Below are positions 1 to 64,000 of a stretch of 64,000 nt of DNA, one piece after another. The notes beneath the pieces were generated by a model. It searched no databases, was not told the origin of the DNA, and saw only the letters and a list, made by a program, of their open reading frames with translations. Numbering within the stretch: position 1 is the first letter of the stretch; each line of letters opens with the position of its first letter. The position numbers and the translations under genes were made by a program. The stretch spans positions 24,375,714-24,439,713 of the forward strand of contig CM049320.1 in assembly GCA_026874595.1 (NCBI GenBank), in the 5' to 3' direction. This stretch comes from Sipunculus nudus (taxonomy: Eukaryota > Annelida > Sipuncula > Golfingiida > Sipunculidae).

Positions 1-1090
1 TTGCAAGTGTGAAGTTGTCAAACTTTACAATAAAACGATGTCGCGTTCAGCCAAGTAGTGGGTGTAATATAAAAATCCAACCGTGTATATATGTTATGGA
101 TGTGATTATATACGCATAACAATAAATATCTAGAAATCAGTATCTTATATAGATACAATTGAATCTCATATAGTGTGCAGTCACATTCCATAGCATTTTT
201 TAGATGTATAAAACCTGAACGTAATGAAATAGGGACAAGAATCATTTTCCGATGGGTAAAAGTGAGCTCTTGGATTAAGGCTCTCTCACAATTGAGTTGC
301 GACCAGTTTACAATCGACCGCAACACTTTCTAAGGGTTGTTCCACGAGCAATTGCATGTAGTCTTGTGAGCTGTCGCCTTCATTGCAGAGGGTCTTGCTA
401 ACCTGCGGTGGTCGTTACTGATCACGTCAGACTTTGGAACATGTTGAAAATTTAGAAACGCTCTCATGCGATCCACCCACTTGCATTAGGCCGCACTGAC
501 AGTAGTACGACTGTGGTACAACGTTGCAAACCGTCGCGCGACTCGACGCGTGAGTTGGCACGACCAAAAGGTTGCATTTGATTGGTTGGAAGTCGAGCAA
601 AACTCGAACGTCTTTTAGCAATGTCTAGAGATAAGTCGTGCGTTTTGTTGCGTTTGTAACACGACCATCTGACAATTGTCAAACAGTTCGAATCACGTCT
701 TGCAACGTTGTGCTACCATTGTAAGACTTGTGAGACTATTTGGGACTTCTCCATTATGTATATATTGGAAGACTATGGAAATGACCATCAAAACGCCCTC
801 AGCTATCAGGGAAGAAGGATGGCTTTTGTTCAAATAAGTTTTCTCTTCCCCTTCACCTTCAGCTTCGACATTCGACGTTGACTTCTTTGGTAGCATTACT
901 GTTGACACATAGCATTTATCTGATTTAGATCAACATATGACCCTTAAGATAAACTGCGTGATCGTGAAACCGGACACATCTAATCGCACGAGTAAACGCA
1001 TGGTCGTACGTCACCTCGTTAATACGACGGTTGAGTTAAACAGTCTCTCTATCTCCAGAACTAGCGATACTGAACCCCGGCTGTCGGCAA
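1..1090. other. No gene seen; possible small inverted-repeat element
   Basis: Only short chance open frames occur here. The stretch around 470-725 is more GC-rich than its surroundings. It contains an imperfect inverted repeat (about 511-548 against 688-722), and both arms carry the core ACAACGTTGCAA. This could be a degraded MITE, but I found no clear target duplication, so I leave it unclassified. Confidence 0.3.
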
Positions 1091-1094
1091 CTCT

Positions 1095-1710
1095 CTGGAT
1101 CCCGGATGGTGGCACCTCACTGCACCTCGCTGGACACCCGGTGGCAGCATCTCACTGTACAACCGTTGGACACCCGGACGCAGCACCCAACTGGACACCC
1201 GCTAGCAGCACCTCACTGGACACCAGCTTGTAGCACTTCACTCGACATCAGCTGGCAGCACCTCACATGACAACGGCTGGCAGCACCTTACTCGACACTG
1301 GCTGGAAGCATCTCACTCGACACGGTCTTGCAGCACTTCACTTAACACCATCTTGCAGCAGCTCTCGTAGTACATCTCTGGACACATGACAGCAGGACCT
1401 CTCGCAACACCACTTCTGGAAACTGGTCAGCAGCATTTTTCTCAACACCTCACTTTACACTGAGCGGCAGCACCTCTGGCATTACATCACCTCTCTTGAC
1501 ACTCGGCGCAAGCACCTCTCGCTGCACCTCCTTGGCCACTGGGCAGAAGCAAATCTCGCATCACCTCTCTGGCCCCTGGGCCAAAGCAAATCTCGCAGCA
1601 CCGCTCTGGACACCAGACGGCAGCACCTCTCTGGACATCTATCTTGTCCCTGAACGACAGCCCCTTTCTTGACACTGGGCAGCAGCACCTCTCTTGTCAC
1701 TGGGTAGCTG
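1095..1710. repeat. 25-bp minisatellite, degenerate
   Basis: Tandem units of 25 bp read as CAGCACCTCACT, GGACACC and GCTGG in order. They are in clean register from about 1180 to 1355 (six to seven units). The same words continue with variable spacing to about 1710. The short open frames here on both strands are by-products of the repeat and are not supported as genes. Confidence 0.7.
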
Positions 1711-2145
1711 ACCTCAATACTGCGTATGCTCTTCTTAAAATACCCTTCTACTTTGTAGGCACATTTATTTTTATATGACTTTAGAAAGACTGGCTTGCTC
1801 TTTCTACAAAGGCCCATCTATACTCATACGTTAAGCCCACGGCGAGTACCACAACAATGGCATAATTGGACCTGCAGCGCATTCTTTAATCTTTCTGTAG
1901 AATACAGCTTTTGTGTTTCAAAACAATACTGTGACCGGCGCCAATTCTCGCTCAACAAATACAAATCTACAGCTAACCCGGTACAGCTAAGCCGAGAAAT
2001 GAAATCACAACAAAATGAAACGATCAATTTTGCGACACTTTCGCCGATATCCTTGTAAATCATAACAAGGTCATGCCATGTCCAGTTAAGAAAACGAATA
2101 AAACAAGGTAACATTATCTAAATCCTAGTATACACTCGCTAATGC

Positions 2146-3003
2146 TCTATTATTCCCTCGCAACGAAGTCGCGAAAGGTATTAGGAACGCCTCCGTTCGT
2201 GCGTCCGTCCGTCTGTCCGTCCGAAATTGCTTTTGTGGATCAATTTCAAGCCAAACCGTTTGCCCAAATCCTTTCATCTCGCATGGATGAAGAAACCTAT
2301 CGATTTTGAGGTCACGGGGTCAAAGGTCACGGGCACAGCACCCACTTCTTGGAAAAGCTTGTGGATCGATTTCAAGCCAAACCGTTTGGCATAAACCTTT
2401 CATCTCGCACATATGGCTTACCCACCCATGGGTGAAGGAACCTATCGATTTTGAGGTAACGGGGTCAAAAGTATGGCCACAGCAGCCATTTCTTAAAAAA
2501 GCTTGTGGATCGATTTCAAGCCAAACCGTTTGACCTAAACCTTTCATCTTGCACATATGGCTCACCCACCCATAGATGAAGAAACCTATTGATTTTGAGG
2601 TCACGGGGTCAGAGGTAACGGCCACAGCACCCACTTCTTGAAAAAAGCTTGTGGAACCATTTTAAGCAAAACCGTTAGACCTAAACCTTTCATCTTGCAC
2701 ATATGGCTTACCAACCCATGGATGAAGAAACCTATCAATTTTGTGGTCACGTGGTCAAATGGCACGGCCTCAGCACCCACTTCTTGAAAATGCTTGTGGA
2801 TCAATTTCAAGCCAAACCGTTTGACCAAAACCTTTCATCTCGCACATATGCCTTACACACCGATACACGTACAACTTATTGGGTTTGACGTCAAAGCTCA
2901 AGCACACACACCTCCTCACCTCATTTTAACACTTGCGTAATACACCCCATATCATTATGCTTCCATGCGAGGGGATGCTCCGCTTTGCGGTGCCCTTGTT
3001 GTT
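2146..3003. mobile_element. Inserted element with 145-bp tandem repeats
   Basis: The insert is delimited by comparison with the uninterrupted paralogous segment at about 15.65 kb. It begins near TTATTCCCTCGCAACGAAG, passes through a GTCC-rich run at about 2200-2222, and then holds about 4.6 units of 145 bp. Each unit contains TTTCAAGCCAAACCGTTTG; units start near 2236 (partial), 2363, 2508, 2653 and 2798. It ends near a GC-rich tail around 2965-3003. No transposase was seen, so it is probably non-autonomous. The exact ends and any target duplication are uncertain. Confidence 0.6.
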
Positions 3004-4109
3004 ATCTATCTACGGATGCTTCCTGTTGCCAAAAATGTGAACATTGTCAGAAGGACGTCGTGTTAAAAAAAGTCTGGCTCTCAATTCTGGAAAAAACTAC
3101 AAAAAAATGTACCTATCGATATTAAGGAACTGTCAAAATACATTTATGTTTTCGGGCTGAGTATATTTAGACTGCCTAGCTGTTCCATGTTTAATTTAAA
3201 TTTTATCCGAGTAACTTAACTGAATTATTCAGAGATTCAGACTTCATCATTCGTCTCTGTCTACTACAAACATCCAGAGTAAAGCAGCTTGTAGACTTCT
3301 TCCCAACGTTTGTGCCAAGTTTAACAATAGCGGCGTGCCAGTTTTACTGATAACTAGGAAAGTAGTCAGAGAGCGCAGACCTGCGCCAAGGCAGCTCATT
3401 ACCCCCTAATGGCATTTTTAGAAATACAGCATTTTACTTTATCCGCAGATCCAGATGTTGATCCAGCTCATTCCAAAACTAATCATTTGTCCCTTGTTTC
3501 ATTGCCGAGCTATCCCAAAAATTTCATCAAAATTCATTACTCTCTGTTTTAATAATATTGCTAACGGAGAAACCAATTAGGGAAAAAAACATAACCCCTG
3601 CCCCTTGGCGCAGGTTTTAAAATGACTCTGATACGAGCTCAGTATGGAGTCTCTGGTAGGTTTGTGACAATATAGTATCCGATTGACTTAGGCAACACTA
3701 CAATTATGATTCCACTTAAAAATTCAGCCATTTTTAATTGCAAAAATTTGCAACAATTTTTTTAACCATTCAAATAACATGTATTATTTATTTAGCAACA
3801 CACAGCTTTTTGTAGTTAGTCGTCATATCCTACTTCGGATACTTTAAAGTGAATGCCGATTTTTTTTTTTTTTATAGCAGAACACTATAGTGCCGTAATA
3901 TTATTTGAAATATATGATATAAAGTACAGCTGCCTATTTCACAGGAACTATTTTCGTAACTCCACATAAGTTATTTTGATCTATGACCCAGTTCCTTATC
4001 AGAAAGAGGTTGCTTTTTCATACATGCGCGACCTGTTATCCTGATTTGTTTGACAGCAGGTTCCGAAGTCACACATCCTTTGAATCTTTAACAAAAATAA
4101 ACTTACATT

Positions 4110-4440
4110 GGGGTGTATTACATAAGCATATATGTCGGGGTATATGATGATATCTAGAATAATTTTATATTATAGTCTAAAATACCTAAGGAATATTTGC
4201 ATGTTGTATAAAACATTGTTTTCAGGCTCGTGTTCATGTAATAACAACCTGGTACACACACAAAAAAACACAGATTTACCGATAAATACTGATATTAACT
4301 TAATTCTAATCATGAACGACCTGTGTTGTACATGCAAACAGAAATATATATATATATATAATGATTTTTATTCGATTATTCGACAATTGCACATCACACA
4401 TATTATAACAAATAAATAATTAAGAAAAACATATAAAAAC
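4110..4440. repeat. Dispersed repeat with internal TA tract (copy a)
   Basis: This segment recurs at about 9325-9600, 16980-17340 and 17910-18270. Common words are TTACATAAG, CGGGGTATATGA, TCTAAAATA, TATTTGCAT, GGTACACA, and GAACGACCTGTG followed by a TA or CA microsatellite. It is the right-hand part of the duplicated segment, but it also occurs alone at 9.3 kb, so it may be a mobile unit. It has no recognisable coding content. Confidence 0.55.
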
Positions 4441-6330
4441 CATTCATACCATACTAGTACTTCTGGTACTAGTTAACAGTATATAAGACTTACTACAACA
4501 TTGATCATTATACTAGTAACCAGGTCTTGTGGGTTTTCACTGAATTGGTGGTTATTATTTAAGACTAATTAACATTTTACTATTTTATAATTTATACGTA
4601 AATTAAATTTTATAAAATCATTCATATATTTCATCTATGAAGCATTTCACAACCATTTATAAATTAATAAACTTCACAGTAACCAAGGATTATGTTGGCA
4701 GTACGAGTTACTGTGGATTCAGAATTGTTCGTTGGGTTTTTATTTTCGTAGTAATCGTGGGTAACCTTTATCCACTAAATTAAAAGCCCACCAATCATTA
4801 GGTTTTTAATTTATAGAATTTTAAAACTCCTTCGAACCTGTGCATGTAGTTATGACATCGTGTTGGCCCGCTGTCATCGTCCATGCTAGCAAATGGTACT
4901 GATTAATTAAAAGATTAATAAAAAGTTATTCATTTTCACCCTTGGGTAGAGCAAACAGGTAATGATTCAATGAGTGTCGGACTAATAAGTGACTGTTTGA
5001 AAGTTCTTCTGCACTTACACTGGTATATGTAGACTTGCTCTCTCTCGTATATTATCTCGCTTAAAGTCGTAGGCAAAGGTCATTTTGCCCTGCTAATCTT
5101 ATTTGATGGTTTGTTTGAAGGAATGTCATGTTCAATAAAATAAAGAATGGTGCGGCAGAGTTTACATAGTTAGCCCCCAGCTAGGTGATGAGTCACGGTC
5201 AGCTGAGCACAATTATGAGCTGGAGCCTAACTGGTGTCTTACTGTGGCCTCGTTCCCGTTCAAGGGTCGAAAAGCGATACCTTTAGAAAGAACTACATAC
5301 CAAAAAAGCGGGACTCGCTCTCATTAACATAGTTATACATTCAGGCACTCATGGTTTCTTTTGATTGACACATGTATCGTATAAGTAGTCGATATTTTTC
5401 TCGTTTGTTAATTGAGCTTATCGCTTTTACTGGGACTGCGTGAAGCTGACATTTGATTTATGAAATCAATAAACTGTAAATATTCAATGGATTTTTACCA
5501 AACAGAAAACACTGATCTTTGGCCTATTTTCAGGTCTGTTCACACATTAATTTTGATACAATGCATGACTAGTAACAATAAATCCACAAAAGTTTGACCC
5601 ACCAAAAAGTGATTCAGGTCAAAACCATGAAATTTTAAACCATCGATATATTCCGAATCCACTTATTATGGTGGCCTATTGAGGTATGTTAACTATGGTT
5701 CATTATTAATAATTTGAACTCATTTACTAAACTGCCAGTGTAAACACGTTAGTTTTTTATGGTTGATGAAGAAGAAAACTATTTTGAAGAATAGTTTTTG
5801 CATTTGAATGTTTTATTTTCACTATTTATATAGATATGAAATTTCACATTTGAAGTTAAATTGCTTTGCACCTCAGTGGGGTTTCATATTTGTATTAGTA
5901 GAGTTGTTGAACATCAGTTCGTAATTGTACTATAAATCTCCTTGATCACCAAAGTCTCAGCACTAGGATGTCACTAGTTAACGACTTTACATTCTGTTGT
6001 CCTTTGATATACAAAAAGAATTTGTACATGTCTATCAAGTAAAAAGATGCTATAACAGTCAATATTTGTTTATGTATTTTATAAATTGATTTATTTTCCC
6101 TTAAGATTACCGTTCATAATATCCATTCAAGTAGCAACACCGGACTGCTAATAAATTAGAGAAAATTACAGTACCAAGAGATTATGTGGATATAAATAAC
6201 AGTATGTTACTGATAGTATATATCTTATGAATACATAATGTCAAGAATCTTGTAAGTTATTTCTCTTTATTTAATTGTATTTTGATATGAACCAGTGTAT
6301 TAAAATAGGTGGAATTACATTAAAACGTTA
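4441..6330. other. No feature recognised
   Basis: AT-rich sequence without an open frame, exon-like stretch or repeat that I can place. It is probably intergenic. Confidence 0.5.
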
Positions 6331-6336
6331 CATAAC

Positions 6337-6681
6337 GAGCTCAGACTGCAAGACCCCATAACCCGACATATCAGCATATTACTGGACGAGCACTCTTTCC
6401 GCCACATTGTAGCAGCATCTAATCCTTGTAAAGACAAGTTGCTTGAAGCTTGTTATATGTATTTGTGTTTTCTGTATTCTATCCTTTCTGTTGATTTTTT
6501 TATTCCAAGTGAAACGTCCACCAGTCTAGAAAAAGAGACAATCACCCTAAATTTGTATATACTTATAGCTGTACATGATATAAATATTATAAAACTTAAT
6601 ATTTTAATAGGTAAGGGAAGAAACATATTTAAAGCGGCCCAATCACCTATAAAGCATGTTGAGTTAACACAAAAAAAATAA
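6337..6681 (+). other. Unrecognised open stretch, possibly a transposon remnant
   Basis: One plus-strand frame stays open for about 115 codons, reading through LQDPITRHISILLDEHSF and then a cysteine-rich hydrophobic stretch, and ending near 6681. The first half has protein-like composition, unlike the AT-driven frames elsewhere. It has no start codon of its own and I do not recognise the family. It lies about 55 bases before a fold-back element and near LINE remnants, so it could be a decayed transposon reading frame. Chance cannot be excluded. Confidence 0.2.
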
Positions 6682-6734
6682 TTTCTTTCCTTTAAAATTA
6701 ATCTGTACCAGCCAAAATATTGCCCTAAACCGTT

Positions 6735-7736
6735 TGTTTATTCCTGTAAATGAGTGTTAAAAACAGTGGACCGGCCGCAATCGCAGGTCCGCTGAGCCAC
6801 TACACGCGCTAATCAGGAAATGCCCTGGCTGATTTTGCTAAAAAAAATTAAATACATGTTCCCCCCGACTGAAACACCGCATGTTGCCGCTCTTATTCGG
6901 ACTCCGGTCACGCGGCCTTGTTATCGTAAACAGACTGTGAAATTTTATCTTCCCAAAATTTCTTATAGAATTCAGGTCCATCAGGTCCTGGTTTCTTATT
7001 AATTTTAAGTGTTTTAACAGGTTTATACATTTCATATAATAAAAATTCTGCTTTCCATTTTCGTGCTTCTTCATCAGTGAGTTTCTTCATCTTTTGTGAT
7101 GAATGGTTGAGTATAAATCTTTTATGTTCATTTGCTATATATGTTCATATGCTATATATTCTTTTAAAATTTAAATTGTCCTTACATAATTTGTTCTCTG
7201 TCAGTTATGATTTTCGAAGTTTTTATCTTTTAGTTTAAGGATTAATTTTTGTTCAAAATTCCTTTTTTTTCTAAATTTATAAAATACTTATTTTTGTTTA
7301 TCTCCTTCAGAAAATAAATCAGTTACTATTAATAATTCCGACATTATCAGCTCCAACTATTCATAGTCACTTTAAAGGGACATAATCGGGAGCAATATTT
7401 TCCTATTCTTTAACACTATCTGTTTATTTCTGCTTTATACAAAAGCTTGTCAGCAAAACCATTCCAGCACACAGTATCATGCACTCGCATACGACTTTTT
7501 AACACCTTGTTATAGCCCTGCGTGTTGGTAAACACAGTCTGTTTACGATAACAAGGCCGCGTGACCGGAGTCCGAATAAGAGCGGCAACATGCGGTGTTT
7601 CAGCCGGGGGGAACATGTATTTCATTCTTTTAGCAAAATCAGCCAGGGCATCTCCTGATTAGCGCGTGTTGTGGCTCAGTGGACCTGCGATCGTGGCCGG
7701 TCCACTGTTTTGAACACTCATTTACAGGAATAAACA
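6735..7736. mobile_element. 1.0-kb fold-back element with about 205-bp inverted arms
   Basis: The left arm (about 6735-6940) and right arm (about 7533-7736) are near-identical inverted copies. They start TGTTTATTCCTGTAAATGAG and include GTGGACCGGCC, a GCGCTAATCAGG block, CATGTTCCCCCC, and GCGGCCTTGTTATCGTAAAC at the inner end. About 590 bp lie between the arms, including a reverse-transcriptase fragment on the minus strand. I could not identify a target duplication. It may be a non-autonomous DNA element, or an inversion of sequence between inverted copies. Confidence 0.7.
6938..7090 (-). pseudogene. LINE reverse-transcriptase fragment (palm start)
   Basis: The minus-strand frame reads LTDEEARKW near its start and then KKPGPDGPEFYKKFWEDK. 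The KxPGPDG-x-EFYKKFW motif is characteristic of the start of the reverse-transcriptase palm in L1/Tx1-type non-LTR retrotransposons. Only about 50 residues remain before the fold-back arm begins. This is a dead fragment and not a gene. It points away from a second LINE fragment on the plus strand at 7990-8540. Confidence 0.6.
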
Positions 7737-7989
7737 GTGACACAATCCTTTTTGATAATCTATGCAACCCTTTCTGGAGAGAAGTTCTAGAAGCTTGATG
7801 TATAAATTACTTCAGGAATAATTACACTCCAGATGAAATTTAAGTCAAGAGCTGTTTTATAATACACATATAAAAATAGATTAATAGGTATACAGTAAAG
7901 AAATATTTAATGCTGGTGTCACAAAAACATGATATTATAGAAAGAAAGGATAGAAATTATACAATTCCAGTCTCATGCAGAACATACAA

Positions 7990-8540
7990 AAAAAATTTCG
8001 ACAAATGCAGTATGTAAGTTTAATTGATGCAATTCCAGTGACTGGGGGAACAATAGTTAAAACTTGTAATAATACACATAACTACATTCCGGCAAAAACA
8101 AATATGGACATAAAAAATGAACATTAAGAAAGTCCTACCAAAGATATACAAAGGTGTAATAATGAATGAATCTTTTAAAGCAATTGATAAGTGGACCAAA
8201 GTTATGCAATGCAGTTGTTCGGAATTTGTATGTGAAGCCTTTAAAGTATAAAAAAATCACAATATCAGAAATATAAAGAATGTTTTCATTTAAACTCATT
8301 CACAGGATTGTAACTGTTAATCCTCTGTTATGTAAAATCGGGAAAGCAAAGATCGAGTGTACTCGGTTTACGTTTAAAGGAGAGAAAGAAAAGATTACGC
8401 ATTTACTTTATAACTGTAGTGAAATCCAACCCATTTTTATTCAAATGAAAAATCGGTTAGTCAACATACACATACCTGTAACAGAAAATGTTTTCAGTAA
8501 AATATATGTTATTTCAACAACACTAACAGCCCTCTTTTAA
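7990..8540 (+). pseudogene. Decayed LINE 3' portion (L1/Tx1-like)
   Basis: Near 8000-8040 the plus strand encodes a QYVSLIDAIP-like stretch, matching the conserved YxxLIxAIPxxW segment of L1-type LINE polyproteins. It is followed by frames broken by several stops. From 8280 an open frame carries CTRF, then EKITHLLYNC. This resembles the C-x2-C...H-x4-C element at the end of such proteins (the usual second cysteine is replaced). Several stops and frameshifts make it non-functional. The assignment rests on motif memory only. Confidence 0.45.
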
Positions 8541-8922
8541 ATTTACTTCTATTTATATTCAAAAGATATATATGTGCAAATGAAACGAAATAAGGCCAAA
8601 TTTCAATAATTACAAGCACTATTTTGAACAGATATACATTAAAGAGAGAAATATTGCTTGTAAGAAAGGAAATATATCCATGCACTTGAACAAATGAAAC
8701 CCACTTTCTTGAAAAAAACGCTGTTTCAGGTAATTAAAATTAACTTTGATGCACAGTATACAACAATTATCTTCTTTTAATATGTAATACTTTTAATAAG
8801 ATTTTGGTCTCTATATACAGAGACCACTCTCATGGTATGTCTTTAGATTTTCCACGTCTTGGGAACAGACCATTCAAGCTGTAATTTATACCTCCCAAAA
8901 TACATAGTTTGTTTGCTAAAAT

Positions 8923-9000
<78 letters not shown>

Positions 9001-9324
9001 TACACCGACATGTATTTTGTAATTGTGCAAGGTTAATCTATCGTGGTTGTTATTTTTATTGATACAGTTGCTATGTATTTTTGTTAGGTGTCAAAAGTGT
9101 TCTTTTCTACTTATGTATGTTTGAGCTGTTGTAATAAGAAAGAAAGAAAAATATGTACATCTTATTCCTATTTATGTTCTACCACTTCAGCACGTTCCAA
9201 ATTAAATATAAGTGCTGCATATTTCCGTAGAGAGAGTTCATCTAGTGAAGTACGGCAATGAAATAAAAACAAGTGGTTTATCAATACCTCCTCTGTAATC
9301 TTACAACTTACAAGTTTACATTTG
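8541..9324. other. AT-rich spacer with compound microsatellite
   Basis: Apart from the TC/TA microsatellite at 8927-8997, nothing is recognisable. The open frames across the microsatellite on both strands consist of dipeptide runs and are artefacts. Confidence 0.5.
8927..8997. repeat. Compound microsatellite (TC)n(TA)n
   Basis: About 13 TC units run directly into about 22 TA units. Confidence 0.95.
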
Positions 9325-9700
9325 GATCCATTACATAAGAATTTTTTTCGGCGATATATGAATTCTACAAAAATGTTATACCATAGTCTAAAATAACTTT
9401 TAATAAATTTAAATTATTTGCATTTTGTTTATAAAATTCTTTTATGGCTCGAGTTCACATGTCACGACGGCCTGGTACACAAAAAAATGTTTACTTATAA
9501 ATACTGATATTACCTTTATTCCTGTCATGAACGACGCGTGTCGACACACACACAAACACACACACACACAAACACACACTTATATATATATATATAGATT
9601 TATTTCAACTCAAAATGTTACCAAATATTTAAAAAATATCATGTTTAAATTTCACTGAACTGGTTTTGGATTGATTCTGACATTATTTCATCGCTGTGAA
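9325..9700. repeat. Dispersed repeat with CA/TA tract (copy b)
   Basis: A diverged relative of 4110-4440 and 16980-17340. It shares CCATTACATAAGAA, AGTCTAAAATAAC, CGGCCTGGTACACA, AAATACTGATATTA and ATGAACGAC. Here the microsatellite after the last word is CA-rich (9543-9578) followed by a short TA run. Confidence 0.55.
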
Positions 9701-10200
9701 TATTGATGCTATAAGAACGAGTTTATCTTGGAAGGAGGTACAATAACTATAATTATATTAAATACTTAAAGCTAAAGCAAATAAAATATTGTTGATATTT
9801 CATTTAAATATTATCTAGACCTGTACAATTCCTGGCCTGAATAGCCACTCTTCATACTAGAAAATAGCGTGATAAGCTACCCCGTATGGACAAAAAGCCA
9901 AAATAACACGACACGTACATCGTACTTACCAAGAATATCGTAATTATCACAGACTTTAAAACTTCTACTCCGACCATGAATAAACAATTTCAGCGCAAAG
10001 GGAAAAGAAATTTTGTTATGCTCACCGAATGTCAGTTATTTTTTCCTTATAACACTGCCAAGAACACCATCTTGGTGAAGATCGAGGATAAATAAAACAG
10101 TCTCAGATATTCGATCTATGGTTAGTAAATGAAAAAACAGTTTGCAACAATTTAACCTTAATACCAAAAATATAGTCATCTGCACTCCCCGAATGATAAG

Positions 10201-10205
<5 letters not shown>

Positions 10206-10249
<44 letters not shown>
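10206..10249. repeat. TA microsatellite
   Basis: About 22 uninterrupted TA units. Confidence 0.95.
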
Positions 10250-10255
<6 letters not shown>

Positions 10256-10845
10256 TACATATTCATTTGAGAATATTTTTGCTGGTCCAGATATGAATTA
10301 GCATTGCGAACAGGTATTTTTCATTATTTCCTCAACATTGTTATCTATCTGTTCTCAACCTTATTTCATTGCTGATTTCCTAATTACTCGCTTTGATGTT
10401 TGTCGCTCTTTGTGTCACCAGCTCCAGGGAAACTTGGTCCACCCGCTTGGCTCGTATGAGCACTAGGACAAGTAACTTTACCTCTACGAGGAAGACGAGG
10501 TGCTAAAATGATTGGATACAAGAAGGCAGAGTATACCAAGAGTATATATCGAGTTTGCCTAACATCTTATTAAAACAGAAATATTGATACTGTGCAAAGT
10601 GTGTTACCAGCATGACATTGACCGTTAAAATACATCTCAAACGTAAGAACAACCATAGTATATCTGAAGGAAGTTCCCGGGGTCAAACTGGGTCGCGAGC
10701 CGATCAAATAGACATATTGCAAAATGTAATTACCAATGATAACACAATTTACACTATAACATGAAGGGTTATAACATCTGTTTTATCTTTATCTCCTGAC
10801 TCACGGATAAGATTTTAACTTTGAAATGATAATCGTAGTTACGTT

Positions 10846-10849
<4 letters not shown>

Positions 10850-10907
<58 letters not shown>
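10850..10907. repeat. TA microsatellite
   Basis: About 29 TA units. It is followed within 60 bases by a dispersed repeat that also follows a TA tract at 18334-18391. Confidence 0.95.
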
Positions 10908-10910
<3 letters not shown>

Positions 10911-10959
10911 ATAGCAATTTTTTATTTGCAAAAAAAGTTAATATATATGCATACCAGAT

Positions 10960-11100
10960 ACACTCCAGTCCTTGTGGGTAATTTGGCCCTGTAGAAGTTC
11001 AAAAGCGGTGACTTTGGCTTAGTGTATCCACCTAGTAATATGTATAATTTTCTGTCATCCTTTATCATATGATCAGTAAAATAGTGAGAACGCTCCATAT
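10960..11100. repeat. Dispersed repeat next to TA tract
   Basis: It shares GGACCTTG/GTCCTTG, ATTTTGGCCC, GACTTGG/GACTTTGG, TATCCACTAAGTAATATGTATAA and TTTATCAT.TGAT with 18386-18530, in the same order and orientation. No coding content was seen. This may be the flank of a mobile unit that carries a TA tract. Confidence 0.5.
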
Positions 11101-13390
11101 AGGAAGCAACAATAACATGTTTATAAATACATACTAAAAAAATAAAATAATCTTACATGCATTACATTTTACGGAATAGTAGATAGTCAATGAAATAAAG
11201 TGTATTAATAAAATAAACAATAATAATAATAATCATGATAATTATTATAATAATAAAGAATGATACAATGATACCATAATACACTCCAATTACCCCTAAT
11301 ACAAGCAGAACACAAAGAAAATACAAAGCATACAGAATACATAAAAGCAATTAATGCAATGCATAACCCAACAGTAAAAAGAAAGGAAAAAAGAAGATAA
11401 ACAAAAATTATGCAATGATACCATAATACACGTTAAAGTAGTACAGACGATAGTACAAAATAATACAAAATACATCATACAAATAAAAAATGGGAAAACA
11501 AACAACAACAAAATACAGATAAAGAGAACTGATGCAATGGCATCACAATACACTTCACTAGATCCTCATGCAAAAAATTGAAAGTTAAAGAATAACACAA
11601 GATATGAAACAGCAATCAACACATAATGCATAACATAAATATGCGATTAAACTAAGTTTACACACAAAGTACTGTATGTATGAGAGTAATCAAGTATATT
11701 ATTATTTCTTATTTGCACATGAAAATGCATTTTAGGGCAAACGTATCATGACACAAATTAAACATGCATCATAATATGATAATTTGTTTTGAAAATATTC
11801 ATCTGTGAATTACTAGAATAGTAGACATACTGACATATTGGATCCGTTATTTATATTCATTTATTAGCCACCATTTGACAGGAACATAAACAAAAATCGA
11901 TGTATTATCTTACACTAACGGTTCTACTCACTTAAAAGTACCCCTGCAGAGTGACATACTGTAACATTTCTTGTTTTATTACACTGATTGAACCGGGTGC
12001 AAGTTTTTTTTTCATTTATGCACATTTATGTTCATGCTGTTATGGATAGGTCAACGTTTTAATTGTCGGCGTATTAACATAGTCATTGACGGCTAAAATT
12101 CGATAAGATTATCGATGCTTGTATTAAGGTACAACAACCTTTGGGATGATAATATATCTATTTAAACATAAACTTATACAGCGACTCGAACAAATATTAT
12201 GGCTTATATGTAACTGTATTGCATGGAAATACAGTTGATGACTGGTTCAAAAAAGTTAAAATTTAAATTGGGTGCACTTGAAACATCTGTTCTCTTTGTT
12301 GATTTCATCTTGAAAATAAGGCTCTGATCTTTTAGATAAAAATCCTCTCCGTTTTAGTGAGTGGCGCTGATTTTAATGATTTAGGTCATATTCTGACATT
12401 AAACATGGTCATTTAACAAATTATGCCGTGACATTAATGGTATCAACAGTCCATTAATGGCTCTACTTTAATATTATTGATAATATCATTATTTTTTACA
12501 ATCAAAGTAAACACACATTTTTCTTAATAACTTAACAATGTAAAAAAAGCGGTTATGATTTTAATACCTATATCACCTTTTGAATCCAAACTGAAGCTTC
12601 AAGTTTTTTTGTTTTTTTTTTATCTTTCCTGTATCCAACATTTGATCAGGGTATGAATTATCTAGAACTTTAAGTTGATATTACTCATTATTATTCACAT
12701 CAGCTTTACCTAACCGTTGCCATGTTTAAAGGAAAGCGCTACTAAAGAACTTGTTTCGTGTTATATCACGATTACTATTATTATTATTATCACTATTAAT
12801 ATTATTATTAATATATTTTACTATAATTATTATTACTTGTGTCATTATCACTTTTATTATTTTAATTATAATTATTATTATTATCACCAAAACAGGACTG
12901 AGAAACATTTCAGTTTCCATGCTAGACATGCCTCCTTGTATGTTTAAATGTAACAATATGTTCGATTTTCTGTTTATCGCCACATGTCCTATCGATCTCT
13001 CCAGCCGATATTCCACCAGGTATCGGTCTTTCGTATTTCATAACTAGTACGTTCCACCTTTTGGACATTGTAACTTAGATCCCTGTTGGCAAAGTATATA
13101 TGGGTATGTTTCTCGACATATAAAATAAAAAATTTCATAATCGTAACCTTGAAATCTGAAATGTAATCTTAAATGAATAAATTTAATATAAAATAAACCC
13201 AAAGTTATTTAAGTAATAAATATATTCTCCTAAGTTTTTCACTACATATGGAGTATTATTTATTCTAAGGTGAAGGTCCTATGTGTTTATTTGATTCAGG
13301 GATTACGGTAACATTATGGAGGCAAAACATTCTACTTTGTGGTGTTAATCTGTGAAGGATGGCACGTCTCTGGCCGGTGATGGAGCCCTG
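11101..13390. other. AT-rich intergenic sequence, simple repeats
   Basis: It contains loose recurrences of ATGCAATGATACCATAATACAC (about 11265, 11410 and 11530, the last diverged) and ATT/TAA-rich tracts (about 11215-11262 and 12770-12890). Those tracts produce isoleucine-rich pseudo-frames on both strands. No gene is supported. Confidence 0.5.
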
Positions 13391-13548
13391 GGGCCTGTTG
13401 CAATAACATTTTACTGGACTTAAGCCCAGTTGGGGGCCTAAATACCATGATTACAATTGTGACGTCATAATGGTTACCATGGTGACACACAGATGCCCCT
13501 GGGCTTAAGTCACCTACATGACTTAAGTCACCTTATTGCAACACACCC
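13391..13548. mobile_element. 158-bp MITE, PIF/Harbinger-like, CTG target duplication
   Basis: The termini are inverted: GGGCCTGTTGCAATAA at the left against TTATTGCAACACACCC at the right. Sub-terminal inverted GACTTAAG and GGCTTAAG words extend the homology. The 3-bp repeat CTG flanks both ends (13388-13390 and 13549-13551). A GGGCC start with a 3-bp target duplication fits PIF/Harbinger-type non-autonomous elements. The superfamily name is inferred from the termini, since no transposase is present. Confidence 0.75.
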
Positions 13549-15529
13549 CTGGTTCTGTATTGGGAAGGGAAAGGGAACCTGAAAGAAACGGTATAAGGCT
13601 CTTTTATTTTGTCAATGGGATCATATTTGGGTGTCTTAAGTACTCCTGTGTGAATATATATGGGACAGACAGGTATAAAACACCCGTAAGGGTATTCATG
13701 GGTGTATTATGATGTCATTTGGAGCTTAAACGACAGATTGCAAGTGGATATGTGCAAACGCTATTAGATAATTGAGTATATAGAATGTATTGACGCTTAA
13801 TGAGTGCAAGAAAAGGTCACATAAATGTGAAATACTCACGCCTAATGTGCTACTTGTCTTATATATTTAAATCATACAATATGAATGTGGAAATTTTATA
13901 CGTCAGATACGCAAGTAATAACTAAAAATGTCTTCACATCAACATTTTTTATCAAAATGCTCACAAATTTTTTACAGTACACATCATTCCTTATGTCTGA
14001 GATTCACCTTTTAATCACTGTGCATAGATAGATATGTTGGAAGGATTGCACTGGTATTCATGACTATTTTATGTAGAAAATTTAATTTTGTTTAAAAAAT
14101 TTTTATGGGGAAGGGGAGGTGTGTAAAGTACTAAGGGCCAGTCTATTACTACAATTCTCACTCTCTGTATTTTATCATGATTATATATTATGTAAGTTGC
14201 AGGTGTTTAAGTTAATTGGGACTTTGTGTACTAAAATGTCAGAGCTGAGTTGCCAGGTATTTACATAATGACTGTAATTGCTTAGCCTGCATGAATACAT
14301 GGCAACTCTATTCAGTCTAATTGCACTTTCATTCAGCTCCTGTGCACACCTGTCTTTAATTGCATTTGATGAGACACGTCAGGGAAATCTCTGATTGGTT
14401 TACTAATGGTTTACGAATCTTGCTTGAGAATATGCTGTTGGGGTAGAAAGGGTTAGAATCTGGGGGCCAAGACCGAGCAGGGGCTTGGCATTTCCTCTCC
14501 TGTATAGTTACAAAAAAGAATATTTTACATCAACTCAGAAAGTGGTTAGTTTGTCACCTATGCATCCTGGACCAGGTTATAATTTCTATAAGACGTCAAA
14601 AAGTTCCAAGTTCTGTATGATAAGTGTTATGGTTGTCGAACTGTCACGACACATGATGATATCAACACGCCTTTTTCACGTCAATACTGTGCGTGTCATT
14701 TATTTATGAGTGTGGTTGTGAAAATCGGAAAGGACTGCAAAATACAGCTTTCTAAAGAGTCTCATCTAAAACTGAAGGCTTTTTGGAAGAGGAATTTAGG
14801 AGTATTCTTCTGGGATGAGGAACATTGGTTTTTCGTTGAACTAAATGATGCATACTGACATTTACCTGACGTCCGCATACAACGAAATCACCATATTTAA
14901 GCGGTGATTATAGATAAGTTTATACCATAATCATCGATTTTCTGGAATATGCAATCGTTTTGTAAAATATAAGCAGTATTCCTTGATTGTATTACCCAAA
15001 TATAACTACCTTAGTAGTGAGCCTGAAGAAAATAAAATGATAATAGTAAAATATTAATCAGTAACTGTCATCCGCAGGTCACTTTTCTCTAATTAATAAG
15101 AGATCACTTAGACCTAAATACTCCAAAAATTATTTGCAAGCATAATGGCTTGAAAGCGTCCGGTCATATTGAAGTGCTACTCTGTCTTATACTTCAGTAT
15201 GAAAGGACTAAACTGAATAAATCATTTTCTTTGAAACTTTTACATGGTTAGTTTGGTTGTGAACATCGGTGATCTGCATATCTTTGATCAGTCGCTAATG
15301 TTGCTAGATATTTATTTCAGAGAAAGTTTCTATCAAATTAATATGTCTTAAGATGTGCTTTCAAACCCGAATCTAATATTTTCTGTGTCATCTACCATGT
15401 TGTCAAGCGGTTAACGGCATTGTATGCAACCATACTTCCATATTTTACTCTTTCAATTCCCTATATTTCAAGCGAGGAGCCTCCAGATCCTAAATTCAAA
15501 CAGAAAAGGGTACGTATTTATCTGCTCTA
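13549..15529. other. No gene recognised
   Basis: AT-rich sequence with scattered short open frames of 60-75 codons that show no recognisable motif. Probably intergenic. Confidence 0.45.
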
Positions 15530-17212
15530 GACTATCGCCGATATCCTTTTAAATCATTACAACTTTGTTCGTGAAATGACACTTATGCCCAATTAAGAAA
15601 ATATATAGAACTAGGTAATATATTCTGTATCCTAGTATACAATGGTATAATGGTATATTTTTTATCATTCTACGGATGCTTCCTGTTGACGAAATATGGA
15701 CATTGGGAGAACGATTTTGTTTTGGAAAAAGGGCTGGCTCTCACTATAAACCACATATTTATATCAAGCATATGTCAAAATACCTGTTGTATTTTATTGC
15801 TGAGCGTATTTAGACTGCCTAGCTGTTTCATGTCTTCCTTAAATGTAACCCGAGATACTTCGCTGATCAGGACAGAGATTCAGAATTCATTTTCGTCTCT
15901 GACCCCTTCAAACAGCCAGATTACCGCGACTTTTCGTTCCGACGTTTGTGCCAGGTTAAACAAAAGCGACATGTAAAAATAACTCATAACTAACCAAGCC
16001 AGCTCTTTACCCCCAAATGGTATAACCCCAGAAAAGCAGCATTTTCCCTTTAAAAAGCCCTGAATCCAGGTTGTGATTCATTTCACCCCAACACTTAAAT
16101 CATTTGTCCCTTGTATCGAAGCCGAGCTTTCCGTAAAATAATCAAAATCCATTACAAATTTGTTGAGTAATGCTGCTAAAAGAAAACCATCTGGGTGGAG
16201 ATATTAATTAATCTTGTCCTGGTACGAGCTGGGTATCGAGGCTTTAGTAGGGTTGTGACAATACAGTAGCCAATGAATATCCAATTAATAAAGACAACAT
16301 TACAAATTCTGATTACATTTTAAAATCAGCCATTTCAATTTTGCACAAGATTTCTTTGCCATTCATATTATATGTTACATTTCCTTACCAATACTCGGCC
16401 GATCAGATGTTGTTTAACTCGTTCCTAACCGTTTAAATATCCCCTTATATACATTAGCTGGCGCTTTGAAAGTATTTCTCATACAACCATAAAAGTGAGT
16501 GTTTTTTATATGGATACGATATCTTGCGAATAGAGATTTACCAGGGCATTTGCAGGGTACAAATATTCGATAGATTACATGCTTAATGATGTAGTTATGT
16601 CGTCATATACTACTTCGCTTACCATAAAATAAATGTTTTTTTTTTTTGTACTAATTGAATTGGTTGTACAAACAATAAGTGTTGATATATTGGATTTGGT
16701 AAAATAATAATTAAACAGGAACAAAGCGTTATAGTAGAAAACTGTTGTGTCCGAATTTTATTTAGGATTTATAATATAATATTTATAATAGACTTAAAAT
16801 ACAGCTGCATCTTTCACATGAAATATGCCCTTAGCCCCATTAAGTTATTTTAATCTGTGGCCCATTTCCTTATCTTAAAGAGTTTGCTTTTTCATACATG
16901 CCCGACCTATTATTTGTTGACAGCAGGTGCTATGGTCACACGTCCTGTGAATCTGGAACTCAAATAATCAAACTACATTTGGGTTTATTACATAAGCATA
17001 TGTCGGGGATATATGATATCTTCAATGATTTTATACTGAAGTTTAAAATAACTATGGAAATATTTGCATTTTATATACAAAATTGTTTTAAGGCTGAAGT
17101 TCTATGTCATAACGGCCTGGTACACAAACCTAAAATCTGGTAACGAACGACCTGTGCTGTACGTGCAAACAGATATACTTACTGATGAAGTCAAACTCAC
17201 CGTACTTTAATT

Positions 17213-17288
<76 letters not shown>

Positions 17289-17340
17289 CGTTTATTTGAC
17301 AATAATACATCACACAATCTTACACATAAACGATTAACAG
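15530..17340. repeat. Dispersed duplicated segment, copy 2 (uninterrupted)
   Basis: Paralogous to 2030-4440 but without the 0.86-kb insert. CCTAGTATACA at 15634 is followed within about 40 bases by TCTACGGATGCTTCCTG. This copy therefore works as the empty-site reference for the insertion in copy 1. A 108-codon open frame at 15650-15976 is not preserved in copy 1 and is rejected as a gene. Confidence 0.65.
17215..17287. repeat. TA microsatellite in duplication unit 1
   Basis: About 35 TA units. Confidence 0.95.
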
Positions 17341-18143
17341 AAACATACAAAAACCTTAGAAAAATCTGTTTTCTGCTTATCCTGTGTCATGGATAAGCTT
17401 TGACCAATATAAAATCAGCGTAAAAGTGAGTGTTTTTTTATATGGATACGATATCTTGCGAATAGAGATTTACCAGGGCATTTGCAGGGTACAAATATTC
17501 GATAGATTACATGCTTAATGATGTAGTTATGTCGTCATATACTACTTCGCTTACCATAAAATAAATGGGTTTTTTTTTGTACTAATTGAATTGGTTGTAC
17601 AAACAATAAGTGTTGATATATTGGATTTGGTAAAATAATAATTAAACAGGAACAAAGCGTTATAGTAGAAAACTGTTGTGTCCGAATTTTATTTAGGATT
17701 TATAATATAATATTTATAATAGACTTAAAATACAGCTGCATCTTTCACATGAAATATGCCCTTAGCCCCATTAAGTTATTTTAATCTGTGGCCCATTTCC
17801 TTATCTTAAAGAGTTTGCTTTTTCATACATGCCCGACCTATTATTTGTTGACAGCAGGTGCTATGGTCACACGTCCTGTGAATCTGGAACTCAAATAATC
17901 AAACTACATTTGGGTTTATTACATAAGCATATGTCGGGGATATATGATATCTTCAATGATTTTATACTGATGTTTAAAATAACTATGGAAATATTTGCAT
18001 TTTATATACAAAATTGTTTTAAGGCTGAAGTTCTATGTCATATCGGCCTGGTACACAAACCTAAAATCTGGTAACGAACGACCTGTGCTGTACGTGCAAA
18101 CAGATATACTTACTGATGAAGTCAAACTCACCGTACTTTAATT

Positions 18144-18145
<2 letters not shown>

Positions 18146-18199
<54 letters not shown>
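18146..18199. repeat. TA microsatellite in duplication unit 2
   Basis: About 26 TA units at the position equivalent to 17215-17287. The tract length differs from unit 1. Confidence 0.95.
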
Positions 18200-18331
18200 C
18201 GTTTATTTGACAATAATACATCACACAATCTTACACATAAACGATTAACAGAAACATACAAAAACCTTAGAAAAATCTGTTTTCTGCTTATCCTGTGTCA
18301 TGGATAAGCTTTGACCAATATAAAATCAGCG

Positions 18332-18333
<2 letters not shown>

Positions 18334-18371
<38 letters not shown>

Positions 18372-18391
18372 TATATATATATATGGACCTT
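18334..18391. repeat. TA microsatellite at the duplication edge
   Basis: An interrupted TA tract directly after unit 2. It is followed by the repeat shared with 10960-11100 (here about 18386-18530). Confidence 0.9.
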
Positions 18392-18696
18392 GCGGATATT
18401 TTGGCCCGTCGAAAACCGTAGCTACGGACTTGGTGTCTATGGCTTACGATATCCACTAAGTAATATGTATAAATTTCTATCGTTCTTTATCATGTGATAC
18501 GTATTGAAAATAATGAGAACAAAGCATTCTTCAGTAACATATTTACAGTATTCTATACTAATTGCGCTATCCCGAATTGTATATACAACTCTCCATCTGT
18601 TATGAATTTTCCAGTGTTTTAATTTATCCAATTGTTATCACTTTTCCAACCATAAACAATTATCCAACTATTATCATATTATCCAATTGTTATCAC

Positions 18697-20170
18697 TATA
18701 GTCCGTGAACTGAAGGGACCCACCTTGACTACCCCCCCCCCCCCCTCGAAATCACAACCAATTAGCTAAACCTTTTTTTTTCTTATTGCTATATGCCTAT
18801 ACTTTGATTTAAGGATGTTAACATAGGATAAACTAAAACTCACCAGTGGTTCCGGGCTATTTTTTTTTTTTTTTTTTACCATATAACAACTGAAGATTTT
18901 GTCACCCATTTTAGGGGTAGGGGAAATTAAAATGATCATAACTCCTTAAATGTCTAACACAGAATAACAAAGTACCCATCAGCTTGTTGCATTTACCAAG
19001 CCCGTTCGTATGATATATAAAATATGCCAATAAGGTCAGTATTTAGGTCTAATAGAATTCAAAAGATCATGAGATTTTCCTTATGCCCAAAATCGAGAAT
19101 CTGACGACTCATTTTTCCACTGCAAGGAGGAGTTAGATCAACTTGTTTATTTATGGTATGATGTGTGTTTATATGACACACTTAGAGTGTTTTAGCTCAC
19201 ACATGTTCAAGAATTACCTGAAATAAAAGCACGTGAACAAAGGCATTTGTGCAATATTAAGGATTTCGTGAGAATTTCCATATTAGAGGTAGGATATATA
19301 TTAAAATTACCATATCTCCATCAATGTTTAACCTAGAACAACAAAGTACCCACCAAACAGTTTTATTTACCAAGTCCGTTTAGATAATATATAAAATATT
19401 CAAATAAGGTCAGTGTTGAGGTCAACAGTAGTCAATGGTCATGAGATTTTCCCCATGGTCAAAATCTAGAAACTGACGACTCATTATTCAACTGCATGTT
19501 CAAGGAATACTCAAAATAAAAGCACCTGAACAAAAGACATTGGTGCAATATTAAGGATTTTGCAAGAAACGGCATATTAAGTGTGGGGGAAAATTAAAAT
19601 TATCATAATTCCATCAATTTTAATCTAGAACAGTAAAGGATCCACCATATTGTAGGTGGTTAGGATTGTATAAAAATTTGCAAATAAGGTCAATATAGAG
19701 ATCAGCAGTTGTCAAAAGGTCCTGACTTTTAGCATCGGCCAAAATATAGAAAACCAGCGAATGAATTATTCTGTGTGGTGGAAATGCTTAACTGAACAAA
19801 TTATAGCCTGGAATAGGCTTTTATTCACATTGGTATAATGATAATTCAAAATAAATGAATGTTTTCAAACGACTTTGACGTGGTGCAACGTTCAATAATT
19901 TATCGAGAAACAACTTGTTAGTTGTCGAGTTATTTAAAAATAATCGTGACTCCAAAAGTCTATGACATATATTGATAATGTACCAATCAAATATTCTTTT
20001 GTCGTGCCAGTTATCCTGATATGTGAGATGTTTTTATGTACATGGGATATATGAAGTATCATGTCAATACTGAGGTTAGCAGGGGTCAAACGGCCATGGA
20101 ATGTTCGCCTTTGGAGAAAAACTAGAGCTATATAGAAAGTAGTGATTCATCAGTACTTTGTATCTTGGCA
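18697..20170 (+). repeat. Left arm of the 4.6-kb fold-back element
   Basis: It contains four degenerate sub-repeats, each with an AGGTCAGTATT-GAGGTC-like core (about 19033, 19408, 19687 and 20058) beside an AAATTAAAAT-ATCATAA...TCTAGAACA block. Homopolymer C and T runs occur near the tip (18734-18747 and 18861-18877). Confidence 0.7.
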
Positions 20171-21689
20171 ATAGGTTAATTATAATGGGCTTATGAACTT
20201 CCCTGGGTTAATTGAAAGTAATTTTCGGTAGCCTAAAGTGTCCTTAACACATTTTAAATGCTATGAAAAGAAATGCATGGGATCATGCTTTGTAAAACCC
20301 AAAATAGACACGATATCTTTTCTGTAAGGTCCATATATAACAGGTAATTGTTTACAACAAAGTTGTTTTTGTAAATAAGTGTAAGTTTCAGGAGGCCTAT
20401 AACTGATATTTTCCGTTTCTCGTTAAAACAAATATTTACATGAATGGTTGCCATTATGAAGCCTACCGGGCGGTAATGGAATTTCCTTTCATTATATTTG
20501 CCGTCACATATTTTTCGTTACACATAAACAAGAAAAGAATTTTATAGATGCTTCTATGCTCGACCATTGATTGTTCCAGTATGGATAAGGTCTTTTTGGA
20601 ACATTTACTGTAAACTAATTGCTGTTCAGGTTCCGGAAATATAGTATTGTGGCTGACTCATTGAAGAACTGCTCTATAGACTTAATACATTTCAATAAGA
20701 TGGAGACCTTATTGGTGCGTTATCCTTAACATAAGTTAACCATCAAAAACCGTTTTGATCCCCACAGTGCTTATTAAAACATTTCCGAATTTAACAGAAT
20801 TACCATATGGCCGCATTATGTAAAATCCAGTTAAAATGGTAACCAATGTGGCGGGCAGAATGATCTTCTTTTTAAAATGTCCTGCACACTAGGTTGTTGC
20901 TCATAAAACATTGTATTAGTAGCCAGATGTAGGCATCAGCAGACGTTTGACCGATGTTTTACATTTCAAATGAAAGGACATAATTGAAATTCTCAATGGC
21001 TGAAATGGCTGTTAATATGGTTACCACATTGACAAAAATTCGGAATATTCACTTAGTCAAATGTCGTCACATGTTGTGTGCACCCCGTGATTGAACAAAA
21101 CAGTTACAGTCTCCTAAAAGTGTACTTTGTCGCATTTTGGATGTAAACATTTTGAGATAATATAAAGTTAAAAGGCGAACATAAATCATTTTAAATAGCT
21201 GGCCACTGCAATAGCAAAAAGGGCAAATAATTTCATCCCATTTAGCATCAACAAGAGCCTTCTGCAATATAAGCTAAAATATATCACCAAAACGAATTTT
21301 AGAAAACGTATGTACCGCCTTGTCTTTCCCCCCGAACCTGAGCGAAACCGACCGACCGTTCCCCTATATTTCCTTTTTATAGTTTACATGTTAACCTTTT
21401 GAAATGAAACATTCGCAGCATGTTAGGAAAATTATGAATTGTACCATTACAGTACAAACTGAACCTATAAAGAGAGGCTAAAAGAAAGTTATTGTGGCGA
21501 ATAAAAAATAATGAAAGGAGATGTCTTAATCGCCACTGAAACGGTCATTATGACTCCCATTTTTATATGTTTATGTTAGCTTTTTAAAGGAACTATAAAA
21601 CATCAGTCAAAGGCCTGCTGATATACCTAATCCTGACTGCTAAAACAACGTTATTTTAAGCAAGTTCCTGCTTTATATATCCCTTTGAC
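20171..21689. other. Central spacer of the fold-back element
   Basis: About 1.5 kb with no open frame longer than about 66 codons and no recognised motif. If the element is mobile it must be mobilised in trans. Confidence 0.5.
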
Positions 21690-23272
21690 CTATTTCCAGC
21701 ATACAAAGTATTGATGAACCACTACTTTCTAGATTTGCTCCAAGGTGAATATTTCATTACATTTGACCCATGCTGACTACAATACATACTAAACTTGCAT
21801 AATTTTTTTTTTTCATTAGAATAGGCTTAGCCTAATATCTAGTACTTTGAATGTATGTGACAAATAAGTTGACCACTTAATCTATTTACATACTAACGGG
21901 GCAATGAGTAATTTCAAGTTATTAGATTTTGGCCGAGAAAAAAATTCTCATTAGCATTTGACCCTTGCTGACCTCAGTACCGACTTATGATATTTTTGCA
22001 TATTTTGTATAACATATTAATCGACATGCAGAGCAACAACTGGATCGATAGTTATAGTTCTAGATCAAAATCTATAGAGATATGGTCATTTTGGATGCCC
22101 TACCCCTTACATGGCTTTTCTTACAAATTTATAATATTTATCTCAATTGTTCATGTGCTTTTATTTTGAGTTATCTTTGTAAATATGTGAATCAGAACTA
22201 TCTGAATGTATAGTTCAAACCAATCCAGTTTATTATGGATCGTTTGATCTATTTCCGCCATACTGAATAATTGAGTCGCAATAGTTTCTATATTTTGGCA
22301 GAGACTAAAATTTCATGACCTTTGGACCACTCCCGACCTCTATATTGGGCTTACTCCCATAGTTTTATTTAAAATCTTAACCGGCATGACCAATCAAACA
22401 ATATGTTGGCTATTTTATTGTTCTAGGTAAAAAATTGATTTACTTATGGTTATTTCAATTTCCCTAGCCCTATTTCCCAAAATTCCATAATATCGCACCA
22501 TTTTTTTTCATTCAGGTGCTTTTTTGTTTAGATACCCTTGAACATTTGTGAGCCAAAACATTCCAAGTGTGTGATATAAACCCACATCAGGCCGTAAATT
22601 GACCATTTGATCTAATTCCTCCATGCAGAGGAATAATGAGTCGTCAGTTTCTAGATTTTGAAAATCTTATGACCTTTTGACCCCTGTTGACCTAATCTTA
22701 TTTGCATATTTTATATATCATCTGAACAGACTTGGTGAATAGGACAATTTGATAGTTACCTTGTTGTTCCTGGTTAAAAATTAATGGAGTTATGGTTATT
22801 TTAATTTCCCCTACCCCTGACATGGCGTTTCTCACAAAATCCTTAATATTGCACCCATGTCTTTTGTTCAAGTGCTTTTATTTTTAGTATTCCATGAATA
22901 TATATGTGTGATATAAACCCAAATCAGGCCATTAATGTACCATTTGATCTCTGTTGACCTAAAACTGACCTATTGGTATATTTTATATATCACCCAAACG
23001 GGTTTGGTAAATGCAATTATTTGATGGGCACTGTGTTATTCTGGGTTAAACAGTGATGGAGTTCAGATCATTTCATATTCCCCTACCCCTAGATGGGTAA
23101 CGAAAACTTCAATTGTTATAGTGTGAACAAAACAGCCCGGAACCACTAGTGAGTCCCAGTTATTCAATATAAAACATCCTTAAAATCGAAGTATTGATAT
23201 ATTACAATAAGAAAATAGGTTTGGCTAATAGACGGGAGGGTCAAGGTAGGTCCTTCCAGCCCACAGACTATA
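21690..23272 (-). repeat. Right arm of the 4.6-kb fold-back element
   Basis: Reverse-complement counterpart of the left arm, imperfect and with small indels. The matching sub-repeat cores lie near 21771, 21968, 22334, 22689 and 22957, in inverted order. Confidence 0.7.
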
Positions 23273-23689
23273 ACTGTGTGGGTTCTATGCATGAAGCAAG
23301 AAGGCCGTAAGGTGCCCGGCCGATGACCGGCAGGCGCCATTCCGGCGATTGCTGGCACCGTGCGGCCACCGTAAGGGTATTTCTGGCTTTTTATATATAC
23401 CTGAGTTTTAAACGACTGTCATTTGTTCAACAAGAAACCAGATAATAAGAAAGGGAAAGTAATGGTATAAGCATATATTGCTTCTAATAAAGTAATTTGA
23501 AGAATGCAAACTTTTTTCTCATAAATCCGAGTTTGGCGTTATTATTTACTGACTCGGGGAAATTATTTTCAGCAATCAATAGATAATGACATTTTATCTG
23601 TGCAGCTGACAACAGAAAGTGTTTGAAATATATGCCACTGTGGCCGTATTTATATAACCTACATCTCAGATTATCCTACATCTCAGGGC
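23273..23689. other. Spacer with GC-rich block
   Basis: Positions 23280-23380 are GC-rich and carry GGCACCGT/CCGTAAGGG words also found at 23.7-24.1 kb. The remainder is AT-rich and featureless. Confidence 0.4.
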
Positions 23690-24160
23690 ACCGGGAGGAC
23701 ACCACATGGCAAAATTTACATCTCAAAGTAGCTCTAAGGACCCCGCACGGCTGCAATTCGACTGTACACATGTCGCACAGGGCCTTTATATGGGCACCGT
23801 AAGGCTATGGCACGGTGCCCGTACGGCAAAGGCTGGCACCAGGTTCCCGCACGAATTTTGCCGAGAAGATTACCCGGAAAATCGTAAGGGTGCCGCATGG
23901 TTACAGGCCAATGCCCGCAAGGCGATCGTTCGGGCTGTCTACGGCCTGTCTACGGCCTGTCTTTGGCCTTCAATGGGCCTACGGTGAGTTGAAAACGCCG
24001 GGAGAATTGAGCGCAGCCAGCTCAGCACCACGGCGCCCGTACGGCGAGTAAACAGTGAACATCGTACGGGTAATTTGCGGGCACCGTGATAAAATAGCCG
24101 AAAATGCTGCTTTTACTCACCGTTCGGGCCGTGTAGGCTATTTGTGACGGTGGCATTAGG
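23690..24160. repeat. GC-rich hairpin cluster
   Basis: Short inverted repeats are dense here. GGGCACCGT and ACGGTGCCC form a perfect 9-bp stem with a loop of about 11 bases (23791-23820). A roughly 20-bp imperfect stem joins GGGCACCGTGATAAAATAGCC (about 24079) with GGCTATTTGTGACGGTGGCA (about 24136). CGTAAGGG-type words recur directly. The open frames of 78-93 codons here overlap one another and look repeat-derived. It may be a degraded DNA element. Confidence 0.5.
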
Positions 24161-24959
24161 CAGAGTGGTGTACAGTGGTGCATAGTGACACTCTTTGTAA
24201 CATTTTGAGTCACTATATGGCTAATTCAACAGGTGTGACCAAGATTCGTGTCTTTTATCAGCACAGAAAAACTACCATGTATATTCCCAATATTACTGGG
24301 GCCACAGTTCACGTAGTGGATTCATTTAGAATCACGTCTCTGATTTAATTTGCTGATTGGACTTAGAACAGATTCTTTGATGATCGCGGTTTTCCCCGGC
24401 GCATTCCGGTGCCCCTCTGCTACGGTTGACCAGGTTTTTTTACAATCACAAAGATTCAAGCTTATAATGTAAGATGACCGATCTCGAAATAAAGTTTACC
24501 GATATTAGAATTTTTATTGAGATACAGCATAACAGTTTTTTTAAAATGCGCAAGTTTGTAGAACTATTGCACGGGAAATTTCTTTTTCAAAATGTTGATA
24601 GCTTTATTTGATGGGTCAACCAGTAATACATGTAGAACATGTGTTTCAGAACATCAAAATGCAAAAGCAATACAAGTATTACATGTGACAAATTTATAGT
24701 ACTATACAAATTCACTTTTTATAAAACATTAATGTTATGTGCATTCATGTATTCTACGAAAACGGGAATGTTAGTGGCACCACCTGTCTGGTCTACAAAC
24801 AAAACTCCCAAAGATCGATGGACATGCCAAATATCAGACCAATACATTGAACTTCTCTTGGGATGTGAGCAAACGCACGGCTTGACGCCCCACGAAAACG
24901 ATTGCAGTAAGTATGAGATGGAGGTGTCAAAGGTCTTTTGACATACATAAGGCTATAGT
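24161..24959. other. No gene recognised
   Basis: A 100-codon open frame (24639-24941, plus strand) has no family resemblance that I can name and no splice or promoter context. I do not call it a gene. Confidence 0.35.
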
Positions 24960-25550
24960 CACACATTCCCGGATTTTGCGTCCCGGTGGCACTACGGTAG
25001 GACTCCGTATTTAATCGTAGCCAGTCCTAATTAGACCGTACTCGAACCTAGCGACCCGTAGTCAATCCTGATCAACTGTCTTCAATCCTCAACGTGTCTC
25101 AGGGGAGTTTTGCGTGCAATACTTTGCCGGGGTCAGTCGGGGTGAAAATGGAATCGTAGTAGAACCCTACCAAAGCCCTGGTAGAACCCTAGTGCCACCG
25201 CCATAGCCGTAGTGGCCCGTTGGGACCCCCTTGTTCCACCTTGCCCGAACTTGGACATTTCCAAAATAACCTTCCGGGTACGGTTCACGTACGGCGCACC
25301 AGAGCAGCACTCCGAGGTTTCACGGTTCTTGTATCGCCCACTAGGTTCTATAGGTACGGTTTGGCCACGGTTGAACTACGATCGACCAAGTTCAGTTATG
25401 ACTGCGCCTCGTCCCTTCTGGGGCTTACTAAGATTACGTCCCGGGTGAACTACGGTTAGCTACGTTTTACGACGTTTTACATGGGTGCAGGAGGATTTTA
25501 GTAGGATGTCAGGAGGGTCTGCTTCCGTTAGACCAAGTCTGGTGTTGGAA
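24960..25550. repeat. GC-rich inverted-repeat region, probable degraded element
   Basis: CGGTGGCACTACGGTAGGAC (about 24983) is inverted against GTAGAACCCTAGTGCCACCG (about 25181-25200). Further TACGGT and GTAGxxCC words recur to about 25530. The local composition differs sharply from the AT-rich flanks. No transposase frame was seen. Confidence 0.45.
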
Positions 25551-26339
25551 AATATTGAAAGAATTAATCGAAATTATATAAATACCAGCCTCAGTATCCT
25601 TCTGTTCAGTTCTTGACTAACTAGTATATTAAGGATTAACCTTGCTGATGAAGTCATGAGGCCCCTTTTCACGTTGTCTCTTTTTATCCAGAGTATATTT
25701 CAACGTGCAGTTGTAACTCTGGATTTGTGCCGTTCGAAAATTTTAATATTTCTTCCTGTTAAAGAATATAAAAAACCCCCTCCATCATGTCTATGAATGA
25801 TAATTGAAATTCCTCAGTCATTCATATCAAGGCTATGCATCATATAACTGGCTGTGGTGCAAGTTTGATAATATTCTGTTATATATCTATAATCATTATT
25901 CATATTATATATTTTCTATATACACTTTAAAAAATCATCTGTTATATTCATATATTATATAAATAAGTAATATATTCGACCACTTTTTTTCAGCTGGTAA
26001 AGGTTAAAACTAACATTATAAGCTTGATTCTTTGTGATTGTTTGTTCAAAGTTGGATCACCAGCGGGTTTGTAGTCAAGTTGTCATCAGTAAGATTTTCT
26101 GGGAAGGACACAACTTTGAAGTGGCCCAGGTTTTTTTTTTTTTTAAACATTTGATACACTATTTTTGTTTTTTATCAAAATCGTTTAAGAATTTGAATAA
26201 TTATGACCTTGATCTTCAAAGTCAATTAAGCCTAATTAAAGGGGTTCTGAGAAAGCCATAATATTTGAAAACTGCACATTTTCCCTCAAATTGGTATGTC
26301 AATTGTTTCAACTTAGGTTTTAGAAGAACTGAAAAACTT
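25551..26339. other. No feature recognised
   Basis: AT-rich sequence without supported coding or repeat structure, apart from short AT runs near 25870-25980 and a T run near 26130. Confidence 0.45.
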
Positions 26340-28070
26340 GTGACCTCCGCCTGTATCTTTGGCTCGCCGGAAGGAAGTTTAGAAGAGCTTATACCGTTCT
26401 TCCGGCGTCAGCATCGGTATCGTCCCTAGATACCCCAGCTTAAAGATTGTGTTAACTTATATAACACGGCAACCACTTACCCGATTGTTTTCATATTACA
26501 CATGTATTGTATAGATTATAAGAAATTCCCCCCTATGATTTGGGGTCAAAAGATCAAAGCTCAGGCTTACAGGCCCATGTTGCTTATGGACCAGTCTGGT
26601 TAAAGATTTTTTTTGGCAACTCCATTTGCTAATAAGATCTTGATTGATAATTTAAATATTGGTTCACAATGAATTTTACTCTAACTTCATAGTAATGGTA
26701 TTAAATTGATACTATTTTAGATGGACTCAAATTTACCCAAAAGTGAAATTGCTGTTGATAGGGACAACTTGATGTTTTTAACATCCTGTGTTGCATCGAT
26801 AAATATTGGTCACCTACTTGTAAACTTCCAGTGCAGATTGAATCTGAAAGTAGGTGTCAGTGTCACAAATCACTAGAGTGATGTGAAGTTCTTGCCAAGC
26901 TGATACCAAGTAACTGTGGTCAGATTCGTGAGCTGTTGATTAAACCTCATTTTCACCAGTTACAACTGTTAGAAGTTGCTTATCATATAGACACCACTGC
27001 CTAAAATCATTCCTGTCTTCACTCGTTTAATTAGTTATATAATACATACCTGAGCACTGTGGATACAGTACAACTAATACAAGACCTGAGTAAATCTGAT
27101 ACAATTCAACAACTAGGAGATTTCTAATTATGAATCTATAAACAAAATGCACAAGATAGAAAACTCTAATTTGAGTAAGAAACAATTGAACAACTTTAAA
27201 TTTCTATTAAGTATTTCTGCATATAATGCACACGACATAAACTTCTGATATGATTAAGATCCAGGAAGATACCCGTAAAAATTTCTTGGAAACCTGAACT
27301 AATGTTTCTGTGAACTATATTCTATGAGCTATGTGGAAGTGATGAAATGGCAACTTTAAATATTGGTGAGGAGGTTAAACACTTCAGATACACAAAGTGA
27401 CGTACCATTCAGAAGGTATCAGAGATTGATCACGCCTAATATTCAGACAGGCAGGGAAAAGCTTTGTCCAGGAGTTTGATTTGAAAAATAAACTGAAATA
27501 ACCAAACAGTCATTTAGCCTCTCCCATTATGTTTTCATAATGACCTGCAGTGGACGGTTATCATAATCAACTGATGTAACCTGCCAGGGCATTATTATAG
27601 ATGTTGTTCAGATGAATTTTACATGCCCAAAGTAAATTTTTTGCATTTCAGAATATTTCGAATGTACTCATATATCTTTCTCTATAGCGTCTCTAACACA
27701 GAAGGGCATAAGGAGAGACCTCTGTGCTGTGAATAAAGTCTTCCTATCATCAAAGTCGTCTTAAAACACTGTCAGCCACGCACATCAGTAACTGTATGTG
27801 ATATGAGTTCGACCTCCCCATCCAATCTCGTGTCAACAGAACATGATTTTAGCACTCTATTAGTCAGATGGCCACAAATTGTAACAGTTGACCAAAGAAA
27901 CTTCTGACTTAGCATCTAGGGATTTCCTAGTAAATTAGGTATCTGTAACCTATTTCTAAGGACTATTCACAAAATACAGGATTTTTAGCACTCTGGGATT
28001 AATTTTGCTCATTATTCAAGGTTCCTTGAATACAGCTGAGCGTCATGGTCCATGGGCCAATTGTTTAAAG
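26340..28070 (+). mobile_element. Dispersed element ending in the CAGCTGAGCGTC tail
   Basis: It ends at 28033-28066 with CAGCTGAGCGTCATGGTCCATGGGCC. This is the reverse complement of the tail motif found at 31401, 32355, 35036 and 39243. It appears to begin near 26355 with a short inverted GCCGGAAG/CTTCCGGC pair. The interior is non-coding. The left boundary is a guess; the tail motif is secure. Confidence 0.4.
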
Positions 28071-29378
28071 TTTTCTGAGCAAAAATTGTTGCACTATCAA
28101 GTATGTAGTTCGTTATCAAAAGAAAACATGAACTTTTCACAATCAGTAACGGATTTCCACCTATAAAGTATTCATTCATATATGAAAATCTCTTAAGAAT
28201 GTTTATGTATTACACTGATAACCTGGATTGTATATACAGTATAAGATGTAGAAATACGCATAGTTCAGTATGATCCTTACAATTTGTTTTAAAGCCGTAC
28301 GTCAGATCGAAAGAACCCGCATAGACTGTATTTCGCATTCAAAATACGCAACTCGTGGCACCAGAATTGCCCTTAATCCGTGACAGACTGCTAAGTATAT
28401 GCAAAAAAGCTCCCTCAATTTTAACAAAAAAAGGCGAAGAATGTCTCTTTTTAAATGCATCACATTACCCTGAAATAATGTATATACGTTTAAATGTATT
28501 CTTGAATTTCTGCTGCCCTGCAATTCCCATAACCATATCTACTTTATTTATTTGTACATATTTATGCAGGGTAATATTGACATCCAAGGTTGTTCCCCTG
28601 GAGTAAGGCGAGCCAGTGCACACGTTTACCTGGGGCAACACAATGCCTTTCAGCAAATCGATCAGAGTCGTGTATTTTTGCTTATATTCTTTATTTTTGT
28701 TTATATTATTTATTGGTTGTACGTTTTTATTGGTCAAACTAAAACGAACACTCCGTCTTTTCGTGAAGGTGGCAACAGTTCTGTTTTATAAAACGGTGTT
28801 AGGCAAGTCACCAAGCAGTAATATTTGAATTCATTAGATTACCTTTATAACACGAACAGCCGATGCAATCGAGGATTGATTGAAATATTATATATTCGCT
28901 ATGGAATTTCAGGCTTAAAGAAATTCTTTATTGCTTCAGGCAAAGATGCAATATGCTGACGTCCAACCGTGCATCTTGAAAGCCTTAAGATGATTGCAAA
29001 ACACTACTGTAATAAAATAAAATAATCCTCTGAATAAATCAAAACGAGGCGTAGTGACATCCAGCTGAATGATCAGAGCTAAATACTATATCCTTCAGAG
29101 ACATCTCAAGACGATGGCAGCATCCATACATATAGATTAAAAGTTATTCGACTGCTAAGATGGTACATATACCTCATATTTAATAGGCAAGGGGGTTAAA
29201 AAGCTTATTGATTTATTACCTACTGTCTTTGCAATAAGTATAGACTGAACTTTAATTTTTCTTATTTCTGTATATATTTATGTACATTTATTTCATATTC
29301 CATATATTTCACGTTATATTGTACTTTCTTGTACGAATAAATAAATAAATAAATATATAAAATAAATAATATATATTA
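28071..29378. other. No gene recognised
   Basis: Overlapping frames of 60-90 codons on both strands at 28302-28828 conflict with one another and have no motif. A short ATAAATAAATAAATAAAT tract lies at about 29336-29355. Confidence 0.4.
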
Positions 29379-29960
29379 TCAGGAGTGGTTTGAAATATTG
29401 CAGGTCCATAATCCTTTGTAGCTTTTTTAGTACATGTGACTAGTGGCGTTACCTACTTTCATTTTTTGCCTAGCGATCATCCTTGCACATATCTCAGGAG
29501 TAGTTAAACGTATTGGCCTGAAATGTTGCATGTAAAAAAAACTTTGATAGCTTTAACTTAAACACAAGACTAATGGTGGCATTTACAATCTTTTTGACGG
29601 CCTCTATCCATGCATTTATTCTGGGTGTTAATCACATAAAGGCATATTTCAGATATGGTTTGATGTGGTTTCCTGAAATTCTGCATGTTCAGAAATCCTA
29701 AATTCTTTACACATAGACTGTTGGCACTATCAACTACAGTTGTGAAAAGTGCATATCCAAGCACCTATATAAAGATGTGGTGGACTGGCCAGAAATTCAG
29801 CACATCTATATACCTATAGACAGCTTTATATTGATTACAAGACCAGTGGTGCCACCTACATATTTTGTATGATACATCCATGCACAAAACTCAGCGTGGC
29901 TACAAGTATCCACTGAACATGACTACTAGTGCCATGTTGCAGCATTTTAATAGACAGAGG
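29379..29960. repeat. Degenerate tandem repeat, about 115-150 bp units
   Basis: The succession TCAG(GA)GTGGTT - GAAATxxTGCA - GACxAGTGGxGxxACCTA recurs about four to five times (about 29379, 29495, 29648, 29780 and 29890). It lies about 1 kb downstream of the MAD2L2 stop codon, on the opposite side from its coding exons. Divergence is high, so boundaries are approximate. Confidence 0.5.
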
Positions 29961-30174
29961 TCACAAGCCAAGACCTATTTAAAGCATTGTATTGCCGAAC
30001 GTCTGTGGATGGGTTATATTTCTGATGCAAGAATTTTTAGGGCCCTTGAATTGTATTTATACCCATTCTAATATTTCCATTTCATTACAAATAAACACAG
30101 AAGATATAAACTTGCATCAGGCACAACCAGTATCTTGAAATGAACACAAACAGCATCCTGTGCTAATATTATAA

Positions 30175-30180
30175 TTTATT
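30175..30180 (-). promoter_or_regulatory. Candidate MAD2L2 polyadenylation signal AATAAA
   Basis: An AATAAA on the minus strand lies about 760 bases after the MAD2L2 stop codon. An ATTAAA variant occurs earlier, at 30686-30681, which would give a 3' UTR of about 270 bases. The sequence alone does not decide which is used. Confidence 0.3.
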
Positions 30181-30938
30181 ATGATGTAAAAAAAAAACCA
30201 GTTAACAATCTCATTTATTTGTAATTCATAACAAGCTCATCATCCTTTGATTACAAGATTTCATACCTGCTTAGTAATGCACCTTCAGTCATGCTGATTT
30301 GTTATGATAAACATATATACATGGATTATTTGTATTTATCAATAACCAAAACTAGGTGTATTTTGATACCATGACAGGTGTGATTATGTAATGTAAACTG
30401 GCTATTTTAATGTCCAAATCTATCTAGCTAACAACTCAGGTAGTGTCCCATCTAGGAAGTTATCACAGTGAACAAAACAGAAGCAGACCTTTCTTGAGCC
30501 TTTGCTTGCTCAGTCTCACAAGTGTCTGGAAAAATGCAGTGTGACAGCACATACAGTGCCATCTATCTGCAGCTTTATGAACCCTGCAGTTTCTCCAATG
30601 AATAAATGACTCAAAGAAAACTTTACAGCTCTACTGCCATAGGGTGCTGTCCACACTGCAATGACATGCTTGATCCATCATTTAATGTACTTAAACGCAA
30701 ATATGTTGTCTTAATCATGCCAGCACCTGACCAAGTCTTAACCATCAGAGACAAGGTATCCATGATCTCTACCAGTAGAGCTGGTATGACAACCATGCAG
30801 TCTCATTGGCTGGTCCAGGCTCAAGGGTTGGTCTTAAACAGTGCCTGCTGAACCCTGTCACATTCTGTCACTGAAACCTGACCAGTACTGGATAAGCACA
30901 TGTTATGGCCTCTCCCATTCTAGAATGAACCATTGACC

Positions 30939-30980
30939 TTAGCCACCATCTTTTGTGCCTTCTTCAACATACAGCTGCAT
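30939..30980 (-). CDS. MAD2L2: MAD2L2 exon 7, 13-codon terminal exon
   Basis: The acceptor is ATATTTCTAG, followed by codons [13 protein letters not shown] and TAA. It matches the human C-terminus MQLYVEERAHKGS over the first seven residues, in phase 0 as exon 6 requires. It is too short for any ORF scan and was found by looking for the missing C-terminal motif. Confidence 0.88.
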   Translation of the reverse strand: MQLYVEEGTKDGG

Positions 30981-33900
30981 CTAGAAATATATAAAAAATA
31001 TAAATATTAAATATTATAAAACTGTGACATCACATGAAAACGTCATGAGCAAAATATATAAAAATCGTATATCATATATAAATAATAAATATTAATAAAA
31101 CTGCAAAATATATTTATCTATGAATATTCATAAAGTTGGTTTTCTTGAAAAGACTATGGTCTAACTAATGAAGGAAAGAAAGTAAAACAGAAAATATAGA
31201 TACTTCATGTTAATATATACCTTTTGTTTTTTATTCAGTGAAAGCATTACTGAAATATGCATTTGGACACCATTTATCATGGAATACCACTTTTAACACA
31301 GAGTTACTTATATGATGTCATGTTGTTTGTTATTATTACATATTATATTGCAGATGACAGTATGCAATAAAAATTATATGATGATCAATTTTAATGAAAA
31401 ACCAAGGGCCCCTTGGGTCATATCGCTCAGCTGAATTTTTTAGAAAATATTAATAACTGTAAAATATTTTTATTTCTTTTGTTTTTTCTTGTATATTATC
31501 ATTAGAAAAGCTATGAGAAAATGGCCCTGCTAAAATGAAACTCTGTAAATTATAGAATAATGGACATGAGCTAAACCATTTAGTGATGCACCAAGGGAAC
31601 AAATGGGCCTACGGTAAGTGTTATATAAAAGTAACATTTCATCAACAAATAATGTGTGAAGGTAATTAAGTTTTCAAAAGTTAAATATACAACCATATGA
31701 GTTAAAAAAATCCCACAAAGTTTGACCAATATTCATAATTTTAATACTAAGTTAAAAGTGTTATTCACACCTAGGCCCTGCCAACTTTAAGAGATATGAA
31801 TGAAATGCTACAAAGTATTTATATCTTCTTAAATCTTGTCAGTAAGCACTTACATTAGATCCTAAAATTTTATCACATTTGAATATAAGGATTAAATTCC
31901 TGAATTTTTAATCTTCAAAAAAAATCAAAATTGTCCAAGTCTCATCAAAAAGAATTTATTTATCATTAAAATTATAAGATTCATCTTGTTTATTAGTTCT
32001 GTGTATTGAAGGGGTGGGTGGGGGGAGGGGTCTCTGTTGTTACTGCTCGTTGCTGAAAAAAAAATGTTAATTTTAAGATTCATCAAGTTCATAGTACAGG
32101 TCTGTCAACAGAATGGGGTGGGGTGGGGGTGGGCGGGGGGGGGGTTGCCAGAGAAAAAAGCTCCCTGTGGTATGGTATTAACTGCAGACAGCCTGATCAA
32201 GCTCAACTCAGTGGAGAGAGGGCTTGCCCTAGTGATGGGATTGCATAACATTATGCCAACAGCCTGGGAAGCATAGAGAGCTGCACTGAATGACCTACAG
32301 TCACCAAAGTGGACTGCTTGACAATGTAAGGGAATACAACAAGAGCCTCCAAAAAACAAGGGACCGATGGGTCACAGCACTCAGCTGATCATGACTTGAC
32401 TATAAATGTATCACCATTGTGATACTATATTTAGTCGACAAACCTTATGAATATCATGGACATGTTAGGCTATTATAAAGGAATATCATGTAATATCTGA
32501 GTAAATGATGTATGAAATAACCTGACTGATGGATTAATAAGGAGTAAATATAGTGGTTTATTTTTTATTTATTTGGGAGCTGTTGAAAATAGGGATATAT
32601 TTGAGCAAAATATAAATGCAATGACGGTACACTAAGCAGTGGTAGAATGATGATAAGGCTATTTGTTGAAGGATCTATAGTGTATGGAAGTCCGCAAGAT
32701 TTCAATTTGACAGATATAATATTATGATTAACTATGCTGAAGAGGGGATTTATGAATTGTGTCTGTATGACATGATATCTCTTAGGTCTTGACAAGGTAC
32801 ATTATACTGATGCCCACCACGTGTACATATTACACAATATTGACATAATTTCTGGCATGTACATAGGTAACAAATAGTTATACAATATATAAAAATATGA
32901 ATATATCTGATACATCCTGTTCTCGTATACTGAGGCTGACATTGGGATGGGGTTCGGAGAAGGAAACAGTGTGGGCAGCAAGGAGGGTTGGATGTAGAGA
33001 GAAAAGGAGATAGAGAGAGATGGACGGAGCATTCAACAGTACTTAAATACATGGAAGGTTAAAATATGAAATGTAGATATACATACAGCATATGAAAGTT
33101 ATTTCAACAGTGCTTAAAGGAAAAATTTCATAATTAATATATATATTTAATGATAACTGAGAGATGATGGACAGACAGAGCTGAGCACTTTATGTTCCAT
33201 TCTCATGAGGCAAGTATATGTTTCAATTAGATCTTAATTTTTTCTAATCCAATTATTTTTCAAATTAAAATAATTGTACACATTTGCAATAATAACTAAT
33301 GTCCCAGTGCATTGGTGACGGTGAGGTGCAAAGGATCAATGACAGCCGGGGGAAGGGGGGGGGGGGGATGGTGGGATTAACAACACTTTTGCATATACAT
33401 TCAGGGCAAACGAAGCCTGATCTCCAATTCTGCTGAGGCTCGAAAATAATAAACACATGTTTGTATTAAATCTTCATTTTTTTATTTTAAGTTCAATTTG
33501 TATACATTTCCAATGTAACATATATTTCTGAATATAAACGTTGATTCATAATTCTAAATTGCATCATCATAAATCCCAATCTTGTCATATAACACCACAT
33601 CATGTATACAAATGTATATTTATATATTAAGGGGGGGGGGGGGAGGGGGTGTGATATGAGAACAATTGTACACCTGTCACAGCAGGGGATCTCCCCCAGT
33701 GATTGCAACAAATCAGGAACCCTGGCATAGCTGACTTCCAGTGACCTGGAGTGGCCTACCTGCAGCTGGAACAAAGCAAGTGACTACAATAGAGCCTCAA
33801 GATAAAATTCAATAACTAGCCTTATTTTCAACCTTTTATTTTCAAATTTCAGATTTAAACAAATTAAATACTTATGTTTACATGCTGTGAAAATTAAATC

Positions 33901-34536
33901 AATTAAAACAGTACTCACAGGAAAAAAACATGCCTTGGTCAAAGTTAAGTAAAATTTAAGGTACTGATTTTATGTTTATGCTAATAGCTTATAAAATTTA
34001 CAAAATACAGATCTAATTTTGGGTATATAATTGAATCTTAATTAAACAAAGTTATATACTTGAAAAAAATTCTCTAGCTTCAATAATTTTCATGTATCGC
34101 AAATATTTTTCCTGATTTTTTACAAAGTCCATTATGTTTGGGCCCATAACTTAAAACAATTACGCAATACTGGCATCATTTCTGGCATGTGCATAGCGAA
34201 TGTATAGAAAGATATGTATATATGATCAAAGTCAGATCAGTGGTTTTGATATTAGGCAGTCCTGAAGTGTAACAACGGGTTTTTAATGGAAAAATGAAGT
34301 TTTTCATTAATATCTCGACGGAATCAAGTCCTAGTGACCAAATTATTGGCATGATAGGGGATTTTGGAGACATCTAACTGTATGCCAGATTTAAGGAACT
34401 TAGAGCTGAAGCTTGGGAGCTGAACTCTAGCAAACTGCATAACACTAGCTTGATGTAAACAATATGTGACATGGTGCTTGAAAACTTGAATTAAATCTAC
34501 AGTTTTTGATCAACTGGTTTCAAATTTTAATGACAG

Positions 34537-34572
<36 letters not shown>

Positions 34573-37500
34573 CGGGGATTAACAACACTTTTGCATTTAC
34601 ATTCAGGGCAAACAAAGCCTGATCTCCAATTCTGCTGAGAAACCATAAAAAAACATTTAATCATCAAAAATATTAAAAAAGATTCCGAACTCTCAAAGTA
34701 TATTTGGCTACAGAAGGATCAAAACACCCTGTATGCAATCAGCTGGCGGGTTCTTAAAAGCACACCCCCGAGAAAGCTCCACAATGGTATGTGTAATCTC
34801 TGCCTCAAAGAAAAGGTACAAATAATAACACTCCTGACTCGGAAGTCTAAAAGGCTGAACAAAAGATCGGAAATTATTTCAAAATACAGGCATAATCCTT
34901 ATCCCCGAACATTTCCTACTGACCATGGCTGAGTGCGTCAACACATAATTACATAACCGCACCAACCGCTGACAAATCACATCTGAAGATTGCAAATGCA
35001 TGAAAACACATGTTAATGTGTATCTGAACTTTTTGTAAACAAGGGACCTATGGGTCACGACGCTCAGCTGTTATATATGATAAAAAAATATTATTTAGAA
35101 ATGAGGCACATGCTGGTTTTGTGTGGTAATAAATATAAGCTGTATTATGAGTTGTTGTTGTTTAGCTTATGTATGATTTTGATAGTACCTTTGGAGACAG
35201 GGAAGAGGATTGATTTCATTTATTTTATTAACAAATGGAGTACTATTGTCACACAGATTTTGACTTGGCCATATAACTTATAAGCAGAACATATAATATA
35301 AGAGTTTAACTATTTATTAAAAAAAATACAAATATTGTCCCAAATATAATTTTTATTAAAAATAATAAGAGAATCATATGATTTTTTAAAATGAAATATA
35401 ACTGATATGATTATTAAAATAATATTAAAGAATATATTCATGAATGCATTCATGAATACATTTTGAAAGTATTTGCACGAGTATTCATATATTTTCATTT
35501 TTACCTGAATTCCCATTCTTTATGCAAGAAATTTTATAATGGAGTACAAAATCATATTCGTATTTAAATACAATTACAAAGTATTTGCACCATGTCTGGA
35601 ATTTATTCAGTTTTCACCAAACAATGATTTTGAGAATCCAGAATATACAAAATTCACACATTTAAATAATGATCATAAGTACCAGGTTTTATGGCTTTTT
35701 TTTATATTAAAAAATAACTGTAAAAAATTCATTTTGGACTAATTTCACATCAATGTACACACTAGACACAGCAGGAATCTAGATTAATATTATCAACTGC
35801 ATCTTTGTCTAATTTCCTTCATATGATCCCTAATGATTAGTAATGAATAATATGATTTACTTTTTTATCATTAAAATTGAACTGAAAAATGCCATAGGTG
35901 ACTGCATGGTGTTATTTGGAATATGTGACATTCTACCCATCGATACAAGATTCTTATATCATCAGTAACTGCAAGTTAATTTCCTGTTATTAACAAATTC
36001 CTTTTCTATTTTTCTTTAATTTGTTATTAAAAACCAATAAAAATTTATTAATTTATTGTTTTTTGTTATGTTCTTGGTTAAAACTACTAGATGAGTTGGG
36101 TTGTACACCTGGATCAACTGTGGCTTGCCATAAGCTGCCTGGATTCCATGTATGCCTCGCCTCAAGCATGCATAATTTGATGAAAGGTCAACAAGGTCAA
36201 CATACAGGTGACTCAAGAGGGGCTGGAGAGAGCCAAAGTCTGACAGGGTCTCATAAAAAACATTAATAAAAGCTACAATTTTTGGCCAATTTCGTTCAGC
36301 TTTCTAAACTAAAAAGCTGAAATGCTTATGTGTGCATGATATGAAAATTATATCAACAGTGCTCACGGGAAACAAACGTGCCATGGTCATGTCACAGTTG
36401 GGCAAAATTTAAGGTACTAATTTTATATTTATACTAAATAAAATTTGAAAAATTCAGAACTAATTTTTGGTATTCAATTGAATCTTGATTAAATAATGTT
36501 ACATCCCTGACAATAAAATCTCTAGCTTCAGCAATGCTCTTGTTTAGGGAGTAAATATATTTCTTGATTTTTTACAAAGTGCATTAAGTTTGGGCCCATA
36601 ACTTAAAACAATTACACAATACTGACATCATTCTGGCATGTGCATAGAGAATGAAACCTATATATATTATTTATGATTAAAGTCAGATCAGTGGTTTTGA
36701 TATTAGGCAGTCTTGAAGTGTAACAATGGGTTTTTAATGGAAAAATGAAGTTTTTCATTAATATCTCGAATGTCCTAGTGACCAAATTCTTGGCATGGTA
36801 GGGCATTTTGGAGACATCTAACTGTATGCTGAATTTAAGGAACTTAGAGCTGAAGCTGGGTAGCTGAGCTCTTGCAAACTGCATAACACTAGCTTGATGT
36901 AAACAATATGTTACATGGTGCTTGAAAACTTGATTAAAATCTACAGTTTTTGATCAACTGGTTTCAAATTTAACAGTTGAAATGCTAACAAAAACATGCT
37001 GTGAAAATTAAATCCACAGTACTTACAGGAAAAAAACGTGCCTTGGTCAAAGTTGGGCAAAATTTAAGGTACCACTTTTTTATTTTTATTAATATTTTAG
37101 AAAATTTAAAAGATTTTCATCTAATTTTGGGTATACATTTTAATTTTGATTAATTAAAGTTATATTACTGGAAAAAAGGTCCATAGCATTAACATTTTTT
37201 GTGTTAAGTGATCAAATATCTTTTCTGATTTTTTACAAAATGCATTATGTTTGGGCCCATAACTTTTTTAAATTAAATAATACAGACATAATTTCTGGCA
37301 TGTACATAGGAACTATATAGAGGAATATTTATGGTAAATATGAGGTAAAACAGATGAGTGGTTTTGATATTAGGCAGTCCTGAAGTGTGAAAATAGGTTT
37401 TTAATAAAAAATTGAGGTTTTTCCTTAATTTCTCAAAGGAACGAAGTTGCAAACACCCAGTTTTCGGCTTGGTAGGAGATCTTTGGGACATCTAACATTA

Positions 37501-40500
37501 TGCCGAATTTTGGATTCCTAGGTCTTACGGTTTCAAAACGTGCCACATCTACGGACGGACGGACGGACGGACGACGGACAATGGACCACGACTATAGCTC
37601 AGATGACTTATAGTCAGCTGAGCTAAAAATCATATAAATATATGTTTCATAATCCTGTCAAATCATGACATATGTTTTCTGTTGCATATTGTTCACCAGC
37701 AAATACCTCCCCCATTTATTACATCACTGATGATGTTACTGGGTGGTCCAAGCAGAAATCAACTATATCATACTAGTGCATTGTCAGATCCAAAAGGGGT
37801 TAAATCTTTAACTAATTCCAGTATCTGGTTTCTAATCTGATAATATATTGGTTCTTTTTAAAAAGTACCCAAAAATAATGTTTTGTGCATTTCAGTGAAC
37901 TGTTTGAAACCTTCTGCACCTTTAGATTAAAGGAGCTTCTTCTGTTTGTTCACCTTCAATCACGTTTTTTTCTGGGATCATATACTATGTTTACTGACAA
38001 GTTATAGATATACAAGTTTAAAAACCCATCACAGAGGCATTATAAGAATCTTTTTTGTAAGAATTGCCACCAGTTCATTATCAGGTGTGCAGAATTAGCT
38101 AGAAATCTCACACATTCTACAGGTGTAACAATGCACTGAGGAATTGATGCATTGAATTGCAGGCCCTTTGAATTGATTCATTTTGATTATCACTATTTTG
38201 CATGTACCATCCAAAAGTCCTATGTGCCACCTTAAATTTGACAGAGCGGTGTGCGAAGTCGAAGTTCTTTATCACGTATGTTCCTTAATTTACTGTAAAC
38301 ATTCACTGGTGGACCACTCCACTCGCATAAAAAAACAAATATGCAGTGACAAACAGAAGGAGAGCTCTATTTTTCTTTGATATTGTTCATTCTGCTTACA
38401 TCCATTTGGGTAAAAAGGCTTTAATTTTTCAAAAAGTCTTAAATTTACTGAAGGAATTGAATCGAAAATGGAATCAAAGGTAAAGAACAGATAACAGAAT
38501 CCATTCTAAGGGCCGTAACAATTCACAGGTTTAACACATTCTATAGTTATGACGTGAATAGTTTGCTTTTAGAGTGTAAATCACTGAGACCTGTGTCATC
38601 CCTGCTTTTTGCTGTACACAGTTGCATTTTATTTCTCACCTTGTACATGGGATGGTCCATGGCCTTCAGTGGCAGGAGTTTAGCATCTTTTTTACTGTAA
38701 ACATTCACTGGTGGACCACTCAACTCGCGTAAAAAAACAAATATGCAGTGACAAACAGAAGGAGAGCTCTATTTTTCTTTGATATTGTTCATTCTGCTTA
38801 CATCCATTTGGGTAAAAAGGCTTTTATTTTTCAAAAAGTCTTAAATTTACTGAAGAATTGAATCGAAAATGGAATCAAAGGTAAAGAACAGATAACAGAA
38901 TCAATTCTATGGGCCGTAACAATTCACAGGTTTAACACATTCTATAGCTATGACGCGAATAGTTTGCTTTTAGAGTGTAAATCACTGAGACCTGTGTCAT
39001 CCCTGCTTTTTGCTGTTCACAGTTGCATTTTATTTCTCACCTTGTACATGGGATGGTCCATGGCCTTCAGTGGCAGGAGTTTAGCATCTTTTAACTTCAC
39101 CTGGTCAGCATCAGCCTCCATCCAGGTAAAATCCTGTGAAAAAAAAGTACTAGTATATACATTATATAATCTTTCAAAATGAAATAAGAGGTAGACCTTA
39201 TCAGAAACCCTTAACTGAAGGAAGAAGGTGTACAATCCTACAACAAGTGACCCATGGGTCATGACGCTCAGCTGCCAAGCATGACCTGCGACATAATGGG
39301 CTGCAATTCACAACTTCTAGTAAAATTGTTGCAGAACCTATATGCCAATTTTGTTTAAACTTTTTACATTGCCATAAATTCTTATCATATATGTCTGGTT
39401 AAAACATAGTGAATGATGGTCTGAGGCAAAATGTATGGTTGTTGAGCTATCAGGAACTAATCCCACAGCTTGCTCGATACCTGTCAGTCTCAAAAGGAAT
39501 ACCACACAGGCCACATATAAGATCAAAATATAGCAAAAGATCAAAGAAATCCATGCAAGAATTATTGTGAAATGGGTGCTTCCATATTAATTTTTATTCA
39601 ATACAAGCCAACTGAACTGAGCTTTCATAAATGATGGTCATATTTATTAAGAAATCTTTGACCCAATGCAAGATTACATTAACATACATCCCACTGCATT
39701 CACTTTAATAGTTCTTGAGATAATATGTTCTAAAGAAATTTAAAGATGGCGTCCTGGTGGCCATATTGGATTTCTGACAGGTCGGACATTGAACAACAAA
39801 CATCCTCTAAAAGGGACCAAACATCATAAAAAAATCACATAAACTGTCCTGGCAAAAGGATTTCTAAAATGGCTACCTGGCAGACATAATGGTTTTCTGA
39901 CAAGTCACACATCCTCCAATAAGACACTAAACTTGTAGCAATTGCTTCAAAGAATGTAACAGTTATGAATGTCCAAAATAGACCCTTTCCTATGCACTAG
40001 TGACTATTGACACTAACAATTTGAGACTATTCCATCAACAATTAATCTCAAATGATGAAAGTATAAAAAAAAAATACAGTCTTATCAATAGAGAAATTTG
40101 TGTTCTGCCTGTGCCTGTGGGATGTATCTGCTTTCACCTAACAAAATTTGCTTTGCTGGCTCAAAGGACCCAATCCCCGCAGATAACCATCACGTGCCAT
40201 TATGAGCTGTATACATACTCATGGAAAAGGTCTGTTGACTGATCATGTGACCAGGTGATCAATCAGGTTGGACATGATGCATGCATACACCATTTGATGA
40301 AATTCTGCCCTCGAATGTATTTTTAATTTTATCAAATGACTGTAATGACTGTTAATAAATGAATTTAGCATGAATTAATTGTAATTCGCTTACCTGTATA
40401 CAAATTTGGCTCTGCATGTTCAGAAGAGCGGAATCTCTTGTATGAACTTGTACAGTCCAAGAGCACCCTAAAATACAAGGCAAAACATGATAATATACAC

Positions 40501-43500
40501 AATCAAAATATGATATTACTGGGATCTTAAAGGTCCTTAGTATAGTCCATGTGATGCCCAGTCACTCAACATGGCAGACAATTGGGGACATTGGATTCCT
40601 GATGGGTCTGAAATTCAGTAGTGCACGTCTCATGGGTGTCAGTGATCAGAATAAATTTTTACAGCAATGGCTTGAACATTTCTTAAGATACTGCACATGA
40701 AATGAATTTCAAGATCACTAACTGGTGGAAAAAATTTAATATTAATGAGTCTGAAAGTCACTCTCACTTGTGTTTAGTAAAATTTTCATGACCATTGCTT
40801 GGATGATTATTGAAATCCCAGAGCACCCTAAAAAACAAGGCAGCACATGAGTGAGATTCCATGGTAACTGCCTGGCTGCATTATTGTATTTCGAACATGG
40901 GTGTCTACCTCAGGTTAAATTTTTACAGTAACTGCTTTAAAGGTTCTTGAGATAATGTGTAGATAAAGGGGTGGTGGACAGATATCTGACAGACAGAAGG
41001 TTGGAAAATATTATCATGAGGCTGGGCCCCAATTATTGAAATCATTAACAGCACATTAAACTTCCTGACTAGGTTCAGGGGAAGTGTTTTGATACTTTAT
41101 GAAAATACACATCTTTACCTTTTACTGCAAACACATACAGTTAAGATAAAAAGTTAAGATATCACACATTTAAAATATCACAGTTGTGTCAATATCCAAC
41201 TGACCCACATGCAATCTTTGACCCTAGCAAAATGGATCTGAATATATGATTATGTTGTGAAGAAACAATATTTCCATTTTAAATCAAATGGTTATTCTAC
41301 TAGACACAATAAAGATTTTTTAAATATATTGTATGTTGTAAATATTTATGGAAACAAAAGATAATCCATCTGAATATCAATTAAATGGGATAATTCAAAA
41401 TTAATTGAATTATAAAATTCTAAATAATGTTATCTGTTGCACTTTTTCAACAGTAGCAAACTTCAATCTCTGAGATATGAGTAACTATCACATACTAAAT
41501 GTTTTGCATGATATTCATTTGCTTCATGTCACAAGTGCTGCCCCCTACCTTCAGGCACATCCTTCAGCATGGCATCACACACATTCAACTTCAGAAGAAA
41601 CCCCCGCAAAGCCTGCTCCAACCGTAATAAATACTCATCTTCCCTGAAATTGAAGGCACAGAATTCATACACTGTAATATTCCCTGCATAATACACTGTT
41701 TGGACAAAGAATATTCTGCTTTTATCTATGTAAACATATGCTACCCACAGAGTTTTTTTTATTCATACCAAACAGGGCTTAATATCAATGTCAGCATTAA
41801 TGTTTCCATCATTTCCCGACCTTAAATAAAACAATGCTGATGTCTCAAACTTGTATAACAATTGAAGAATAAATAAATCAGTAAAACTTGGTTTGCCTCT
41901 ACAGGTTGATAATAAAAATTAATCAGTTGTTTAGGAAATGTAAAATTTCCAACCTTATATGGTGATGGACATTGTTTCAAATGATATACAGGTCCAAAAG
42001 CTGGGAAATGTAAGTAATAATACCATGGAGTACATGTACACATGGTAAACTTAGCTATTAAAATATTAGTAAATATAGACTTTTCTAAATTTAGCTTGCA
42101 TTTATTACATGATTGAGAGCACACAATTCCCAATAATAAAGCCTTAGTTATGTGCAAAACTGTGTAATAGGTTATTTCACTGCAAAGATTGGTTATCAAA
42201 TTGTTTGCACCAAACAAATTATCATAGATCAATTGCTGTGACTACATGACTCAGTAAGCTGGTAGGCCTCTACTGGACTCATGAGATAAGTCATACACAG
42301 GAATTCACTGCAATGGCTATCCATCCTATTGCTTCAATACCGTGGTATACAGCTGATCCTAAAATTTTGCTACTATTGAAAAATTAACACAAAAGAATAC
42401 ATTTAAGCTCATTAACCAAAGGGTAAATCAATCTCTATGGCAACACATCAACTGCTGGGTCACCTACAGGTTGGCTCTCATCCAGTGACTGGTGCAAGAC
42501 ATACTTATGTTCATGTGGCCAGAAACTCAACAAGCATACAGCCCTGGGATTTACCAATATGCTTAGTTAAAACAGAATTTTCCTCACAGCACTTGCTCTC
42601 AACATGAGTGATGTCAGCTGGGTTCAAAAAAAGTTTATTCTATAAATTTTCCATTAAATTTTAATGACAATAACATCTGCACCTGCATGATAAACTTAGA
42701 AAAAAATATTACCCTGAGCTGGATGATGCTGGTTTGGTCATTTCAAACACAAAGCGTTCAACAGGTTTTTGCTCTCCATTTACAATTGCAACAACGACAG
42801 ACTCCACTTCTCCACTCTCCAGCAGAACCTGCAAGCTTCGTAACATTTCACTAATGTACTGGTTAACTCCTGGATGTCGGGACATCTGTAAAAAGATCAG
42901 GATTAATATGAGGATGCAGTCTTGATTACAGGAATATAAACTAACATCTGCAACAATATGTGAATTATCTGACACTATTAGTTTAGTTTGGTTTAATACA
43001 AGTTTCCCAGCAAAACCAACCCAGTACCCAGATTTATAATCTGCAATTCACCTGTTTAATATTGCCACCAGGTAGCGTAAGCTCCATGCTTATGTTTTGC
43101 TCATGCCATGAGCAAGTTTATTTCCACTTGTACAGGAATGAGCACTCTGATGAAGTCTAACCTTATGAAATATCAATACTTAGTTAACTGCATTGTATCG
43201 GTTAATCAATTTGAAACTTCAGCAAAAAAGGATTTTACTATATTAATAATACTAATGAACATTTTTCAGATTTTCTTTGTTTTCACATCCAGCTACAATG
43301 GGGACATTTCTGTGAATAAATCCATAAATAAATATAGCAAAAAGGCCCAAGGCCCTTCCTTAACTAGTGGAACTTCCCTTGTAATGTTCTTCAATACACT
43401 TGATCTGGTGTTCCAAGACTAAGAGAAAATGACAACCAATAACCAATTATAAATTGATTTATTTTATGTCTACATTCCGTGAAAAATAGAAATATATGTC

Positions 43501-46395
43501 AGTATTCATGTGAAAAGTAAAAAAATCATGTGACCATACTTAATCATACACAAGTTTCTATGGTAACACCATCAATCAGTTGATCAGTTTTAAAACAGGC
43601 ACTGAAAAAAGACTGCACGTCTATGAGCATGCTCAAAGATCGTGTTAGTACATGGGTTGTTTAAACACCTGTCCACTGCTCAAAGTTCTGTTTTAAAACT
43701 TTACATTTTTTTATTTTTATATAAATAGGACTTCTTTTGTATGTGAACATGCATACAAAATAATTTGTGATCAATTATAAAAAGATACACAAACTAAATC
43801 AATTATGAAAGAAACTGACCAATCATAGCTGTGATCAATTTATTGGCACAAGACTACTTATCATCCATACATATCTATATAATATTATAAACATTTTATT
43901 TTTTTTACTTTACCTGCACAGGTACATTGTATTTTCTTCGTCTCTCAAATATTCCTGATGGGTAGATCCCCCTGACGTACAAAATGTTGTGGATCGCAAC
44001 CTCCAGAAACTCAACCAAGATGTCAAGCTCCACTGGAATGAAAAAAAAGCCTCATGTCTGTCACTTTAAGGTTTTAGTTGAAAAGGCATCTTAAAGACAA
44101 ACATTAAAGCACTGAAAAATCAGGTAATTAAGAAACGCTTCAACGCATCAAAATTTTGATGATTGCATGTCTTGCTTTAGCTGCATTTTGCAGAGACTTA
44201 GAAACTAGAAATGACCTTGACTTGAGCAATTTTGTCACAAATAAGGTTTTACTGTAAATATACTAGTACCAGGTATAAAAGTCATCATGTACCATCCAAA
44301 ATAACAAAAGCAAAATTCACAGCTTTTCTAGAGAATTTTTTGTTAAACTTAAGGTAATTAAACATTTGTGTATTATTTTACCATATTATTGATTCATTTT
44401 GGCTGAATAAAATTTAAATTTTACAGTAATAAAATCATGGCATATTGACTATCTTCAATTCATCTATTTTATATATTGTGTGTCTGTTTACTTGCCTTTG
44501 GACTGATGATTATAATTGATGATTTGCTGGCTGATGCAGTCAATCTGATGATGTATTGTGCATTGCCATTATTAATTACAGAGTTTTTCACAAAAGTCAG
44601 ACTTTGTGATGACATAAAGTGTGCTTTCAAAAAATTTATGTGAACAAACTTTGGAACCATCTGTGTTTACTAATAGATTCACAGCCCAGTTGACTATATA
44701 CACATGTAGGCTAGCTATAGATTATTAGAAATAGCAGCCTATATGTAGGCTATATTGGATCAGAAATTTCATACTCCTATAGGACAACCGACTTTTACTG
44801 ATGACTGATCATCAAATTCCAACCGATTCCTACCACTTTTCAAAAGTGACTTAAATTGCTATGCTGTTGATGCACTATTAAGTTCATGGCAGTTACTCCA
44901 TTGTAACACTACAGTGTTTACCATAACAAGAATGTGTGACTAGAGGTTTGATCTTCAGCAAGACTGTTCAAGGAGAAGAAACACAAAAAAGAAACACAGA
45001 AGAAACACCACGAGGAAGTTTGAAAAATCTTCATTATTTTAAGTTGCACAGCATGGAAACCAATATATCAACAAAGCTGAATGACGGAATACTCACTAAG
45101 AGTGAAACGTAGCGAAGCTTAACTTAACTGCTAATTTAATTGGAGTAGGAAACTAGATGAAGTTTATGTTCTGCATCACTGCATGATCACGCCTGGTGCA
45201 GTGAGACAGCGTAATTGTTTCAGCCAGCAGTGTCCAAAGCCCTGTAGTATAAAGTGTAGTATAAACAGAGCTTCAGGACTCTGCTTCATTTATCTAGCCC
45301 ATGGAGCACATACGATCATGGTCTGCGCAGCACTTGTTCTAGGTCCTGTGCATGTGTTACATCATCTGGACTAGTTAACCCATTGGCCCACCCAGCTGAA
45401 AATGTAATACATGCATTCAACAGGCTTGAACAGACGCGTAACTGGAACACTGGAACAGGCATCCACTTGAACACAGGGTGAAACCAAGAGCTGCGCATAC
45501 CGTTGTTCAGTCCGCTAGATTAAAAAGTGAACAAAAATTAATGGCAGAGCCACATACAATTGAGTTTAAACTGGCTCTAGCTATTTATTATGATACATAC
45601 CACTTAGCATCACGACAAGGGTGACGTATATCTATAACACTTTAATCAATAGCAGTTTACTTGACACCTGAAATGTTCAAGTGAACAAAAGCCAATAGAC
45701 GTTCAACGTGTATAAAACCTGGTTCCCACAGACCCCGGACCCTAAGAGAAATCTATTATTCTTAAAACTCTAACAGTAATTTGTTGAGATATTAAGCAGA
45801 AAAATATCTACAGAAGTATTTTATATTAGGTATGTTTTAAAATATATATAACAAACGTCTGTTTTGCAACATAATTTGACAATTAACACTTACTTACAGA
45901 CCCTGATGCACAGACTTCACAGATCCCTAATACTCATTCTTTTACCATTTCTTTAGTACATATTTTAACATCATGTTCAGGAATAACACCAATATGATTT
46001 AATTAATTTTTTTTTTTGTTTCTCTATTTAATATAATGTCTTCTTTTTATTCATATTTTTCTATTTGCTATTTAATCTACAGGTCTACATGCATCGATTG
46101 AAAAAAAGTAAGATAAGTAAATTGATAAAATCATTATTCTTGCACCAAAAATCGCTTGAAATGCAAGTAATCCATAATAAATTAAGGGGTGTTTTATCGG
46201 TATAAATAATGGAAAATGTGGAAATTGATTTGGGTTACGGGGTCCCGGATCCGTGGCGTCCGGGTTTTTACACACACTGCCTTTATTTTAGCCCTTGAAT
46301 CAGTTGATTCATTTTTTGGTGAAGCAGTTGTATAAACTGATATTCTCACCCTGTGACTTGCTTGTGCCTTTGAACTTTCCGGCCTTCCGAGACAT
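30939..46395 (-). CDS. MAD2L2: MAD2L2/REV7, HORMA-domain protein, complete, 7 exons
   Basis: The joined exons 46395-46350, 44032-43914, 42885-42713, 41643-41549, 40467-40394, 39133-39041 and 30980-30939 give 213 codons plus TAA; human MAD2L2 has 211. Every intron has GT/AG ends and consistent phase (1, 0, 2, 1, 0, 0). Landmarks are [77 protein letters not shown] and MQLYVEE. REV7 is the HORMA 'safety-belt' adaptor that bridges REV3 and REV1 in translesion polymerase zeta; it also acts in shieldin and in mitotic control, mainly in the nucleus. Trp173 matches human Trp171, and Gln202/Tyr204 match human Gln200/Tyr202, which family knowledge places at the REV3 and REV1 contacts. The N-terminal [15 protein letters not shown] is basic and differs from vertebrates. 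The last intron is 8.06 kb and repeat-filled. Confidence 0.93.
31401..31433 (-). repeat. Repeat-family tail motif
   Basis: ACCAAGGGCCCCTTGGGTCA followed by TATCGCTCAGCTG. This is one of five occurrences in the window of the AAGGGACC...GGGTCA...CTCAGCTG terminus; here it opens a fragment extending to higher coordinates. Confidence 0.6.
31434..33829. other. MAD2L2 intron 6, repeat-rich part with poly-G tracts
   Basis: Fragments of dispersed repeats and several G-rich tracts (about 32010-32030, 32110-32144, 33353-33368 and 33631-33652). Open frames of 60-100 codons on both strands have no motif. No exon-like stretch was recognised. Confidence 0.5.
32355..32387 (-). repeat. Repeat-family tail motif
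   Basis: AACAAGGGACCGATGGGTCA followed by CAGCACTCAGCTG. The inner GGACC/GGGTC can form a short hairpin, as in the other copies. Confidence 0.65.
33830..34520 (-). repeat. Partial copy of the 37.6-kb repeat family
   Basis: It matches 36310-36970 in the same orientation and 60980-61640 in the opposite orientation. Words include CAGTGGTTTTGATATTAGGC, GGAGACATCTAACTGTATGC and GATCAACTGGTTTCAAATTT. It stops at a 'GACAGCCGGGG' tract that also occurs at 33340. Confidence 0.7.
34539..34580 (+). repeat. Poly-G tract of about 33 bases
   Basis: A nearly uninterrupted run of G broken by a single C near its right end. The sequence to its right (ATTAACAACACTTTTGCAT, GATCTCCAATTCTGCTGAG) duplicates the flank of the G-tract at 33353, so the tract belongs to a repeat unit. 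It could form a quadruplex, and its length in any assembly is unreliable. Confidence 0.85.
35036..37628 (-). mobile_element. Full-length-looking copy of the TAGCTCAG repeat family (2.6 kb)
   Basis: Read on the minus strand it starts with TAGCTCAGCTGACTATAAGT (37626 downward), whose TAGCTCAG and CTGAGCTA arms form a hairpin. A GTCC-repeat run follows (37551-37578), then two related non-coding modules of about 650 bp and an AT-rich part with CATGAATGCATTCATGAAT. It ends at the tail motif 35070-35036. The same modules appear in inverted order at 60308-64000. No transposase was seen. I cannot prove that the head and tail belong to one insertion. Confidence 0.55.
38289..39092. repeat. 402-bp tandem duplication over MAD2L2 exon 6 end
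   Basis: Unit 38289-38690 is repeated as 38691-39092 with only a few substitutions (for example AAGGAATTG against AAGAATTG, GTACACAG against GTTCACAG). Both units begin TTTACTGTAAACATTCACTG and end TTTAGCATCTTTT. Unit 2 contains the last 51 bases of the real exon 6. Unit 1 therefore carries a truncated exon copy deep in intron 6. Confidence 0.95.
38640..38690 (-). pseudogene. MAD2L2: Truncated duplicate of MAD2L2 exon 6
   Basis: It repeats the last 17 codons of exon 6 ([17 protein letters not shown]) with an intact GTGAGA donor, but without the original acceptor. The duplication junction happens to place TTTACAG four to six bases upstream. If that were used as an acceptor, the exon would start TAA in the incoming phase and end the protein at once, removing the MQLYVEE tail. 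It is probably ignored by splicing, but that is not certain. Confidence 0.85.
39041..39133 (-). CDS. MAD2L2: MAD2L2 exon 6
   Basis: The acceptor is TTTTCACAG and the donor is AAG|GTGAGA. Codons 170-200 run from [10 protein letters not shown] to DHPMYK and include the conserved Trp173. The last 51 bases are duplicated in the next intron (38640-38690). Reading past the donor gives VRNKMQL and a stop, which coincidentally resembles the true C-terminus. Confidence 0.92.
39243..41050. repeat. Dispersed repeat fragments in MAD2L2 introns 4-5
   Basis: A tail motif at 39243-39274 (AACAAGTGACCCATGGGTCA then TGACGCTCAGCTG, starting just upstream) opens a non-coding repeat. It contains AGTTCTTGAGATAATATG (39712), and TGGCGTCCTGGTGGCCATAT (39748) with a diverged echo near 39870. 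Related words recur on the far side of exon 5 (ATTGGATTCCTGATGGGTCT about 40590, GGTTCTTGAGATAATGTG about 40930). Exon 5 (40394-40467) is a short island between them. Confidence 0.5.
40394..40467 (-). CDS. MAD2L2: MAD2L2 exon 5
   Basis: The acceptor is TATTTTAG and the donor is ACAG|GTAAGC. It encodes [19 protein letters not shown] and SQICIQ, equivalent to human GCTFTVLVHTRE and on. Dispersed repeat fragments lie on both sides. Confidence 0.92.
41549..41643 (-). CDS. MAD2L2: MAD2L2 exon 4
   Basis: The acceptor is CAATTTCAG and the donor is GAAG|GTAGGG. It encodes [20 protein letters not shown] and [11 protein letters not shown], matching the human helix that ends in VCDAVL. Confidence 0.93.
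42713..42885 (-). CDS. MAD2L2: MAD2L2 exon 3
   Basis: The acceptor is TTTTTACAG and the donor is CAGG|GTAATA. Codons 56-112 start [15 protein letters not shown] and end [12 protein letters not shown]. The exon ends with two bases of codon 113. Confidence 0.93.
43914..44032 (-). CDS. MAD2L2: MAD2L2 exon 2
   Basis: The acceptor is TTTTTTTTCATTCCAG and the donor is CAG|GTAAAG. Codons 16-55 read [20 protein letters not shown] and on to [10 protein letters not shown], the first part of the HORMA domain. Confidence 0.93.
46350..46395 (-). CDS. MAD2L2: MAD2L2 exon 1 (coding part)
   Basis: ATG at 46395-46393 is followed by 15 codons ([15 protein letters not shown]) and one base of a split codon. 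The donor is GGTGAGAA. The split codon completes to Val with exon 2. An upstream ATG at 46421 opens a different frame and is not used in this model. Confidence 0.75.
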
Positions 46396-47891
46396 GACTG
46401 TCCTGAATGGCAGACATCCAAAAGTTCACGGATTTACTGGTGATTTTTAACTATCGAGTCTTCAGGTTTCGAGGGACGCATTTCTGTGGGGGGTGCGGTC
46501 ACGGAATATTTCCGGGTCATTCCATAACAAATCGTGAGCGGAGATTAACAATTCCTGGAGTAAAGTTCAACCACGTTCTTCTGCCAACCTGAAGTACTGA
46601 AAAAAAACTCATATAGCGCTTAGTTAATTTACGTGTGAAAATTGATGGCTTTCAAATTTTGGAATTCGCATGTGCCGTCATAATATATTCCGAGGCCACG
46701 CTTACATGTGGGACATTTTATTTATTTTAAGAAAAAGACTTAGATTTCGATATATATAGCTATATAGGCCTATTCATTAGACCTTACATTTTAAATTGTA
46801 GCCTACACATAACTCTTTCAATATTCAATTAGCTAAGTAGAAAATAATACTCTGTTTAGAAAACATTAATCGTATTTTAATGATAATGTAAAAAATATGC
46901 TTTTTCGAATTTAAATCATCTTAAGGAAATTGGGTAAGACCAATTAAGATGGCAAAAAGTAATCAGACTATTGTAATTTTTTAACATATCTTAAATCTAA
47001 GTTATGTTCGATATTGTTTTCAATAGTTAGACCTAATTTGAATTTCATTTTGTGCAATTTGAAAGAAAAGAATATGATAAAACTCTTAATTAATTCTTTT
47101 CCCCCTCCTTTATACTGGATACAGGAACACCAATCTATACTGAAAATAAAGAAAAATATCCTTCTGTGAAATTTAAGTCAAAGAAACCAGTCGACTATGA
47201 AAAAATATTTGATTTTAAATATTGCATAGTCAAGTGTTAACATTATACATAATAACACATTTACACAATAAAGGTGAGGAAAACGGGCTATTCTCAATGT
47301 TGAATAATATATTCAAACTTAATTATTTTACATCGATTTGATACCAATCCGCGACTGAATATATAATTATATATTAACTTTCTGTGAAGAAATTTATACT
47401 CAATTATTACGTCCATAACGGTAACAAAAAGTCTGAAAACCCTACAAAATCCCGAAAAATATATATCTATAATTTGGTATGTTCCCCCCTCCCCAAAATA
47501 AAACTTTTTAGAAACATTTCCAAGACATTTCATACATAAAAAGAAATATTTACATAAACGTTATAAAATATGTAACAGATAAGGAAAAAGTAATAGTGTG
47601 ATGTTGAAAGAGCATTAAATTAAATTGTCGCAAAGTAACAATTTTAATCAAAGTTCTGTCAAAATATTGTATGACATAAACATTTTAATTACCTTCTTAG
47701 AATAATATGAGACATTATTTTCAATATTGAAATATAAAAATCTAAATGAAATTGAAAAAAATATGTTCTGACAAATAATAAAGGATAACAAATTAAAACT
47801 TTCCGCTGGACATTTTTTCTACATTTTCAAATAAAACACTTCTATGTTTTTTAAATGTTTTGGAATCATTTAAAAAAACATATATGTATGA
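46396..47891. other. Upstream region shared by MAD2L2 and GLT8D1
   Basis: The two start codons diverge with 2558 bases between them. The 150 bases next to MAD2L2 (46400-46570) are less AT-rich than the surroundings and could hold its promoter and 5' UTR. No TATA box stands out. The rest, up to the hAT insertion, is AT-rich and featureless. Confidence 0.4.
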
Positions 47892-48470
47892 TAGTGGTGG
47901 GCCGATCATCGAGTTTTTATCGAAAGTCAGTCGGTTTGCTGCCACTTTCAAGCGCTCGATTACCAAAGGCAACTATCGATTACATCATAATCATGATAAT
48001 GAGTCTTTGTTCCCAAATAACGTCCGTATGTAACTGGGTTTACCACGGTAGATGCGAGAACAGATGACGTAATAAACCTCTGTGAACTGGCAGGGAGCTG
48101 CAGAATAAGCCGGGAGTTTTGTAACGGGATGTACATTGCACAATATGGGTGGTATGGCGTTAAAATGCTCCATAAATTCTCCGGGTCAATGAAGCAAGTA
48201 GATGTCCTGGATTGTGGTTTAATTCTTGATTATTATTAAAAATTTAAATGAAACTTTTAAAAGCATATTTTACTAATAATAGAAAAATATAAAAAAGGCA
48301 AAAACTTCTTTTCTTTACTAAAACATGCGGGCTTGGTTAAGAATGTACAGTTTGACAGAAAACTGCATGTTTCTTTATATTTGCCTTAACCGATTATTAA
48401 TCGATCATCGATCGGTTTGCTCAAACCGATGATCGATTATGAAATAGGAACCGGCTCCCGGCCACCACTA
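47892..48470. mobile_element. hAT-type element, copy A (579 bp)
   Basis: The ends are TAGTGGTGGGCCGATCAT and CCGGCCACCACTA, terminal inverted repeats typical of hAT elements. The flanking octamers are ATGTATGA (47884-47891) and ATGTATGC (48471-48478), a one-mismatch 8-bp target duplication. It shares a central block with copy B at 53347: CTCTGTGAACTGGCAGGGAG, then ACGGGATGTACATTGCA and TATGGCGTTAAAATGCTCCA. Its reading frame is broken, so it is non-autonomous. It sits between the divergent MAD2L2 and GLT8D1 starts. Confidence 0.8.
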
Positions 48471-48953
48471 ATGTATGCTAACTTAGAAGGTAATCTATTA
48501 CATTTCAATATTTTTTATCTTAAAAAGGGGAAAGAACTCCATTCTTTAGATGTGTACTTTAATCAAAACTGTTTTGGTTTAAAAGAAATAAAATAGGCAG
48601 ATGAAATATCTTTAAAAATTCTATTCCTGCATGGATATTACCGAAAAATGTAATAAATCGAGAGTGCTTTCACGAGTAAACAACAAAATTAAACATACAT
48701 TTTTATTTATATATTTATTTTTTCATTCAGCAATGGGATTATTAATGTAAAACTCATTCAAATTGGATTATGTTCATTTGATAAAGAATAAATATTCATG
48801 ATCCTCCACGTATCCTGCTCTCCCGACCTAATTGTTGTCCGTGTTACACCTGTAATCCTCCGAATTTATGTGTGTTCCCGTCCACGTCAAATCGTCTGCA
48901 AAAGAAGGGATAATGCGATGTTTTGGGCGGAAAACAATAGGATAGTGTCAATA
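48471..48953. other. Presumed GLT8D1 promoter and 5' UTR
   Basis: AT-rich, 480 bases between the hAT copy A and the proposed start codon. No clear core promoter element was seen. Confidence 0.3.
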
Positions 48954-48975
48954 TGAAGGTGTATTTGCAAAGAGG
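48954..48975 (+). CDS. GLT8D1: GLT8D1-like exon 1 (22 coding bases)
   Basis: ATG followed by codons KVYLQR and one base, then the donor G|GTGAGC. I chose this start because it supplies the missing initiator, leaves the one-base overhang that exon 2 needs, and puts Lys and Arg directly before the signal anchor. The distance to exon 2 is 5.9 kb, so the link is an inference. Confidence 0.55.
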
Positions 48976-51900
48976 TGAGCGAATTACTATTTTTTAACCT
49001 TTTTGTTTTAAAAATCATAAGTCTGCGCGTGAACTAAATGAAAAGTTATGAAATCCCTTATTATCGCTCAAAATGATGCTCAGATGTCTCCACAAGGCCA
49101 TTCCCCCTAATCTGCTAATTGATGGGTCCAGTTGGTTCAGTTCTCTCAGCCATTAAAGGCCCATGACTTTGCGAGAAAAAGTAATTTCAAATCAGTTTAA
49201 AAAACTGTTATCCTGATCCTGAAATTGTAATGATCAAAAACAAAGTTGCCAGTAATATTAATTATTAGGCTGTTGCTATTGGTCCGGGCCCAGACCCATT
49301 AATTATGCAGCCGGCTATTCGTCCGGCACTTCCTGTGCACATGCGCAGTGAGCAGTTGCACCATAATGCGGAAGTGCCGGGCACAGACTATGCACAGCTA
49401 ATGGTCTGGCACTCTTTGAATCTGGCTCGATCAGTACTGGACCTTCAGATGATATACGCACGGCGTGGCAGTGAGTCCGGCAGTTTTATTTTATGTCACT
49501 TATATAGTAAAAATAGTCAGTGCCGGACCCGCAACAATTGAGCTATTGGTCCGGCAGTTTTATTTTATGTCACTTAAATAGTAAAAGAGACGGTGCCGGA
49601 CCCGCAAGAACTGAGCTATTGGTCCGGCAGTTTTATTTTATGTCACTTATATAGTAAAAATAGTCAGTGCTGGACCCGCAACAATTGAGCTATTGGTCTG
49701 GCAGTTTTATTTTATGTCACTTATATAGCAAAAAAAGTCAGTGCCAGACCCGCAACAATTGAGCTATTGGTCCGGCAGTTTTATTTTATGTCACTTACAT
49801 AGCAAAAAGGACACTGCCGGATCCGCAACAATTTAGTTATTCGTCCGGCAGTTTTATTTTATGTCACTTAAATAGTAAAAGAGACGGTGCCGGACCCGCA
49901 ACAACTGAGCTATTGGTCTGGCAGTTATATTTTATGTCACTTACATAGCAAAAAAGACATTGCCGGACCCGCAACAATTGAGCTATTCGTCTGGCAGTTT
50001 TATTTTATGTCACTTATATAGTAAAAATAGTCAGTGCCGGACCCGTAACAATTGAGCCATTGGTCCGGCAGTTTTATTTTAGGTCACTTATATAGTAAAA
50101 TTAGTCAGTGCCGCTAAGAGCTTATTCTTTCCTCCAGTTGCGCAAGGCTGGCGAACAGGTCGCAGTCCACAAGGGCAGCCATAGCATTTGAAACGTTTTG
50201 TCCTTCTCGATGCTGGATGCTGTTCTTGCATACCGTACGCAGAAATGGAGGCTGCCATTTGAAGCCTAACAGCTTATTCACAGCCATTTTAGCGGGAAAG
50301 AATGCCGGCACTGGCACAGCACAGCTCAGTTTGGCTGTACCAGTCAAAATATGATGCCCGTTTCCAGTTATCTGCGCAGTACGCCACTGCGCATGTAAAC
50401 CGGAACTAGTACGGAAAAATAGCTGCACGGCAGTATTCATGGGTCCGGAGCTCTAGACACTTCATAATTATTATTCATCTGAAAATTCATATTTTTTTTA
50501 GGGAGTATAGATTTATCCAGCCTACTTTGACAAGGTTATGGGTGTATACAGACCGACATAATGATGTTTTGGATTCATGTAATGATACGCTCCTGAGGCA
50601 GCAGAAATCTTGCGCTTCTAAATAAGCAACTGATTTTTTCGCTGCCTGCTTTGACCATTTATGATACATTCAGACACCAGATGGCGGTTTGGTGTCCACT
50701 GAAAAAACGTGCGTATGGTTATGACAAACAGCCAACCAGATGCCAATTAACAAACACTCGACAGACATCCTGGCTCTTCCCATAGCTGCGCTTCAAGTGC
50801 CGCTTGATGACAGTTTATGGTCATATTTTAATTGCACCCTCTGCATTCTTGCATCATTGACCTATTCGATTATGACATGACAATGTTAGCTTAGCCATGT
50901 ATCTGTTTTCTGCAAACTGAACCCAGGAGCCAGTGAGGTGTGCACGCAGCCTTTGTTGTTACATTTCGTTTGAATTTACCGGCCGGGCATCCTATGTTCC
51001 CAAGGCCGTAAGCAAACCGCATGTGGGGCCATTCTCTCTGAGCCTATGGCCTGTTCAGACGGTTGCCAGGGCAATGAGATGTCACTCAAAACAAAATGAA
51101 CAACATTGGCTCCGTGTATTCCTCCCTTGGCCGGTAAACCATTTTTTCTTCCAGCACAAGGTCTCATCTGATTTGAGAAAATACAGTGCTCCCCTCTGGT
51201 GTAGCAATTCAGGATATGAGGTCAAAACAAACAGTGCTTACGATATAGGTAGTAGGCCTATAGGTAATGCGCTGTGTAAAGAGTGTAATGTAATGGGAGA
51301 GGCATTTCAATGTCATATCATATCAGGCATGTCATGGCTTATGTTGATTACTACTAATATGAGACGGTCCAGTCAGTTTAGACCCATCATGGAAATGTAG
51401 GCCAGATTCTATACTTGGGCCTTTTTTTTTAATTGACTGAAACATTGCAGTACTGTACTACTTATTTAACTGCAAAAAATATTGCATAGGCATCTAGTTC
51501 CACGGATACCTACCACATAAAAAAACTTCAAGAAATCGTGAGAACCTAAATCCTGTACGGGACAAAAATCGTAGTATTAAATCAAATAGGCTGTTGCTAT
51601 AGGTCCTGACCTGGATACTGATTATACAGGCTAAAGTTCCAGCAGCTCCTATGAGCATGTGTGCTGACCCTACCAGACACATCTATGGGAGCAAAAATAT
51701 TATATTTTCTGATTTTCTCTGGCACAGACTGATAGATCTACCCGAACATTTGCTATTATTCTGGTGTAAATATAAATTTTATTTTATTTGTAGTACCCTA
51801 TTTAGGACTTTCTACGATTTCAAGAATACACATAAATCCAGAAATCTGTGTTAAAACCAAGAAATTTTTCATTAAAAGTGAAGAAGAGGTATGCTTGATT

Positions 51901-53304
51901 TTAAATACACCATGACCTAAGCAAGTTTAAAATATGTAGGGATCTACCCCTGTGTATGAGGGATGATATGACATCAGTAAAAAAAAGACCTGTGCTTGAA
52001 CCAGCAATCACTTAAGTTATGATAACAAGAAACCCCATATGTTATAGCAAGTGGTGGCAATCAGCGATACCGACTGTTAGTATTTCAGTTTATTTGAATT
52101 CAATAGTAAAGTGCCCTCTGCTATTTAAGTGAGCAAAGTGGTGCAATGGTTACGGTGCTATTTACTGTGTATTTACAGTGTCAATACAGTGGGGCCATAC
52201 GTTTACTATCATGCCGCCACACCTAGAATCCTTTCTTTTTTTATCACACCTTTATGCCTATTTACATAAGGTATTTGTGGTACCCCCATTGGCATAGTTC
52301 TGATACACCTAGTTTATACTCACAACTTACAACTCTGTCAGAAATTTTTTGGGCTTGTTGCCTTTGATACAATCCTTAAGGCTTTGTGTTATTGCTGTGA
52401 AGCTCGATATATTTTTAACTCTATATGAGACCTTGCATTTTCTTTTATTAGCCACTGGAATGTACTGAGTCACTGTTACAAGGAGTGAAGACTGTAGAAA
52501 AAGATAGATACCAATTTACTATGCACAAAACATTTTGTATATATATATATAAATCATATTATTCTAGTCTTTTCGATGTTGCATAAGGAGCTGGAATGTT
52601 TAATGCGGGGGCCAAAAATGCGCTATTCACACATGCAAACAAACATTAATCTTCCTCAGACAATGGGTTTGGATTGTCCTTCTGCTAATGTTCAAAAGGT
52701 CTTCACATCACAGGAATTCTTGGTTAAAGATTGTCATTCATAACATGCAAAACTAGAAATCTGCATTCTAAAGAATGCAAGCCTCAGCCAGTTTGCAATT
52801 ATCTGTTCCCTATTATGGGATGCTCCCAAAACCATGTTTGCATTCACTTATTTGGTCTATATTCCCAGATTCATTAGTGCATAAATGGCTGTACATTTGT
52901 GAATATTCCTTTATTATGTTCCTGAACCAGATCAGGTTCTGGATCCACACATCAGTTCTTCATTGGCCTATTCCCCAGATGCCCAGAAAATTTATGAGAT
53001 TTTGTTCATGACTGAGTTATGTTGTGAACATGTGTACACAAACTGGGATGAACGTATACCAAACTGGAATAAGCAGTAAAATTGTTTTTCCACAGGATAT
53101 TTTTTTACTTCCTTAATTTTTTGCATTGTCCTACAAATGTTATTATGTCTAGAAAAAAATGGCCTACTGATGTGCCATCTATGAGTAACTATGCCAGTCT
53201 AACCAGCCTGCCTCCAGCCAATGAACTAGACCATGGAAAATGAAGTCCTAGATGAACCCATGCTAATTCAGCCCCGGATGTATCCCATCCCAATACAAGA
53301 TGGG

Positions 53305-53345
<41 letters not shown>

Positions 53346-56300
53346 TTAGTGGTGGGCCGATCGAGTTTTTTCGAAAGTCAGTTGGTTTGCTGCCACATTC
53401 AAGCGCTCGATTACGAAAGGCAACTATTGATTACATATACTCATGACTGTTTTTACCAGAATGTCCTTAAGTTATAGGCAAAAATTACTCTTCTGTTTTT
53501 TAAAAACATTCCGCGCTTCATATAATGAGTCTGTGTTCCCAGATAACCTCCGTATATAACTGAGTATGACATGGTAGATGAGAGAATGGAGGACATATTA
53601 AACCTCTGTGAACTGGCAGGGAGCTGCAGAATTAGCGGAGAGTTTTCTAACGAGATGTTCATTGCAAAATATGGGCGGTATGGCGTTAAAATGCTCCATA
53701 ATGCTCCAGGTCTATGCAAATTTTGCAAGATTCTCCTAGAAATAATCTACTCAACTGATGTCAGGTGCCCATGCCGCATGAGTTATTATATTTTTAGCTT
53801 TAAATTACTTATTTTTTAATTTTTGCCAAAAGTTATATGTAATTTTTCTGGCAGGCCTGTGAAACCAGTATGCATGTTGGCAGTCATCATAATTGTTATA
53901 AAATGAAAGTCCTGGTGGTGAAGTTAAAATGATACACGATATTCATGAGGGCCAGCAAGTAGATTTCCTGGACTGTAGTTTGATTCTTGATTACTATAAT
54001 TAATTAAAATGAAACTGAATAGCATATCTTAGTGATATAAGGGAAATATAAAAAAGGCAAAAACTTCTTTTCGTCAGGTAGAATTACTAAGACATACCAG
54101 CTGGGTTAAGAGAGTACAACAGATAATTGCACATTTCTTTATATTTGTCTGAACCGATTAACAATCGATCATCGATAGGTTTGCCCAAACCGATGATTGA
54201 TTATGAAAAAGGAACCGACTCCCACCACTAATATTAGTTGTAGGAATTATTTTTCAAATCATAATAGATGATTTGTAGAGAAAAAACGACTGATGATAGA
54301 TTTATTAATTGATTATTTTATGTACCGTATAATATATTTCCTTGAAATCTGCAGTTAAGAATTATAACTAAAATATGCACAAATAAAATTTGGTTTTATT
54401 TTTACATCACACTGGCAGGTCAAGGAGCAGGCCAGATTGTAATGTTAACTGATGGTGATACTTTGTGTCTTGTCTTTCTTATATCTCTGACAGGATTAAA
54501 ATATTTTTTTATAATATTACTTCTTTGCATTTGCATACATAATTGTGTTGATTGAATTTGCAAAAAATCCAAGTAGTTTAATCATTTTGAAAAAAAATGA
54601 CCAACCATCAATATAACTAATTAATTGGCATACCACTAGTATACATATGTATGTAAGTATGCATGTATATATACAGAGAAACCTCATTGTGTCGAACTCA
54701 CTTAAGTCGAACACCCGGCTAATGTTGAAGTTATAGACTGGATATTCTGGACAACTCTAGTTAAATAATTACCAAATAAAACAAGCTTGTGTTGAACCTT
54801 GGATGTGTCAGATTTTTCTGTGGGTCCCTTCAACTTCAACACAACAAGGTTTCACTGTATTAACAATTAGGTATCAATAATTCGACTTCTGTTTCACATG
54901 GTTTCTTTTCTTATATAGCAGCTGTTGCAGTGCTGGCATTTTGGATGGTGACTGTGTTCTACCTCGCCTACTCAGGTTTTTATAATAATGATGAACCCCA
55001 CTTCAACAAGAGAGGTAAGTCTTTAGCTCTTTCCCCAGAACCATATTCAGCATACATGTAGTATTTAATACACTTCCTGTTTACACTGTGGCAAGAAAAG
55101 AGTATTCAGTGCCATGTTTGATAAGGTAATATGATCTTTTGGGTTTGGATATCAAAATCACCTCCTGAATGGTTTCACTTACACAGCAAGTGCAAAAACT
55201 CCCAAAATGCAAATGAACACTGGTAAAGTGTGAACAGAAATTTTATTTTAGATAAAATTAAATATTGTATTTGACACCACATTCTGTCAAAAAAGTCTTT
55301 TGTGGAAATGGCATTATGTGAAACAAATTTGAACTATACAGGAAACACATAAAAATTGATTATGTGTAAAATACCATCATGGTCAACAGATTTCTGCCTT
55401 ATTATTTGTATGCATTATTAACAAAACAGCATTTTAAGGCTCAAGTTAATAAAGCTAGGTAATAACCAGTACTTGTATCCACAAAAAGCAGGAAAACAAA
55501 AAATACCTACCAGATATGGACATTTTTTTATAAAAGCCTAATATATACTAACAAAATATAATACAATGATTCATATATTATACAACTTAATCACCATACG
55601 TTACTCAAATCTCAACCATCAAACAAAAATTTCATCTTGGTCTCTCTGTGAGGCTTTACCTTTTAGTCCTGCCCTTTTGGCTTCCATTAGCCTCTTTCTG
55701 GCTTCGGCACGAGCTCTTGCAGCCTCCTTAGCCTTCTGTGATCTTTCCTTTGAAACGGCAGGTTTTGTCACTTTTCCTCGTGAAGATCGACTTCTTGCTG
55801 AGGTGACAGATTGTGAATTTGATTTTGTCATCTGTGGGCTCTGCCAGCCGTTCTTTCTGTAGGTGTCAATCTCATCAAACATGGTGGTCACATCCTTTAC
55901 CTGAATGCAGACCATATCCCAGAATCCCTCAAGGTCCTGGGCGGTCGTTTTGAATGGGTGGTCATTTGATTGTGAGAGATTTTTATCACAGAGGCCTCGA
56001 AACTGCTTAAATTTCTTACCGACCAGCAGGTGCGCTTTTCCTATCGCAGCTCGTAACTTCCCGTTAACATCCTCTGGCAATTCCTGTTTTAGTTCGTTTT
56101 CGGCCAGAGAACACAAAGCTTCTATTTTTTCTTGTTCCTGGTCAGCTTGCAACAAAAAGTACTTGCCATCTTTACTTTGATTAGCTACATCATATGTTGA
56201 AGTACTGGTAGACGCATTATTACACAGATTGGTATTTGGTGTTTCAGTATGTGACACAATACCTTCACTTAATCTCCTGATTGAACTGCTATCAGTTTGG

Positions 56301-59300
56301 TCTTTGAAAGAACAAGCACCGTCGGTTATTTCTAACTCTGAATTTTCATGGTAGGTTGATGTTGTGTTATTTGTGTGAATATTATCATCTCCAGCTCTGC
56401 CTGGCTTTTTATCTGTCACCAACAACACAGGTGTCTTCTGTTCTGTAATGGTGTTTTCAATTAAAAATGCCTTTTGTGACATTTTTACAGTCCATGAGTT
56501 GCGACGATTAGGTATGAAAGTGCTGTATGTGTTATGTTCATCTTGCATATCAGGCATTTTCTGTTCTGATGTGCCGTTTTCAAATAAAAATGCCTGTGGT
56601 GACATTTTAACAGTCTGTGAGTCACGACGACCAGGTATGAAAGTGCTGTATGTGTTATGTTCATCTTGCATATCAGGCATTTTCTGTTCTGATGTGCTGT
56701 TTTCAGATAGAAATGCCTGTGGTGACATTTTAACAGTCTGTGAGTCACGACGACCAGGTATGAAAGTGCTGTATATATCATGTTCATCTTGCATATCAGG
56801 CATTTTCTGTTCTGATGTGCCGTTTTCAAATAAAAATGCCTGTGGTGACATTTTAACAGTCTGTGAGTCACGACGACCAGGTATGAAAGTGCTGTATATG
56901 TCATGTTCATCTTGCATATCAGGCATTTTCTGTTCTGATGTGCCGTTTTCAGATAGAAATGCCTGTGGTGACATTTTAACAGTCTGTGAGTCACAACGAC
57001 CAGGTATGAAAGTGCTGTATGGGTCATGTTCATCTTGCATATCAGGCATTTTCTCTTCAGAGGTGCCGTTTTCAAATAAAAATGCCTGTGGTGACATTTT
57101 AACAGTCTGTGAGTCACGACGACCAGGTATGAAAGTGCTGTATGTGTTATATCCACACCCTGTAGAACCCCTGTATGTGTCGTATTCACTGACTGTATCA
57201 CTCAGCTCCAAGGAAGGAGGCAGTTTGGTCTGGACATGAAGAGTTGTCAAAGTGGATTCTGTAATATCTCCATGCTTTATAGATTCTGAGTCTCTGAAAT
57301 GTCCTGATCCTGCCTGCTCTGAATCTCCAGCAGTATTATCTTGACTTGTTACTGTACATGCAGATACAGTCATTGTTGATGGCCTATCTTTGTTATTATT
57401 CAGTGACCTAAAGCTCCCAGTATTACTGTTTGTGTACAGGTCTTCTCCTTTAAGCACAGTGGTCCCCAACCTGCATCCCATGTTGTACTATAGAAGCTTG
57501 CCTCAAGGTGTACATTATCAGCAGCAAGGTGTATCATATATATTGGTCTAGATGGCAACACTCAGCTCCTTGGTGACACTGGTTTGTATACATTGTAACT
57601 AACCATTGGGCATGCCTGCCCTAGCCCCAAGGCTAAGCTTATGATGCAACTGATTACCAGAGTAATTAGTTAATTACCTGTACCTGTGTATGTTAATTAC
57701 CATCTCTCAGGACTCAGGTCAGGTATAACATAACACTAACTACCACATGCTGTAGGTCTACGCTGGCAGTGTTACCACTTGATTAAATTTAACAGTTTTA
57801 GGAAACACAAATTTTATACTTTTATCACATTTTTTTTCAGACATAGTAACTTTTTTATACCTTTTTCTCACATCATGATCTTTATTTTTTCGGTTTTTTT
57901 TAGCATTTCACACACATATTTACAGAACTTTTTTCCAGACAAAGAAATATGTTCTGTTTGTGTTTAAAAAATTGTGTTAATTTTAATGAGTTTACAAAGT
58001 TTTGGTTTGATCTCTTTGTTATACCTGTACTGGTAGTCTCAGATGGCTAAGTATCCAATACATACATGTACCAATGATTAGTGTTTGATCAATAGCTCCT
58101 GGCATCCCTGAACATTTGTCATCCATGAAACTTGTTTAAACACATCACATGAAACAGTCACATCCAGGAAAAGTAGCACAGTTTTACACCAATTTATTCA
58201 TACATTTTTTTTAGAAAATCTTATTTTGAAGCTTGCAAGATTTCTTACTTATTTTCCATAATTTCCAGAATGGTTGAGTTCACTAGATTACTGTAATTTT
58301 TTTCATTTTAGTGGCAGCAGGGATATATTACAACTTAGAAATATTGTTTTTTTTTTTAAGTTTCTGGTTTTGGTATAATATATGCCCTTTTGATGAAAAA
58401 GATATGTTAAAAGTAAGGTTTATATGTTCTCACTGATATGTTCCACCTACAAGGCCTTTCAGTTGTCATGTTTCCCCTCTAAAGGGGACTTTAGAATAAT
58501 AATTTTAAATCATTGTTCAACTGTTTTTGTTTTCATTTCTGAGGAATGTAGCTTCTTAGGGTATTGATAAATAGTGTAATACATAAAACAAATGATAATA
58601 AAATAGACCAAAGCTTAAAGCTTGCTTTTTTGTACCATTATATTTCTTGCCCTACAAGCCTTAAGATTAATATATGATGCCCAATAGTTATTTATTTGAT
58701 ATCTGTTATATTGAAAAAGGCATGTTGAAAATTACACTTGATGGTTTAATTCTCTTCCGGATTAATATTAAACATGTCAGCTACAGGCAGCAAATCCTAT
58801 GCTTGTTATTATATTATATAATATTATATTTATACATTGTGTTTAGATTTACAACTGAAAATCAGACAACCATTCATGTTTGGGATGAACAACACAAACG
58901 GAATGAAGCATGAACTGTACGGACTCCCTCCAGACATGATGATACACGTGTGTCTGACATCAGACGAGAACACAGTTGTGGGGATGATCGCTACCATTAA
59001 CAGTATCCACAAAAATACAAAACAGGCTGTCATGTTTCATTTAGTACTGCCAGATGATCTCATCAGTCATGTCAGGTAATGATTTGTTAGATGTGGCATT
59101 GTCTGGCTTACTTCAACTAAGTTTCACCTCACCTAACATCAACTTCACCTCAAGTGTCATCTCACCTCCACCTCAGTTTACATTACACTTCCTGCACCTC
59201 ACCTCTTTACACTTACACCTTGTCTAACTTCACCTCGACCTTACCTTACTCAACCTTTACCTCACTTAATCATCGGATTTAACTGATTTCACCTCATCTC

Positions 59301-62300
59301 TGCCTCTTTACATTTACACTTCATATTTACCTTATCTGGCTAGGACTTTAAACACAAATGAAACAAAAACAATTTTAAATACAGTGGAACCCCACCTTGC
59401 CGCCACCCCCGAATTGTGACCACCCCACAATTACAACAACTTTGCTTGGTCCTGAATTTTTATAGTTTATTTATGTTTATAAATGACTCTAAATTGTGAC
59501 CATCCTGAATTCAGAATTAAGACCAGATTTCCTGGCCCCAGCACTTATGCGTCCACTGGCAAGAAGTACGGAAATAACATTTGTCACAAGTCAATGGCTG
59601 AGCCTTTTCACAGACGCCTAAACAATAGATCAAAGAGGGTAACAAGGTTTACCAACCAGAGTGTTAATCTGGTCCCACATATCTTCCTGAATCAGTGTCT
59701 GCGCCTAGTCTCATTGTGTGAAGGTAACCATTGGCCTGATTACTTAATGAGGCCGGTCTGCCTGCCTAACTGCCCTAGGGTCTTGGGCTATTGATGCTAA
59801 TTGCCCCTTTGTGATCACCTGTATTACAGCTACCCTAAGTGCGGGATGAGAGCTAATTATTTCTACTCATCACATATTCTTCTGTCCTCATTGGTCTAAT
59901 TATGACCTAGTTAATCATTAATGTGCTCATACATTACACTGAGTATTGAGAAGTCAGTGAAATGTATAAATAAAGCTTGCATGGGGGCAAAAAATCTCAC
60001 CTTATCAGATAGGTCATTGTCAGTCTATTTCTATACTCATTCAGTCTGCCTATTATTGCTTGCTGTTGTGCCACCATGCCTAGAAAAGGGCTCTCCTTGA
60101 AGGAGTAAGTGGCGTTAATCAAGGTGGCAGCACCAAGATGCAGTCAGTGCCAGTTGGCTGTGCCTGCACCTCTACATGCGTAACCTCACGACAAACTACG
60201 TGCACTTTGGACTCATTCGTGTAGAATTAACATCCACTGATATTCTATACACAGAGCTTTAAAAATTTCAAGTTCCTCGTCTTTCGTGCACATATACTAC
60301 CACTTTTTTAGCTCAGCTGACTATAAGTCATCTGAGCTATAGTCGTGGTCCATTGTCCGTTGTCCGTCCGTCTGTCTGTTGGTCCATCCATAAGACTGGC
60401 ACGTTTCAACACCATTGGACCTACGAATCTGAAATTAGGCATACAGTTAGATGTCCCCAAAATCTCCTACCATGCCGAAAATTTGGTCAATTGGACTTCA
60501 ATCCTTTGAGATATTAAGGAAAAACCTCAATTTTTTTTTAGAAATCTATTTTCACACTTCAGGACTGCCTAATATCAAAACCACTCATCTGGTTTTCTTC
60601 ATATATACCAAAAATATTCCTCTATATAGTTCCTATGTACATGCCAGAAATTTAGTCAGTATTATTTAATTTGAAAAAGTTATAGGCCCAAACATAATGA
60701 ACTTTGTAAAAAAATCAGGAAAGATATTTGGTCACTTAAGACCAAAAGTGTAAAAGGTAGAGACTTTTTCTCAGTAATACAACTTTAATTAATCAAAATT
60801 TAATTGTATACCAAAAATTAGATCAAAATCTGTTAAACTTTTTTAAATATTGGCAGAAATATAAAATTGGTACCTTGAATTTTGCCCAAGTTTGACCATG
60901 GCATGTTTTTTTTTTCCTGTAACTGCTGTGGATCTAATATTCAAAGCATGTCTTTATTTGCATTTCAACTGTTAACACCAAAAATTTGAAACCAGTTGAT
61001 CAAAAACTGTAGATTTTTATCAAGTTTTCAAGCACCATGTCACATACTGTTTACATCAAACTAGTGTTATGCAGTTAGCTAGAGCTCAGCTCCCCAGCTT
61101 CAGCTCTAAGTTCCTTAAATTTGGCATACAGTTAGATGTCTCCAAAACCCCCTACCATGCCAAGAATTTGGTCACTAGGACTTAATTCCTTCGAGATATT
61201 AATGAAAAACTTCATTTTTGCATTAAAAACCCATTGTTACACTTTAAGACTGCCTAATATCAAAACCACTGATCTGACTTTGATCATATATAATATACAT
61301 ATTTTTCTAGATACATTCGCTATGCACATGCCAGAAATGATGTAAGTATTGCATAATTGATTTAAGTTATGGGCCCAAACATTATGCACTTTTTAAAAAA
61401 TCAAGAAATATATTTACTCCCTTAACAAGAGGATTGCTGAAGCTAGAGATTTTTTGTCAGGGATGTAACATTATTTAATCAAGATTAAATTGAATACCCA
61501 AAATTAGTTCTGAATTTTTCAAATTTTATAAGTTATTAGTATAAATATAAAATTAGTACCTTAAATTTTGCCCAACTTTGACCATGGCACGTTTGTTTCG
61601 TGAGAGCACTGTTGATATAATTTTCATATCATGCACACATAAGGATTTCATCTTTGTAGTTTAGAAAGCTGAAAGAAATTGGCAAAATATTGTAGCTTTT
61701 ATTAATGTTTTAATGAGACTATGTCAGACTCAGGCTAGCTAGCCCCTCTTCAGTCACCTGTATGTTGACCTTGTTGACCTTTCATCAAATTATGCACGCT
61801 TGAGGCGAGACATACACTGGGGCAGCCAGGCAGGTAATGCCCAGCCACAGTTGATCAAGGTGTCCAACCCAACTCATCTAATAGTTGTTTTGAAAAACAA
61901 CATAACAATTAACAATAAATTAATAAATTTATATTGGTTTTTAATAACAAATTAAAGAAAAATTAATAGAAAGGAATTTGTTAGTTGATGAGTAACAGAA
62001 AATTAACTTGCAGTTACTGATGATGTAAGAATCTTGAATGGATGGATAGAATGTTACTGTCAGTGTTATTCCAAATAACACCATGCAGTCACCTATGGTA
62101 TTTTTCAGTTAAATTTTAATGATAAAAAATAAATCATATTATTCATTACTAATCATTAGGGATCATATGAAGGAATTTAATGATAGACAAAGATGCAGTT
62201 GATAATATTAATCTAGATTCCTACTGTGTCTAGTGTGTAGATTGATGTGAAAGTAGTCCAAAGTGAATATATTACATTTATTTTTTAATATAAATAAAAG

Positions 62301-64000
62301 CCATAAAACCAGGTAATTATGATCATTATTTAAATTTGTGAATTTTGCATATTCTGGAATCTCAACATCACTGTTTGGCTAAATCTAAATAAATACTAGA
62401 CATGGTGCGAATGCTTTGCAAATGTATTTGAATATGAATATGAATATGTACTGCATTAAAAAATTTTATTGCATAAGAATGGGAATTCAGGTAAAAAATG
62501 AAAATATTTGAACACCAGTGCAGATACTTTTAAAATGTATTCATGAATGCATTCATGAATATATTCTATAATATTATTTTAATTATCATTTCCATTATAT
62601 TTTATTTTAAAAAATCATTTGATTTTCTTATTATTTTTAGCTCAGCTGACTATAAGTCATCTGAGCTATAGTTGTGGTCCATTGTCCGTCCGTCCGTCTG
62701 TAAGACTGGCACGTTAAACTTTTTTAAATATTGGCAAAAATATAAAATTGGTACCTTAAATTTTGCCCAAGTTTGACCATGGCACGTTTTTTTCCTGTAA
62801 CTGCTGTGGATTTAATTTTCAAAGGATGTTTTTTTTACCATTTCAACTGTTAAAACAAAAAATTTGAAACCAGTTGATCAAAACTGTAGATTTTATTCAA
62901 GTTTTAAAGCACCATGTCATATATTGTTTACACCAAGCTAGTGTTATGCAGTTTACTAGAGCTCAGCTCCCCAGCTTCAGTTCTAAGTTCCTTAAATTTT
63001 GCATACAGTTAGATGTCCCCCAAATCCTCTACCATACTAAAAGTTTGGTCACTAGGACTGCATTCCTTCGAGATATTAAGAAAAAACTTCATTTTTCCAT
63101 TAAAACCCCATTGTTACACTTTAAGATTGCCTAATATCAAAACCACTGATCTGACTTTGATAATATATAATACACATATTTTTCTATACATTCGCTATGC
63201 ATATGCCAGAAATGATGTCAGTATCATGTAATTGTTTTAAGTTCTAGGCCCAACCATAATGCACTTTGTAAAAAATCAAGAAATGTATTTATTCTCTTAA
63301 CATGAAAATTGCTGAAGGTAGACATTTTTTTTGCCAGGGATATAACATTATTTGATCAAGATTCAATTGTATTCCCAAAATTAGTTCTGAATTTTTCAAA
63401 TTTTATAAGTTATTAGCATAAATATAAAATCAGTACCTTAAATTTTGCCCAACTTTGGCCATGGCATGTTTTTTCCCTGTAAGCACTGTTGATTTAATTT
63501 TCATATCTTGCACACGTAAGGATTTTAGCTTCTAAATTCTGAAGTTATAAAAGGAATTGGTCAAAAACTAGCTTTTATGAAAGTTTTTATGAGACCATAT
63601 CACACCTTGGCTGTACTGAAGCCCCTCTTTTATGTCCCCACATTGACCTTTCAGGCCAATTATGCATGCTTGAAGGGAGGCACTCTGCAGCCAGCCAGCT
63701 CTTGGGTGGCTTCAAATTGGATCTAACTGTCCAACCCCCTCCACTAGTATTTGTTTAGGCCATAAACATAACAATAAACTTTTTTTTTAATTCTTGGTTT
63801 ATGATAAGAACTTAAAAAAATAAATGGAAAAGGAATTTATAGTTAATGAGTTGCAGGGGATTACCTTGCAATTACTGATCATTTATGGATCTTCCATGGA
63901 TGGCCAAAATTGTATTTCAAATGATACCATGCAGTCACCATTGGGTATTTTTCATTTCAACCATAAAAATGAAAAATAAATAATTAAAATAAATTGTTGT
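48954..64000 (+). CDS. GLT8D1: GLT8D1-like glycosyltransferase family 8, first three exons
   Basis: Exons 48954-48975, 54919-55014 and 58847-59075 join in phase (1, 1, then 2 bases over) to 115 codons. Residues 1-7 are a short basic cytosolic tail (MKVYLQR). Residues 8-25 are a single hydrophobic signal anchor (AAVAVLAFWMVTVFYLAY), followed by a short stem. From about residue 67 the GT-A fold begins: MIHVCLTSDENTVVGMIATI, then NSIHKNT, as in GLT8D1/GLT8D2 (human VVIAASEDRLGGAIAAINSI). This predicts a type II Golgi membrane protein of family GT8; the acceptor substrate of this family is not well established. The DXD catalytic motif and the rest must lie in later exons, which I could not find before 64000. 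Intron 2 encloses a gene on the other strand. GLT8D1 and GLT8D2 cannot be separated from this part alone. Confidence 0.75.
49268..50464. mobile_element. 1.2-kb transposon-like element carrying a 73-bp minisatellite
   Basis: The nonamer TAATTATTA flanks both sides (49259-49267 and 50465-50473). The ends carry imperfect inverted repeats: CTATTGGTCCGGGCCCAGAC at the left against the reverse complement of the right end, CTAGAGCTCCGGACCCATGA. Sub-terminal ACATGCGCAGTG is also inverted between the two ends. The middle is a 73-bp satellite. A 108-codon minus-strand open frame (50440-50114) has no recognisable family. A related end-fragment lies at 51589-51680. Superfamily unknown; the 8-9 bp duplication would suit a hAT-like mechanism. 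Confidence 0.65.
49475..50113. repeat. 73-bp minisatellite, about 8.7 units
   Basis: Units begin GTCCGGCAGTTTTATTTTAT, continue GTCACTTATATAGTAAAAA and TCAGTGCCGGACCCGCAACA, and end ATTGAGCTATTG. Starts are near 49475, 49548, 49621, 49695, 49769, 49842, 49915, 49988 and 50061. Neighbouring units differ by a few substitutions, including recurrent C/T changes in the CCGG core. Each unit carries GGTCCGGC and GCCGGACC, which can pair as a hairpin. Confidence 0.92.
50474..53311. other. GLT8D1 intron 1, no further gene recognised
   Basis: A 155-codon plus-strand open frame (50933-51400) has mixed protein-like composition but no motif, no matching frame elsewhere and no splice support; I leave it uncalled. 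Apart from the 51589-51680 repeat fragment, nothing stands out. Confidence 0.4.
51589..51680 (+). repeat. Fragment of the 49.3-kb element's left end
   Basis: AGGCTGTTGCTATAGGTCCT, then ACTGATTATACAGGC, CCAGCAGCTCCTATGAGCAT and GTGTGCTGACC align with 49267-49350 over most of their length. No minisatellite follows, so this is an old truncated copy or solo end. Confidence 0.55.
53312..53342. repeat. TA microsatellite
   Basis: About 15 TA units directly before the target duplication of hAT copy B. Confidence 0.95.
53347..54230. mobile_element. hAT-type element, copy B (884 bp, perfect 8-bp target duplication)
   Basis: It starts TAGTGGTGGGCCGATCGAG and ends GACTCCCACCACTA. The octamer ATATTAGT precedes it (53339-53346) and follows it (54231-54238), exactly as hAT transposition predicts. 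It is longer than copy A because of interior sequence that copy A lacks. An 82-codon open frame (53571-53819) starts MVDERMEDILNLCELAGSCR; the corresponding stretch is present but damaged in copy A. I do not recognise that peptide as a transposase domain. Confidence 0.85.
54674..54857. mobile_element. 184-bp pogo/Tigger-like MITE
   Basis: The left end CAGAGAAACCTCATTGTGTC and the right end GACACAACAAGGTTTCACTG-like sequence (read ACACAACAAGGTTTCACTG) are inverted copies. Both are flanked by TA (54672-54673 and 54858-54859). CAGTGAAACCTCGTT-type ends with a TA duplication are characteristic of pogo/Tigger elements. It lies 60 bases upstream of GLT8D1 exon 2, in intron 1. Confidence 0.7.
54919..55014 (+). 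CDS. GLT8D1: GLT8D1-like exon 2 (signal anchor)
   Basis: The acceptor is TTCTTTTCTTATATAG and the donor is AGAG|GTAAGT. It encodes AVAVLAFWMVTVFYLAYSGF and then YNNDEPHFNKR, a transmembrane segment plus the start of the lumenal stem. Confidence 0.8.
55242..55247 (-). promoter_or_regulatory. Candidate polyadenylation signal for the DLGAP5-like gene
   Basis: AATAAA on the minus strand about 370 bases after the stop codon of the nested gene. It is a common word in AT-rich sequence, so support is weak. Confidence 0.3.
55619..57481 (-). CDS. DLGAP5: DLGAP5/HURP-like GKAP-domain protein, single uninterrupted ORF
   Basis: 620 codons without an intron. Residues 1-112 are Ser/Thr-rich and disordered-looking. 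Residues 113-358 are six tandem 41-residue repeats. Residues 359-439 are another low-complexity linker. Residues about 440-550 form the GKAP/SAPAP domain, with KYFLLQADQEQEKIEALC, AAIGKAHLLVGKKFKQFRGL, TTAQDLEGFWDMVCIQVKDV and then GWQ. Residues about 560-612 are a basic Arg/Lys/Ala-rich probable helix. The FWDMV stretch looks closer to HURP (DLGAP5), a spindle microtubule-binding protein, than to the synaptic DLGAP1-4; this is from memory of the family. It ends DQDEIFV. It lies inside GLT8D1 intron 2 on the opposite strand. An in-frame TAG lies three codons before the ATG, overlapping a CTATAG that could be a splice acceptor, so 5' exons are possible. Confidence 0.8.
   Translation of the reverse strand: MGCRLGTTVLKGEDLYTNSNTGSFRSLNNNKDRPSTMTVSACTVTSQDNTAGDSEQAGSGHFRDSESIKHGDITESTLTTLHVQTKLPPSLELSDTVSEYDTYRGSTGCGYNTYSTFIPGRRDSQTVKMSPQAFLFENGTSEEKMPDMQDEHDPYSTFIPGRCDSQTVKMSPQAFLSENGTSEQKMPDMQDEHDIYSTFIPGRRDSQTVKMSPQAFLFENGTSEQKMPDMQDEHDIYSTFIPGRRDSQTVKMSPQAFLSENSTSEQKMPDMQDEHNTYSTFIPGRRDSQTVKMSPQAFLFENGTSEQKMPDMQDEHNTYSTFIPNRRNSWTVKMSQKAFLIENTITEQKTPVLLVTDKKPGRAGDDNIHTNNTTSTYHENSELEITDGACSFKDQTDSSSIRRLSEGIVSHTETPNTNLCNNASTSTSTYDVANQSKDGKYFLLQADQEQEKIEALCSLAENELKQELPEDVNGKLRAAIGKAHLLVGKKFKQFRGLCDKNLSQSNDHPFKTTAQDLEGFWDMVCIQVKDVTTMFDEIDTYRKNGWQSPQMTKSNSQSVTSARSRSSRGKVTKPAVSKERSQKAKEAARARAEARKRLMEAKRAGLKGKASQRDQDEIFV
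56408..57145 (-). repeat. Six 123-bp (41-residue) coding repeats
   Basis: The protein unit reads YSTFIPGRRDSQTVKMSPQA, then FLFENGTSEQKMPDMQDEHD. Units 1-5 are almost identical in DNA as well as protein; unit 6 (nearest the GKAP domain) is diverged (NRRNSWTVKMSQKAFLIEN). Substitutions seen among units include R/C in GRRD, F/S after AFL, and G/S in ENG. Because the unit is a multiple of three, it also opens long frames on both strands (plus 56448-57239 and another minus frame 57201-56485), which are shadows. Confidence 0.95.
57482..58846. other. Rest of GLT8D1 intron 2
   Basis: No further exon recognised. Just upstream of the nested gene, CAGTGGTCCCCAACCTGC (57457-57474) resembles a hAT terminus, but I found no partner end. 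The remainder is AT-rich with T-runs. Confidence 0.4.
58847..59075 (+). CDS. GLT8D1: GLT8D1-like exon 3 (start of GT8 domain)
   Basis: The acceptor is CATTGTGTTTAG and the donor is TCAG|GTAATG. It encodes DLQLKIRQPFMFGMNN through IHVCLTSDENTVVGMIATIN to HLVLPDDLISHV. It is open and in phase with exon 2, and composition and motif conservation support it strongly. Confidence 0.85.
59382..60183 (+). mobile_element. Decayed pogo/Tigger-like element with broken transposase start
   Basis: The left end is CAGTGGAACCCCACC after TA (59380-59381), a pogo/Tigger-type terminus. At 60076 a strong-context start (GTGCCACCATGCC) reads MPRKGLSLKE, then a TAA (60106-60108), then VALIKV in the same frame before the similarity fades. 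MPRK...SLKEKVxLI-like sequence is the expected N-terminus of the pogo-type DNA-binding domain, so one codon appears to have become a stop. No right end was found; another repeat begins at 60308. The assignment is tentative. Confidence 0.4.
60308..62637 (+). mobile_element. TAGCTCAG repeat family, plus-strand copy 1
   Basis: It starts TTTAGCTCAGCTGACTATAA with the TAGCTCAG/CTGAGCTA hairpin, then a GTCC-rich run (60355-60375). Two related modules follow (about 60430-61000 and 61100-61640) sharing GGCATACAGTTAGATGTC, CTGCCTAATATCAAAACCAC and GGGCCCAAACAT. Then comes the AT-rich part with CATGAATGCATTCATGAAT (about 62540). It is the inverted counterpart of 37628-35300. It ends where the next copy begins. 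It lies in the presumed GLT8D1 intron 3. Confidence 0.75.
62638..64000 (+). mobile_element. TAGCTCAG repeat family, plus-strand copy 2 (runs off window)
   Basis: It begins again with TAGCTCAGCTGACTATAAGT, directly after copy 1. It jumps from AAGACTGGCACGTT to AAACTTTTTTAAATATTGGC, so about 430 bp of module 1 present in copy 1 are deleted. Module 2 (about 62990-63260) and the following part are present and continue to the window edge. Confidence 0.75.

Follow-up and report, generated by a model that had tools for sequence, protein, structure and literature searches.

A very probable DLGAP-type retrogene nested antisense in an intron of a probable GT8 glycosyltransferase gene of Sipunculus nudus

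We analysed a window of 64,000 nucleotides from the genome of Sipunculus nudus (GenBank assembly GCA_026874595.1, contig CM049320.1, positions 24,375,714 to 24,439,713, forward strand), which lies on C15. Within this window, a long minus-strand reading frame lies inside an intron of 3.8 kb (55015-58846) that belongs to a gene on the plus strand. The frame extends from stop to stop over 55619-57487 and, from the ATG at 57481, comprises 620 codons and a stop. Residues 360-605 matched the Pfam GKAP profile with an E-value of 8e-41 and a score of 141.1 bits, where the cut-off is 27, in agreement with the first-pass annotation, which had described an uninterrupted 620-codon frame with a GKAP domain. 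The features of the locus are as follows, in window coordinates, with the counterparts referring to a gene on C12 that is identified below as the parent.

54919..55014, plus strand: host exon 5' of the intron, with a membrane-anchor-like stretch, ending GAG/GTAAG (DNA read by eye, frame translation)
55342..55556, minus strand: 3' untranslated homology to C12:43028799-43028593 (local alignment and blastn)
55619..57481, minus strand: retrogene coding sequence, 620 codons and stop, without introns (frame listing and GKAP match)
55619..55822, minus strand: counterpart of parent exon E (C12:43031058-43030846), basic tail and stop
55823..55975, minus strand: counterpart of parent exon D (C12:43043196-43043044)
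55976..56067, minus strand: counterpart of parent exon C (C12:43055967-43055876), its start being the phase-1 intron site common to the C12 and C4 genes
56068..56170, minus strand: counterpart of parent exon B (C12:43061746-43061644)
56171..57417, minus strand: counterpart of parent exon A (C12:43078748-43078123)
56405..57142, minus strand: six head-to-tail 41-codon units, of which the parent has one
57418..57481, minus strand: first 21-22 codons, without counterpart in the examined parent region
57479..57490, minus strand: start codon flanked by A at -3 and by G at +4, closely preceded by a TAG in the same frame (57488-57490; read from the DNA)
58847..59075, plus strand: host exon 3' of the intron, probable start of a GT8 domain (profile 1-36, below the cut-off alone)

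Both host exons, read by eye, have splice signals and compatible phases, which upholds the earlier description of the frame as nested antisense within a host-gene intron; MAD2L2, named in the same annotation as a neighbour, was confirmed on one exon. The exon at 58847-59075 alone matched Glyco_transf_8 below the cut-off (E 0.093), where Tag1_M, also sub-threshold, ranked ahead at E 0.022. Three GT8 matches were found beyond the window on the same strand and in profile order, one above the cut-off and the other two below it with internal stops. Because these downstream matches support the weak exon match, the host gene probably encodes a GT8 glycosyltransferase.

The whole genome (1.43 Gb) was then searched for relatives. 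The GKAP profile gave four matches at three loci, the window itself, C12 (two matches) and C4 (one match), and the protein search gave 34 places. C12 accounted for six of these, and C4 and the window for one each; the other 26, on C6 and C17, matched weakly and only to the repeat part. On C12, the same coding sequence is divided among at least five exons with AG/GT ends, and the five known coding exons hold 395 codons with no internal stop. Similarity between the window copy and this parent begins approximately at the start of parent exon A. When the ends of the known C12 coding exons were joined and then aligned, the window frame was continuous through all four junctions. The intron between the exon ending in ...GAGGAAG and the xGKLRAAIGKA exon has the same place and phase (phase 1) in the C12 and C4 genes, so that the presence of introns is the ancestral state. 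Given this and the absence of four C12 introns from the window, the frame is a processed retrocopy. The first-pass annotation had offered a retrocopy that stayed open as the first of its alternatives and a genome search for an intron-bearing paralogue as a check; the former is supported, and the search recovered both the C12 parent and the C4 gene, which we assign to HURP below.

At the 3' side, about 2 kb of parental sequence following the stop is absent from the window, which may reflect a missing intron or else a deletion; beyond this gap, homology starts again at C12:43028799. In local alignment this 3' homology scored 94, and the highest score among 200 shuffles was 61. Its core in blastn stops at the final AATAAA in the parental sequence there (43028662), and a permissive local alignment extends about 65 bases beyond this signal, where poly(A) sites usually lie nearer. 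Neither a poly(A) tract nor a clear target-site duplication was seen at the window copy. These are marks of recent retrocopies that disappear with age, and we did not take them as defining here because the copy is so old.

At the 5' side, blastn and tblastn found no parental counterpart of the first 21-22 codons in the C12 region of 43.08-43.24 Mb. A donor scan for 5' exons of the parent gave a best score of 33 against 30 in a reversed control, with nothing above the control. The retroposed coding part may later have gained 5' untranslated exons that are spliced on, which would modify rather than replace an origin by retroposition. Besides the unmatched first codons, this possibility is suggested by the acceptor-like TTCTATAG that we read in the DNA just before the ATG, and it has a precedent in the SYCP1 retrogene of amphioxus, described in a passage of PMC5803294 as having gained new 5' untranslated exons. 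However, no upstream exon was identified, and the in-frame TAG and the start context show merely that coding can begin at this ATG, so we regard gained exons as a tentative addition, somewhat short of even odds. The amphioxus gene is also alike in being an open single coding exon derived from a multi-exon parent, and the window gene differs in that its parent persists, the copy lies antisense in an intron and an internal repeat has been expanded (PMC5803294).

We then measured selection on the copy by dN/dS against the C12 parent, using NG86 and three other estimators with 500 bootstrap replicates (496 usable for GH1). If the window copy had drifted freely, a dN/dS of 0.5 would be expected, assuming that the synonymous change is split about evenly between the two branches. 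By NG86, dN/dS was 0.116 (bootstrap 0.057-0.228) for the 119 codons of GH1, 0.181 (0.108-0.303) for the 186 codons of GH1 and tail, and 0.311 (0.220-0.427) for all 362 aligned codons outside the array; the three other estimators gave 0.155-0.214 in GH1 and 0.325-0.388 overall. With ranges of 0.61-0.93 (three estimators) for the linker between array and GH1 and 0.16-0.65 (bootstrap) for the tail alone, each of these two parts failed to exclude 0.5. The overall dS between copy and parent was 0.6-0.8, and that for GH1 was 1.08 (NG86), which is near saturation. Since dN/dS in GH1 falls below 0.5, we take the window copy as a retrogene under selection; judged from these alignments, its GH1 is under purifying selection and the copy is old yet open. 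This constraint supports the function that the first-pass annotation had proposed for the frame.

The nearly unconstrained linker and the fact that no promoter was identified would also fit a dead retrocopy that was inserted, never expressed and is still decaying, with its frame open by chance. We consider this very unlikely. The copy has kept 362 codons open at a pairwise dS of 0.6-0.8, and in 1000 simulations of neutral change, run at 0.2 substitutions per site, such a stretch never stayed free of stops. The upper bound of dN/dS in GH1 is 0.23. Furthermore, the GH1 branch is shorter in the window copy (0.10) than in the parent (0.19), and among the 29 GH1 differences the residue was shared with an outgroup only by the copy at 9 sites, only by the parent at 5, by both at 3 and by neither at 12, although the gap between 9 and 5 is small. 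The first-pass annotation would have called the frame dead if an intron-bearing relative existed elsewhere without transcription here; such relatives do exist, but the constraint speaks against the word 'dead'.

The same annotation had named the gene 'DLGAP5/HURP-like', and this identity was not sustained. The GKAP domain does carry GFWDMV and GWQ as in human DLGAP5, and phmmer reached the DLGAP5 chain 8x9p at 4.6e-17. Among the solved chains, however, DLGAP1 was the best match and outscored DLGAP5 by 94.6 to 65.1 bits, in a comparison from which the tail was left out because the 4r0y chain ends sooner. In GH1, the C4 gene was 44.7% identical to DLGAP5 and the window copy 33.3%, and in a five-sequence unrooted tree the C4 gene paired with DLGAP5 at 100% ultrafast bootstrap while the window protein grouped with the C12 gene outside this HURP pair. 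HURP proteins have an FFxVxSP motif after GH1 and a KVGR-type motif at the N-terminus. The C4 gene carries PYFRELLVTETKRL and FDGGFFSVSSPKR, and FFSVSSP is present on C4; a search of 40 kb of C4 revealed no KVGR-type motif. In the window, the motif search gave only three plus-strand matches of the KVG type and, in stop-broken frames, three of FFPVSTV, all chance-like and none beside the frame. On the phmmer scores, the motif search, the C4 gene and the tree, we rejected HURP identity, and a true, merely intron-poor DLGAP5/HURP orthologue is an extremely improbable reading of the window gene. By these comparisons, the HURP orthologue of this genome is the intron-bearing C4 gene, and the window gene and its C12 parent form a separate DLGAP lineage.

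An in-frame tandem array of six 123-bp copies, for which TRF reported 56453-57147 with a period of 123 and 94% matches, takes up 246 of the 620 codons, or about 40% of the frame. The array went unremarked in the first-pass annotation. The 41-residue unit is present six times in the window protein and once in the parent. RDSQT occurs in four and SQT in five of the six units, and RRDSQT, found in most units, is absent from the parent exons read. Changes in units 1-5 were too few for deciding on selection between units. We compared the units with the LC8 anchor pattern [K/R]xTQT; when the collapsed protein was shuffled 5000 times, 347 of the shuffled sequences had at least one [KR]x[ST]QT, and an SQT site is rated as a low-confidence LC8 anchor in a passage of PMC6607443. 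The middle part of HURP was considered as a source of the repeat and rejected, the N-terminal 360 residues having no phmmer match in solved chains up to E 10.

The window protein begins with MGCRLGT, which fits the PROSITE pattern for N-myristoylation, a loose and common one. Modelled from one sequence, GH1 was predicted to form three helices, with a mean pLDDT of 77.7 and a pTM of 0.60; in the four remaining models the mean pLDDT was 49.3-74.4. The tail has a net charge of +12, and the C-terminus is altered to ...DEIFV from ...EEIEIYVP in the parent. The protein is like DLGAP1-4 (GKAP/SAPAP; PDB 4r0y) in its GH1 domain, in a long N-terminal arm whose composition is disorder-like and whose repeats contain RRxS, and in its basic tail, which resembles that of DLGAP1. 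A search with the last 60 residues gave four matches at E 0.45-1.7 (sohair, ribosomal protein L23a and two designed helical repeat proteins) and no DLGAP, so that the likeness of the tail rests on the known tail of DLGAP1 and on a passage of PMC12589307 that places YIPE directly before the PDZ ligand, a sequence resembled by the parent end EIEIYVP. The C-terminal Shank ligand of DLGAP1-4, x-T-x-(L/F), is absent from both copy and parent. Compared with the PSD-95-binding peptide RRE(pS)YLKATQ given in a passage of PMC9005747, RRDSQTVK of the window has the RRxS but neither the aromatic residue (Y) at +1 nor A or M at +4. The GKAP domain is also the likeness to DLGAP5/HURP, Drosophila Mars and Caenorhabditis elegans DLGR-1, the last two of which have only this domain in common with HURP, with DLGR-1 closest to DLGAP1, according to a passage of PMC11364988.

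In sum, the frame is very probably a retrogene made from the spliced mRNA of the multi-exon C12 DLGAP-type gene. This mRNA would have been reverse transcribed and the cDNA inserted antisense into the host intron on C15, after which the copy would have become a retrogene as its frame stayed open and purifying selection kept GH1. A 41-residue piece of the N-terminal part may have reached six copies after the insertion, or the difference may have arisen by loss in the parent. We infer this order of events, together with transcription and the promoter location of the window copy. The product would most likely act as a DLGAP-type scaffold with a multivalent N-terminal arm, disordered to judge from composition only, a three-helix GH1 and a basic tail. 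It is unlikely, though conceivable from the sequences, that the retrogene is replacing its parent, with a slightly more ancestral GH1, a six-unit multivalent arm that would cluster a partner (LC8 dynein light chain or a GK domain) and expression tied to the antisense host.

Retrogenes, nested ones included, are a known kind of gene. The present locus is a clear case of retroposition adding a new gene under constraint to a large animal genome, and the parent, the ancestral intron and the host intron are all at hand. It is also a caution that invertebrate GKAP-domain genes should not be named HURP by the domain alone. Since a six-fold repeat sets the copy apart from its parent, the pair offers a direct test of how a scaffold protein gains valency after duplication.

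The retrocopy in the window ('window copy'), its repeat array and its intron-bearing, DLGAP-type parent gene on contig C12 are located as follows.

55619-57481, minus strand, coding frame of the window copy (ATG at 57481, stop at 55619; 620 codons)
56453-57147, minus strand, tandem DNA array of the window copy (period 123 bp, 94% matches)
C12:43078748-43078123, minus strand, parent exon A (AG acceptor, GT donor)
C12:43061746-43061644, minus strand, parent exon B (AG acceptor, GT donor)
C12:43055967-43055876, minus strand, parent exon C (AG acceptor, GT donor)
C12:43043196-43043044, minus strand, parent exon D (AG acceptor, GT donor)
C12:43031058-43030846, minus strand, parent exon E (AG acceptor, terminates in the stop)

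Residues 360-605 of the window copy matched the Pfam GKAP profile (8e-41), and the best solved chain was the DLGAP1 GH1 domain (4r0y; 94.6 bits), followed by DLGAP5 (8x9p; 65.1 bits). In the 1.43-Gb assembly, where the window spans C15:24375714-24439713, the GKAP profile gave four matches at three loci: the window frame (C15), two on C12 and one on C4. The whole protein as a query found at least 34 places, comprising the frame itself, six C12 pieces, one on C4 and 26 weak places on C6 (11) and C17 (15), which matched the repeat part, carried stops in many cases and were taken as chance or compositional.

The C12 exons were joined into 395 codons without inner stops, and the window frame aligns through all four junctions, where the parental exon ends are joined over each intron. 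The intron between ...GAGGAAG and the xGKLRAAIGKA exon has an identical place and phase in the C12 and C4 genes, so the introns are ancestral and were lost in the window copy, a product of processed retroposition. Beyond the parent stop, homology restarts at C12:43028799 (score 94 versus a maximum of 61 in 200 shuffles); the blastn piece stops at C12:43028658, beside AATAAA at 43028662 (the last of six there), and a more permissive alignment extends to C12:43028593. The ~2 kb between the parent stop and this homology are missing from the window copy, either as an intron of the untranslated region or through a deletion. Neither a clear poly(A) tract nor a clear target-site duplication is left around the window copy, and its first 21-22 codons had no counterpart within ~160 kb upstream of exon A. 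Because similarity ends at about the exon border, these codons probably derive from a parental exon not found so far; they may instead have been recruited locally. A parental intron between exons A and C contains a long tandem array (L004:1864-3111 on C12) with a frame repeating NLCTVGHFDCTFL.

The C4 gene, which we took as the HURP (DLGAP5) orthologue, contains FDGGFFSVSSPKR and PYFRELLVTETKRL; its GH1 was 44.7% identical to that of human DLGAP5, with which it paired at 100% ultrafast bootstrap in a five-sequence, unrooted tree. GH1 of the window copy was 76.2% identical to its pair on C12, 38.7% to DLGAP1, 37.9% to C4 and 33.3% to DLGAP5. On five sequences without a root, a position within the DLGAP1-4 lineage proper is likely but unproven. 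A search of the window for HURP motifs yielded nothing beyond chance-like matches. The C-termini read EIEIYVP in the parent and DEIFV in the window copy; the x-T-x-(L/F) Shank ligand, as given in PMC12589307, is absent from both.

Outside the array, 362 codons of the window copy and the parent aligned, with identities of 72.8% (DNA) and 63.0% (protein) and a dN/dS of 0.31 (bootstrap 0.22-0.43), where free drift of the window copy since its origin predicts ~0.5 or higher, presuming synonymous change split half per branch. The ratio was 0.116 in GH1 (119 codons; bootstrap 0.057-0.228; 0.155-0.214 by three other estimators), 0.345 (0.16-0.65) in the tail, 0.34-0.45 in the N-terminal part and 0.61-0.93 (three estimators) in the linker between the array and GH1. 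Overall dS was 0.6-0.8, giving ~0.3-0.4 on the window-copy branch; in neutral simulations (1000 runs), 39, 9.4 and 1.3% were stop-free at 0.02, 0.05 and 0.1 substitutions/site, respectively, and none at 0.2 or 0.35. The window-copy branch in the five-sequence GH1 tree (0.10) was shorter than that of the parent (0.19).

Six 41-residue units follow one another head to tail over residues 114-359 of the window copy, the last of them strongly diverged, whereas the parent has one unit. The parental DRDSRTVKVS is RRDSQTVKMS in most window units; RRxS occurs six times in the window copy (five within the array) and RxSQT four times, both being absent from the parent exons read. RRxS resembles the PSD-95-binding SAPAP repeat, RRE(pS)YLKATQ (PMC9005747), but the serine of the window units is not followed by the aromatic and small residues. 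RxSQT recalls the LC8 anchor [K/R]xTQT (PMC12797016), but an SQT site counts as a low-confidence anchor in PMC6607443. Because of these two points, a role of the array as a multivalent arm is hypothetical.

Other repeats in the window were tandem arrays at 49475-50113 (73 bp, 8.7 copies, 88% matches; 5' of the host exons), 38289-39092 (two copies of a 401-bp unit, 97%) and 2282-2861 (146 bp, four copies, 86%; partly open on the minus strand, 2320-2661). Kindred translated stretches at 60.3-63.6 kb, recurring near 33.9 and 37.0 kb, look like a single dispersed repeat family.

The plus-strand host, probably a GT8 glycosyltransferase gene, holds the window copy antisense in its intron 55015-58846, the bordering exons of which were compatible in phase when read by eye. 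Its downstream exon matched the GT8 domain start below threshold (E 0.093), ranking under a likewise sub-threshold Tag1_M (E 0.022). Three more GT8 matches follow on the same strand in profile order, at C15:24451086 (above cut-off) and at 24447905 and 24454243 (below cut-off, with inner stops), and we infer that they belong to the host gene. A minus-strand MAD2L2 exon at 42727-42891 matched MAD2B chains (1.5e-12).

A literature search combining DLGAP with retrogenes turned up only an unrelated paper, and one on bivalve and mollusc retrogenes nothing on DLGAP by title among the matches listed. Functional retrogenes, including nested ones, are already known.
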